Of a DNA stretch of 64,000 bases, positions 1 through 64,000 are shown one piece after another; position 1 is the first letter of the stretch; each line of letters opens with the position of its first letter. A model generated the notes under the pieces. That model saw only the letters and a program-made list of their open reading frames with translations, made no database searches and was not told the DNA's origin. Source of the DNA: Laccaria trichodermophora (taxonomy: Eukaryota > Basidiomycota > Agaricomycetes > Agaricales > Hydnangiaceae); contig JACTVC010000011.1 of NCBI GenBank assembly GCA_018417955.1, forward strand, positions 1,300,262 through 1,364,261, given 5' to 3'. Both the position numbers and the translations under genes were made by a program.

Positions 1-1985
1 GTTACCAGGCTTTCAGCACTCGGTGGGCTTGCACCTTCACCAATCACCGTGTACCTATTCGATCATAACCGTAAGAAGTCGAACAAAAGAAGGCCAAGAC
101 TGGACTCACGGAACGATGTGCCCCTCAAACACATACAACCCATAGTCAACCTTTCCATAATTCAACGCCTTCGATCCTTCCCCAACAGACTTGAACAACA
201 ACGGTCAAGATCCAACTGTGGGGCAACCCCAAGGATATCCAAAACAACTCGAGGAGTCGTCTTGTCATTCCTACTTCCGATGATATTGCCATGGCAAAAG
301 ATGAATATGACCTTCCTCTTAGAGTCGTCGTAGTTCAATGCAGCAAGCGAATCGATAGTCCGACTGGCTGAATCTGCGCCTTCAGTATAACAAGGCACTT
401 GACAGGTAACAAACTTGTCCTGCAACTCTGGCGGGCGCTTGCGGCCCAGCTGAAGAGCAGCCAAGACTAGAATAACCAACATCGAAAAACGTTCTCGTGT
501 ACGAATAGGTGGACTCACAGTTCAAAACGATAGACGTCATCAGAACAACCAAAGCAGCGATCAAAAAAGTGATTTTGGACTTGATACCTCGCCGTCTTCC
601 TGAAATCCACTTCTCCAGCCAAAAACGCGTTATTCAAGCACGCAATATGGAGTTGGTGGTTCGCAGCCGTCGTATAGTTCAACAGGACATTAAGAGGCTT
701 GGTGACTGTCGCCTGAACACGCTGACGAGGCTGGTATCAAGGAAAGGGTACGAGCCCGCGTTTTGGTTCGTATTACCGTCAGCTCGAAGAACTCTTTTCC
801 CATACTCCCATACCTTCAGCAAGACAATCAGAAAAAGAGAGAGGAAGGTTGTAAAAATACATACTTTGCATTATTCGTATCAGCAGCAATAACAGCAATC
901 ACTTTCTTCTCTCATACAAGCGATCCCTTCTTAAACGTCTTCATTTGGGGGAAGAACGTCTGCTTATACCATAGACAGCGCCATAGTCTGTGTCTGCAGA
1001 TGGCCCGAAACATGAATAGCAAGCGGCGTAAAATCCATAAAGTTCTTGGCGGTAATCGACATGGCATCGATTCGTATTACCCGTCACGGGCTGGGGACAC
1101 GCAAGGGCCAAAGGCGGGAAGACGTCAAATCCTGCCTTGCGAGCGTCTCCAACGTATCCGGATCATTGCTTGGTTGTTTGAGACAACACATTGGCACTAT
1201 GATCGCCATGAATAAAGTTGGGTCAATATCGTACACGGCGCCTTGCACTGAGACTCAATGATCCGTTGTTGCTTGATGTTGAGCCACCTCGTTCGAGGTC
1301 AGGCTTTATCGAAGTTGGAACAGAGCAGGCGGCCAAACTCGATGATGACGAAGTTGGCCACGGTGTTGGGGATGAAGATGAGCCAGAAGATGGTCATTTT
1401 TTCTCGCCATGGTGGTCGGATGTCAGGTCGCTTCATCCAGCAGATATACCAGAGTGTGAAGGTGGGATGAGCCACCAACGACGCGCACGGGTTGTAGGTA
1501 CTTCTTCGACGGCGTTCTGAGTCTCATTGACGATGATACAGGGCCGAGAGGAGACTTGAGGATGTTCTCTTCTTTCATGTGTTGACGCTAGCCCAGGTCC
1601 GGAGGGAGCTTGGAAACAAACGGGTCGGAAGAGTTCCGTAGGAGAGTGACGAACGCTGAGTCTCGCAAATCTTCAGCCTTCTCCACGAACTGCTTGACGT
1701 CATGCGACTGATTGATCCCAAACAACCTGATGCAGACGCAGACGCAACGGAATTATGAACACCAAACCGGGAATTGAGCTCTTCCAAAACATCATCATCG
1801 CGCTGTTCCCCGCTTTTGCCTACGACGAACAAGCCTTATTCAAGACACCCAACAGCCTCCGATGACTCGACTGCACGCCCCAACCACGGTATCTCGATGA
1901 CATACCACTGGGCGTACGAATGAAGCAGCTCATCGGTAAAGTTGATGCAAAACTCGTTGAACCCGTACGCAGATATGAGGTGTGT
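1..1985 (-). pseudogene. Chitin synthase with myosin-like motor, 3' part, decayed (runs off left edge)
   Basis: Read on the minus strand, pieces of a class V-type chitin synthase appear in the right order but in changing frames. From about 1985 come motor-domain stretches (GFNEFCINFTDELLHSY, then LEELNSRFGVH, FGINQSHDVKQFVEKAEDLR and FVTLLRNSSDPFVSKL to about 1600). Next are NETQNAVEEVPTTRARRWW (about 1530-1475), a membrane segment ending EFGRLLCSNFDKA (about 1300), PPLALACP (about 1120), CLNNAFLAGEVDF (about 640), the AALQLGRKRPPELQDKF and QVPCYTEG stretch (about 450-370), NIIGS, and [19 protein letters not shown] (about 190-140). Intact enzymes make cell-wall chitin from UDP-GlcNAc at the plasma membrane. 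At least five single-base indels or stops (near 1300, 1110, 560 and 200) break the frame, and the usual spacer between motor and synthase is much shortened. This is therefore a pseudogene. The catalytic QXXRW end would lie beyond the left edge. Confidence 0.85.
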
Positions 1986-3443
1986 GGCTCTCACGTGATG
2001 GTTGGGGGGCCGTTTGGAAAGGGTTCGTAAACAACCCTCAAAAAGTAACGAATGTGCCTTGAATTCCTCAACGTGGTGCCCCTTAGATCTGGAAGAGTTG
2101 ACAAGGTAGTCACGGAAGGATGCATCATAAAACCTGATGATGCCTGAGCTTGAATCCGGGACGTGGACGATCGAGTGTAGGTCATAGAAGAGCAAGGTAA
2201 GCTCCCTCGAGTCAAGGTCAAGAAGAGACGCGAGGAAATCAGGAGTGGGATCTTGATCGCCGTTGAGATAAAAAATGACCCCAAGGACAGGGAGAACTTT
2301 CTCCCTTTCCTCCGCCTTCTGTAAGATGAGGGAGTATAATTGGTCGAGAGGGGTGAAGGGGTTCGTTGTAAATTGGTTGGAGCCTGTTGATTGACACATG
2401 TCCGTGATGAGGTCCAGCTGGGAGGTTGGGACCTTCCGGCCAACGTCAATGAACTTGATTACGGTTGCAGCAAAGATAAATTGGCCTGATGACTTTTCGA
2501 CAAGAACAGCGATCACATCATTGGAGGCCAAGATTGTGGGAGAGTCATCGTGAAGGGGAATTGCGTGTGGCGCCGACGAAGAATATCAGAAAAGCTGCTT
2601 CTCAAGAAGATAGCGATATCTCTGTCGGGATCGTAGAAATTGTCGAGGACAATATGGTGGGTTATAGAAGTGAGATCGTGTTCAAAGGATTGGCAAATGG
2701 CGGGCTCAGGCCGGCTCGCGATCAAGAGGTATAACATAGGCAAAGACGCTCTCAGCTTCAGGAGAGCATCTCGAAAAGCATTGAGGATCAAAGCCTGGTT
2801 TGCTTCCCCATCGCATTCGTCGAGGCCGTCTATGACGAGTAGCATAGGCCAGTGAGCGCCACTTTGAGGATCGAGTGAAGCGTGAACGAGTGGTTGGATG
2901 ATGAGCCGCTCCAGCTGTACTTGAAGGCTTCGACCAAATATTGAAGGGTCGTAGTCGACCGCTTCTTCAATATACCGTCGTGCGGCTGGAATGGATCTCG
3001 TAAGCTGGCAGGCAATCGTCGAAACCAAGTGATTTTCTGTATTTCTCTTCGCAACTCCCAGAGCAAAGGAGAAACTTGCCGCAAGGCGATCTGAATCATC
3101 AAATTTCTGAGCTATTTGCTGTAGAATAGCAGATTTCCCCGACCCTGCTGGTGCGCTGAGCCAAAGAATCAAGGTATCCTTGGTCATGTCGGATATCCAA
3201 CTTGAAATGTCTTTTAAGACCGCTTTGCGCGTGCCTTCACGGCACTTGGGGGCATCGTAACGCTCTTTGGAGTTATGCATGGCCCCAATGGCGATGTTAT
3301 TCAAAAGGATCTGCAGTCCTAAACGCCGCACGGTGAGTGGCCAAGATCGCGGCCAAAAGAAATGGAGCAGGCAACTAACCTTGTGAATCTCCCTGTATAA
3401 AAGTACCTCCAGTCACGACAAAGTTTTTGGCACGGTGGATCAT
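1836..3443 (-). pseudogene. NACHT-domain STAND protein, frameshifted and fused to motor remnant
   Basis: The start is ATG at 3443. A short exon (MIHRAKNFVVTGGTFIQ) ends at 3380, and a 61-nt intron (GT 3379 to AG 3319) leads to the main exon from 3318, which opens with the family's GLQILLNNIA and HNSKERYDAPKC stretch. The NACHT NTPase follows: Walker A in LSAPAGSGKSAIL, Walker B in MLLVIDGLDECDG, and the LIASRPEPAI sensor-like strand. Near 2510-2525 the frame shifts by one base (WPP to ASNDV); the following ORF continues the NACHT C-terminal region (SSGQFIFAATVIKF, then FLASLLDLD). About residue 183 of that ORF the sequence becomes a chitin synthase motor stretch (LISAYGFNEFCINF) and stops at 1836. 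Such proteins are fungal STAND ATPases linked to self/non-self recognition. With the frameshift and no sensor repeats, it is probably inactive, unless the shift is an assembly error. Confidence 0.75.
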
Positions 3444-3494
3444 GGTATGAAACAGTCTAATTGGAAGGCAATCTCATGCCGGAAGGGTGATGGG

Positions 3495-3880
3495 AAATCG
3501 ACCTGTTGTTGGCGCCTTGCGAACTCTGGGCGGGCTTCAAACCCAAACACATGACCACCTCATCGCCATTCTCCAGCTTGGGAATCTTCAGTTTGCAGAT
3601 GGTAATGCGTCCGATGTATCAACGTACGTCTCCAACGCGCCTGTACTCGATCGGGTAGCTTGTTTGCTCAGCGTAGCACCTAAAGCCAAGTCGTCACCGA
3701 CAAGACAAGTTACGTGCGCAAAGAGCTCTACACTGCCATCTTCAACGCTCAGCAGAGCTCGGCACAGCGAGACCACTCCGCCCGAGACCTCTACGCCATC
3801 CTCTTCTAATTCGTCGTCGAAACAACCAATTACAGACTAGCGCCTACTCCCGCCTAGCTCGAAGGGCCCTCCCCTCTACC
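3495..3880 (+). pseudogene. Chitin synthase myosin-like motor fragment (upstream half, inverted)
   Basis: The plus strand encodes LRTLGxFKPKHMT, then HLIAILQLGNLQFADGNA, VSTYVSNAPVLDRVACLL, and in a shifted frame DKTSYVRKELYTAIFNAQQS, RDHSARDLYAILF, a TAA, and FVVETTNYRLAPTPA. These are consecutive blocks of the myosin-like motor domain of class V-type chitin synthases. In an intact protein they come directly before the LISAYGFNEFC block, which here lies on the opposite strand at 1985. The two pieces are therefore halves of one gene parted by an inversion. Frameshifts near 3555 and 3685 and the in-frame TAA near 3808 make it non-coding. Nothing in the motor nucleotide-binding P-loop region is present; that part would lie further upstream and is missing. 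Confidence 0.8.
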
Positions 3881-3949
3881 CTTATCTCTCACCACATTAA
3901 TCAGCGTTAACAACATCCTCGTCCACGGAATCTCAAGTCCCCAGAAATG

Positions 3950-4972
3950 GACGTAATCCATACTACACGTCCTTTTCCTCCCAATGCCATTCAAAGTCCT
4001 TGTGCGGTCGACCCAAATACCCGATGCAATGGCTGAAGAAGTGTTGAAGGCCAGCGCATTGTACCGAGAATGTCCTGTCACCTTGCAGGTGTCTGTTCCC
4101 GAGAGGCTTGCGTTATCGAACCCCAAGACTTCTTCATCAAAAAAGGGAAAGGGGAAAGTTGGAGAGGTATTGGAGATCCCGAATGATGGACGGCTGGGAG
4201 GTTGCTGGGAAGCTCGTTTGGGAGGACACCAGTACCGCTTCTTCACCTCCACTCTCTACGCAAAACGACTCTCCTCTCCATCTTAACAAGCAAATTATAC
4301 GCGCAAGCGCACCTTCACCTCCCTATCCTTTCCTGCCTCTTGTTATACCCATACCTCCTCCCCTTTGAACGCCTTGTCGTATGCACCCCCAACCCACGAC
4401 GTGCATACGCTGCACAGCTCCGCACACTGATCGGCGTCGTTTCTACGGAACTATTCAACCCTTTCCCGCATTGTCATCTAGGCATGGCGGTCTGGGAAAA
4501 GGGGCACGGAGGGGGTTTCATACCGCTCAAGGAGAGCGAGACGGTGGGTGAGATAAGTGTGGGTGACGATGAGTTTGGATCCGAGGTTGGGATGGAAAAC
4601 GAACCGACTGAGGTGCAGAAGGAGAAGAGGACGGGGGAAGTGGAACTCAGGGTCAGATTTGGAGAGTTGCTCGTTAGACGTCCTTTCCGCTGGCAGAAAT
4701 TCCAGGAATCTTGGAAACAGACAGAGAATTCACGTCCCTCTTCCCAGACAAACAGGGCATCATACTCCTCATGCGTCTCTCGGCCTCCATCAGTGTTGTT
4801 GGAGAGAATATAGGGTGGCGTTGTTTAATGAATGGTGTAGCTCGGATGTTGGGTTGTAGAAATAGGATTCCGCACGAAGGAATGCAAGTGGCCGGGTGGT
4901 GCGGGCCATGGTGGACCTGGGAAGGATGGTATGTGAAGCTTTTCGAGAGCGTATTAGCGTCATCGTGCTAGG
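3950..4972 (+). pseudogene. Unrecognised broken protein-coding gene
   Basis: Three consecutive plus-strand frames look coding and overlap as if from one gene. One (3984-4286) carries PFKVLVRSTQIPDAMAEEVL and a lysine-rich linker ending GEVLEIPNDGR. One (4202-4813) has a hydrophobic helix LPILSCLLLYPYLLPFERL, then RRAYAAQLRTLIGVVSTELF and an acidic stretch. One (4711-4971) has SASISVVGENIGWRCLMNGV and WCGPWWTWEGWYVKLFESVL. I do not recognise the family. The frame changes between blocks need either introns or frameshifts, and I found no convincing splice pairs, so I call it a pseudogene. Its 3' end (from about 4933) is inside the left arm of the inverted duplication and reappears at about 21475 on the minus strand. 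Confidence 0.4.
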
Positions 4973-5039
4973 CATCGTTAATAACGCCAGACAGGTCTGC
5001 AATAGGACATTTAGGCCAGACGGTGTCAAATTGTAGGAA

Positions 5040-5938
5040 AGAAATAATGACGATCAACATGAACTAACGGCCATATGCAAAGTGGGTTGCCGGGTGGGAG
5101 TCCGAAGATGGAATTGGAGCCAAAAAAAGTTGAATCCAATCCTATTTGTACCGTAAGCATTGAGTAAACTTCCCAATTCAAGATTTCAATTGTCGTACCA
5201 GTAGAAATCTGTGATTGGCGGTCTTGTACGCTTTAGAAGCATGGCGATCGTAAACGAAGTTAAGAGGGCCGGAACTGTCACAGAATTATAAGTATATTAG
5301 ACTAACGGGGGCATGCAGAAGAAGGGGGAGAGGGGAGTTTGGTTGCGGCACAGAAGGGAAAAGTGAGCTAAGGTAGAAAGGGGAGCAAATGTAATGGAAG
5401 GAGGAACTCACTCAGAGCTGATGCACTTGTGCAATGAAACCCATGTACTAACTCTTCGCGCCCCCTTTGAATCTCAATAGCTCCCTGCTCTCTCTGTATC
5501 AGTACTTGTTGATGAAAGTGGTCATCGGGTTTCGTTTTAATCACAGCGGGAGGTCGAGTAAGAATCTCCAGGCGATGTCGGCGGTAGCTCAACAACCCAC
5601 AGAGGAAACATTGGACGATTTGTCATGAAACCCCGCTCGACGAGGGGGTTTGCGGTGGGGTCTATGGGTACTTCGAGACGGAAGCCGGACCCCCATGGAA
5701 GCTGGCCGGACAAAAACAACATTGACTTGATTTTGCAAGTCGGAGGGCCTATAGGTGGGTCGCAGGGCATCTCTCCTGGCGAAACAAAAAGGGCGTGTTT
5801 GGTGGGTTGGACTTGTCGTCAACAGATGCAAATGTTTTTTCGCACAGCCAGACCCAAAACAAGAGGTTCCTTGTTGTCCTGTCGCTGGCCTTGCCGCCCT
5901 GCGCATCTTTCTCTTAACTTCCATCCTGTCGTGCAACA
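5040..5938 (+). promoter_or_regulatory. Duplicated upstream region of NACHT-ankyrin gene 1
   Basis: No convincing gene lies here. The segment is shared with 20548-21400 on the other arm, including a purine-rich stretch (near 5310-5345), and reading frames are broken differently in the two copies. This argues for a promoter plus 5' leader rather than a coding region. The ATG of the gene follows a CAACA context at 5939. CpG is at normal density here, in contrast to the gene body. Confidence 0.4.
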
Positions 5939-8900
5939 ATGTCTACCCCAACCAATCACCCTTTCCTCAAACCGTTTTCTAGTCTGAAGAAAGTGATCAA
6001 AAGATCACGCTCAAGGACGGCGCATCAATCGGCTGACGTCACTAGCCCCAGCTCTGACCCGCTTATCTTGATAACTCCGTCTTCGGCCATCCGTGCGGCG
6101 GACATAGCCATGCCAGTCACCAGTAAGATACTTTTTCAATCTTCTTGCCCCACAGCGAACATTGGTTGCTCATCAAATCAAATTTGTAGGTGATCCGGTT
6201 GAAGTCCCTGTGGAAGGAGTGGCTGAGTGCTCACAGCAAGTTTTACCTATCTCCGCTGGTCTGCATTAACCCCAAACCTCTATCATTTATTATTGTTAAC
6301 ACTGATATAGATTCCCTGGGTTCTTACCTGCCTACCTCTTGTCCAAATGCTGCTGTTCGGAATGTAGGCCTGGTGTCAGTGGGTACTGAAATGACTGTTG
6401 CCTGTGAGATGCCCCTCAATCTGTTTGCTATGAAGTTGATATTGACCTTCATCAATTCTAATTTCACAGTTGGTCAGGTTGAAGGCTCTGTGGAAGGGGC
6501 TGTTAATTTTTTGCAACACCCTTCTCCTATCTTGATTGGTTCATGCTTGCTTCAAATCTCTATATTCTGTTTCTGATGACTGTGTATAGATCCTCCAAGT
6601 TCTGACTTGCCTATCTCTCTACCCATTTCTTCTGCTCTGAATGCAGAAGTGATGCCTGCCAGTCAGTACTTTTATAAACATGGTTTGGGCTTGCTCAAAA
6701 TTGACAGACCATGCAGAGTTCTCAACAAACCTTCAAGCTGACATTATAAACAACATTTTGGCTCAAAATGTGAACACAGGCCCTAACTATGGTTTGTTGC
6801 ATTTGGAGTATCACATTTTAGTGCTTTCACTTATATGTCAATAGGTACCATCAATCAAGGTAAGTTGTAAGAGAAGCATCATTCATGTTAATGTATTTGT
6901 GATTGGTAGGTGTGGACCCAAATATTCAAATTACCCTTGAGACAATTAGGGATGAACAACTGGGTATTACTGCAGGTTCTCATTTCAAATGCATAATTGA
7001 CTTCATTTTCTTGTTACAGTGAAGGAGATTTATAAGTGGCTTTCCCCACCTAAAGAGTCTATTAACTACAATGCTGCATATGCAATTCTAAAGAGTCAAC
7101 CAGATGCCTGTCAATGGTTTCTCAATGGGAATATATTTTCTGAGTGGCTCAAACAGCCTGACTTTCTCTGGATTAAGGGAAAATGTATGTCTTCTGTCAA
7201 AATTTGTAAATTTATATGTGGCTGAAAGTCTATCCAGGTGGCTCTGGGAAAACCATTTTAAGGTTGAGAATTCCAATGTTTTTACGGAATTGAACTGATT
7301 TTTATTTTCACAGCTCAGCAATAATTTACAATATCCTTCACAGATTCAATTCTGCTACTGCATATTTCTTTTTTGATGGAAGAGACTCACAGAAGGATTT
7401 CCAGCTGCATGATAAACTGATGCGATCACTTATCTGGCAATTCTCTCTCAACTGTGAAGGTGGAGTGCCTAAAGTCTTAGTGAATCTGTATGCTTGCTGT
7501 GGCAATGGCCATCAAGAGCCAACTCTGGATGATCTGGAGAATACTCTTCAGAGAATTGTTGCTGGCTTCAGTTCAACATTCATTATTCTGGATGCTCTTG
7601 ATGAATGTACTGAAAGAGAAAAGCTTCTCAACTGGATTGAGACTATTATATTGAAGAACAATATAAATCTTGGGCTTCACTTGATAGTTACTAGTCGCCC
7701 AGAACAGGAGATTGAGGACAAGTTCAAGTTTTATCATTGTCTTGACTTGGCTGAGGAATCTGAGAATCATGATCTTGTAGCCTATGTTGTCTATCAGCTT
7801 CAGAATGACTCTGCCTTGCAAAAATGGAATTGTGACACTCAAGAGCAAATAAAGTTGACATTATTGAAACAAGCAGATGGAATGTATGTTTATTATCAAC
7901 ATTTAAATGACAGAATAATTATTAAATGCAATTTTAGGTTTCATTGGGTTGCATTGCAGTTAAATGAGCTGAAAAAGTGCCGGACCAAGACTGATCTAAA
8001 AAAGCAGCTAGCTGATCTACCTCAGGGTTTGGAAAAAACCTATGATCAAATCTTGTTGGGAATCACAGCAAAGGATCATGGTTATGCCAAAACCTTTTTA
8101 CAGTGGCTGTCTTTTGCTATTCGTCAACTGACACTGGAAGAGCTGGCTACAACTGTTGCTGTTGATCTTTCTGATGAAAATGGACCAGAGTATAAGTCTG
8201 ATAATGAACTTCAAGATATTAGTGATGTCTTGAAAATATGTTCCAGTCTTGTTGTAAAATCAGATGGTATGGTTTAGTATAATACCAGATTGAAATGAGC
8301 ACTGACCATTAAATAGGTTTCATCAAGCTTTCCCACTTTTCTGTCAAAGAATATCTCATATCTGACTATATTCAAAATCATGATGTGACCCACATCAGGA
8401 ACTTCAGCTTCAGTGAGGAGCTGTCACACTCTGTCATATCTCAAATCTGTCTTGCCTATCTTTTGCAATTCCACACATCTGAGCTACTTGATATAAATGT
8501 GGATGTGTCCTTTCCTCTTGCAAAGTATGCTGCACAACACTGGATTATACATTCACAGCCTGGTAGCAAAGCTAAATCTCAGTCATCTCCAGTATTTGCA
8601 TTGATGATGAAGCTTTTGACACACCAAAATACTGCTTTTGTGATCTGGGTACAACTTTGTGATATAGATGACTATGGTTCTTTGAATCTACAAAAACAGA
8701 GGGCTAAGATTGCAAAACCACTATATTATGCAATAATTGCTGGATTGACTGAAGCATCATGTGCTTTGCTAGAAATGGAAGCAGATGTAAATGCACAGGG
8801 AGGCAAATACAGAAATGCACTCCAGGCAGCATCATATAAAGGCCAGGAGGCAATTGCAAAGCTGTTAATGGATAAGGGGGCAGATGTAAATGCACAGGGA

Positions 8901-10676
8901 GGAGAATATGGAAATGCACTCCATGCAGCATCATATGGAGGCCATGAGGCAATTGCAAAGCTGCTGGTAGAAAAGGGGGCAAATTCAAATGCACAGGGAG
9001 GATACTATGGAAATGCACTCCAGGCAGCATCATGTATGGGTCATGAGGCTATTACAAAACTGCTAATAGACAAGGGAGCAGATGTAAATGCAGAGGGAGG
9101 TTATTATGGGAATGCACTTTATGCAGCATCATGTACAGACCATCCAGCAATTATAAAGCTGTTGATAGACAAGGGAGCAAATATATATGCAAAGGGAGGA
9201 GTATATGGAAATCCACTTCAAGCAGCATCATGTACAGGCCATAAGGCTGTTGCAAAACTGCTGATAGAAAAGGGGGCAGATGTGAATTCACAGGGAGGAT
9301 ACTATGGGAATGCTCTTCATGCAGCATCATGTACAGGCCATGAGGCCATTGTAAAGATGCTGATAGACATGGGGGCTGATGTGCATGCACAGGGAGGGTA
9401 CTATGGGAATGCACTCCAGGCAGCATCATGTAAAGGTTATGAGGCAATTGCAAAGCTGCTGATAGAGGAGGGTGCAGATGTAAATGCAGGGGGAGGATAC
9501 TATGGGAATGCACTTTATGCAGCATCATGTACAGACCATGTGGCGATTGCAAAGTTGTTGATAGACAAGGGGGCAGATATAAATAAACAGAATGGATTGT
9601 ATGGGAATCCACTCCAAGCAGCATCACATCAAGGCTATGAGACAATTGCAAAGCTGTTGATAGAGAAGGGGGCAGATGTAAATGCACAAGGTGGATACCA
9701 TGGACATGCACTCCAGGCAGCATCATGTAGAGGTTATGAGGCCATTGTAAGGCTGCTGGTAGACAATAGGGCAGATGTAAATGCACAGGGAGGAGTACAT
9801 GGAAATGCACTTCATGTAGCATCACGTAAAGGTCATGAGGCCATTGCAAAGCTGCTCATAGAAAAGGGGGCAGATATAAATCCAAAGGGAGGATGCCATA
9901 GAAATGCACTTTATGCAGCATCATGGTTAGGCCATGAGGCATTCACAAAGCTGCTGATAGACAAGGGGGCAGATGTGAATGCACAGAGAGGATACTATGG
10001 GAATGCACTTTATGCAGCATCATGCACAGGCCATGTGGCAATTGCAAAGCTGTTAATAGAGAAGGGGGCAGATATAAATGCAGAAGGAGGATACTATGGG
10101 AATGCACTTCATGCAGCATCATATACAGGCCATGAGGCCATTGCAAAGCTGCTGATAGACATGGGAGCAGATATAAATGCACAGGGGGTATATGGCCACA
10201 CACTTTATGCAGCATCATGGACTGGCCATGACACCATTGTAAAGCTACTGATACACAAGGGGGCAGATGTAAATTCACAAAGAGGATACTATGGGAATGC
10301 ACTCCAGGCAGCATCATATACAGGTCATGAGACCATTGCAAAACTTCTGATAGAGAACAATGCAGATGTAACTGCACAGGGAGGAGTATATGGAAATGCA
10401 CTCCAGACAGCATCATACAGAGGTTATGAGGCAATTGTAAAGTTGTTGATAGAAAATGCTGCAGATGTAAATGCACAGGGAGGATACTATGGGAATGCAC
10501 TCCAGGCAGCATCATGTACAGGACATGAGGCCATTGTAAAGCTGCTGATAGGCAAGGGAGCAGATGTAAATGCACAGGGAGGATACTATGGGAATGCACT
10601 TCATGCAGCATCATGTACAGATCATGCAGAAATTGCACAGTTGTTGATAGACAAGGGGGAAGATATGTATGCATAG
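5939..10676 (+). CDS. NACHT-ankyrin repeat STAND protein (gene 1)
   Basis: The start is ATG 5939 (MSTPTNHPFLKPFSSLKKVI). A basic, serine-rich N-terminus is followed by several small exons; splice pairs seen include the one ending just before GTGATCC at 6190, and those around 6790-7020. The pre-NACHT exon reads CQWFLNGNIFSEWLKQPDF and ends WIKGK. After an intron comes CGSGKTIL (Walker A, about 7240), then SLIWQFSL, FIILDALDEC (Walker B, about 7590) and VTSRPEQE (about 7690). Introns at 7884-7937 and 8267-8316 are each supported by the paralogue. From about 8770 there are 19 ankyrin repeats of 33 residues with consensus GADVNAQGGYYGNALQAAS, ending GEDMYA. Such proteins couple a STAND ATPase to a repeat sensor, often in fungal incompatibility or defence. 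The N-terminal effector domain is not recognised. The ORF from 8385 to the stop is unbroken, so the gene may be functional. CpG is almost absent from the ankyrin part. Confidence 0.8.
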
Positions 10677-12540
10677 GTCAAATAAAGACTATTAGGCAAT
10701 TGCACAGCTGCTGATGGACAAGATGGCATAGGTACATATATTGGCCATGTCAGGTGCACTCAGGGCATTAGCTAATTATCATATGGACTTACAAACATTT
10801 GTTGGAAAATCATTACCATGACAAGAAAAATATCTATGATGTGGGAATCTCTCAAACAAGGTCAATACAGAAGTATTCCTGGTTTGATTTATTTATTTAT
10901 TGATGTTCATTGTTTAAATGTGTGATCTTGAATGAAGGTTTTGGCATGGTAGGACATTTGATATCTCATATTTAAATGTAGCTGGAAAGATAGCACTACT
11001 CATAGAAGACCCTCAGAATTTAACTGCTTATATGTTTCTGGTGGTTTGAGATTCAGAGGAATGAAATATAAGAAAAAGAGAATTCAAAGATGATGGCAGA
11101 AGTCAAGCTACATATATGTATATGTGAAGGAGAGGTCCAAATAGTGTGAAGGTGATGATAAAAAAGGCTTGATCAGATAATCACCCTCAGAAAGTCAAAG
11201 AAAAAATGAAAAGAAGGCTAGTTGAACTGAACAGTCACAGACAGCCAAAGTCAACTAAATTGATATCTCAGGAAGAAATGAACTTTTGGACCAACTTATT
11301 TCAGATTTGAGTTCAGAATGGCAAAATACATCAAAAAACACATGTTTTGCCACAAGTATCTATTCTGGCCAATTTTTTTGGCACAATTTAATGCAACTTT
11401 TATGGTATCTAGAAGAGGTCTTTACCTTACCCAGTTATTCCATATGGAATCCATGGAATGAATGTTGGCTGAGACCCCAGCCAATTTCTTATTCCATGTG
11501 GAATGATGATGGAATGGTCATGGAATGATTTATTTCATATGGAATTCACATAGATTACACTGGATTCTATGGAACAAATCCATATGGATTCCATGGAACA
11601 CCATCGTACCATCAGAATACATATAAATGGTAATATTACAGTGTTCTTACTATTTTAAATAAAAAATAAAATTTGCCATTTCAAAGAATTGAACCCTCAA
11701 CATCAGCAACAATATATTAAAGCCCACTGAGTCACAAAGGCTTTGCTAGAGGGGAAAAAAGGACTATATAACCCACCCTCAGTGCTGCCATCCCAAATAT
11801 GGCAGCTGTGGCACAAACAACACCACATCACATCTTCCTTCCCACCACCACCATCCATGACACCCACCACCATCAAGCACAATGAGCACCCACCAACAAT
11901 GACACAGACTGTGTACAATGACCCACTGCAATGTCACTGACCCCCCACAACCACCCTGGCACCAAAAGAATGACCAGCACAGCAATGCCACTGTGCCACA
12001 TCACCAACATCCAGCAAGCATACAAAATCAATGGTAGGCAAGGATGAGGGTGACATGGGCCCAGCCCAGGTAAGTGGGAACAACCACCCCACCCATGTTC
12101 CTTTTTGACAGCAATCACAGGTGCCATGTTGTGATGTGGCAACCAGATGGTGCACAATGACAATGGTCATTGTTTGCCATATCTGTTCAGCCAGGAGGGC
12201 TCACCACCATGAATGGCCCACCACCACACCACACCCACATCAACAACCACCCACCACCACAACCACCCATGGATGTGGTCCAGTGCCCATGGCAATGACC
12301 ACCCACAAAAGCAAGTGCCCACAAGACACAAGGTCTTTATCCTCCCATGTAATCCATATGGATTCCAGTGGATTCCAGTGGCCCATTTGCTAGGCCAGAT
12401 TGGCTTGCACAATGCCCAGTCCACTGGACTACAAGCCACTTTCCTGAGTCCAGTCCCAGTCCAGTCATAGTCCACTGGATTCCACTGGCGTCCAGTGGAT
12501 TCCAGTGATTCCAGTGCATTATTGCTTATTACTTATTATT
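10677..12540. other. Gene-free, AT-rich, CpG-poor spacer with TGGATTCCA clusters
   Basis: No gene is supported. 10680-11290 is AT-rich unique sequence. 11440-11610 and 12350-12520 hold clusters of the motif TGGATTCCA/TGGAATCCA with flanking CCATATGG palindromes. 11800-12300 is made of CCA/CAC-rich low-complexity sequence whose apparent ORFs in several frames are compositional. Confidence 0.5.
11686..11734 (-). repeat. Possible tRNA-derived SINE head (A and B box)
   Basis: On the minus strand TGACTCAGTGG (11734-11724) matches the pol III A-box TRGYNNARNNG at 10 of 11 positions. GGTTCAATTC (11695-11686) matches the B-box GWTCRANNC fully. The spacing is about 28 nt, close to that in tRNA genes. 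The cloverleaf does not close well, so this is not a working tRNA; an AT-rich tail follows. One copy only was seen, so SINE status is a guess. Confidence 0.3.
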
Positions 12541-12959
12541 ATTGATTATGAATACTACAAAAAAGCAAAAATAGACTATGCAATGAACAAGCCAGACTAG
12601 TAACTCCATTGATCAAATACAAATATGAATAGAAGGGTAATGATTTACATATTAGTATAGGTAAGTGATAGCTGCAATAAGGATTCATGATTTTGTTCAG
12701 TCTGCAGGGTGAAGTCACATGACTTACTTGAGGGTGTGCCAGATTGTCACATCTCCTGTTTGTGGCATTATCACACTTCTGTGACCATCCCTTTCCCTTC
12801 CACCACCACCACCCATCCACCACCCTCTCGACACCCCTCACTGCCCTCTCGACACCCCTCACTGCCCTCTCAATGCCAATGCCACCCACACCAATGATGC
12901 CCACATCCATGCCAATGCCAACAATGCCTATGCCAATGCAGAACAATGGGCCAAGGATG

Positions 12960-15440
12960 AGGAATGGTGCCCATGATGGAGCAGCTGACTTCCAGGGGTG
13001 TTTTTGACATGTTAACCACTAATACCAGCAAGATCTCCTTTGGGCTGAATTTGAGGGCTGGTAGGATCCACCAGTTCAGTATGCAGATGGCCTTGTTGAA
13101 GTGGTCTGGCCAGGTAGTTGGTAGTTTATCCCATGTAATCGCCTGCCATCCATCTTTGCTGACTTCAGGTGCACATAACCAAGCTAAGACATAAAGCAAC
13201 AGTTTGTTAGTACCTTCGACAAGCCCATTGACCCATGGTGAGTACACTGCCACTGTGTGCAATTTGGTCTCCCAGCGCTTGCAATTCTTCAAGACCTCCT
13301 TGTTCTTGAAGTGCTTGCCACCATCTGCCACAAACGTTTCTGGAGGCGCGAAATTGTGAAAGATGTTGTCAAGTGAATGGTTGGTTATTGTGGCACTGCT
13401 GTGGGTTTTGAACTTGTACCCCCAGACATGTTGGGAACACATATCCAGGTAAACTCTGGCTGTGTGATAACCACCTTTTCCAACTGGCAAGGAAAGGTAA
13501 TCTCCTACCAACAACTTGAATGGATGCCACCTGGTTATCAGTTGAAGAAGAGAGTGTAGATGTGTACCTGCAAAGTTCTTGCACTGTGCACAGTCCATAA
13601 TCGCCTTGATGATGCACTCATCCAGCTTGGGGCTATGATAGCATCTTCATTGCATCCCAGTGCCAATGCCCACCCTGCTCATGCTGCTGCTTTGCTAGCT
13701 CAACTGCCTCCACCCTTGAGACACAGCCCTTGTACCACTGCTGCCTCCCACAAACCAGAGCTTGCCTTCGTCAAGCATGTACTGGGTCTTCCTGTGCTGT
13801 GCGCGCTTCTTTTCCCTCACCATTGTTTCATGAGATACAAACCTGATGATCACATCAATGATGTCAAGGTAGAGGGGTTCATCCTTGAACCTCTCCTTCA
13901 GGACAGTTAGATCTGGGAGTTTGGCAATGTGGTAGAGGTTGTGTACAAGGCCTGTTACCTCCTCCTAATCTGGAGTGACTGTCCACTCACTTCCATCACC
14001 TGGAGTCTTGTCTGTGTCTTCATATTGTCTACTGACACCGTCTGCAATGTTAATCTTGCCAGGTATGTGTCAGACGTCTACAATGTTGTGGGCTAACACA
14101 CCATCCCTCCAACATGCATGGGTTGTGCTCAACTTATCACTGAGCAAAATATTGTGCAAGGCCTGGCAGTTGGTTTCCACCTCCTCAGGGTAGCCATAGA
14201 TGTTGGAGAACTTGTCAAATGAGTACTTTAGTGTGGTGAATTTGAGGAGGAAAGGCTTGTATTTTTCCTTGGAGGACGACATTTGTTTGGACAGAAATCC
14301 AATCTGGTGTAAGTGTGTTACTTCTTTTCCTCCAGGTAAGGTCGTCTTGACACTAGTAGCTGCCATTTACATTAAGTAAAATCTGGCATGTACCATAGAA
14401 GCTCCTGCTTAGCTGCTGTGAATGAAATGAAATGAATTTTCATTCATTCATGGCACCTGTTTCATTCCAAGTTATTCTCATTCATTTCTGTTGAGAATGA
14501 AATACTTTTTGTTTCATTTCATTTCAATTTTTTCTTCATTTCTACTGACAAGAATGAAATTTATTCTGTTTCATTTATTCCTGGGAACTGTTTCATTCCA
14601 CCATGGCAACTGTTTCATTTTTTACTTTATTCTTCCATTTCATTCATTCCTGGTGACTGTTTCATTTTTTTTTTTTTCATTCATTGCCATGGAATTTTTA
14701 TTTCATTCTTTCCAGGCAGTTATTTCATTTTCATTTCATTCTTTCAGGCAACAATTTCGATGTTTTAATACACATCTAAATAGGGAGATAATATACAATT
14801 ATGCTTGATATGTGTTGTGCCCTACTGCAATGGTGTGGGAGGCCATATGGGGGTACTTTTGCATTTGAGGCTCAAATACACAACAAGATAGGCATTCTGT
14901 TGCCAAATAAGGCACTTAAATATTTTATATCAATTACATATCATTTTCCCAGCTCTAGCAATGAAATAGGCACCTGAGAAGAATGAAATGAAAATGAATG
15001 ACTGCCCTAGTAAGAATGAAGCAAAGAATGAAACAGTTGCCATGGTGGAATGAAATAAAAAAATGAAGCAGTCACCAGGAATGAATGAAGCAAAGAATGA
15101 AACAGTTGCCATGGTGGAATAAAATTTAAAAAATGAAACAGTCACCAGGATTGAATGAAACAGGTGCTGTGAATGAATGAAAATTCATTTCAAATCATTC
15201 ACAGCAGCTAAGCAGGAATTCCTATGGTACAGCTCAGGAGTACATGATGTAAGTGGTAGCTACCAGTTGTCTTGATTTTCTGTGACAAGACTCTGGCAAA
15301 AGTGTCCTTGCATGCATCTGTGGTGAGGATGAAGTGTGTACCATCAAGTCTGGGGGCTGTCAGGACAGGTTCTGGACTAGGCATGCTTTCAAATTCACAA
15401 AGCCTATCCCTGGTTTGTTTCCTTCTTTATGAAATGTTAC
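12960..15440 (-). mobile_element. Decayed Ty3/gypsy retrotransposon (RNase H and integrase parts)
   Basis: From right to left, the minus strand gives the end of the reverse transcriptase connection and RNase H (APRLDGTHFILTTDACKDTF, about 15390-15270). After a 915-bp insertion it resumes with KTTLPGGKEVTHLHQIGFLS, EEVETNCQALHNILL and DGVLAHNIVDV, then a TGA where relatives have Arg, and HIPGKINIADGVSRQYED (about 14345-13990). The integrase follows (13598-12960): a C-x2-C (CAQCKNF) of the zinc finger, then a core with D33, D92 and E128 in the 242-residue ORF (GDYLSL, VADGGKHF, VEGTN). This is DD35E spacing with 35 residues between the last two. Gag, protease, most of RT and both LTRs are not recognisable. 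Stops and frameshifts show it is dead, although the integrase core itself is still open. Confidence 0.85.
14351..15265. mobile_element. Foldback/MULE-like non-autonomous DNA element
   Basis: This 915-bp element has long terminal inverted repeats. The left end starts CACTAGTAGCTGCCATTTAC; the complement of the right end starts CTGGTAGCTACCACTTACAT. The match continues through TGTACCATAG, CCTGCTTAGCTGCTGTGAAT and GAATTTTCATTCATTCA for over 100 bp. The inside is filled with CATTTCATT-type subrepeats and GGCAACTGTTTCATT/GGTGACTGTTTCATT units on both sides in opposite orientation. Flanks are GTCGTCTTGA (14341-14350) and GTTGTCTTGA (15266-15275), a 10-bp target duplication with one C/T difference. 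It sits inside the gypsy RNase H. No transposase is encoded. The TSD length suggests Mutator-like elements; the CACTA-like left tip is judged incidental because CACTA elements make 3-bp duplications. Confidence 0.8.
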
Positions 15441-16268
15441 AAATTTTGACAAGACCTTACTACAATAGCCACCACAGTTGATGTAGAGTGAGTCTTCAGA
15501 AAAGGATGTCTCATTCTCTCACACATTCACAATCAGCTCACTGTCACCTCAACATGCACTTTGATGTGTCTCAGTGCATGGAGCAAGCTCAGTCTTGTTC
15601 ATAATAGTGACCTTCTCACTGCTGCTACTCTTCCTGATGTGATGGAAGACAAAGGTGAGCTTAATGTAGGGTGGGATTATAACATACAACTAGTCATCAT
15701 GTCTGTTTTCACAACAATGTACAATTTTAACACTGACCCTTGTTGGCTACCCTTCGTGGGTTTTGTACCTGAAAACCCTCATAAAACCCCTACCCATACC
15801 TGCTAAATACCTGTACCCATATGTGAGGTTACTGATTTTGGAGGATAAGGGTAGGGGTCAGCTAAAAATAACCCCAGGGTTACCTGTGATCATCACTAAA
15901 AAGAAGTCAGAGAACATGAAGTTGAACATTGGCATCTGAGTTTGAAATGACTTAAGAATTTTAAACATTGAAATGAGCCTGAGTAACAGATGTTGCACAT
16001 GACTAAAGCTCTGCATTGATTGAAGTATTGCATGATGTTTACTTACCAACTATTTCTGTATCTCACACATTCTTGTTACCTGAGATGTTTACATGACAAC
16101 ACTGATGTGAAGATGACTAACCACAACTTATAGATGACTAGAGCTTGAACTTGCTTGACTTTCATTTTTACTTAGTGTCACACCCCATATCATTGGATTT
16201 TAATCAGAGTTAACTTCACAACACTGGCTCTATTCTCAATGGAGTTACCTAAATTTGAGTATCTATGA
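15441..16268. other. Gene-free spacer
   Basis: No gene is supported between the gypsy remnant and the end of NACHT-ankyrin gene 2. The stretch is AT-rich and CpG-poor, with a GGGTAGGGG/CCCTACCC-type inverted motif near 15795 and 15850. It may be more of the retroelement, but no RT motif could be read. Confidence 0.4.
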
Positions 16269-19200
16269 CTAGTATCTAAAAACCCTTGGCCTTGCCATTG
16301 ACCTTGCTACTGGGTAAAACACAGATTCCAATACTGCCCCTTTCTCTATTAAAAGCTTTTCAATGGCCTTATGGCCCCCATTTGATGCTGCCCTCTGGGC
16401 ATTTCCATAATGTCCTCCTTGTGCATTTACATCTGCCCCCTTCTCTATCAACAACTTTGCAATCACATCATGGCCTTTATATGATGCTGCATAAAGTGCA
16501 TTTCCATACTTTCCTCCCTGTGCATTTACATCTGCCCCTTTCTCTATCAACAGCTTTGCAAGTTCCTCATAGCCATTCTTAGATGCTGCCTGGAGTGCAT
16601 TTTCATACTCTCCCCCCTCAGCATTTACATCTGCCCCCTTCTCTATCAACAGCTTTACAAGTTCCTCATGGCCTCCATTTGATGCAGCCTGCAGTGAATT
16701 TCCATATCTTCCTCCCTGTGCATTTACATCTGCCCCCTTCTCTATCAACAGCTTTGCAATTTCCTCATGGCCTTGATTGGATGCTGCATAGAGGGCATTG
16801 CCATATCTGCCCCCCTGGGCATTTACATCTGCACCCTTCTCTACTAGCAGCTTTGCAATGGCCTTGTGGCCTCCATTGGATGCTGCCTGGAGTGCATTTC
16901 CATACTCTCCTCCCTGTGCATTTATATCTGCCCCCTTCTCTAATAATAGCTTTGCAATGGCCTGATGGCCCTCATTTGATGCTGCATAAAGTGCATTTCC
17001 ATAGGCTCCTCCCTGTGCATTTATATCTACCCCCTTCTCTATCAACAGCTTTGCAATAGCCTTATGGCCCCCATTTGATGCTGCCTGGAGTGCATTTCTA
17101 TACTCTCCTCCTTGTGCATTTATATCTGCACCCTTTTCTATCAAAAGCTTTGCAATGGCCTCATAGCCCCCATTTGATGCTGCCTGAAGTGCATTTCCAA
17201 AATATCCCCCATGTATGTTTATGTCTGCCCCCATCTTTATCAACAGCTTTGCAATTGCCTCATGGCCATTCTTTGATGCTGCATAAAGTGCATTTCCATA
17301 TCTTCCTCCCTGTGCATTTGCATCTGTCTCTTTCTCTATTAGCAGCTGTACAATGGCATCATGACCTTGATATGCTGCTGCTTGAAGTGCATTTCCATGG
17401 TCACCTTTCTGTGCATTTAAATCTGCCCCCTTCTCTATCAATAGCTTTGCAATCACCTCATGTCCTTGATATGCTGCTGCTTGAAGTGCATTTCCATAGT
17501 CTCCTCCTTGTGCATTTACATCTGCCCCCTTCTCTATCAGCAGCTCTACAATCACCTTATTGCCTCCAAATGAGGCTGCCTGGAGTGCATTCCCATATCT
17601 TCCTCCTTGTGCATTTACATCTGCCCCCCTGTCTATGAGCAGCTTTGCAATAGCCTCATAGCCCCCATTTAATGCTGCCTGGAGTGCATTTCCATATTTG
17701 CCTCCTGATGCATTTACATCTGCTCCCATTTCTAGCAAAGCATATGCTGCTTCAGTTAATCCAGCAATTGATGCATAATATAGTGGTTTTGCAATCTCAA
17801 CCCTCTGCTTTCGTTGATTCCAACGATAATGGTATTCCCCATTGTAAAGCTGGACCCAGTTCACAAAAGCAGTATTTTCCTCTGTTAGAAGCTTCATTGT
17901 CAATGCAAGTACTGACTGAGATTTAGATTTGCTACCAGAATGTGCATGTATCATCCAATGTTCTGCAGCATACTTTGCAAGAGGGAAGGATACATCCACA
18001 TTCCTATCAAGAGGCTCAGATGTATGGATTTGCAGAAGATAGACCAGACAGATCTGAGATATGACAGAGTGTGACAGGCTCTCATTGAAGCTGAAGTCTC
18101 TGACTTTCTTGACAACATGGTGTTTAATATACTCAGATATGAGATATTCTTTGACAGAAAAATGGGAAAGTTCGATAATACCTATTTGATAGTTAGTCCC
18201 CATTTCAATCTAATATTAGTCTAAAACATACCTTCTGATTTCATAACAAAGCTGGAACATATTTTCAAGACCTCTCTAATATCTTGAAATTCATTGTCTG
18301 ATTTGTACTCTGGTCCATTCTCAGCAGAAAGATCAACTGCAGCAGTCATAGCCAGCTCTTCCAGTGTCAGTGGACGAACAGCAAAAGACAGCCACTGTAA
18401 AAATGTTTTGGCATAAGCACAATCATTTTTCTTGATTTCCAGCAAGATTCAATCATATGTTCTATCCAAACCCTCAGGTAGATCAGCTAGCTGTTTATTT
18501 AGATCACTCTTGGTCTGGCACTCTTTGAGCTCATTTAGCTGTAATGCAACCCAGTGAAACCTAGAATTACATTTAGTAATCATCCTGTCCTTCAGATGTT
18601 AATGATAAACACACATTCCATCTGCTTTTTCCACCAGTGTATGCTTTATTTGCTCTTGAGTATCATAATTCCATTTTTGCAAGGCAGAGTCATTCTGAAA
18701 CTGATAGTCAAGATAGGTGACAAGATCATAATTCTCAGATTCCTCAACCAAGTCAAGATAATAACAAGACTTGAACTTGTCCTCAATCTCCTGTTCTGGG
18801 CAACTAGTAACTATCAAGTGAAGCACAGGATTTATATCTTTTTTCAAGATAACAGTCTGAATCCACTTAAGAAGCTTTTCTCTTTCAGTACATTCATCAA
18901 GAGCATCGAGAATGATGAATATTGAGTGAAAGCCATCAAGAATTCTTTGAAGAGTATCCTCCAGATCATCCAGATTTGGCTCACAATGGCCATCACCACA
19001 GTGAGCATATAAGTCAACTAAGACTTTAGGCACTCTACCCTTGCATTTGAGAGATAATTGCCAGATGAGTGATCGCAGAAGTTGATCATGTAGCTGAAAA
19101 TCCTTCTGTGAGTCTCTTCCATCAAAAAAGAAATATACAGTAGCAGAATTCAATCTTTGAAGAATATTGTGAATTATGACTGAGCTGTAAAAATAAATTT

Positions 19201-20547
19201 TAATACCATGTCATAAAAATGTTAAAATTCTTGACCTTAGGATGGTTTTCCCAGAGCCAGCTGGGCAGACTGTCAAGACATATAAATTTACTAATTTTAC
19301 AGAAGACTTACATTTTCCTTTGATCCAGAGGAAACCAGGCTGTTTGAGCCACCCAGAAAATATATTTCCATTGAGAAACCATTGACAGGTGTCTGGTTGA
19401 CCCTTCAGAATTGCATGTGCATCATTGTAGTTTATAGACTCTTTAGGTGGAGAAAGCCACTTATAAATATCCTTCCCTGTAATAGGACAATGAAGTCAAT
19501 TATAAATTTAAAATAAGAGCCTGCAATAGTACTCAGTTGTTCATCCCTAATCATCACAAGTGTGATTTGGATATTTGGGTCCACACCTACCACTGCAAAT
19601 GACATTAGGCTGAATATAACAATTTTCTTACTACTTACCTTGATTGATGGTACCTATTGAAACATAGATAAAAGTAATAAAATGTGTTGATTTAAATGCA
19701 ACGAACCATAATTAGGGCCTGTATTCACATTTTGAGCTGAAATGTTGTATGTAATGTCAGCTTGAAGGTTTGTTGAAAACTCTGCATGGTCTGTCAGATT
19801 TAAGCAGGCCTGAACTATATTTATCAGAGTACTGACTGGGAGGCATCACTTCTGTATTCACAGCAGAATGAATGGGTAGAGATGTAGGCCAGCCAGAACT
19901 TGAAGGATCTATACAGAATTATCAGAAATGGAATACAAATTTGAAGCAAACATGAACCAGTTGAGATAAGAGAAGAATGTTGCAACAAATTAACAGCTTC
20001 TTGCATGGAGCCTTCTACCTGATCAACTGTGAGATTAGAATTGATGAAGGTCAACATCAACAGTATGGCAAACAAATTGAGCAGTATCTCACAGGCAACA
20101 GTCATGTCAGTCCTCATATTCAGAACAGGAGCAATTGGGGGTGAGGTAGGCAGGTGAGAGCTCAGTACATCTACATCAGTCTTACAAATGATGTATGATA
20201 GAGGTATGAGGTTGATGCAGACCAGTGAAGATAGGTAAAGCTTGTTGCAAGCGCTCAACCACTTCAGCCCCGGAGACATCAACCTGGTCACCTGCAACTT
20301 TGATTCAATGAGCGACCAATGTTCACTTTGGGGCAGAAGGATTTAAAAATATCTTACTGGTGACTGGCATGGCTATGTCCGTGGCACGGATGGTTGAAGA
20401 TGGAGACATCAAGATAGGCGGGCCAGAGCTGGGGGAAGCTAAATCATTGTCCGCCGATCGAGGCGCCGTCCTTGAACGTGATCTTTTGATCGCTTTCTTC
20501 AGACTAGAAAACGGCTTGAGGAAAGGGTGATTGGTTGAGGTAGACAT
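16269..20547 (-). pseudogene. NACHT-ankyrin repeat STAND protein (gene 2), probably inactivated paralogue
   Basis: The start is ATG 20547 (MSTSTNHPFLKPFSSLKKAI), and the exon-intron pattern is the same as in gene 1. Walker A is SGSGKTIL (about 19265-19240), Walker B is FIILDALDEC (about 18925), and the sensor-like motif is VTSCPEQE with Cys (codon at 18802-18800) where gene 1 has Arg. A TGA at 18451-18449 interrupts LDRTYD-ILLEIKKND, where gene 1 has CAA (Gln). The intron seen as GTATGT...TAG in gene 1 is conserved at about 18235. The ankyrin exon (18203-16269) is open and has 14 repeats; the last ends GA and then runs into an unrelated tail (LESVFYPVARSMARPRVF). The stop between NACHT and repeats makes full-length product unlikely, though the 644-codon ankyrin ORF could still be expressed alone. 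Confidence 0.75.
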
Positions 20548-21475
20548 TGTTACACGACAAGATGGAAGTTAAGAGAAAGATGCGCAGGGCTTGTTTTGGG
20601 TGTAACTATGCAAAAAAGACTCTCCCAAGCGTTTCCGTCGGTTGACGACCTGAACATGCCTTTTCACCAGAAGAGATGCCCTGCGACCACCTATGAGCCC
20701 TCCAACTTGCAAAATTGTTGTTGTCAAGTCGATCTTGTTTCTGTGGGGCCACTTCGATGAGAGTACGGCTTCCAGACTCGAAGCACCCACACCTCCGCCG
20801 CAAACCCCCGTCGTCGAACGGAGTTTCAGGACGTCCAATGTTTCCTCCCTGGGTCGTTCGGCCACTGCCGACATCGCCTGCAATCAAACGAAACCTACCG
20901 ACATAGAGAGCAGGGAGCCATCGAGATTTAAAAGATGCGCGAAGAGTCAGTACATGGGCTTCATTGCGCAAGCGCATCAGCTCTGAATGAGCTCCGCTTT
21001 TCATTAGATATGCCCTCCCTTCTATCTTAGCTCGCTTTCCTCTTCTGTGCTGCAACCAAACTCCCCCCCCTTCTTCTGCATGTCCCCGTTAGTCAAATAT
21101 GCTGATAATTCTGTGACAGTTTTGGTCCTCTCAACTTCATTTAAGAGCACCATGCTTTTAAAGCGTTCAGTACCGCAAGCCAAGGTACGACAATCCAAAT
21201 CTTGAAACTGGGATGTTTACTTGGTGCTTATGGTATAAACAGGATTGGAAATGGCTTCTTTTGTGCTCCAATTCGATTTTTGGACTCCCACCAGGCGACA
21301 CCCTCGAAGCCACTTTGCATATGACGGAGGAGACTTCGTTGGCTCAAATTGATCGTGAGTGTGCCTTTCTTTGAGTCAACAACGTCTGCCCTAAACCGCC
21401 TTTCCATTGTAGACGTGGCTGGCGTTACCAACGACGCCCAGCTCGACGACGTTAGTACACTCCCGAAAAGCTCCA
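16305..21475 (-). repeat. Inverted duplication, right arm
   Basis: This is the reverse-complement partner of about 4933-10676. The arms differ by many substitutions, by ankyrin copy number (14 against 19) and by small indels, so the duplication is not recent. At the outer end homology stops near 21475 (AAAAGCTCCACA); the unknown gene fragment found beyond the left arm is absent here. At the inner end it stops in the last ankyrin repeat. Confidence 0.85.
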
Positions 21476-21559
21476 CACAACATGCTACTTCACTGCCGCC
21501 CCCTTGATTATAAACGCGAGCTTCATTCGGAGAGTGGAGAGGAGGGATAGCGGCCATCT

Positions 21560-22010
21560 TCCCTTTGGTAAGTTATCGACCTTGAATTACTTGTTCATTC
21601 CCTTTCCTCAATCTTTGGATTGCTTATCACCTTGCACATATTCGATCTTTTGCCTTGCTGACTGCCCTCATCCGCTACAGGTCCTGGTCCCACAACATCA
21701 ACGCAAGCCCCATTTCGATGATCGTACCATCTTCCCTACGCCCCGTGGCCCGCAAGGCTCGGCCACTTCAAGTTGGCCATATCTCCTTTGGTTAGTTATC
21801 GCCCTCGCGTTACTCATTCGTTCGTACCCTTCTTCCTTTCTCGACTTCTGAATTCCTTATCACCTCACATGTATTCGGTCGTTTACCTCGCTGACTTCCC
21901 CCATTCGTTACTCAGGCGCTGATTTCACAACACCAACGCGAGCCCCACTTCGTGGGTCCACCATGGCCCGCACGACCCGGTCACTTTCATTCCTTCGTGC
22001 ATCAACTCAA
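21560..22010 (+). repeat. Two diverged tandem units of about 225 bp
   Basis: Unit 1 starts at about 21560 (CCTTTGGTAAGTTATCG) and unit 2 at about 21786 (CCTTTGGTTAGTTATCG). They share TTATCACCT, ATTCGGTCG/ATTCGATC, CTTGCTGACT/CTCGCTGACT, the ACAACACCAACGCGAGCCCC stretch and a GGCCCGC block. Each has a GT near its start and an AG before the GC-rich block, so they may be duplicated intron-exon units. No protein family is recognised. Confidence 0.5.
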
Positions 22011-22386
22011 AAGGAAATATCGTCATGGTTCAATCCTTCTAATGCACTCGCCTCCGACATAACGAGCTCGTTGAACCAACATCAACTCTTTGCCAGTGGC
22101 CGGCAGACCTCTCACATGCATTGATCGTCTGATCGGTCAGTGCACGTAACCATATCGTTTTTCAGTCACTCTCCTCTGCGAAAGCTCCCTCAGTGTCAAG
22201 AGCTTCTCAGTTACCCCATTTTCGATGCTCTGTGTCATTATAAACATGGTATACCACCCAATCTCTGCCCGTAACACGAAATCTCCTTCTCTTTGGACCC
22301 AGCGTTCGCATCGCGTAGATTCCCCGTCGTGCGTATTCATTCGCAGCTCGTCGTTGCCATGGGTTGCCGCAACGTGACACTTACAG

Positions 22387-22721
22387 CTGTACCCATCGCT
22401 GATTGGGCTCTTGTACAATTGTAAGTTATTTGAAGCGGCCGACGATGCTTACTGACACTTGCCTTCTTTTTTAATTGTTTTACAGCTTATATCGAACTCC
22501 TGAGGGCAAAGGCCTGGGGTGAGAAACACCAAACTCATTGGGGGGTCCTTGCCTCTTCTCGCGCGGACTGCAACCTCGATGAAGGATGGGGGACATGGCT
22601 ATTGCGTGGAGGTAAGTGATACTTGAGTTCTTCGGATGTGTTGGGTTAATACTCAGAAAAATTGTGCATAGGTTTGTGTGGTGTGGGGTGCCCTGCTTTT
22701 GCTCCAGAGGAAGGAGAGTGA
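22387..22721 (+). CDS. Small spliced hypothetical protein (3' exons)
   Basis: Three blocks join cleanly: 22387-22420, 22486-22611 and 22672-22721, with GTAAGT donors and TACAG/ATAG acceptors. They total 210 nt, open to a TGA at 22719. The product reads LYPSLIGLLYN, SYIELLRAKAWGEKHQTHWG, VLASSRADCNLDEGWGTWLL, RGGLCGVGCPAFAPEEGE. Two canonical introns that both preserve frame argue that it is or was a gene. The first exon(s) are not identified and may lie in the tandem units upstream. The family is not recognised. Confidence 0.35.
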
Positions 22722-23004
22722 GCGTAACATCTGTAAAGCCTAGATTTTGGTAGCGAGAACGCGATAGCAGTTGGCGGGTCAGTCGCAGCATGTTTTGCGC
22801 CCTTCCTACCAAATTTCTCCATTGAAAACCAAGAATTGACGATGGGTATTTTCTACGTTAGGGATTACGTGCAACGGTGGTCTAGCATTACGATGCGTGA
22901 ACAATTAACATTGATGGGTCTGTAACCACGATGGAGATAGCCTTCCATGCTAAGCGTCAGAGAGTAACTCAATCCCACTGACTCTCGAGCGACACGAGCC
23001 TCCT

Positions 23005-24840
23005 TCAATGGTCCGTTCGCTTCGGTACTGTCACATACTTTTCACCCTCCATAAACTTGACAACCGCGCCATCTCTCCAGGGGATCTCCTTCATATTCGG
23101 GCACGTCTTTAATATCTCTTTAGCAAGTTCTGGCTCTATCTCCGAGCCCTTGGCTCCAGAAGGTGGCCATAGGCATATCCCATTCACCCTCGTGAGGCGT
23201 GGCCAATTGGCAAGGAAGGGTAACCAGGAGGTGTGTGGGGTCGGGTTGTCATACTAGTGTCAGTCAGTATGATGCTTGGAGTAGTAAGACGCGTACGTAC
23301 AACAGATTTGATCAGATACGGAGGTGTCGATAACGCTTCCAAGTTTGGGGTTAGCTTTGCTAGCGCCTCGAGCTGGTCCACCTCTGTGAGGTTCCGAAGG
23401 GATAACGATTTTAGATTTTTCATCTCTCTCAGCCTAAAAGCGCGTTCCAGTCTGATGTTGTCATCTTCATATGCGTTCGCCAGCGGAAGTTCGCTCCACG
23501 TGTCAAAATCAGCCACTGGGGACTCAATTTCAATCTCAGGCGCATTCCAATCACGCGGCTCAACACCCGTGAGCTCTCTAATCGTCGAGTGGTCCGGAAC
23601 ACCACACAGAATAGGACGGGCCAGTTTGGGGTGGACAACAAGACACGTAAGATTCGGCAGCGCGTCTTTTTTCAAGCCTGTCATATCCAATTCAAAGTTC
23701 TGTGTGGGCCTGTCGACAGGAATTGATAAATAAGCAGCAAAAAATTGGAGTGTGGGGTGCCTATTCAAAAACTGCGTAATGACTTGTTTGCCAACAACCA
23801 CATCGCCAAGTTGGAGGGAGGTTAGGCAGGGCCATGTGATCCCTGCAAGAATGGAGGAGATGTCAGTGAATGGGTCCCCTCCATAGATTATGTAGAAGCT
23901 GTGATCGTATATCCCCAGCGCTAGGAACTATATGGAGCGATTCAAAGTCGGCCATGATGGAAGAGCTTGTACAAGACCCCACCTCAAGATCTGGACATGA
24001 GTGCAGGAGTGCTTGCAGCCGATCAGTATTGATTCTAGGAGGAAAGTTGATGTCGGAAGAATTGTCCGAATCATCGTCTTCGGTGACGCCTTCCGCCTCG
24101 TTGAATGGTGTATAGTCTATCTTCAACTCCACATGTGTGAGGTTTCGAAGGGTATACATCTACCGAAATAGTTTTGCATAGACCCAAAATGAAAATATAG
24201 GAACACGTACAGAACTATCAAAGATAGACAAGGCATTTGCAGACATCGTTTGGTTTCGCCCAAGATCCGTGACTATCAGTTTCTTCACTTGAGTGTGGTC
24301 CCTCAACGCAGTCCATACGTCTTCGGAGTAAACTTCAGGTGGGGTATCCCCAGATGACCCCGATCCAGACAACGGCAGCACCTCTTGTCCCTCATTGACC
24401 AAAGGAACCTGACGATCCCAAGTAAAGCTCTCAAGGTTGATGAGCACGCGTAGAGCCTGAATCAACAGCCTTTCAGATTCCTCCACGTCAGCTTCTGTCA
24501 CTCTTCCTGAAGGCACCGTGCACCGTAAGCCAGGGATAAGAACCCGTTCCATTTCCTTCTTATCCAACAGACCATGCCCATCTTCCCTTAAAATCACGAG
24601 CTCCCGCACCCGAGACGCCAATGTTGGGTTCTCCGCCAGGTACCCCCAAAGCGCATTGTTCCCCAAGTGCGTCCTGATAGAGCGATAGCGCAATTCTGGC
24701 ATGCCAAGACGAAATAGATCACAACTGGTAAGCGCCACTGCGAGGAGGTCGGCCGGAGAAGATATGAACGTCAGAAGGTGGGCGTAGACGTCCAGGTTCA
24801 ACGCCGTGGTCATTGTCAAGCTCTCTGTCGCGTCTTTCAT
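23005..24840 (-). CDS. F-box / leucine-rich-repeat-like protein, multi-exon
   Basis: The start is ATG 24840. The N-terminal F-box-like region reads LNLDVYAHLLTFISSPADLL then LRYRSIRTHLGN, followed by leucine-rich segments (SRVRELVIL, LINLESFTWD). Exons: 24840 to about 24209, ending IFDSS; from 24159 (MYTLRNLTHVELKIDY, an acidic loop, then HSCPDLEVGS); then LGIYDHSFYIIYGGDPF to the end of SLSLRNLTEVDQLEALAKL; and a last exon YDNPTPHTSWLPFLANWPRL, then CPNMKEIPWRDGAVVKF to the stop at 23005. All introns are 45-65 nt with GT-AG ends. F-box proteins recruit substrates to SCF ubiquitin ligases through Skp1; this lineage-expanded fungal group is largely uncharacterised. No disabling change is seen. 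Confidence 0.75.
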
Positions 24841-26397
24841 GGTTTAAGTGGAGCCAAAGTGGAGCGCCGTTTGAAGAGGGTGATGAAAGGACCCTCCGGA
24901 TCCATGAGGTGGTTTATGACAAGATGGCCTTGACGACCAAACAAAGGTGCCAACTTGCGACCAGTCCCTTGTCCCAGAAACAACAATTTTGCAACAATTG
25001 CTGGACTACTACATGTGTACGGGAATCCGTAGAACTTAAATAAGGTGCAATGTGGACGTATGTAGACTCTAATGGCCAATCATTTCGGGGCCTTGAACAG
25101 TATTGGCACGGCGTTGCAAGTTATACCTGCTAACAGTCCAGCAACCATGTAAGTGCCATACTTGTGAAGCTGCACGGCTCTCTGCCTGGCGACAAATCTG
25201 AATTACGTTGGTCCACATCGAGAACAAAAGGTCACCACAAGGTGAACCAAATCATTTAGATCTGGGATTGGAGCGAGTGAACACCCACAGGAAACCATCC
25301 AGACGCCTTCAACATCTCCACTTAAGTGTTCACAACACTCCAATAAGCGCACTTTGTTGAAATGTGAAGACCCGCAGAGTCTCCCACAGGCTTCAATCAT
25401 GGCTACAGGCTTCAATCATTGGATCTGCGATAGAAGCGAGCCTGGATCCAACGGACCGACTATACCATTCGTCCTTGCAGTAGAAACAATAACAGCTTTG
25501 ACAGGGAAAAGCAGAACTGTTGACTGCGAATACCGTTGTCGAGAAGTCTTGATTAGCCATTTGGCAAAGGGATCGAAAGCACAATGATATCCCCTTTCAG
25601 CCATATACACATCATGTATGTTTCTATCGGATTTGATCAATCGTCATACAAAAAGCCAATCGCAGACTTCCACCTGGGCAACCGTTAGCTACTGCCATAG
25701 CTTCGGAAACGGCGAACCCAATATAGCAGAAGTCGGGGAAATGGGACCCAAGTTGACAAGAGTCAGATGACTTTCGGTTGCGAGAGGTTCGAATCAGTTC
25801 AAGAACGCTCACGAGGAAAGTAGTTGATCAAGCAACACACAGCTCCAATTACGAACCCCTTGAACTAGCTGAGAAACCTTTGGACTATCTGAAAGATCTG
25901 GCGTTCTTGGGAAGGTAGTTGATTTCGAAGGAAGCGTTGGAGAGCCCACGTGTTTCTCGACTCCAGTCCTGCTCACGCAGCTGATTACTCAAGTTGACGT
26001 TACCAGAGCAATTCGTCCATCAGAGGGGGTTTCAACGATTTCGGGAATATGTAGACTAGAGCCTTCAGCTCGGCTCAGGGGCTGATCCCAGAGAGCCAGA
26101 GGAGCAGGGGTATGTGAATTGAAACTGCGGCTCCTTTGTTGCTTCACAGCTTCAAGAGGGTGTACCAGCCTCACTTGTGGCCGATAACACCACCTGAGGT
26201 ATGAGAAAGACGGGGACCCCATTGATTGACCAAAACGCAAGATGAGGAGCAAGGATATCGAGGATGGGACATATCGTAATGACGGAGAGTTGGGGTGTAG
26301 AACAGAATTATTGAGGTCCTGATGAGGACGACGGTACAGCACTTCCGGAAGGTAATGTCATGGTGCTGAACGGAGAGACCCAGAACATAGACCAGTA
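24841..26397. other. Intergenic, no gene recognised
   Basis: About 1.5 kb between a divergent F-box start and the stop of the next minus-strand gene. Only short overlapping ORFs without family resemblance are present. The promoter of the F-box gene should lie at the left end. Confidence 0.5.
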
Positions 26398-27708
26398 TCA
26401 GAGGGCCGAAATCGCGCCCATCATCTTCAAATACGTTGACGGCGAACTCGCAGCACCCTTTCCCTTTGGCCCAACAAAACCCGCCAAGGTCCTCGCGCCC
26501 CCAGCACGACCAGCTGCATAGTCCGCTATGTACCTCGTAACGGTACCTTCTTTCGTCCCTGACAGGCGAACAACCTCAGCCACAACCTTCTGGTCTTTCA
26601 AGCTCTGGTCGAGGTCAGAAGAAATGCATGAATACAGGACACCAAGGAAAGTTTGCGTGCGCCCGTTGGCAATCAGTTCGGACGGATTGGTAAAGTATCG
26701 ATATCGTTTTGGCAAGAACCGGATGCGGGAGTGGAGGGGTTTGACTGCTGGGCCTGTCGTTCCTGGGTGTGACAGGTCAAGGCCAATACGCGGGGAGTTG
26801 TATACCTTCAAGCCAGGGCTGTGAGGAGAGTGCTTGAGATAGAGTTTGTAGGATGGGGCATCGGTGCCAGGATTAGCACTGTGGAGGAAAGCAGTCCTCT
26901 CCCCTGCCCACTTGGTCTCAACCAACTCGGTAATGGAGGCTGCTCCGCTGAGTAAGAGGATTTGGTCGACTAGGAGGGAGGGGCCTGAGATCACTTGGGG
27001 CTTTGGACCGAGTTTGCGCATGGATCTGAGGAGAATGCCACCGCGTGGCAAGGGTGGTAACTCCTGGCTGGAAGACAAGTCCGATGGCCCAGGAGCGCTC
27101 GGAGTGGTAGGAGAGGGTGTGAAGTATGGAGACGTGGTGGCGATGGATGAAGAGGGGCCACCAATGGTCACATCCATACCCTTCCTCGAGCCACCTCTGT
27201 AGTAGTCCGTTAGACTGGTAGCGCTGCGGTTTGAGTCTGCGGAGCGACGTGGAGGTCGATGAAAGTACCTATCGTCGATTTAGTATACGAGCCCAAGTTC
27301 AATTAGATTCAGCGTGGACAATGCTCACCACCGCCCACAGATTTTCTGCTCCTCGCCTCCATGGGTATATGGGTCCTCATGGCATCCAGCTTTCTGCAGA
27401 TAAAATTCCAGCTCTAGAATCTGGAACTCCGTTTCAACGTTTTCGCATTTTAGAACAAGGTGGAAGTCGCGTAGAAGGGCGTTGGCTACGACGTCAAAGC
27501 GCGCCTTTATGCATTGCTCGTCGGAAAGGTGCGAGAAATCCAATAGCTGTTGAAGAGACTCTTCAGTGATGGAGGTGAGCTGGTTGTGGCCATCGTTCGA
27601 TGTGACGGTTTGGTCACTGGCTTGCACGCTGAACCCCCGGTTTACTTTGGATTTCTTCGCGACCGCAGCTACCTGGGTATCGTCTGCGTCAAGAGCCCTC
27701 TTGTTCAT
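26398..27708 (-). CDS. Uncharacterised conserved fungal protein, AAG/MPG-glycosylase-like layout (copy A)
   Basis: The start is ATG 27708 (MNKRALDADDTQ), chosen because the tandem copy starts the same way. Exon 1 ends at 27329, with an intron at 27328-27269 (GTGAGC to ATAG), and exon 2 runs from 27268 to 26398. After a disordered basic start come an acidic/leucine region, then ILELEFYLQKAGCHEDPYTH, GGEEQKICGRW/YFHR across the intron, a Ser/Pro linker, PRGGILLRSMRKL, ISGPSLLVDQILLLSG, PRIGLDLSHPGTTG and RIRFLPKRYRYFTNPSELIA. The order of an E-F-Y-L strand, HxDPxTH, GGILLRS, GPSLLVD and PRIGxDLSHPG recalls 3-methyladenine (methylpurine) DNA glycosylases, whose SGP-L motif precedes a similar strand. 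I infer this only by eye. About 415 residues, intact. C-terminus GKGAASSPSTYL then ISAL. Confidence 0.7.
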
Positions 27709-27977
27709 CTGACGATGACCGTCGAAAGCAAAATTTAGGTACCAAAAGTAGCAGGACCGAAAAGAGGAAGAACCTTCAACCAAGCCTACTTTTGGAACGT
27801 TGCGCCAACGTTTATGGCGCAAACCCAAAACTCTCAAAAATTCTGACGGTATGTGGGTGGACATCTGGGACATCAATTAATGAGATTGCAAAAAATTTTA
27901 GGTAACTACATCGCATCCAAAACAATATAGCCATGATTGGTTTGGATGATAGTGACGATGAAACGACGAGAGCAGAT

Positions 27978-29277
27978 TCAGAGGGCTGAAATCGCACCCA
28001 TCATTATCAAATACGTCGAAGGCGAGCTCGCAGCGCCCTTTCCTTTGACCCCAATAAAGTCCTCCAACAATTTCGCGCCCTCCGCCCGACCACCAACAAA
28101 GTCCGCCAAGTACTTGCTAGCAGTCCCTTGTTTCATTCCCGACAGTCGGACAACCTCGGCTAGCATCTTCCGGTCCTTCAAACCCTTATCAATATCAGAA
28201 GGCATGCGTGAATACACGATCCCAAGGAAAGTCTGAGCGCGCCCGTTGGCAACGAGCTCAGATGGGTGGGTGAAATATCGATAACGTCTTGGCAAGAAAC
28301 GGATGCGGGAGTGGAGGGGCTTGACTTCTGGGCCGGTAGTTCCTGGGTGGGACAGGTCGAGCCCAATACGAGGAGACTTGTATATCTTTGAACCCGAGGA
28401 GTGTGACTCTCCTCCCTTGAAAAATCCAGCTAAAGATCCTGGCTGGGACTGGGATGGCGAATGTTTGAAATAGAGCTTCACAGATTGGGCGTCGGTGCCG
28501 GTATTGGCGTTGGGGAGGAAAGCGGAGGTGTCTCCTGCCAGCTTTGTCTCGACAAATTCAGCCACGGAGGCTGCTTTGCTGAGTGTCAGGATTTGGTCGA
28601 CTAATAGTGAGGGACCTGAGATGACTTGTGTGTTCGGACCAAGTTTTCGAATGGATCTGAGGAGGATGCCACCTCGTGTTTCTTTTCCTCGGCTAGCAGC
28701 CACAGAAGAAACGGGAGTGCTGGAGGAAGGTGCGGAGTCCGACATGGCGGCAACGGACTGAGGGGGGCCACCGAAGGTCAAATCCAAGCCTTTCCTTGAA
28801 CCAGTTCTGTACTCCGTCAGACTGGTGGAGTTCAGATTCGAGTTTGTGGATTGACGTGGTGCACGATGAAAGTACCTGTGGATGACTTGGTTAGTAAATG
28901 TACGTGTCCTGAAAGGGATCCGGAAATGCTCACCATCGTCCGCTGACTTTCTGTTCTTCACTCCCATGGGTAAACGGGTCCTCATGACAGCCAGGTTTTC
29001 GCAGGTAAAACTCCAGCTCTAAAATTTGAAATTTCGTTTCCACGTCACCGCATTTCAGAACGAGGTGATGATCGTTTAGAAGGGCACCGGCAAGGACCTC
29101 GAACCGCGCTGTTATGCTTTCCTCGTCGGAGAGCTGCGACAAATCCAAGAGTTGCTGGAGGGACTCGATGGTGATGCTTTTATTCGTGATAGTCTTGTTA
29201 CTCGCATCAACTTTGTTTCTCTTCACGGCTTTGGAGATCTGCGAATCACCAGCGTCTGCGTCGAGATTTCTCTTCAT
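27978..29277 (-). CDS. Uncharacterised conserved fungal protein, AAG/MPG-glycosylase-like layout (copy B)
   Basis: Tandem paralogue of the gene at 26398-27708, same strand and same structure. ATG 29277 (MKRNLDADAGDSQ), exon 1 to 28934, intron 28933-28876 (GTGAGC to ACAG), exon 2 28875-27978. The shared blocks are LELEFYLRKPGCHEDPFTHG, YFHRAPRQS, RKGLDLTFGG, GGILLRSIRKL, ISGPSLLVDQILTLSKA, SPRIGLDLSHPGTTG and RYRYFTHPSELVANGRAQTF. Copy B has an extra linker (SLAGFFKGGESH) that copy A lacks. Both are open throughout. The conserved residues are identical in the two copies, so both are probably under selection. Function is not established. Confidence 0.7.
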
Positions 29278-29632
29278 TCCTGACGGTGACGAGCCAGTGG
29301 CGGAAGATTCCAGATAAATGGACCATTCTCAGTCTCGGTTTTATGGGCGCTGATTAGAACAGGGTTGACGGGAAGCGGGAATTTGTCAGGAGGGTTGACA
29401 AAATTGACTCGTCCGCCGCTTTCTATTTTCGGTAAAATACCGGTTTCCCGTAGTTGGAAACCAAGAGCGGCCTCCAGTCGGATGGACAACTTGAAGTTCA
29501 AAACACCATTCATGAAGTAATAAATGCTTAAATGAACTCATCAGAGTCGTGGTGAAAATTCAGCTTTAATTCTTGAAGATTTGTTGCAATTCAGTTCCCA
29601 AGCATTCGGTCGTCATCCCCTTGCTGATAAAT

Positions 29633-31177
29633 TTACATCGCAACGTCTATAGTGAGCTGCTGTACGTCCGTTCCTCTTAATCCATGCAGGCAATCCACAG
29701 CAGCGCCCAGGTGACATAGCTGAAGCAAAGATGAAACGGAATCCACACTCCGAAGGCAGACTGTGCGGAGACGAGCGGGAGGTGGATGTACCCCCGACGT
29801 AATAAGTTGGGTGTTTAGCCGGGAACAGGCCATTTGAATGATACCAGGAAGGGCATCACCCAAACCCCTTTTTCGTACTGTTAACATTTGCAGGTTAGGG
29901 AGGAGATTGGGAACATCTGACTCGGGAGAGTCGTGAGGAAGTGTCTTCCACACAAGGTCATTCATGATCAGGTTCAGAGCATTAGAGCCCTGTCGGATGG
30001 AGATGTCAAGTGATTCAACCAACGGGACTCCTTCAAATGTGTCTTTCATGTCTTCCGCGGAAATGTGTTGTAATCCAAGATGAGTTATTGCTGCGGATGA
30101 GCGATCTATGAATGCTCTCAAAGTCTGCCCGAGTGAATCCGACTGAGGCGCAACAGAACGTAATGGCTCGTAAACGATGGCTCGAAATCGGGATAAGCTG
30201 GGGGCTGTCAATAATTTGGCAATGTCGCAAATAGTGGCTTCGGAGTCTGAAAGTGTTAGGTCTCTGAGATGCAGTAAACACAATGATTGCGTTACTGAGG
30301 CGCCATACGACCAAATCCCGGAGAGATGTGCATGTGTGAGGGCCGACATTTGATCCAAAGCTGGATGGAGATCGATGATGTGAATGTGCTGTGCTCTAAA
30401 ATGCGTGAGTTGGGACCAGGGCATATTGACCAATCTAATGGCGGGTGTGAAACAACCTGATAGTTTGAGATAAGTAAGTTGAGGAAGGTTGTGCGGAAGA
30501 CGACAGAGTGGAGTGTTTCTCAGTTTGTCCGAGAGTGTAAGGCGTTTGAGGCGGGATAAGGCCATTACCTCCGAGCTCTTTATGGAATTAAACAAATCAA
30601 GGTCAATTGATAACTCATCCCAACGACCAGAGAGATTTGACGCCATGAGCCGCACGATGGTAACAAGGCCTTGGAATTCTCTGAGATCCTTTACGCTCAA
30701 CTGAGGAGTGATGGACATGCAAACCGGACGTGTGCCGGACTGGCTGTGGGCAAGATTGACGAAGCGCAAGTAGATGTGGAGCCTTTCCCTTGGGGAAAGC
30801 GCGGGCAAAGTGTCGAGGTCTAGCTCAACTCTGCGCCATAGGTCGGGAGTTGTCGACGCGACCGCGCGCCAGTGGGCAGAAACATGGCCGACTTTAAACG
30901 GCAACCATTCTATGTTGGTCGTGCTCACAAAAGGGAAGCATAAGGTGAAGATCTTCTGAAGGATCTCCACAGGGAGGCGGCGAATGGGAGCTAAAAGTGC
31001 TTTGTTACGATCGACGCGCAGCTGAATTGCTTGTCGCCGACGCTGGAGATCAAGGAGCGTTGTTTGGAGCTTGGATAGTTCCCTGTCAAGAAAGTCGATA
31101 TCGACGCCGTCGTGACGGACAATCTCTTCAATCTCATGTCGGGTATCTGAATCTGGCGTGGTATTTTCCCGTAGCAT
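29633..31177 (-). CDS. F-box-like protein, single exon (514 aa)
   Basis: An unbroken ORF from ATG 31177. The N-terminus (about residues 28-60) is a coiled coil (LDRELSKLQTTLLDLQRRRQ), followed by the F-box-like stretch APIRRLPVEILQKIFTLCFP and the tryptophan-containing VSAHWRAVASTTPDLWRRVE. This arrangement is very common in agaricomycete F-box proteins. The remainder is a series of irregular leucine-rich segments (SRLKRLTLSDKL, PQLTYLKLSGCF, ALTHAHLSGIW, HLRDLTLSDSE, NLQMLTVRKRGLG). Likely an SCF substrate adaptor; the target is unknown. Nothing looks damaged. Confidence 0.8.
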   Translation of the reverse strand: MLRENTTPDSDTRHEIEEIVRHDGVDIDFLDRELSKLQTTLLDLQRRRQAIQLRVDRNKALLAPIRRLPVEILQKIFTLCFPFVSTTNIEWLPFKVGHVSAHWRAVASTTPDLWRRVELDLDTLPALSPRERLHIYLRFVNLAHSQSGTRPVCMSITPQLSVKDLREFQGLVTIVRLMASNLSGRWDELSIDLDLFNSIKSSEVMALSRLKRLTLSDKLRNTPLCRLPHNLPQLTYLKLSGCFTPAIRLVNMPWSQLTHFRAQHIHIIDLHPALDQMSALTHAHLSGIWSYGASVTQSLCLLHLRDLTLSDSEATICDIAKLLTAPSLSRFRAIVYEPLRSVAPQSDSLGQTLRAFIDRSSAAITHLGLQHISAEDMKDTFEGVPLVESLDISIRQGSNALNLIMNDLVWKTLPHDSPESDVPNLLPNLQMLTVRKRGLGDALPGIIQMACSRLNTQLITSGVHPPPARLRTVCLRSVDSVSSLLQLCHLGAAVDCLHGLRGTDVQQLTIDVAM

Positions 31178-31668
31178 CTCTAGGGTCGGCGTCGCATAAG
31201 ATGAGTCCTCGAAGGCCCGACCACTGATCTGGCCACATCTTTCGCAGATTACGGAAGGAATCCTTCAAAATTCATCAAGATAAGGGAGATTCGACATGAA
31301 GGAAAACTTGCTGTATCATGGTCTCTCGATGTGTAGTATGTTGCCTCAAGGGAAGGTGACAGCGCACCTTGTGGTGATATAAGAACTTGACTGCCTCTAG
31401 TGGAGTAGCCGCAAGGCAAGGTGCCTTGGAGCCTGAGGCGATGGAAAAAACTGTCAAAGTTTGGTATCGATCGACGTGTGAATGTGACAAATTTCTCATC
31501 GCCCAACTCAGCCTCCTGATGCGCTCGTCGTTCCACGCGCCCCAACTTGTTGCTCGACGCTCACCATCGGTACTGCACCGCACACTCTTCTTTTTCTGCG
31601 ACTCATTTATAGTTCAGTCTGGCACCTATATTCTTAGTTTCTTGTACAGCATTTAATTTTTATTGGTA

Positions 31669-32079
31669 CAGTCATCCACCCACTAATGATACACTGAAAT
31701 TGAGAAATTAGCATCAACAAATGTGAGCACAACCTTTCACCACAAAAACTACATTAAAATCTTAGATAAATGCCCTTCTACAACTGCACCAAATTTCAGA
31801 ATGTTTGAACATCATTTGACAAAGAAAAACCAAAATTACAGGTGTATCATTGAGGGGTGTGACTGTATTTCGGCCATTTCCGAAAACAGTCCATTTTGAA
31901 AACTCCATAGCATCGTCAATGCTGCCTCAATTGTCTCCAAATTTTGTACAGTGGTAGATACGAGCTTTTATTACTTGTTACAACTTGTTTCATAAAAATT
32001 GGTGCAGTATTGAGTGACATATTAGCTAGTCAAAAGTGTATCAAATGGGGGTGGTGTATCATTAGGGGGTGGATGACTG
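31669..32079 (+). mobile_element. Tc1/mariner-type MITE, copy 1
   Basis: Terminal inverted repeats begin CAGTCATCCACCC on both sides and extend through CTAATGATACAC, with a TA on each flank (31667-31668 and 32080-32081). The length is 411 bp with no coding capacity. The inside (AGAAATTAGCATCAACAAAT, TTTCGGCCATTTCCGAAAAC, CTAGTCAAAAGTGTATCAAA) recurs in reverse orientation in the copy at 32601-33012. The TA duplication is diagnostic of the Tc1/mariner superfamily. Confidence 0.85.
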
Positions 32080-32397
32080 TATCCAAACAATATCTTTTTC
32101 AGCACTTCAAGTTGTTCAACTTGAGATTCTAGAACTTTCACAGAATTGACAGGTCATCTCAGTCAGTCAACCACGGATACCCTCTCTTGGCCAGCACGCT
32201 GTATGCTATAATACTACGTTATATAGAAGCGATTGTAACTTGGATAATCACGAATAACGATCTTTAAAGCGGAAGGCAAAATTTTAGAATATCGGGATCA
32301 ATGGTAAAGTATGCACACATACGCCAGAAAACCACTTGGCTTATACCGACCTTTTGAGGTTTCCAGACGTGATGGTCATTGGCGATTCAACAGATGT

Positions 32398-32481
32398 GGC
32401 TACCTAGCGCAATGGTAGCGCGTTTGGCTTCGATGGCTTAACGGTACCAAAAGGTTGCAGGTTCGAGTCCTGCGGTGGTCA
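32398..32481 (+). tRNA. tRNA-Arg (anticodon UCG) with 12-nt intron
   Basis: The cloverleaf closes fully. The acceptor is GGCTACC paired with GGTGGTC (two G-U pairs), with discriminator A at 32481. The linker is TA, the D stem is GCGC/GCGC with loop AATGGTA, and the anticodon stem is TTTGG/CCAAA. The loop is C-T-TCG-A then a 12-nt intron (32434-32445, TGGCTTAACGGT) at the canonical 37/38 position, then A. The variable loop is AGGTT, and the T stem is GCAGG/CCTGC with loop TTCGAGT. The anticodon at 32430-32432 is TCG, decoding CGA. It lies between two inverted MITE copies. Confidence 0.88.
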
Positions 32482-32600
32482 CTTTGAACAAGGAAACGTT
32501 GCCTTTTGTTTTGGAGGACACCAATCATAAAGAGCTTCATGGCAAATTTTTCTGCGAAGAATTGAACGTACAAATAAAATGATGCAGAAAATACCAAGTA

Positions 32601-33012
32601 CAGTCATCCACCCCCTAATGATACGCCACCCCTGTTTGATACACTTTTGACTAGCCTATATCTCACTCAATACTACACCAATTTTTACGAAACAAGTTGT
32701 AACATGTAGTACATGCTCATATCTACCACTCTACAAAATTTGGATGCAATCGAGGCAGCATTGATAAAGCTGTGGAGCATTCAAAATGGACTGTTTTTCG
32801 GAAATAGCCGAAATACAGTCACACCCCTCTGTGATACACCTATAATCCTACTTTTTCTCTGTGAAATGCTGGTCAAACATTCTGAAATTTGGTACAGTCA
32901 TAGATGGGCATTTATCCGAGATTTTCATGTAGTTTTTATTGTGAAAGGTTGTTCTCAAATTTGTTGAAGCTAATTTCTCATTTTTGGTGTATCATTAGCA
33001 GGTGGATGACTG
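32601..33012 (-). mobile_element. Tc1/mariner-type MITE, copy 2 (inverted relative to copy 1)
   Basis: A 412-bp element with TIRs starting CAGTCATCCACC and flanking TA at 32599-32600 and 33013-33014. Its inside is the reverse complement of copy 1 with scattered substitutions (for example ACTTTTGACTAGC, GGACTGTTTTTCGGAAATAG, AGCTAATTTCTCA). The two copies make a possible long hairpin around the tRNA-Arg gene. Confidence 0.85.
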
Positions 33013-33014
33013 TA

Positions 33015-33699
33015 CTCCAAATACCACCAAAGAGAGGCACACATTGGTACTACTGTAGATAGAGAAATGATATCAGGATGCAAGCATGAACTCGAAAAAG
33101 TGAAGGAACGTTGACAAAAGGTTCACAGCTGAGTCCTAGATTCAGTCTAGTGGCGCAAAGTAAAAATTGTGAGGTAGTCCGGACCAGCGTTTGTTGATGT
33201 TATTGAACAGGAATGAATGAAAGGGGGGCCAATCACAACATTTCGAATTGAATGAAGTACTGCACTATGGTGCTTCCAGTGATAGCGGTGAGCCAAATTC
33301 AAAGCCTTGAGAATGAGCGCCTCAGCTGTAGCTCGTGAGGTGACCTAAGAACATCCCATATACAAGTGATGATGGAAAAGATGGTCTGGGGCACTAATTT
33401 TTTCTTCTTTTTTTTTTTGTACAACTTCCCCGGAGAGGTGCGGTAAGACCGACGAGCTTAAGTCATCCCTGGATGCATGCGGAATTCCGTGAGCAAATCT
33501 GGAGGGCTGTGATCATGAAAGGTGTGCATGCTGGTGGTGTCAAAACAAACGCTCGATCCCGGCCGGACCGGGCAATGTCAGGCTTATGGATCTTCTTGGG
33601 GTTTCATTCTCGAACTCCCACCTTTCCCCGTCTTCGTCGTCGTCCACAACGAGCTACTAGCGACGATAGCGGGCTCAATACAGTCTACAACTTACCCTA
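33015..33699. other. Intergenic, promoter side of the next gene
   Basis: No gene recognised. There is a T-rich tract at 33398-33419 followed by GC-richer sequence up to the ATG at 33700. This is probably the promoter and 5' leader of the membrane-anchored protein. Confidence 0.4.
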
Positions 33700-35649
33700 A
33701 TGCCAGCCCCAGTAGTTGTCTACGTTCTCGCGGGTGTGGCCACGGTTGGCGCCGTAATCGCTTTCCATGAGGTGCGCAGCTCTCTCCCACTCATTGCCCC
33801 TTCCGACGACTAACAACCACCCCTATATACCAGTTTGTTTATACACCCCATATCGCACCGCACGTTGGCAGATGGAAGGCCGATTTTATGGCCAAACACT
33901 TTCCTCGTCGAGGGGGTCCTGTGCCTGTCTCGAGCGAGGCCCCCTCTCCCGACGATAGTTCCATACCGTTGAAGAGACGTGGGGGGAAAGGTTCCGATAA
34001 GTCGTCGGACACAGATACCGACTCTGAAGACGATGATAATGATGGCGATCATAACGGCATGAGGCAGCGTCGAGCTCGTGGGAAGGGTTCTGCCGCCGGA
34101 ATAGCGAGTAGCATTGAGCTCGAAGATCTCGTTGCAAGCGAGCTTCGAGAGTGGCGGAGCACTACCAGCGCTACCGGTGATTTCTCGTCTTCGTTGAGGC
34201 AGCGCAAGAACCGCGAGGGTGCTGACCACGACGATGTCTTGGGCGAGGTGAGTTTGCCTAGGGTTTACCCCTAATGTGTTCAACTTCATCGTCAACTAAC
34301 GTTTTTGTGGCATTAAGTCGACCATATCTATCCCGTATATTACAATGTCGCCCACGCACGTCCTCGTTGACTCTTCTGCACCAACCACACCAACGTCTAC
34401 GGCTACACTTCGTAGTCGTATGTCTACCCCTCCAGCGTTTGAATCCTCTCCACTTTCGGGCTCCTCTCCACCCTTAATGTCCCAGGTCTCGGATTCTCAT
34501 GTAACCCTGGTGTCCCCGCCCTCGACCATCTCTTCTTCTCTCACGTCTCCAAATCAATCTTCCCCAGCACAGCCTTCTCCCCTATTACACCCCCTCCTCC
34601 CAGAGTACATCCCCTCCCTTTCTCAGTCCTACCCACAAGACCTTGATCACGAACACGGCCTCGAGCTGCTTTCTCCCCCTTCCTCCCGCTCCGAATCGCC
34701 TTTCTCTGTTCTGTCAAGGTCTGGAGCGGCTAACTCTCCATGGATGCCCATTCGAGCGACGCCTTCCCCCCTTTCGGCTCTTCGTTCTGGTGCTGGAGCG
34801 ACGTCTCCGAGTGCCAGGCCTACTAACAATAGTCAATCCCCGCCTCCTGGTTTGCTTCGACAAGGCAGCGACGGATGGGCGCCCGCCAACCCGGCCTATC
34901 AGCAGCAGAATCAGGCTTTAGAAAGCTCCACTGCCTCTATAACTTCGCAGTATCACTCCTTCCCATCCTCTCCAGCCGTATCTGGGTCCATGTCAACCTT
35001 ATCTAACCAAGGATCGGGGTTCTCCTCACCTTCAACCCTCTCCAGTCCACTGCAAGACCAGGCTACGAGCCAGCGGAGTTTATCTGCCCTTTCATCTCCG
35101 TCTCCGATCACCTTCACATCTCCCAATCCAGTGACTTACATTCCGCAGCGATCTTTCCCTTCCACAGCCGCAGGGCAGGTCACGTCCCCACGCCTGCCTT
35201 TATCGGCTTCCCAGCCTCGTTCAACCCTTGTTTTCGGCACGGCTACGGAGGGTGGTGACTCGGATAAGGAGGAAAGTCAAGGTACACCTCGCTCGCCACG
35301 ATCTCCCGTGTCTCCCCACTTTCGAGGCGGGGGGGACCTCTCGGACTTGGACTTCATGTCAGACTTTGACGAAAGGAGCGATGCCGGTAGAGTGTCTTCT
35401 CCCCATGGCTTCTCTGACGTCGGGAACTTTGAGCATGGGCGTCTTTCTGCCTCTGGATCCGGAGAGAATCAAGTCCTGTCACCCATGTCCCAGACCTTCT
35501 TGGATGTGAGGCAGCATGATGGCGACGATCCCCATAGTCCGTTTAGTGACTTTGGCGATTTGGAGAGCGAGAATGGGTTCAGTGATAGCGGGATGAGTGA
35601 CTCTAGTTGGGGGAGTGTGGCTCGGGGTGGGAATGGGGGTTCGCACTGA
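33700..35649 (+). CDS. Single-pass membrane protein with long Ser/Pro-rich disordered region (605 aa)
   Basis: Three exons join in phase 0: 33700-33771, 33834-34247 and 34318-35649. The N-terminus is a signal-anchor helix (PVVVYVLAGVATVGAVIAF) followed by a basic segment (RWKADFMAKHFPRRGG), then an acidic SDTDTDSEDDDNDGD tract and IELEDLVASELREW. The last two-thirds is low-complexity Ser/Pro/Thr sequence ending in an Asp/Ser-rich tail (DLSDLDFMSDFDERSD). The topology suggests a short lumenal start and a large cytosolic, likely phosphorylated tail. No enzyme domain is visible and I do not recognise the family; the exon structure and frame are clean. Confidence 0.7.
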
Positions 35650-37020
35650 GTGTGGAGTTGTGGGTGTTTGGGTGAAGAATAGAGATAGAGAGAAAAGGCA
35701 AGATGAAGAAGGACGGGGCGAGATCCCTTTCGAACCAATCACTGATTGAGGGGATCCCTCCTTCGAAACTGCACACACAAACTCCAACCAGGTCAAATTT
35801 CTCGGACGACGAACAACAAGAACATTCCGGCTCAATCGCCTACTTTATAGCCTTCGTCCCTGGATCTCAGTTATTTATCACTCCTACACTCCTACAGGGC
35901 TATCAGATCTCTCCTTCCAGCACATCTATCTCGTAATTCAGAAGCGGCTTCCCTCCATCCACAAGACGTATTCTTGGCCTTTGGTTCATTTTATACATTT
36001 ACAGGTTTACCATGGGTTTCCTTTCTACGCATCCACTCTTCCTCGATTGCAATCCTCAGGGGCGGACCATTCCCCTGGTACATTTCATCTCGCATCGTCG
36101 TTCCCCGGTCTTCATACAGGTTCCTACTCTTTTGGTGTTTCTACGTCCTCCAAGACCTTGCAACCTAAACGCTTTCATCTTTTTTTTTCTTCTCACGGGC
36201 AGAATCGCCCTTCAATTAACATCGCTTTTGCTGTAAATCTCAACGTTGTACATTTATCCCACCTCTTGCTCTGTAATGTACCACCGTACACCCTGTTCTC
36301 TCTTGTACACTGTCACCACAATGCATCCCATCCTATTCTTGTACTGTATATTCTTTGTCCGTCATCGCTGTAACTACCCCCTTTGATTCCTTTAGTTTTT
36401 ACTGCGAAACCTCCGACTTGATAAGAATGCAATTCACACCCATCGTGTTTCTTACGTGAAAGGAGAGTTTGTGTTAACTAGAAAGCTACAGTCATTATAG
36501 GCTACACTTGAGATAATTAGCCAATGACGATGGATATCGACAAGACGGGGTATAAGCTAAGAATGGGAGAGATCTCAAGCAATCATCCCACATATTATGT
36601 ACAGTCCGTAAAGTAAGTTATCGCAAAAGGAGTGTGAAGGCGTATTAGTCGCCAAAGGTGCAAGCCTCCCGTAAAACCGGTGAGGCGAAGCGGTTTTGCA
36701 TAACAAAGACAAGGTTGCGCAGCACTAGGCATTTACCAAACAAGAAAGGCCTAGATTGCGTGTGCTGAAGAGCTCAACAAAGGGTGCGCGCGCGGTGGAA
36801 GGGGAGCCTACTAAAATTCCATGAATCGAAGTGAAAGCTTTGAGTAACCAAGCGAAAGCAGAGATAGCGTGCCAGAGAAGATTAAGAAAATAGAACGAAG
36901 GTGATCCAGGAATCAAGTGAATGGCGGGAGGTAGCGCATTTACTGTTGGCGCGGGGTGAAGGTGAGTTTGCACTCCATCGCAGCAGGGAAAACGACCTAG
37001 TAAAACAATGATCAGTCAAT
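35650..37020. other. Convergent intergenic region
   Basis: Lies between a plus-strand stop at 35649 and a minus-strand stop at 37021, so it should hold both 3' UTRs. There is a CT-rich stretch at 36000-36370 with no supported gene. Nothing else seen. Confidence 0.5.
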
Positions 37021-38971
37021 CTAGGAAACCGGCCTTGGATAGGAGGGGCTCACGAAGCTATCCCTAACCTCCATACTCCTCTCGTTCGTTTCTGCCGGAG
37101 CTACCACATCAAAGCTCCTGGAAATCGCCGCAATCGCGATCCGCATGATGACCTGAGCAAGAGTCTGCCCTACACACACCCTCGAGCCGGCTCCAAACGG
37201 CATCATATGTTGAGCCATTATGGCCAACTCGCTTTCATTCGTCGAAGATGCCAGCCAACGCTCAGGTTGGAAAGAGTCAGGAGAGGGGAAGATAGAAGGA
37301 TCACGGTGCATGGACCACGCCTGGGTTGAAACAATAGTACCTGGGGGAAGAGGGTAACCCATCATGTCGAATATCTCGTCCGATGCCCCGTTCTTGGATG
37401 TGGAAGCAGGGACCACACGCTCAAGAAGGCTCGGTACAGCAGTGTACAAGCGAAGACCTTGAAAGGGTGAATGCACCGTTATTCTTGTAACTTTTTTTTT
37501 TTGGTAGATAACGTACCTTCTTTCATGAATGCGCTAAGGTATGGCAACTCCTGGAGCACAGAGATGTCAGGAACAACCTTCGCATCAGCCATGGCCTCGT
37601 CCATTTCAGCTTGGAGCTTCTTCATGATATCCGGGCGGCGGCTTAGCTCCCAAAACATGTACGCCATCGTCGTCGAGGTCGTATCGGAACCAGCTACCCT
37701 AAAAGGGTGAAAGAAAACCTATGTGTTGAATGTATCATCAACACCCATAGGTGGAGTGGCTTACAGGTGGCCCATACACTCTGAAATGATGTCATGATCA
37801 GGCATTGCTTGGGAAGTCGAATACCGGTACTGGAGGAGTCTCTGGAGCATGGGAACCTTCTCGGCCTCGCCAATCATGCCAGCATTCATTTGTGCGCGCA
37901 TCTCATAAACGCGCTCGCTGACGAACTACAACGTATATGCGGTAAGCACCGAGATTGACGCGAAAAAACCAATGCCAGCGTACCTCGGCCATGATCTTGT
38001 CAGAATCACAAAGCTGCCGCCAGCGCTTGTTCGGAATTCGGCAGACGAGATTCCAGGCCCACGTTGGAACGATGCTGCGCTACAACAGATCCAGAGAAGG
38101 TCAACGGAATAAACACAGACACAATATATATGCTTACGAGAATACCACGTTTGGGAAAGTCGTTTATCGCCGTGGAGAGGGGTTCTTCCACATCCATGGC
38201 CCACTTACTCACTGCTCCGAGGCGATAACCGTAGGAAGAGGAAGCCACCACGTCAACCATGAGGTGTCGGAATAGAGCCAAGCACTCCACGGGAGACTTT
38301 CCGCACACATTCTCAAGAGTCTGGAATTGGTCATCATGTTAGTGAATACCGTGACAAAGACGCGGATTCCTCTTACGTTCACAAGTTCAAAAGCGATTTC
38401 TCGCATTTCCGGCTGAAATTTGGCGACGTTAGTGGGCGTGTAGTGAGGCGCATAACCCTTTCGGCGAATGGCATGGCTAGAATGTTCGAGGGTGGTCATA
38501 CTAAGTGAAATGAGCCTCAAAGTTAGCATATATGCGCATATATACATACGCATGATCGTTATCGTTGCTAAAAGAATGTGTTGGTAAGTATAAGAATGAA
38601 GGAAAAGGAATAAAAAAGGCGCACGTCAACAAACTCTTATAGTAAGTGCTCTTATCGAACTTGTGGATGGTATAGACGTTGCGCATGGTTGATATATCAC
38701 GAAAGACGACTTTGTTAGGTCCGATGCGGACGACCGGGCCATATACCTCAAAGAGCTCCTGGATCGTTTGACATTGGCGGAGACGAACGACGTGGATGGT
38801 AATCCAAACATCAGAGATAGCCGCATACCAGGGGCCGGGGATAGCGCTGAGAGGAGAGAGGAAGAGATTGTAGATGACGCGGATGAAGAGGTACGTGAAG
38901 ACGACGGAGGCAACGACGAGGAAGAAATTGTGGGAGAACCAAGTGGCGGTGAATTGTATAGCGAAGGCCAT
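37021..38971 (-). CDS. Cytochrome P450 monooxygenase
   Basis: The start is ATG 38971 (MAFAIQFTATW). An N-terminal membrane anchor (NFFLVVASVVFTYLFIRVIY) is followed by the proline hinge SPLSAIPGPWYAAIS. Small exons then give YGPVVRIGPNKVVF, HAIRRKGYAPHYTPTNV (C-helix region) and FRHLMVDVVASSSYGYRLG. The I-helix is AGSDTTSTT (about 37690), and ExxR is KEGLR, split by an intron near 37480-37515. PERW (FQPERWLAS) and the haem-binding loop FGAGSRVCVGQTL follow (about 37200-37160), ending SYPRPVS at 37021. Introns are about 50-65 nt. All catalytic landmarks are intact, so it is probably an active microsomal oxygenase that needs NADPH-P450 reductase. The CYP family and substrate cannot be told, and no biosynthetic partners lie nearby. 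Confidence 0.85.
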
Positions 38972-41900
38972 TGTCGTGCGGAATTCAAGCAGGATAGGAG
39001 GGAGTATCCAAAAATCGCTTGCGGGCGCTGAAGAATCCCGTGGAGTGGAAAGGGGAATAGTGGGGGGAGAGGAAGGAAGAGATGGGGCAGGTCGACAGCT
39101 CCTGTCCACTATATATATGTATTCTCGGAGACTGCTGACCAATCTCCATCGTCGAATGTCTGTCTCTGTGGACGCCAGAGTAGATGTAAAATGAGCGACG
39201 CAACACCAGTCATGGTGTCGAAAGCACAACAATTTGACTTCAATCTCCGCTCTACGTAATTTCCGAATCGGGTTAACAAGCTACCCATTTAGCATATCAC
39301 GTGCATGGAGACGCGTCTTGACGCGTCCATCGGCAACCTATCATGTCTCTGGATTGCGCCACTAAATTACCGGACGTGTCCTTGCCGCTATACCCCCTCC
39401 GCAAGATTCTAGTTTCATCGCCTACTAATCGTACTATGAGTCTGTAACAACAAAATCGAGCCTTATTTGCATCCGGGTCGGGCCGCAGTCAAGCGGAACG
39501 GACATCTTCTCTTCCTCGCCATTCCCCGAGTTTCTTTACGGTAGGTACTGTAGTACACTCCCTCTACCTCCCTCAGGCTCTCTTCATCAACTGACCCCAG
39601 TTTTCTGATTGGCTTTCTGACAAACCGTGCTCAACATGCGATCTGACTGCATAGGTTATGCTCTGGAAAATCCTTACAGGTTCTCTTCGCTGCGCCACCC
39701 AGATTGGTGTAAGCCTTCAGATCAGCAGCTCGGACGCCCGTCACATTCACTGCTCTTGACAGGCCTTTGGATTGACTCGGGCAGAGAAGGGCGTCTCGCG
39801 ATGTGGACGCTATATGAAAGTCTTTTCAAGACTCCCTCGTTACCATATTCGCCGATGATCAATTCTTCCTTGCCTCGTTGCCTATGGTCCTTCTGCAACG
39901 TTATCATTATCCCATATGAATCTAGGACGTGCATGTCAGATAACCCTTCGAATCGCCACTGTCCAGGCGTCTGAGAGGTCTGTCTTCATGTTTTATAGCT
40001 GCATAAGCATTCGTCATTGACATGAAGTCCTTGCGCCCCGCAAGCGCCACAAGATCCGAGATGAGATCCAAAGTCTTTCTGCGCTCGAGTTAACAAGGTT
40101 AAGCTCGAGATCTCTGAGTTCCAAATTCACTTTGGCCCATTCTCCCATCGAAAATGTAATACTTATTCCTGCCAACTGGCTTTGCCTCTAGCAATCCAGA
40201 TGGTCCGAAGGAGTTTGTAATTCAAGGTATTTTCTCCATGGTCACCTCGCTTTTCCCAGAAAGAAAGGCACCCTAATTGTCGCACCTCAGAATTTCAGTT
40301 CGGCGGTAAAATTCGGGACGCGATTAAAAACCTTACCCCAAGCCCAGCAACAGACTTTCTGTATTTCCTTTTCTGCCAGAGTGCGTTGGGCCGTCTAATT
40401 TGAATTTATTTTCTTTGGCAATGATCCTCCAACCACCGTCAAGCCTCCCACGATTTCTACGAGAAAAAACGACGGGGTATGATAAATTCGGTTCAAATGG
40501 AAGTCAAAGGAAAGGATGGGAAACGTGGCTGATAAGGGAATTGAGAAGGGTCTGTGGGTACGAGAAGCCCAGTTTGCCAAGTCACATAACCCTGACAAAT
40601 CCTCTAGATAATAGCCGCGCTAGGGAACATACGCTAAGCACCGGTAAACCTGCTAGCGAGGGAGGGGCTATTAAAGCCCTGGCATTTGAATACAGGCGAC
40701 ATTTCCGTTGCAGTCGCGTGCTCAATCCAGTCAAGCTAGAATCCCATGAACTCCTGAGGCGCCGAAATTGATTCAGCGTCAAGTCACAAGTGGAGCGCGG
40801 AACTGGCACAATTCACTCTCGCTCCAGTCGCAAAGTCTGCGGTGCTTTGCAAATATCGTCAACGCCGGACAATGGGACATGGATAGGCATCAGAGTCATG
40901 GCGCTCCCAAAGTATCCATATTCTTCACTCGATAATCAAGGGCAGAGCAATTTGAGGCAAGTATCCAATATCAAAAATTTCATGGGCTAAGTGGGGTTAT
41001 AACGGCCTGAGCGCCGCCAGGATCCAACTCTCAGACCAGAAGACCTCCAAAATTTCCGTGCAAGGCGGCTACCATGCCTAATCCGCAAGCACAGCGTTAT
41101 CATCCCAGCAAAAACACCTAAGTCCATACGACCTCTATTCAGATCCCCCCAAGAGAAATGAAATACACGCGTAGTACGCACCACATCCGTGACGCCAAGA
41201 CGTCAATTACCAAAGGCAAAGGGATGGGCGGACGCGCTCAGAGCACAGCGTCCAACGCATGAGAGTAAGGCACATCACCAGAAGTAGAGGGAAGAGCTGC
41301 TTCAGAGCCTCGAGGTGAGCGAAGCCTTATGCATTCATCACAGATAACAGAACACGAGGCGAATCAATGACATACTCCTGTCGTTGGTGACAGCTCCTAG
41401 GTCGAGTTGGAGCGTCAGGGAATGCTTGAAGACCACGAGCTAGGAGTTGCTGGCGTCAATAAATCAAAGGCAGAGCGCTCTCGACTGGAAAATTGATGAA
41501 CATCGGATCCCCACCCGCGCCGCTTCATATAAACCACACACTGGACGACAGTTGTACGTTGGGGGTAGGTGATCCTCACACCTCCGAGGTCCTAAGGTTC
41601 ATGATTCGAAGCCGCCATCTAGAAAATCCTCACCCAGGTGCGGTTCTTTAGAGATACGAAGGCAGTGAAAGGTGTAATCGTCACCGGAGCTTCAAGTTGC
41701 TTTGCTTTGCTGGCAGAAAGGAAGCGGTTCCGATGAGGTAGGCTTACGACACCGGCCCGACCAGCGTAATATGGGCATAAAGGTCACAGACGCGTATTGA
41801 TGTGCGTGCTGGACTGGAGTTGCAGGTGGCCCATTATCCATGACGCATGGTGGTTGGACAAAGAAACGCAGCGGCGGTGGTGGCGGGTGGGGCGCAAAGC

Positions 41901-43749
41901 ACCGACATGCAGATGGTGATTAATGCATCCATCACAAGATGGCCAACGCGAATGCATGGATCAACCCCAAGGAATTATGAAGTTCCCTTTGCCAGACCCG
42001 ATGCTCACGAACTTGTCATGGAGATGCAATTTAAGGGATAGATGCACATGTTCCGGCGTCGACGTCGGTCGATTTGTGAGAAGCCTGTAGTCATGTTTCT
42101 GGTCAGTTCGTCGTTCTGAATGTTGGGTTTGTATGTTTGCGAAGTGCGAGGCGACCGGTGCCGAGTAGCGAGTCTCCTGAGTCCTGTTGTGCCGAAAGGT
42201 TATAAGATCAATGGCGTGGACGCAAACGGCGAGATCACGAAGCAGAAATCTAGACTTCCAGCTAAACGCATCGGTCCGGGCGCCAAGTTTATGTGGTTGA
42301 TCTACATTAAGTATAACTTCACGGCGTCACTTGATGCATTCGTTGGTTTAAGTCAGGCTGGAGATACACACTTGTTGATATCAGAATCGCGGATAAGTGA
42401 AGGCTGTCAACGTCAATCTATAGACGCAGACACCACCAAGAAGCAGCCTATGGTATAAGAATGCATCCTGCGGAAGGGTCGAAAACCTGGTCAGTGACGC
42501 TCGCTCGGGGAAAGATATCGAAAGTGCACCTCAACGATTTTTGATCTTCAACTCGGATAGATGTACTTCGCATGAAGGCGGCACCGGAAGGATAACTTCC
42601 TTTCATTTTGAGGGAACAACGTTGCTTGCAATCCCGTTCGGCATGTATGTGTCCTGTATTTTCCTGTAGAAAAAAATGAAAAGTGCCATGACAGTTTCTT
42701 CTCATGCTTGGAGCCGGGGAAGCAGTGGTCGACCTGTATCGATCATAGCTTAGCGTCTGCGTCGAGGGATTCGAAAGTACCAGGCGTAACGAAGCGGCAC
42801 GATCCAAAGCAGGCCTTACAGTGCTTTGATAGACCAGCCTCCGGTTCTAGGCACCTTCTTGAACGTCACGTAGACAGTGTCACTAAGAGGATTATTTATG
42901 CCGATTATCCTCTGAAAAAGAGTACTCACCGTATGAATTGCACCTGCACACTAAGCATCCCGGCCTTCCTAATATGGAACGTTTTGGAGTCCAGGTGGCT
43001 TGACGGACTGAATAAATGACAATGGCTTGAGGCGGGTTCGAATTCAAGTTAGGAAGAAACTGAAAGTACATGCCGCCATCATCTGATTCGTCACAACCGT
43101 CAGAACACATTGAATAAAAAGAAGTGGTTTTTCGGTTCCTACTTGTTCCTGCGCTGAGCGAACAACGCTCTTTAAGACAGAAAATTGTGATCAAATTGTT
43201 ACTAGGTTATTGCGGTGTCGAATCGTTTAAAGTTCCGCATTTTGTTTTTCAACCAGATTGTACTTCTAGAAAGCCTGGTCGGCTACAGGCTCTTGAAAGT
43301 GAATATGTTTTGCGTCGGTTCAGCGCTTGAGTCGTCTAGTACTTGGCAGACGTAGCAAATGCCTTGCACCGTCACTGATCACTGTTCGAGTGGTGGAAAG
43401 AGAAAGGGGGTAATGTGACCATGAGACCCCGAATACTTGAGAACATCAGCACACAGGCCTCTTCCTCGTCCAAAACGACGACCTGTGGGGAGGAGTCTCC
43501 TTGTTTGATCTTTGATCAATCTTTGGTGTTGAAACGTTGACGGTTACAAAAAAAATGGATTACGTAACTCTCCTTCAAGTTATCGCCCTCTCTTGCACGA
43601 TCATCACCAACGGATCGCAAGTTCTCTCCAAACTGCTAACATTTTTGTCGGCCGATTTTACTCGGGCTCAAAATCAAGTTCAACCTAAGTAATCCATTGC
43701 AGATATCTTCCAAAACAGTTCTCAGCGTGCCACACACAGGTTACTGAAG
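38972..43749. other. 4.8-kb region without a recognisable gene
   Basis: Both strands hold only short ORFs (up to about 120 codons) with no family resemblance and no consistent splice chain. The first few hundred bases upstream of 38971 should include the P450 promoter. From about 43380 the sequence becomes the duplicated upstream region of the F-box family (shared with 46800 and 53800). Confidence 0.5.
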
Positions 43750-45503
43750 ATGGACAAGTCACCGTATGCTTCCTATCTCCACACCAACTATTCCCCCACG
43801 ACTTCAGAAATCTTTGGAATCAAGGATTTCCTAACAAAGCCACTTGCGCGGTTAACCCATCTAGAAGACGAGATTGACCGGTTGAATGCGATCATCGAAA
43901 AATTATGCGACGAGCATGAGGCTTTGAACGCGGAAATCGAGGCTCACAGAGCTCTCATCTCTCCTCTTCGTCGAATGCCTCTTGACATTATGGTGGAGAT
44001 CTTCACTCATTGTCTCCCTACGGACCACGATGCCGTCATGAGCACTCGAGAAGCTCCACTTCTGCTAGGTCGTGTTTGTAGCGAATGGAGATCTATCACA
44101 CTGTCAACTCCACGCCTTTGGGCAAGTCTTCACATTCTATCGTCGCCACCAGGGTCCTTCTATGGCGATTCTGCGCTCGATTTCAAAATTGAAAAATGCT
44201 GCAAGGGGGCAGAGGAATGGATTCGCCGCTCGGGAGAGTGTCCTCTCTCTATTTCCCTTCACACTCCAAATCCCACTCATCATCCCAACAGTTCTGTGAT
44301 GCAACCTTTTGAGAAGGTTTTAAAACAGATACTCCCTTCTAGCAAACGGTGGAAGGACTTCAACTGCAGAGGCCGAAATGACTCGTTGACTCATTTCCGA
44401 AAGATTGCGGAGGGTGATGTTCCGATGCTGGAATCTCTTGGAATTACCATCGCACCTGGAACGGTTTCAGAATTTTATGTGAAGACTACCGTGATGGACA
44501 TTTCAGGTCTCCTTTCAGCCCCAAAATTGCGGAAGCTCTCGTTAACGAGTTTCAGAGAAAACCTTCTCTCCTTGCCAGTGCGTTGGTCACAGCTCACCCA
44601 CCTTACATTGAATGCGGAGGACTCCAGCAAATTTTCGAGAACACTCACGTACAGCAAAGTTGGCAAAGTCTTGAAGAACTGCTTACAACTCGTGAGTTGT
44701 AGTCTCCGCCTCGGAAACACCCGACACAAGGATGTGCAGACCCCACAACTCAACCACTCAGTGTCCCTGAGCGAATACACCTTTACTCTCCCACTTCTCC
44801 GGAAACTTTGCCTCGTTTTCAGTGACAAATCAGACGAGGTGTTTTTGAAATACCTTGATTTACCCGTGCTTCGTCATCTGGAGATGAGCTTTGAAAGAGT
44901 TGGATGGCATAATGGGCCTGAATCAAAGACGCAATCAGCGAATCAGCGCTCTAATTTCATGGGCCTCCTCGAACAGCATGGTCATAAATTGAAGCATCTT
45001 GCCCTCGACACACGGTTACCTATAACCTCCCTTCATCAATTGAAGTCTACAACTGATTCTATTATTGATGAAGTTGTTGATCGGCTCACCCCTTCAGACG
45101 AAACCCCTGATTGTCTCTGTCCTTTGCTGGTAGAATTTCGGTGTAAAGGCTCAATGGGCGCAAGCTATTCTGAAGCACGCTTGCTATCTTTGTTGAACAG
45201 CGGTGTGTTCACGGGAAAGGGTCGACATTGAAACGAGCTGGTGTCACCCTTCATCGAAACGAGCCAGAGGACCTTGAAGACTTCCTTATTTCTCTGGATT
45301 CTAGAATTGAATGTGGAGACTATCTTCATTTTGAAGAGTTTGATAACGCACCAATTGACGCGCGCATATTCGTTAGATCTAATCTGGGCGAGGGACTCGC
45401 TACGACGGTTGTGGACATTCAGTACGCACAGAGCGAACCGGAGCGGGGGGAAGGGGATCACAGCTCGGAGTCACTGACTCCATGCTTTGTTCTTCGAATT
45501 TAG
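43750..45503 (+). pseudogene. F-box protein copy 1, frameshifted near the 3' end
   Basis: It opens MDKSPYASYLHTNYSPT, as do the other two copies. There is a coiled coil (LEDEIDRLNAIIEKLCDEHE), an F-box-like MPLDIMVEIFTHCLP, the GRVCSEWRSITLSTPRLWAS segment and leucine-rich segments. At about 45190 a T is missing from the run that reads ATCTTTTGTTGAA in copy 3 (ATCTTTGTTGAA here). This shifts the frame and gives a stop at 45231. The true C-terminus (RAGVTLHRNEPEDLEDFLI to CFVLRI) continues in another frame to 45503. An in-frame deletion removes about 15 codons near 45020. If it is translated, only the last ~90 residues are lost. Confidence 0.8.
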
Positions 45504-47095
45504 GCCCTTTTCACGATGGCACCAATGTTTTCTAGGTTTTCGTGTCTTCGATTCAGTAGTCATCTAATGTTTTCATGTACCACGAGCATCATCAGGAATT
45601 GAACCAGTAGAAACCGCAGTTATACTGCCCAAGACTTTCCTAGTCTTAGCTGAGTACACCGAAGTAGCGCATAACGTCTTCGCGGTATGACAGAATGTTT
45701 TTGCACAAAAAGGTTTCTTGTCATTTTTTGACTTGGAGCTGCAACCAGTTGGAGGCGGTGTTTTCTATCAGGTGTAACGATAGCCTGAAGAATGACATTT
45801 TCCAGAATAAAAATTAAAGTCCATTTCTAAAGTGGTCGTTGCGTTTTGCGACTCACCGTTCTCTCATAGTGTATTCTTCGACTTTGCCCAAAATAATGAT
45901 TCCCCATTCAACGCAGTGAAGGGGTCCGGACGTAGGTGTAGTGTAACCTAGATGGATACAGGATTTAATCTCAAAGTTTCGGAGGAGTTCAAGAGTCCGC
46001 ACCGCTTACCATCACTACACATCCATGGAGTTTTCAGCGCTGCCCAGTACTTACTATCAGACTCGGGGATGAGCCCAAATCACTCTACCCAACAGTAGTC
46101 CCGATTGTGGGTGAGAGACTTCATGCAATTGCAAGCACCGCATGGTTAAAATGAAGTCGGCCCTAGACAGCGAGGCAGGCCATTGGAATTGTGATTGTCG
46201 CCGGTCGCGGACTAATGGTAAATTTGTTTTTTCTTGTACTTGACTCGGAGTAGCTTGGGATAAAAAATAGACTATTGAAGACGCGTAGCAACAACCCAGA
46301 GAGTTTCGTGGGGGCCCAGAGTTTACACGATTATCGTTGAGGGTCAGCTTTGAAACAGCCTAGGTTGAGTACTTTCCAGCAAGAGAATTTTGTGTGGTCC
46401 GTCTGGACTCTGCACACTGATGATGCCTATTGATCGAGATTGCCAAGCCATTTTGTGTGGAGGTCGGAATAGGTCGGAATAGAGATAAAAGAGTGGAAGG
46501 GGAACGTGAAATCCTTCGGTCTGTAGCTTTGGGCTTCTGAGTTGGAGGAGTGAGGAAGATTCCGGCCCGGATGCGGCCGTTGATCATCAAAATCGCAAGT
46601 GTCTAAAAAGTTGCATTCAACAGCAATTCAACAGTGTACATACTCTTTGGAAAAAACGCCTTCAGTTCCCATCCCAAGCCCAGGAAAACAGGCTGGTGTC
46701 ATCTTTGGCTCTAATTCTTGGCTGAGTGCACAGCCGATATCTAGTTACTATTTTGCATCGGCCTTTCAGCGGCGTTTGCCTTGCTCATGGTGATCAGTTC
46801 GAGTGACGGAGAGCGAGAACAATGTTGGCACACAAGCCCCTGATCCAAAACGACGACCCGTGCGGAGAGCAGAGACAAAAAAAAAGTATTACGTAACTCT
46901 CCTTAATACTCTCCTGCACCACGATCATCTGCAGCAACAATTGCAAGGGATTGCAAGTTCTCATCGCCAGATTTTACTCAGGTTCAAAATCAAGTTCAAC
47001 CCAAGTAATCCATTGCAGATATTTCTTAAAACAGTTCCTCAGCATGCCTCACACAGGTTACTGTTCCTCAGCGTGCCTCACACATGTTACTGGAG
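45504..47095. repeat. Duplicated intergenic segment (partner at about 49080-50180)
   Basis: 45930-46800 matches 49080-50180 in order. Shared blocks include CAGACTCGGGGATGAGCC (46053 against 49350), GCAAGCACCGCATGGT/GCAAGCGCCGCATGGT, GGCCCGGATGCGGCCGTT (46563 against 50015) and CTAATTCTTGGC (46712 against 50150). In the second copy it leads straight into the GH16 gene, so this is the duplicated upstream region of that gene with the gene itself missing here. Confidence 0.65.
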
Positions 47096-48914
47096 ATGGA
47101 CAAGTCACCGTATACTTCCTATCTCCACACCAACTACTCCCCCACGGCTTTAGAAAGCCTTGAAATCAAGGATTTTCTAACAAAGCCACTTGCGCGGTTA
47201 TCCAGTATACAAGCCGAGATCGACCGGGTGAACTTGATCGTCGAAAAATTATATGACGAGCATCGCGCTCTGAATGCAGAGATCGAGGCTCACCGAGCTC
47301 TTCTCTCTCTCTCCTCTTCGTCAAGTACCTCTTGACATCATGGAGGAGATCTTCACCCATTGTCTCCCTACAGATTACAATGCCATCATGAGCGTTCGAG
47401 AAGCCCCACTTCTGCTAGGTCGTGTTTGTAGCGAATGGAGATCTATCACACTGTCAACTCCACGCCTTTGGGCAAGCCTCCACATTCCAGCACCGGCACC
47501 ACACTCCCCCTCTGAATACTTTGCATCCGTTCTCAAATTTGAAAAACAATGCAAGGGGACAGAAGAATGGATTCGCCGCTCGGGACAGTGTCCTCTCTCT
47601 ATTTCCCTCCACACTCCAAGTCCCCATTATCGTTTCAATATGGCTGAAATGCAACCTTTTGCGGAAGTTTCAAAGCAGATACTCCCTTTTACCAAAAGAT
47701 GGAAGAATTTTAGCTTCAAAGCGCCAACAGACTCGTCTCCTCAATTCCAAAAGATCGCGGAGGGTGATGTTCCGATGCTGGAAGCTCTTGGAATTACCAT
47801 CGTACCCCGAACGATTTACATTTCAGGTCTCCTTTCGGCCCCAAAGTTGCGGAAGCTCTCATTAACGTGTTTTAGAGAAAACCTTCTTTCCCTGCCAGTG
47901 TGTTGGTCACAGCTCACCCACCTTACATTGGATGCGGAGGGCTCTAGTAAACAATTCTTGGGAACGCCAAGCCCCCTCACGTACAGCGAAGTTAGCAAAG
48001 TGTTGAAGAACGGCTCACTACTCGTGAGTTGTAGCCTCCGCCTAGGAAACACCCCACGCGAGAATGTACAGATCCCGCCACTAAACGTCTCAGTGTCTCC
48101 CTGTGAATACACCTTTACTCTCCCACTTCTTCAGAAATTTTGCCTCGTTCTCAGTGACAAATCAGACGAGGCGTTTTTGAAATACCTTGATTTACCCGTC
48201 CTTCGTCATCTAGAGATCAGCTTTGAAATTGCATGGGCTGGTGAAGGATGGATACAAGCGGATCAGCGCTCTACTTTCATGGGCCTCCTCGAACAGCATG
48301 GTAATAAATTGAAGCATCTTGTCCTCGACATATGGATATTGTCACAAGACGATCTGTTATGTTGCTTGCAATCAGTCCCACTTGTTACTCACCTCCATCT
48401 AATCAATTCTACGAATGGTTCTATCTTTGATGAAGTTGCTGATAGGTTCACTCCTTCTGAAGAAAACCCTGATTGTCTTTGTCCTATGCTAGAAGAATTT
48501 CGGTGTAAAGACTCAGTGGGCGAGAACTTCAAGTTGTCCCAATCACGTCTGCTATTTTTTGTTGAAATGCGGTGTGTTCTTGGAAAAGGAGCGACATTGA
48601 AACGAGTTGACGTCACTCTTTATCGAGACAAGCCAAAGGACCTCCAAAGCTTCCTTATTTCCCTGGATTCTAGGATTGAATGTGGACGCTATCTTCGTTA
48701 TGAAGAGCTTGGTGACGCAGCAGTTGACGCGCGCATATTCGTCAAATCTGAGCGTTGTGAGGGACTTAATATGACGGTTGTGGACATTCAGTACGTACAC
48801 ACCGACCCGGACACATTTCGTTCGCATAGGGAAGGTCTAGATTTTTCAGGGCCAAGGGATCACAGGTCACCGTCCTCGGAATCACCGACTCAGTCCTTTA
48901 TTCTTCGAGTTTAG
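47096..48914 (+). pseudogene. F-box protein copy 2, disrupted by CT-repeat expansion
   Basis: It starts MDKSPYTSYLHTNYSPT with the same coiled coil (RVNLIVEKLYDEHRALNAEI). At about 47300-47316 it has four extra bases in a CT run (TTCTCTCTCTCTCC against TTCTCTCTCC in copy 3), exactly between the coiled coil and the F-box (PLRQVPLDIMEEIFTHCLP). The first frame stops at 47335. The second is open from 47274 to 48914 and contains the F-box and all leucine-rich segments. It could be used from an internal start (ATG 47274 or 47341), losing only the coiled coil. The 3' end FILRV differs from the FILRI/FVLRI of the others. Confidence 0.75.
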
Positions 48915-49079
48915 CCCTTTTTCGAGATGGTACCAACATTTTTCAGGTTTCTGCAGTCTGTGATTTGATAGTTCAAATCTATTATGTCTTCACGTACCAC
49001 CGGGCATATCTCTTTCTGCTCATTCTTGTCAGCGGAATAACAGGACTGTTAAGCTGTACCCAAATTAATGATGCCCCAC

Positions 49080-50342
49080 TTGTGACGGGAAAAGGACGTA
49101 GCGGGTTGAAAAGGAGAGTCACTTAGATGGATATGGGATTGAATTGCAAAGGTTCAAGAGTCCGCGCTTACCATCACTGCGGCGCATAGCGCACAACCCG
49201 GCTCCGTCTCCCACATGAAAAAACTTCAGACGATGAAAGCGAGCCATTAATGTCGGTTTTTCGGAAAACGAAAATCACAAACTTATAACCCTCTATGGAT
49301 ATCAACTTTGACGGCCCATGGATTGTCCAGCTTTTGGCACTGCCCAGCACTTTCAGACTCGGGGATGAGCCCGAATCACTCGAGCCAAGAGTAGTCCGAG
49401 TTGTGGGGAGGTACTTCCATGTAAATGCAAGCGCCGCATGGTAATGATGAAGTCGTCCCTAGACTCCGGCGAGGCATGCCATTGTGAATTCGTGATTGTC
49501 GGGGACTGGGGGTAGTAAATTTGTTTTTTTTTCTTGTACTTGACTCCGGATAAAAAGCAGACTTGTACAAGTCAAGAGCTTGACTGATGAGTGTCAGAGC
49601 CTAGGACGAGTTCCAGCAAGGTTGCCGAGCAGAGAAACAGTTGTCGTTCAAACCCAGAGTTTCAATGGTGGTCTATTCGATCTATCATCTGAAGTAAGAG
49701 GGACGCTCAGAGTCCTCGCTTTCGACGTGCTTTCGACTTGGATTCCGGAGCGGTAACTCTCAAAAGAATACATGGAGTCAGTTTCGGAGAGTTTCCAGCA
49801 AGGTTGCCAAGAGAACCTTGTGTGGTCCGTCTGCACACAAGCGAGTCGAGGGCCCGTCAAAGTTACAGATGATGCCGCAGCCTATCGATCGCAAAGTCAT
49901 TTTGCGTACAGGTCGGAATGGAGGTGAAAGAGTGGAAGGGAAATGTGAAATCCCTTGTTGTTCTTCCGGTCTGTATACGTAGCGTTGATTCCGGGTGGAG
50001 TGGAGGAAGATGCCGGCCCGGATGCGGCCGTTTGACATCAAAATCGCAAGCGTCTAAATTAAAAAGGTTTTGCGTTCAATGTACTCTTTTAAAACGCCTC
50101 CAGTTCACATCCAAAGCCCAGGACAACACGCTGGTATCGTCTTTTGCTTCTAATTCTTGGCAGAGTGCACAGCTATGCACACCGGATGGGCTTGTAAACA
50201 ATGAAAAAAAGGCGTAAACGTTGATGCTGGCGAGGGCAACGATCGCCGCGCAGAACCCAAAGTATCATCAGCATGTGCTCAGTAACAGCGGTCTTCCTTC
50301 CCTTCTTCTTGCGTTAACAGACCCCTAGGACTTCCCGCCACA
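49080..50342 (+). promoter_or_regulatory. Upstream region of GH16 gene, duplicated at 45.9-46.8 kb
   Basis: No gene is supported. The segment is shared with 45930-46800 and ends with a C/T-rich leader just before the GH16 start codon. Promoter function is inferred from position only. Confidence 0.4.
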
Positions 50343-51840
50343 ATGGCCATGGGTGCTCTCACCAACCTCCTCCTCCTCCTCTCCCTCACCACGTCCCAAA
50401 CCCAAGCACTCTACTACCCCCTCCGCGAATACTCTGGCTCAACATTCTTCGACAAATGGGACTATTACGGTTTTGTGGATAATACTACTTGGGGTACGTC
50501 TCCCTTCCCCCTCGTCTTTTCCTTTCCGTTCAACGTACTTTCGTAAAAATTTAAAAGGAAACGTAACATACCAAGACCGCGCAAACGCGACTTCCAAAGG
50601 CCTCACATCCATCAACGCCGCAGGAAACGCGATCATCAAAGTCGATAATACAACGACACTCGTCGCGGCTCCCGCTGGTACAGTCGTCAATCGTGATTCC
50701 GTGCGTTCCCTTTCCCCCCTTCCCTTTCTCGTTCCGCTAACCTCCCTCCCCTAGATCCGCATAACTTCACAAGACTCTTACCCCCTCGGCACCCTCATCC
50801 TCCTCGACGCCCTACACATCCCCTATGGCTGTTCCGTCTGGCCCTCCTTCTGGACATTAGGCCTCCAATCCACCTGGCCAGGCTCCGGCGAGATAGATAT
50901 AGTAGAAGCCATCAACGGGATGACACGTAATCAGATCGCACTGCACACTCCCGAGGGGTGTAATCAAGCTGCACAAGCAACACAATTGCAGAGCGGGACG
51001 ACGGCGAATACGAATTGCGCAGAGCCGAGGGGATGTATTGTTATGGAGAATAAGCAGGCGAGTTTTGGTGCGGCTTTTGGAGAGGGGGGTGGTGGTGTTT
51101 ATGCGATGAGTATGGAGAGGGAGGGGGTGTATGTTTGGTTTTGGAGCGTGCGTTTTCTTTCTACCTTCTTTTTGTGAGGTTGACGCGTTTTTTAGCGAGC
51201 GGACATACCGTCAAGCATAAGGACCGCTACTTCCACGAGCACGATGGACACTTCTTCGTGGGGTCTCCCGACGGCGGCGTACCCTGCTTCGGGGTGTAAC
51301 ATTACACAGTACTTCCCTCCGCAGAACTTGGTGTTGTTGACGACACTTTGTGGTGCTTGGTGCGTTCTTTTCTTCTTCGCGTCCTTCTCCTCCTCTTCGC
51401 CCCATTCCTTCCTCCTACTCACCTTGACAACAGGGCAGGCGTACCATCCATATACTCATCAACTTGTCCCGGGACTTGTGTAAGTCTCCCTTCCCTCCCT
51501 TTCTCCGATTACTCATTCATATATGCGCCCTTTCTAAAAAAAACAGTTCGCAGATAACGTCCTAGGCTCCGGGGAGAACTACGCCAATGCGTATTGGGAG
51601 ATTCGGTATATACGGACGTATACCTCTGACTCGAGTGTGAGCCTTCCTGTTAGTAGTAGTACCAGTGCGAGTGCGAGTGCTACGCAGGGGGGAGGAGGGG
51701 GGACGACGGTTGTTACTGTTGTTACGGACGCTGCGAGGCCTACGAGTAGTACGAGTGGGTCGGTCAGGGGGAAAGGCACGGGGGCGGTTGGCGTGGTTGG
51801 CGTGGTGGGCATGGTTTTGTTGATGGGGGTTTTGGTTTAG
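50343..51840 (+). CDS. GH16 endo-1,3(4)-beta-glucanase, probably GPI-anchored
   Basis: Six exons (50343-50493, 50558-50700, 50755-51147, 51196-51359, 51434-51479, 51547-51840) total 1191 nt, or 396 residues. A signal peptide (LTNLLLLLSLTTSQTQA) precedes LREYSGSTFFDKWDYYGF. The catalytic GH16 motif is GEIDIVEAING (ExDxxE) in exon 3, followed by WPSFWTLG-type substrate-cleft residues just upstream and YVWFWS, CNITQYFPPQNLV, LCGAW/AGVPSIYSSTCPGTC downstream. The end is Ser/Thr-rich (SSSTSASASATQ), then a C-terminal hydrophobic stretch (GAVGVVGVVGMVLLMGVLV) typical of a GPI-attachment signal. It should cut or remodel beta-1,3/1,4- or 1,3/1,6-glucan at the wall. A fragment of its 3' end recurs at 56.8-57.06 kb. 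Confidence 0.9.
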
Positions 51841-52184
51841 TGTCATTGTAGGATGGACGGACGTTCGTGATGGACATTACTTTATAGGAGGATGGATTTG
51901 ATGAGAAGATGGACACATTATTTTATAGGAATTTATTCGATACGTAATTGAGACGTACATGTTTTATTGGTGGGTCTGCACCTTGACCGAGAATCGAGGA
52001 CTCGTCTTCTGACCTCAGTCAGATAATAGCCGGAGCCCCTTTTCTAAGCTTGTCTCAAGTCACTCATATTTATTTCGTTCCCTTTCCTCCTTGCAGCTTG
52101 CCGCACCCTCAGAACACTTTCCGAGTCGAACCCATTTCACAAACTCGCCTTGTAGCTTGACCAGTCACTAGCACTTGGAGAAAT

Positions 52185-53701
52185 ATGGTTGAGATTGTTA
52201 TTCTTCCGCCCCCAGAGATAAAATGTAAGCAGTACTTCTCCCTACCTCACAAGACCTTCTGACTCTCTGCCACACAGCCGTCATCGACAAAACCGCCATA
52301 TTTGTCGCGCGTTCCGCCAATCCTTCTCAATTCGAGGACAAACTCCGCGAGAGGCAGCGCTCTGACCCCAACTTCTCGTTCTTAGACCCAGCTAATACGT
52401 ACCATGGTTATTATCGTCACAAAAAAGGCATCTGGGGTGACGACGCTTTGGAGATGAAGGACGAAGAAAATAAAGCGGAAGAGGAACTCGCTGCCACTGG
52501 TGGGGATTCTTCAAAACCAATTTCTTATATCCCGCTTGGACACCTCACAGCAACTTCTGCCAAGCTAATTCAGTCAATGGCTGATATTCTTCCGCCCCCA
52601 GAGATAAAATGTAAGCCAGTACTTGAAGTTCGAATTCTCCCTACCTCACAAGGACCTTCTGAATCTCGCCACACAGCCGTCATCGACCAAACCGCCCTCT
52701 TCGTTGCGCGTTCCGCCAATCCTACTCAATTCGAGGACAAAATTCGCGAGAGGCAGCGCTCTGATTCTAAATTCTCGTTTTTGGACCCAGCTGATACATA
52801 TCATGGGTATTATCGTCACAAAAAGGGCGTCTGGGGTGACGACGCTTTGGAGATGGAGATGAACTTGGACGAACAAATTAAAGGGGAAGAGGAACTCGCC
52901 GCTAGTGGGGATTCTTCAAAACCAATTTCGAATTCTTACATCCCAGAAGCACACCACACAATATCCGAGTCAACGCCAACAACTGCCACTACCAAGTTAA
53001 TTCAGCTTAAAGGCATTGCCGACATCTTCGTCGCGCTCATACTCACCGTGAACCCGCAGTTCATCTATGATTCGCCCGCGACGCATACGTTGAGTGGGTT
53101 AAGTGGGCTCGTAAGTTTTTTATCCTCTCCTTCAATTTTTTTCTCTTTTCCACCTTTCCTCTACGTTCCACAGCTGATTTTTATTTTTTGGGAATACTCA
53201 TAGCATATATCAAATGCAAACACCGCACGGGGGTTCAACCAATCCATCGCGTGTATGGTCGCTGCTGTCGGAGTGGGGCATTTAGTTGCGTCGAGGGCGG
53301 CGGGGAGGGAGAGGGGAGTGCGGTGTACGATATGTACGTGTTTGATGCTCTTCCTTTTTCAATTCAATTGGGAGCTCCTCCCGCATTTTCCATTTCGTCC
53401 TTACCCAGTTATTTTTCTCCCATCTTATTTTCCCCCACTTGCCATATTTTTTTTACCCAACCCCACAACCCCCATGTCGAGCGACCAACTCACCCACTTT
53501 TTTATTGCAGTCGCAATGAACTTCACCTGGTCCATCCTCGGCTTCCTCACCTGCGCGCAGCCCGTCGAAAAAGGTGTAGGAAGTGCAACACTGCTCATGT
53601 CGAGCATCTCACATGCATTATTTAGTTTGGTGTTTTTGTATTTGGATGGTGGGGATATGTTTGGGAGCGAGACTCGGAATGGGAATGGGAAGAGGGATTG
53701 A
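52185..53701 (+). CDS. Fusion: two SURP (SWAP) modules plus four-helix membrane domain
   Basis: Exons 52185-52224, 52278-52610, 52677-53110, 53204-53333 and 53511-53701 sum to 1128 nt (375 residues) with every junction in frame. Residues about 6-75 and 125-195 are two SURP domains of the SF3A1/Prp21 type: ILPPPEIK, VIDKTAIFVARSANPSQFED, FSFLDPANTYHGYYRHKKGI and the near-identical second copy. Each is cut by an intron at the same place, so the unit duplicated with its intron. A linker (STPTTATTKL) leads to a membrane domain with helices around IADIFVALILTVNPQFIY, SIACMVAAVGVGHLVA, MNFTWSILGFLTC and SATLLMSSISHALFSLVFLY. The same membrane domain exists alone at 57262-57981. SURP domains bind partner proteins in the spliceosome, so a membrane tether is unexpected. 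Two genes read as one is the main alternative. Confidence 0.7.
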
Positions 53702-54110
53702 TTCTATTGAGGTTTATGATCATGTTTGGGCGACGGAGTCGTTGAATTTTGCACACCGGTTGATAAAATTTTCTTGCACATGCCACTAATCAGTTCGAGT
53801 GGGTAATGTAATCATGAGACCCAGAATACTTGAGAACCTCGGCAGACAGGCCTTTTCATCATTGAAAACGACGACGTGTTGCATCTCTTGTTTGATGTCG
53901 ACGGTTGGTTGACGGCATAGGATTACGTAACTCGCGTTATCGCTCTCCTGCACCACGATCATCTTCACCAACGGATTGCAATTTCTCTCCAAACTGCTAA
54001 CATTTGTGTCGGCAGATTGTACTCAGGCTCAAAATCAAGTTCAACCTAAGTAATCCATTGCAGATATGTTCCAAAACAGTTCTCAGCGTGCTACACACAG
54101 GTTACCGAAG
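53702..54110 (+). promoter_or_regulatory. Duplicated upstream region of F-box copy 3
   Basis: This segment matches 43380-43749 and, more patchily, 46800-47095. Shared blocks are CATGAGACCC, AAAACGACGAC, TTTGATG..GACGGTT and the AAGTAATCCATTGCAGATAT stretch ending at the start codon. It is probably the family promoter and leader. Confidence 0.5.
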
Positions 54111-55904
54111 ATGGACAAGTCACCGTATGCTTCCTATCTCCACAGCAACTACTCCCCCACGGCTTCAGAAATTCTTGAAATCAAGGATTTTATAATAAAG
54201 CCACTTGCGCGGTTAGCCAGTATAGAAGCCGAGATTTACCGGGTAAAGTTGATCGTCGAAAAATTATATGACGAGCATCGTGCTCTGAATGCAGAGATTG
54301 AGGCTCACCGAGCTCTTCTCTCTCCTCTTCGTCAAGTACCTCTTGACATTATGGAGGAGATCTTCACCCATTGTCTCCCTACAGATCACAATGCCGTCAT
54401 GAGCACTCGAGAAGCTCCACTTCTGCTAGGTCGTGTTTGTAGCGAATGGAGATCCATGATCACACTGTCAACTCCACGCCTTTGGGCAAGCCTTTACATT
54501 CCATCGTCGCCACTAGAGTCCTTCTTGGGTCATTCTGTGCCCGATTTCGAAATTGAAAAATGCTGCAAGGGGGCAGAGGAATGGATTCGCCGCTCGGGAG
54601 AGTGTCCTCTCTCTATTTCCCTTCACACTCCAAGCCCCCGTTATCATTCCCGTTATCATTCCAACAGCTCTGCAATGCAAGCTTCTGAGAAGCTTCTAAA
54701 ACAGATACTCCCTCTTAGCAAACGATGGAAGAATTTCAGCTTCAGAGCGCCAAAAGACTCTTCTACTCATTTCCAAGAGATCGCTAAGGGTGATGCTCCG
54801 ATGCTGGAATCTCTTGAAATTACCACCGTACCTGCAAGGCTTTTGAATTTGTTTGTTGCGACTACCCTGATGGACGCTTCAGGTCTCCTTTCAGCCCCAA
54901 AATTGCGGAAGCTCTCGTTAACGTGTTTTAGAGAAGACCTTCTTTCCTTGCCAGTGTGTTGGTCACAGCTCACCCACCTTACATTGGATGTGGAGGGTGC
55001 CCATTATGTGAGTACGCCAAGCCGCCTCACGTACAGCCAAGTTAGCAAAGTGTTGAAGAACTGCTCACTACTCGTGAGTTGTAGCCTCCGCCTAGGAAAC
55101 ACCCCACGCGAGAATGCACAGACCCCACCACTAAACGTCTCAGTGTCTCCCAGCGAATACACCTTTACTCTCCCACTTCTTCAGAAATTTTGCCTCGTTC
55201 TCAGTGATAAATCAGACGAGGTGTTTTTGAAATACCTTGATTTACCTGTCCTTCGTCATTTGGATATGAGCTTTGAAACTATCCGGGCTAGTGGCATAGG
55301 GATACTGGAGGATCAGCGCTCTACTTTCATGGACCTCCTCGAACAGCATGGTAATAAATTGAGGCATCTTGTCCTCAACATATGGACATTAACACAAGAC
55401 GATCTGATATGTTGCTTGCAATCAGTCCCACATATTACCCACCTCCATCTAATTAATTCTGCTGGTTCTATCCTTGCAGATCGGCTCACTCCTTCTGACG
55501 AAAACCTTGATTGTCTCTGTCCTATGCTAGAAGAATTTCAGTGTAAAGGCTCAATGGGCGCAAGCTTTTCTGAAGCACGTCTGCTATCTTTTGTTGAAAA
55601 GCGGTGTATTCCCGGGAAAGGGTCGACATTGAAACGAGCTGGTGTCACCCTTCATCGAAACCAGCCAGAGGACCTTGAAGACTTCCTTATTTCTCTGGAT
55701 TCTAGGATTGAATGTGGAGACTATCTTCATTTTGAAGAGCTTGATAACGCACCAATTGACGCGCGCATATCCGTTAGATCTAAGTCGGACGAGGGACTCG
55801 CTATGACGGTTGTGGACATTCAGTACGCACAGAGCAAACGGGAGCGGGCGGAAGGGGATCACAGCTCGGAGTCACTGACTCCATGCTTTATTCTCCGAAT
55901 TTAG
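54111..55904 (+). CDS. F-box protein copy 3, intact
   Basis: I chose ATG 54111 (MDKSPYASYLHSNYSPT) over the in-frame ATG at 54066 because all three copies share it. The coiled coil (IEAEIYRVKLIVEKLYDEHR) precedes the F-box-like VPLDIMEEIFTHCLP, then GRVCSEWRSMITLSTPRLWA with one extra Met relative to the other copies. Leucine-rich segments follow to CFILRI. It is open for 597 codons where copies 1 and 2 are frameshifted, and its CT run and T run have the lengths that keep the frame. Likely the one working member of the group, acting as an SCF adaptor with unknown substrate. Confidence 0.85.
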   Translation: MDKSPYASYLHSNYSPTASEILEIKDFIIKPLARLASIEAEIYRVKLIVEKLYDEHRALNAEIEAHRALLSPLRQVPLDIMEEIFTHCLPTDHNAVMSTREAPLLLGRVCSEWRSMITLSTPRLWASLYIPSSPLESFLGHSVPDFEIEKCCKGAEEWIRRSGECPLSISLHTPSPRYHSRYHSNSSAMQASEKLLKQILPLSKRWKNFSFRAPKDSSTHFQEIAKGDAPMLESLEITTVPARLLNLFVATTLMDASGLLSAPKLRKLSLTCFREDLLSLPVCWSQLTHLTLDVEGAHYVSTPSRLTYSQVSKVLKNCSLLVSCSLRLGNTPRENAQTPPLNVSVSPSEYTFTLPLLQKFCLVLSDKSDEVFLKYLDLPVLRHLDMSFETIRASGIGILEDQRSTFMDLLEQHGNKLRHLVLNIWTLTQDDLICCLQSVPHITHLHLINSAGSILADRLTPSDENLDCLCPMLEEFQCKGSMGASFSEARLLSFVEKRCIPGKGSTLKRAGVTLHRNQPEDLEDFLISLDSRIECGDYLHFEELDNAPIDARISVRSKSDEGLAMTVVDIQYAQSKRERAEGDHSSESLTPCFILRI

Positions 55905-56550
55905 CCCCTTTTCACGATGGCACCAACGTTTTTTAGGTTCCCGTGGTCTGTGATTCAGTAGTCATCTAATGTCATAATGTACCACCGGGCACCATCAGGA
56001 ATTGAGCCAGTAGAAACCGCAGTCATCCTACCCAAGAGTTTTCAAAGTCTTGGCCGAGTGCACCCAATTAGCGCAAGAGAATGTTTTCGCACAAAAAGGT
56101 TTCTTGTCATTTTTAACTCGGAGCTGCAACCAGTTGAAGGCGGTGTTTTCTGTGAGGTGTAAAGATAGCCCAGACAGTGTTATTGCCCAGAGTTATTAAT
56201 ATTCACGTCCATTTTTGAAGTGCTAGTGACGTTTCGCGAGCCACCGTTCCCTAGCATGCCTGAAGCAACGATTCGCCTTTTTGTAAAGGGATACGGTAGC
56301 CTTGGCTGAGTGTGCCTCAGTAGCGCAAAATTAATCCGTGGTATGAGAGAATGGTCTACGCAAAAAGGTTTCTTGTCATTTTTTGACTCGGAGCTGCAAC
56401 CAGTTGAAGACCGTGGAGGTGCAACGATATGTCATTGCCCTGAGTTATGAAAATCACCGAAGTGCTAGTTGCGTTTTGCGAGTCACCGTTCCCTAGCACT
56501 GTATTCTTCGACTTTGACCAAACAGGGATTCGCCATTTTGTGAAGAATCC
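55905..56550. repeat. Duplicated downstream segment with internal tandem copy
   Basis: 55905-56160 matches 45495-45780 downstream of F-box copy 1 (shared blocks CACAAAAAGGTTTCTTGTCA and GAGCTGCAACCAGTTG). The same 110-bp piece recurs at about 56300-56420, so three copies exist in the window (near 45710, 56090 and 56370). No gene is present. Confidence 0.6.
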
Positions 56551-56554
56551 GGAC

Positions 56555-57062
56555 GTAGTCTTGTGTTTTTGTATCTGGATGGAGGGGATATGTTTGGGAG
56601 CGAGAGTCGGAATGGGAATGGGAAGAGGGATTGATTTTATCGAGTGTTATGAATATGTTTGGGCTGCAGAGTCGTTATCAAATTTCAAGATACACGCATC
56701 AACTTTTGCCTTGTACTTATCATTGACGACGGCCCCGTTTCTTGCTCCTACTCAGTGCCTCGCTTCCTTGTTGTGCTAATAAAAACACGATAACAACAGG
56801 GCAGGCGTACCATCCATATACTCATCAACGTGTCCCGGGACTTGTGTATGCCTTCTCCCTTCCCTCCCTTCAAAGACTGACCCCCTCCCTCCCCTCTTCA
56901 TATATGCGCCCTTTGAAATCAGTTTGCAGATAACGTCCTAGGCTCCGAAGCGAACTACGCCAGCGCATAAGTATTTGGAAATTCGGTATATACGGACGTA
57001 TGCTTCTGACGGTGCGAGCCTTCCCGTCAGCAGCACTTCTACTGGAGGGAGTTTGATTTAGT
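56555..57062 (+). pseudogene. Fragments of the membrane-domain gene tail and of the GH16 3' end
   Basis: 56555-56690 copies the end of the SURP/membrane gene (LCFCIWM..GICLGARVG in a shifted frame, with the GGGAATGGGAAGAGGGATTGA end found at 53682 and 57962). 56800-57062 copies the last GH16 exons (the GCAGGCGTACCATCCATATA stretch, then GCAGATAACGTCCTAGGCTC and GGTATATACGGACGTATG). A TAA after AGCGCA and loss of the C-terminal anchor sequence show it cannot code for the enzyme's end. Confidence 0.75.
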
Positions 57063-57261
57063 GTAGGATGGATTTGAAGAGAAGATGGACTTGACGATGG
57101 ACGGATTATTTTACACTGGGAGATTTAAAGTTCATGTTAGGGATTTAGATGATGACATCAATATTCGGGCCTGACCCCCTTTTCCCACCAACAATATCCA
57201 TCCTGCATCCTGCGCACCCCACACAACGGTCGTCACACACCACACAGTATCATTAATACTA

Positions 57262-57981
57262 ATGCCCATGCCAGCAACCGCCAGGCTAATTCAGCTCAAA
57301 GGCATCGCCGAGATCTTCGTTGCGCTCATACTCACCGTGAACCCGCAGTTGATCTACGATTCGCCGGCGACGCACAAGCTGAGTGAATTAAGTGGACTCG
57401 TAAGTCTTCTCCTCTCCTTCCCTTTCCCTCAGCCTCTTCTCTGCCCTCTTAAACTGGACATTCCCCGTAAATTCTAAATCAATTCCGCATCATCCGGAAT
57501 AGCATATATCAAATGCAAGCACGGCACCGGGGTTCAATCAATCCATCGCATGTATGGTTGCTGCTGTCGGAGTGGGGCATTTAGTGGCGTCAAGGGCGGG
57601 GAGGGGAGCACGGTCTACGATATGTACGTGTTGTCTTACGCCTCAATTCAATTCGGTGTTTTTCCCCCTCACCTTTTTGAATTTCCTCCTTACCCACCCT
57701 CCCTTTCATCATATTTTCCTCCTGCATTTTCTTCCCCCCAACACCTCAACGTTCAACCCTCAACTCGACACAGCAACTCACCTCACTCTATAGTCGCAAT
57801 GAACCTCACCTGGTCCCTCCTCGGCTTGCTAACCTGCGCGCAGCCCGTCGAAAAAGATTTAGGAAGCGCAACGCTGCTCATGTCGAGCATATCACATGCA
57901 GTGTTTAGTTTTGTGCTTTTGTGTCTGGATGGGGGGGATATGTTCACTGGGACTCGGAATGAGAATGGGAAGAGGGATTGA
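57262..57981 (+). CDS. Small four-helix membrane protein (stand-alone copy)
   Basis: Three exons (57262-57399, 57503-57623, 57794-57981) sum to 447 nt, or 148 residues: MPMPATARLIQLKGIAEIF, VALILTVNPQLIYDSPATHK, then HISNASTAPGFNQSIACMVA, AVGVGHLVASRAGR, MNLTWSLLGLLTCAQ and SATLLMSSISHAVFSFVLLC. It is the same domain as the C-terminal part of the fusion at 52185-53701, with introns at identical positions. The lack of SURP modules suggests this is the ancestral form. It is an uncharacterised fungal membrane family; the GFNQSIACMVAxVGxGHLxA segment appears to be its signature. The C-terminal tail NGKRD is basic. Confidence 0.75.
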
Positions 57982-58039
57982 TTTTATCGAGGTTCACAAT
58001 CATCTTTGGGCGACGGAGTGGTTATTATATCCCAACATA

Positions 58040-58709
58040 CAGTTGCGGACAAGCAAAGTCATCTAAAAATATTAACTTTTTTTAAAAGCCCCGAAAATAG
58101 TCGGAATCGACGCAGATTCACGAGAGCTTTCCAGCCATACCACTTTCATCAAATTCTATCGAGCCGATCCCTCAGAAATCGCCAAAATAAGGTTTTTCTG
58201 CCTCAAAATATTGGCGGACCCTAAATTTCACCCAAAAATCATGAAAAATAGTGCAATCGACTCCTTTTGATGAAAGGGTTATGATCCCATAAAAATTAGC
58301 AACTTTTATCGATCCATTTCGGGTAAATAAATTCATTGATAGTTGCCAAAAATGGTAATTGATTAGTGATCAACCATATTTAGTCTCTGCTCGGACCCCT
58401 CCAGAGTCCCTGATCTGTGGTCAGTCTTCTTGTTAGAATTTCTGTGACTTTTTGTTAGATGGTACCTATCACTACCGAGAATTTTACCCCACAACTGACG
58501 AGATTTGAGTAGTTTTGGTCATCAAGGACCCTGAATTGAGGCAAAAAATTGGTCCAAAAATTTGGCGGACCCAATTTCTCGTGGGAAAAACTTCGGAGGT
58601 GTGTTTTTCGATGTATTTCAACAAGCTGGCCATGATCCCGAAGTTTGGTGCCATTTTATCCAGCCGTTCCCGCGCTACCAAATTAGATGACTTTGCTTGT
58701 CCGCAACTG
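58040..58709. mobile_element. TA-flanked MITE (Tc1/mariner-like)
   Basis: 27-bp perfect terminal inverted repeats beginning CAGTTGCGGACAAGCAAAGT, with TA on both flanks (58038-58039 and 58710-58711). Length 670 bp, no transposase. The inside is AT-rich, with a partly repeated GGCGGACCC motif (58213 and 58562). Confidence 0.85.
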
Positions 58710-58711
58710 TA

Positions 58712-59673
58712 CAGTACCCGTGCTAAATATGGATTTATGATCGACAACAATGAGGATGGAAACCTGGGAAACCTACGGGCTGAAAAATTGAGCTTTGAAC
58801 ATCAATTTCGTGCTTCCCTACATAGCTGGTTCTCAACTTCTCAAGGCTGTTCTAGTCGGTGGTTCATAGCACCCATTGCAGATAGTACCGAACTCAAACG
58901 TCAACTCCTAAGGCCTAAAATCTCCAACATGTTTACCAAATTTGCTGCCAAGTTTGAGATCTGCTGTTTTTTTAGGATGGTGAAAAGTCACCCCTGGGTC
59001 AGCAGAACCATCAACAACGTAATATGGCTGGTATTGGCCCCCTAAATAAGTACTGTATCTCCTTGCCCCGACAATGGGATAGTGCTACTTGTTCTAGGCC
59101 TCGCCTGAGCATCCTTCCAACCACAAGTTCAATCTTGAGGACCTTTGGATGTCCGAGGGAGAATATCTGACGTGTTTCCTTCTCGTTCTGTTTCGGGATA
59201 ATTGATATCTATCCTTGTTTAAGATGCGAGGCCGATGAGGCTTCGCATAGCAGTTTCTTAACCAGCGATTAAGCACACATTTGTGGACCAAACCAGAAAA
59301 AAAAGTTAGAAAAGCGTGACTACGAAAAAGATGTCCGAATGGTCTGCAAATGACCCCATTGAAAATTGAGAGACTGAGTGTTTGCACACAGTTGATCTAT
59401 AGTAAAGAAAGCATTAGGGGAAAGTGAACCCGGAATGGAAGTCCCGATATTCATATTCAAATGGACTTGCAGCGGCCGTCGAACGCGAGCGAACGCATCT
59501 TCGTTATAGCGTTCCACATGCTCGAACTGTAAATCCTTGGAGGAAGGCCGTCGTTGCTGGAATTTCAAGAGCTCGAGGAACAATTGCCTTGGCTTATAAA
59601 AGCCATAGCCAATTACCATCCTCTCCACGTCAACTACCCCCGGTTGTCGATACCAAATTAACAACCCTTGGAT
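58712..59673. other. No gene recognised
   Basis: Short ORFs on both strands (one plus-strand frame runs from inside the MITE to 59045) have no family resemblance. The last 200 bases before 59674 probably include the promoter of the small secreted protein gene. Confidence 0.4.
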
Positions 59674-60045
59674 ATGCGCGGATTTAATTCTTCACTCGCC
59701 CTCATTCTTGCATTCGTCAGTGTCATAATTGCAGCGTCATCCTCTGCAGATCCGTCGGATGTCGTCGCATCCTCAGCGCCCAGCTCCGTTGTCCCCGCAG
59801 CACCCGAGGCCCCTGATGGCGCCGTTATCAAGGAGGCCGTTGCAACGCTCCTGAAGGCGGCCGCCTCAGCCAATGCCAAACAAGGTGGTTCGTTGATCCA
59901 ACCCGATGCCTCAAAGAAATGCAACCCACCAGGTGCCTCATGCAATATCTTTGACGATGTCTGTTGCCGAGGAATTTGTCTCCCCGTAGGAATTTTCGTA
60001 GTGAGTCCACGACATTGTGTCGCTGAACGGTTTGATGCTAACTGA
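59674..60045 (+). CDS. Small secreted cysteine-rich protein, knottin-like C-terminus (123 aa)
   Basis: ATG 59674 gives a signal peptide (FNSSLALILAFVSVIIAASS), an Ala/Pro/Ser-rich propeptide-like stretch, a helical segment (VIKEAVATLLKAAASANAK) and a C-terminal module with six cysteines. The pattern is C-x6-C-x6-CC-x3-C-x12-C (KKCNPPGASCNIFDDVCCRG onwards), which fits an inhibitor cystine knot. No other cysteines are present. Small secreted proteins of this kind are candidate effectors or antimicrobial peptides, but nothing here shows a target. Single exon, intact. Confidence 0.7.
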   Translation: MRGFNSSLALILAFVSVIIAASSSADPSDVVASSAPSSVVPAAPEAPDGAVIKEAVATLLKAAASANAKQGGSLIQPDASKKCNPPGASCNIFDDVCCRGICLPVGIFVVSPRHCVAERFDAN

Positions 60046-60724
60046 ATTCCTCGCCTTTACTGAAGGGCGTTTGCGTTGGGTGATGGATTTTGGCAGAGGT
60101 TCTCGTAGTAGATGGTGTTGAGCAGGATGATCTGGACAATTACCGTATTGTTTTTATGTCATGTCAGATAACCAGAAAAAAACGTACTAGTCGACAATAA
60201 CTTTAACCTTCTTAGTTTCAAGGAAACACACTTCTGCCGGACTCTGGTTGAATTCGAAAAACGCCCTGCCTCCTTCCGCGTGAATCTTCTGTCTTTGCTT
60301 CTCTTGGCCCCGCCATCCGTCGCCGACTCCACTCGGCAAACGATCATTTTTCGGCAATCTAGCCACTTGTGACTTGAGGTTTTTGAGTGCGTTTGGCTTC
60401 GTTACATGGCCAGGCAGTGGTTGCAGACGGATCTGTCCCCTCAGCATCTGTCAGATTCACAGACCATGAGCAAAACATTTTGTCCTAGGGTTTGCGAGCA
60501 CTTGAGTAATTGTTCCCTTAAGTGTGGCGTACTATACGCTCCAAGGCGGAATAGTCTGGGATGATTGTCTGCGATCGCCCAGTATCAGCTGGAGGGCGTT
60601 GTGGAATATAAGCTCCTTGAAGCGAAATCAGCAAACGGGTCGCCCTCCGAGATTCCTTTGAGTGATTGCTATGGGAACGATGATCAGAGATAGGTTGTCG
60701 AATCCCGCACAACAAACATAGTCC

Positions 60725-61653
60725 AGGACCTGGGAAAGTCCTGTTGGAGCCCTGATCCGCTTCCGGACAAAAATTTAACGAAAATCCGGATATGCCTCAG
60801 GGCTATCCGGACAAAATTTTGGAATTTTTTTGAAAATCCCTAAGGTAGAGGTGCGGACAAAAGTGGCCCAAATTTGATATGGCCTGATCCACTCCGGACA
60901 AAAATTGGTCAAAAAGATGGACTTTTTCATGGTATTCACAGTTTTTGCTTGACATTTGAGAGCCACGTATAATTTAAGTAATTATGAGATGTAGGGAACA
61001 AGCTTGAGATTTGCTCTATTGTTTGCTCTGCACAGTTCCTTCGCATCAAGGCATGCTGTCCCATGCACCAAGCACCACCAAAGATTGTTCAACGCTCGCA
61101 TTACAGCGCTTTCAGAGTAGGATGGGAAAGTGTGATTTTTTGTAAGCGTGTGTGACGTACGTAGTTTCCCTTTTAGGAATTGGGGGCGAAGATGTTTTTC
61201 GCCTTCCTCAGCCTTCCCTAGCCCACTCCTTCATATCAGAGTTAATATTTTAACACCCCATAGTGTTGGGGGAAGAGGGATTGAGCAGAAGGGCGAGGCG
61301 ACACATAGGCACTGCGAGGTGGGCAATTCCTCAAAGGGAAACTACGTACGTCACACATGCTTACAAAAAATCACACTTTCCCATTCTACTCTGAAAGCGC
61401 TGTAACACAAGAGGACCGTGAAACATATAAAGTTGAATACGTACACACCTCTCCTTATAGCCTACAGATGCTCTGGAAGCCCGCGTAGCGGAAATTTACC
61501 TATTAAATGCCTGATCCAGCGTGCGGACAAAAATTTGAAAAAGTCAAACCCTAATCCGCAGTGCGAACAGATTTTTTGAGGATTTGTCCAGACAAAAATC
61601 GCCAGATTTTGCGATTTTTGGATCAGGGATTCAACAGGACTTTCCCAGGTCCT
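60725..61653. mobile_element. hAT-like non-autonomous transposon with 8-bp target duplication
   Basis: Terminal inverted repeats start AGGACCTGGGAAAGTCCTGT on both ends and extend through CCCTGATCC with few mismatches. The flanks are CATAGTCC at 60717-60724 and at 61654-61661, an exact 8-bp duplication as made by hAT elements. Subterminal repeats of CGGACAAAAATTT type lie near both ends (60765, 60808, 60853, 60896 and 61522). No transposase is encoded. It contains a nested MITE at 61104-61402. Confidence 0.85.
61104..61402. mobile_element. TA-flanked MITE nested in the hAT-like element
   Basis: Inverted repeats of about 85 bp, starting CAGCGCTTTCAGAGTAG and continuing through GTGTGATTTTTTGTAAGC and GACGTACGTAGTTTCCC, with TA at 61102-61103 and 61403-61404. 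Length 299 bp with a short unique centre. It inserted after the outer element, because it interrupts it. The arms are nearly identical, so it may be young. Confidence 0.85.
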
Positions 61654-61661
61654 CATAGTCC

Positions 61662-62570
61662 TGATGCTGTCCCCGCACGAGCGTTGATTAGCCGCTGGAG
61701 GTTCCACGGTTTTCGGCGTTTGCAATGGGTCTCAGTACTTCTGTATTCCGAGGTTCTTCTTCTCTTCATTAGGATCCACGGAGATGAATGTGGATATGAC
61801 TGCATCATGCAAGCCTTTCACAAATCGGCGATCTGGTGGGTGGCTCGGACACTTGACGGGCTACAGACATGGCATAACGCAAGAATACCGATCGCATAGA
61901 ACCCACGTCGAGAGGCTGCCTAGTTGCACCTAAGACACGCGTATGAGTGCCATAGAGTGGTCATGATGGCGCAAGGTGATAAGTTCAAATCTCACGACTG
62001 GTCTTCCGCTTGCTATTTTATGTTATGAATCGATAGTGCGAGCGAGGCCGGGGGCGATTGGTGGGCGATGCAATGATGCGCGTTGATCGAGGTCACACTG
62101 TCACACGCACAAATTCTTAGCTCACGTGATCAAATTTTTCGAGGTTGACGCACTTTTGACGCACTTCAAGTTCTAAATCTACCTTTGTGTACCTCTACCT
62201 TTAATAACGACAGACAACACCATCTAGGACGCAGTGATGTGCATGAGTGAGTAAGGATATGGTACCTCGCTGGTGTAGCATGACATTTTGACATCTCGAT
62301 TGGACACGGATGACGGTTAAGATGACGGGGAGAAGCTGCTTTTCGTTTGCCATAGCATTGATTGCCGTAGGGCTTTGCTAATTTTGTTTCCACCCATGAT
62401 ACTTACCGAATGCTTTTCAGTGTCACAAAGGACTTTTAAGTGGGCCACCATGCAGGATATGGAGATTAGTGTAGTGTACGCGCGTTTCTGGCGTCTGCCT
62501 CGACTCAATTGGTGACCACTGGCCGCGGAAGAGCTTTTCACCATACGCGGACGCATATCGGCTGGTGCTC
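61662..62570. other. No gene recognised; promoter side of aldo/keto reductase
   Basis: Only short ORFs. 61930-62005 has a B-box-like GTTCAAATC but no closing cloverleaf. Nothing else is supported. Confidence 0.4.
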
Positions 62571-62572
62571 GG

Positions 62573-62580
62573 TATTTAAA
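62573..62580 (+). promoter_or_regulatory. TATA-like box upstream of aldo/keto reductase
   Basis: TATTTAAA lies 33 bases before the ATG at 62613. That is close for a TATA box, so the leader would be very short; it may instead be a chance AT run. Confidence 0.35.
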
Positions 62581-62612
62581 CTATGAGAATAGGCCCACTC
62601 TCTAAATCAAAC

Positions 62613-64000
62613 ATGGCTGCAACTACCAGTTATCCTCAACGCCAATTGGGCAGGAATGGCCCTACCGTTGCCAAACTTGGCTTCGGAACCATGGGTAGGT
62701 TCAACCCTCGCCAATATCTCATGTTATCGTACTGATTCTTGCAAGGTATCGGAGCGTTCTACGGTCAAACAACTGCAAGTGAAGAGAGTATTTTGAAGGC
62801 ATTGACCTATGCCGCAGATAGAGGCTTGACTTTCTGGGACACGGCTGATATCTATGGCAACTGTGCGTAACTCTCGGCATCATCGACCCTACAGGTTTGA
62901 CTGAATCTATCAACAATAGCTGAAGCCACGCTAGGAAAGTGGTTCGAGTCTACGAACAGACGCAAGGACATTTTTTTGGCCACTAAATTTGGCTCCTTCA
63001 ACCTCGCCAGCACTCCCGACACGTGTGTACAGAGTTGTTCCTGCTCAGCGGTAGTACTGACGCGTCAACAGAGGTCCCATCTCTCAGCCATCCTACATTC
63101 GTAAGGCCTTCCTTCGCTCGCTTTCCGAGCTGAAGACCGACTACGTCGACCTATACTACCAACATCGTGTCGACCCCAAAGTCCCCATTGAAGTTGTCCT
63201 GGAAACCCTCCGCGAGTTTGTGGAGGCAGGAAAGATAAAATACCTCGGTCTGAGCGAGTGCAGCATCGAGACGCTGAAAAGAGCTAAGAATGTTGAGGGT
63301 CTTGGCGAGAAAGTCATCGCCGTCCAAATGGAATATTCTCCATTCACATTGGACATAGAATTACCGTGCGCTTTCCCAACATACATAGGTGAATGAAAGA
63401 GCTGACCACGTTTTCTAGCGGCCCTCAAGGACAGAAGAGCTTTGCTCAGGAGGCCGAAGATCTAGGCGTTTCCATCATCGCCTACAGCCCCCTTGCCCGT
63501 GGTTTGATAACCGGCCGGTATGTCGAGTCTTACGCCATCTATGACAAAATATTTCTGAGATGATAAATAGGTATCGCTCTCGAGCCGATTTTGATCAGGA
63601 TGACTTCCGATTGATTCTCCCTCGCTGGTCAGAAGAGAATTTCCCTAAGAACCTCGAGGTGGTAGACAAGCTAAAGCAAATTGCTCAAAAATACAATGCT
63701 ACGCCGTCCCAAGTCACTCTTGCATGGATCCTTGCGGAACACCCCACTTGTCAGTCCTCTCCCAAACCAACTTTTCTGATTTACGCGTTCATGACGTTGA
63801 TACTGTAGGGATCCCCATTCCAGGAAGCCGCACCATTGAGCGCATCGAAGAAAACGCCTGTGGCGCTGAAATCGAGCTTTCCGTTGAAGCTATCAAGGAG
63901 ATTCGCGAACTGGTCGATAAGGCTGAAGTTGCTGGTACCAGAAACCCTGCTCTTGATTGGCTCTTGGCTGGTGTGGAGGGTAACTCTCTCCCGCTTGCGG
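62613..64000 (+). CDS. Aldo/keto reductase (AKR), partial at right edge
   Basis: ATG 62613 gives QLGRNGPTVAKLGFGTMG, split by an intron from 62695. The AKR fold landmarks follow: LTFWDTADIYGN (catalytic Asp and Tyr), DIFLATKFGSF (catalytic Lys), VDLYYQHRVDPKVPIE (active-site His), GKIKYLGLSE, VQMEYSPFTLDIE, GVSIIAYSPLARGLITG and, near the end, GIPIPGSRTIERIEENA (NADP-binding region). At least five introns (near 62700, 62865, 63025, 63385 and 63515) interrupt it, and another precedes GIPIPGS. The product reduces carbonyls with NADPH; it resembles the group that includes pyridoxal reductase-like and YakC-type enzymes. The window ends shortly before the expected stop. Confidence 0.9.

Follow-up and report, generated by a model that had tools for sequence, protein, structure and literature searches.

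A predicted chimeric gene of Laccaria trichodermophora joining two SF3A1-type SURP modules to a four-helix membrane protein

Closest described systems

The nearest described counterparts of the locus are SF3A1 (SF3a120, yeast Prp21), the human SURP protein CHERP and a small four-helix membrane protein of mushrooms that has no Pfam family (LACBIDRAFT_291947 and relatives). According to PMC4666396, SF1 binds SURP1 of SF3A1 directly via a stretch that immediately follows its zinc knuckle, which is also where human SF1 has its SURP-interacting domain, and CHERP possesses a single SURP domain. CHERP resembles the present product as a SURP protein reported at or near the endoplasmic reticulum; a multi-helix membrane domain of the present kind was not seen in the descriptions of it.

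The gene found at positions 52185–53701 of the window, i.e. of the whole stretch of 64,000 nucleotides analysed, consists of two copies of SURP1 and a membrane domain. Both units match SURP1 of SF3A1, including the intron position, and the source gene is present in the same genome, but SURP2 and the C-terminal part are missing from the fusion, as is the nuclear setting of SF3A1. The membrane protein family comprises proteins of 107–159 aa (209 aa in two intron-containing readings) without SURP and, in contrast to them, the fused copy has lost its own start codons.

Both domains are known singly, and their combination was not found in the three protein searches that were run: none of the 152 proteins retrieved, 125 matching SURP and 27 the membrane family, contained both, the first of these searches having scored the best 7994 of a larger number of candidates. 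A search of plasmid DNA gave no match. No report of a SURP domain in Laccaria was found in the open-licence literature, and none of the matches listed there brought a SURP domain and a transmembrane domain together in one report. An earlier note on this DNA could name no known precedent for a membrane-bound SURP protein; this stood for the fusion of SURP with a four-helix membrane domain, which was absent from the searches, while the reported endoplasmic reticulum location of CHERP speaks against the more general claim.

Structure of the fused gene and sources of its parts

The predicted structure of the gene includes five exons, which splice to 1128 nt (a multiple of three) and form one open frame that encodes 375 aa and ends in a stop; all four introns are bordered by GT..AG. 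The features of the gene and of its copies in the window are:

52185..52224, forward strand: exon 1, start codon and MVEIVILPPPEIK, the N-terminal edge of SURP unit 1
52225..52277, forward strand: intron 1, 53 nt, at a position identical to that of SF3A1 intron 1
52278..52610, forward strand: exon 2, the remainder of SURP unit 1 and its tail ending in TATSAKLIQ (a remnant of the membrane-gene start), then the start of unit 2, MADILPPPEIK
52611..52676, forward strand: intron 2, 66 nt, duplicated from intron 1; its length is divisible by three and it has no stop, so that the frame stays open even if it is retained
52677..53110, forward strand: exon 3, SURP unit 2, then the linker, then membrane helix 1
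52950..52987, forward strand: linker DNA that matches the stand-alone membrane gene from its 5' flank into its start (DNA alignment)
53204..53333, forward strand: exon 4, membrane helix 2 and the loop after it; the membrane part has its first in-frame ATG here, at 53255 (M287)
53511..53701, forward strand: exon 5, membrane helices 3 and 4, C-terminal tail and stop
56556..56676, forward strand: third partial copy, limited to the membrane gene's 3' end, 88% to 53623–53743
57262..57981, forward strand: stand-alone membrane gene, exons 57262–57399, 57503–57623 and 57794–57981, 148 aa

A CTRAY-type branch motif was present in intron 1 and absent from intron 2.

The Pfam Surp profile (PF01805) matched the 375-aa product in two stretches with an E-value of 1.4e-33 and 115.1 bits against a curated cut-off of 21.1, and the units scored singly reached 61.8 and 60.2 bits. 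Surp was the only Pfam family above its cut-off, and the arrangement of SF3A1/Prp21 proteins, in which SURP1 is followed by SURP2 and a Prp21-type C-terminal region, was not found in the product. Human SF3A1 was the closest sequence match of the SURP units among solved structures, both units aligning to its SURP1 and not to SURP2. The SF3A1 of the host, which carries both SURPs, is located elsewhere in the genome (contig C67), and its intron between PPPEIK and SVID occupies the same position as in units 1 and 2. At the DNA level the first SURP part of the fusion was 75% identical to the host SF3A1 (E 8.3e-51). A Surp search of the whole host genome (59.0 Mb in 77 contigs) recovered four modules among the best candidates scored, two in SF3A1 and two in the fusion, and no further SURP source was found among them. 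The copied 5' part lacks approximately 36 codons of the N-terminal region of SF3A1, and the similarity to SF3A1 extends from SURP1 a short distance into its acidic tail; this short run, together with the intron position, indicates a DNA copy of the SF3A1 5' part rather than a reverse-transcribed one. In the SURP protein tree (16 rows used from 18 names supplied) the two units and a database relative, P0129, formed one clade (100/100) and the parent SF3A1 was not placed, for which reason the claim of SF3A1 parentage is based on the intron position and the DNA match. The conserved SURP columns were kept at 18 of 20 positions in unit 1, 20 of 20 in unit 2 and 19 of 20 in P0129 (counted from 54 of 130 proteins fitting a motif pattern, with 51 SURP1 references). 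All three share N-to-D and P-to-T changes in the otherwise conserved loop before YHGYY, which could alter binding.

By its sequence, the membrane part of the fusion is a second copy of a four-helix protein of about 140 aa known from mushrooms. It aligned to the stand-alone copy with 76% identity over 778 DNA columns (E 1.4e-155); this match, like that of the first SURP part to SF3A1, is too strong to be due to chance. Of the 38 columns shared by at least 90% of 17 relatives it keeps 37, and no Pfam family matched it. The hydropathy profile of the fusion contained four hydrophobic stretches, all within residues 232–357 and none N-terminal of these, and the predicted structure of the Laccaria bicolor relative P0104 (pLDDT 84) included helices at 3–24, 53–76, 78–100 and 110–130, which makes the fused part a predicted four-helix membrane protein. 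It is at most a candidate for the NACHO/TMEM35A or DoxX-like fold of 9h9e_B. The stand-alone protein was 93% identical to P0104. Among the 27 family members found by protein search, 15 had a species name, all of them mushrooms that we take to be Agaricales. At sites where the stand-alone copy and L. bicolor agreed against the fusion, the latter sometimes had the residue of the wider family (e.g. in 15 of the 16 outgroup rows at one site and in 11 of the 13 at another), indicating that the two copies split before the stand-alone gene separated from that of L. bicolor. The duplication took in a whole block, as follows from the 3' fragment at 56556–56676 and from a partial copy, at 56793–57033, of the upstream neighbour gene (50344–51840).

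With these results, the claims of the earlier note on the anatomy of the locus held: five exons in frame over 1128 nt, two SF3A1-type SURP modules with the same internal intron, their in-frame joining to a membrane domain, and the presence of that domain alone 4 kb away. The analysis specifies SURP1 for both units and places the intron in the host SF3A1 as well.

The sequence of events can be read partly from the junctions. The ATG CCC ATG of the stand-alone gene aligns with ACG CCA ACA in the fusion, the ACG at 52973–52975 standing opposite the ATG at 57262, and the tail end of unit 1 corresponds to the beginning of that gene (CCAAGCTAATTCAG vs CCAAGTTAATTCAG). As the unit 1 tail holds this remnant, the joining of SURP to the membrane gene preceded the tandem duplication of SURP. 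In the proposed scenario, a segment of SF3A1 running from the start through PPPEIK, intron 1 and SURP1 into the acidic tail would have been copied as DNA and would have landed 5' of a duplicated gene of the small four-helix membrane protein, whose 5' flank turned into an in-frame linker and whose start codons were lost; the SURP unit, intron included, would later have been duplicated in tandem.

P0129 (114 aa, from a 984-base contig with two member sequences) was 85% identical to unit 2. It shares the linker of the fusion, including both threonines in place of the membrane-gene methionines, lacks the intron and terminates with TTAM at the SURP-membrane junction, which may represent either a stop or the contig end. 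No membrane protein from the same contig was present among the matches of the membrane-family search. Other proteins of the same source (e.g. P0136) keep the SURP intron as read-through, on which basis P0129 is probably RNA-derived, although it may also be an intron-less gene copy. It supports the SURP-linker part, and does not clearly favour or oppose the fusion.

The surroundings include three tandem F-box-like gene copies with 75–82% identity (43405–45864, 46875–49006 and 53798–56252), the middle one with an F-box-like match below threshold (E 0.0049). The gene at 50344–51840 presumably encodes a fungal GH16 enzyme; no Pfam family matched the first part of it, and the partial copy of its 3' part at 56793–57033 adjoins the stand-alone membrane gene. 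Just 3' of the latter is a non-coding element (58038–58711) whose 29-nt terminal inverted repeats are perfect and which looks like a MITE: the genome search listed 68 matches, seven of them, including itself, full-length at at least 98%. Further downstream are a gene (59674–60090) whose small cysteine-rich product of approximately 114 aa looks secreted and has a weak Pfam match below the cut-off, and an element between 34-nt inverted repeats with 94% identity (60725–61653), containing an inner 82-nt inverted repeat (61101–61182/61324–61405).

Selection on the frame and rival explanations

Compared with each other, units 1 and 2 gave an omega of 0.184 (LRT 10.5) in their SURP cores, against 0.676 (LRT 0.64) in the adjoining tail and linker. 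In a three-sequence SURP test, neutrality on both unit branches was rejected (lnL -372.48 vs -368.07, a cost of 4.4 log units), while a single branch set neutral lowered lnL by 1.43 or 1.15, neither branch alone rejecting neutrality. The membrane part compared with the stand-alone copy showed an omega of 0.287 (LRT 16.45), with 0.189 (LRT 12.33) for the 57 codons before the ATG at 53255 and 0.328 (LRT 6.18) for the 72 codons after it, these pairwise tests being by themselves silent on which of the two copies is constrained. A tally of replacements assigned nine to the fusion line and nine to the stand-alone line, indicating that the fused gene is not in decay. The tally was based on 16 sites at which the fusion differed from both others, its residue being rarer in the outgroups at nine, commoner at six and tied at one, and on three further sites changed in the stand-alone gene only, with two sites at which all three differed left out and the calls at three sites depending on differences of one or two counts. 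Exon identity was 85–90% vs 59–68% for introns, and all six exonic indels were multiples of three, compared to one of the eight intronic ones. The SURP-unit gaps between matching in-frame anchors were 9, 6, 21 and 3, a count less independent than it looks, since with both anchors in frame the total is forced to a multiple of three. In simulations of neutral change, the probability of the entire frame surviving was 0.225 to 0.018 at 0.05 to 0.15 changes per site, which makes the lack of stops alone weak evidence. Altogether, these data give signs that the locus is kept by selection and is not debris.

The possibility that the locus is a young fusion without function, considered in the earlier note, is consequently not favoured, given the constrained SURP cores and membrane part and the frame-keeping exonic indels. 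As a recent chimeric pseudogene, with a frame still open and decay yet to come, it would fit the absence of the fusion from the other proteomes searched, the surroundings rich in tandem duplications and mobile elements, and a stop-free survival possible by chance; we nevertheless consider this improbable, as omega was below 1 in the SURP cores and in the membrane part on both sides of the first internal ATG (LRT 6.2 to 16.5), though not in the linker, exonic indels preserve the frame, the replacement counts are equal on the fused and stand-alone lines, and a relative of the SURP-linker part with 85% identity exists in P0129. Somewhat less improbable, albeit still unlikely, is a functional membrane protein with a passenger SURP, where selection would act on the membrane domain and SURP would serve as a soluble N-terminal extension or a dimerising handle without a splicing partner. 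The 37 of 38 conserved columns kept in the membrane part and the N-to-D and P-to-T changes common to the SURP units agree with it, but the SURP core has evolved at an omega of 0.18 since the tandem duplication next to a nearly neutral tail, and the conserved SURP columns are kept at 18, 20 and 19 of 20 in unit 1, unit 2 and P0129.

A different question is whether the SURP and membrane parts belong to one gene. An arrangement of two adjacent genes, one encoding a short SURP protein and the other a membrane protein started separately, e.g. from the ACG at 52973 (ACG being a possible near-cognate start codon) or from the in-frame ATGs in the unit 2 tail at 52853 and 52859, would be compatible with the end of P0129 at the junction. 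However, there is no stop between the two parts, no ATG occurs in any frame between 52900 and 53066, both ATGs of the stand-alone gene are missing in the fusion, and the membrane part offers no in-frame ATG before the one at 53255, within the second helix, while the codons preceding that ATG look constrained. Moreover, the frame of P0129 is unbroken across the equivalent of 52911–52990. A split into two genes at 52920–52980, which the earlier note had named as the outcome that would overturn the fusion, is thus unlikely, and the two-gene explanation as a whole is given a low probability. A single fused gene, presumably expressed as a single transcript, is favoured by these sequence features.

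Predicted action and significance

The best explanation, which we regard as reasonably probable, is a chimeric protein-coding gene composed of SF3A1 SURP1 copies and a membrane protein, with cytosolic modules perhaps binding SF1. Its product would be an integral membrane protein with two N-terminal SURP1 modules, probably on the cytosolic side; the TM2-TM3 loop has three basic charges and one acidic, and from these few charges the prediction leans weakly towards a cytosolic N terminus. The structure matches of the SURP units included the solved SURP1-SF1 chain 7vh9 and, judging from this and from their similarity to SURP1, both units are predicted to be of the SF1-binding SURP type (subgroup 1). 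The SF1 of the host (L023) possesses a conserved-looking stretch, FDSEYASLMAELGE, right after two zinc knuckles, which presumably resembles that of human SF1; a comparison of this stretch with solved chains gave no match.

If the SURP1 modules bind SF1, the ligand of SURP1 in SF3A1, they may either tether or titrate it, and the most likely action predicted, at modest odds, is that the modules bind SF1, or a ligand like it, at the membrane surface. Of the other readings in the earlier note, a decoy and a membrane-tethered RNA-processing factor, either may apply. A more speculative and rather improbable extension is that in one mushroom lineage two SURP1 modules anchored in a membrane capture SF1 at the endoplasmic reticulum or the nuclear envelope and shift the choice of branch point. 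The protein would then act as a decoy for the spliceosome, derived from one of the spliceosome's own parts.

Overall, the locus is a real chimeric gene and probably a functional one, restricted to one lineage as far as seen. It presents several steps of gene birth together, i.e. the parent SF3A1, the stand-alone gene, the fused copy, the loss of start codons and the tandem duplication of a domain, intron included. Should the fusion protein be produced and interact with SF1, part of the splicing machinery would have been recruited to a membrane, offering a testable new link between splicing factors and membranes.
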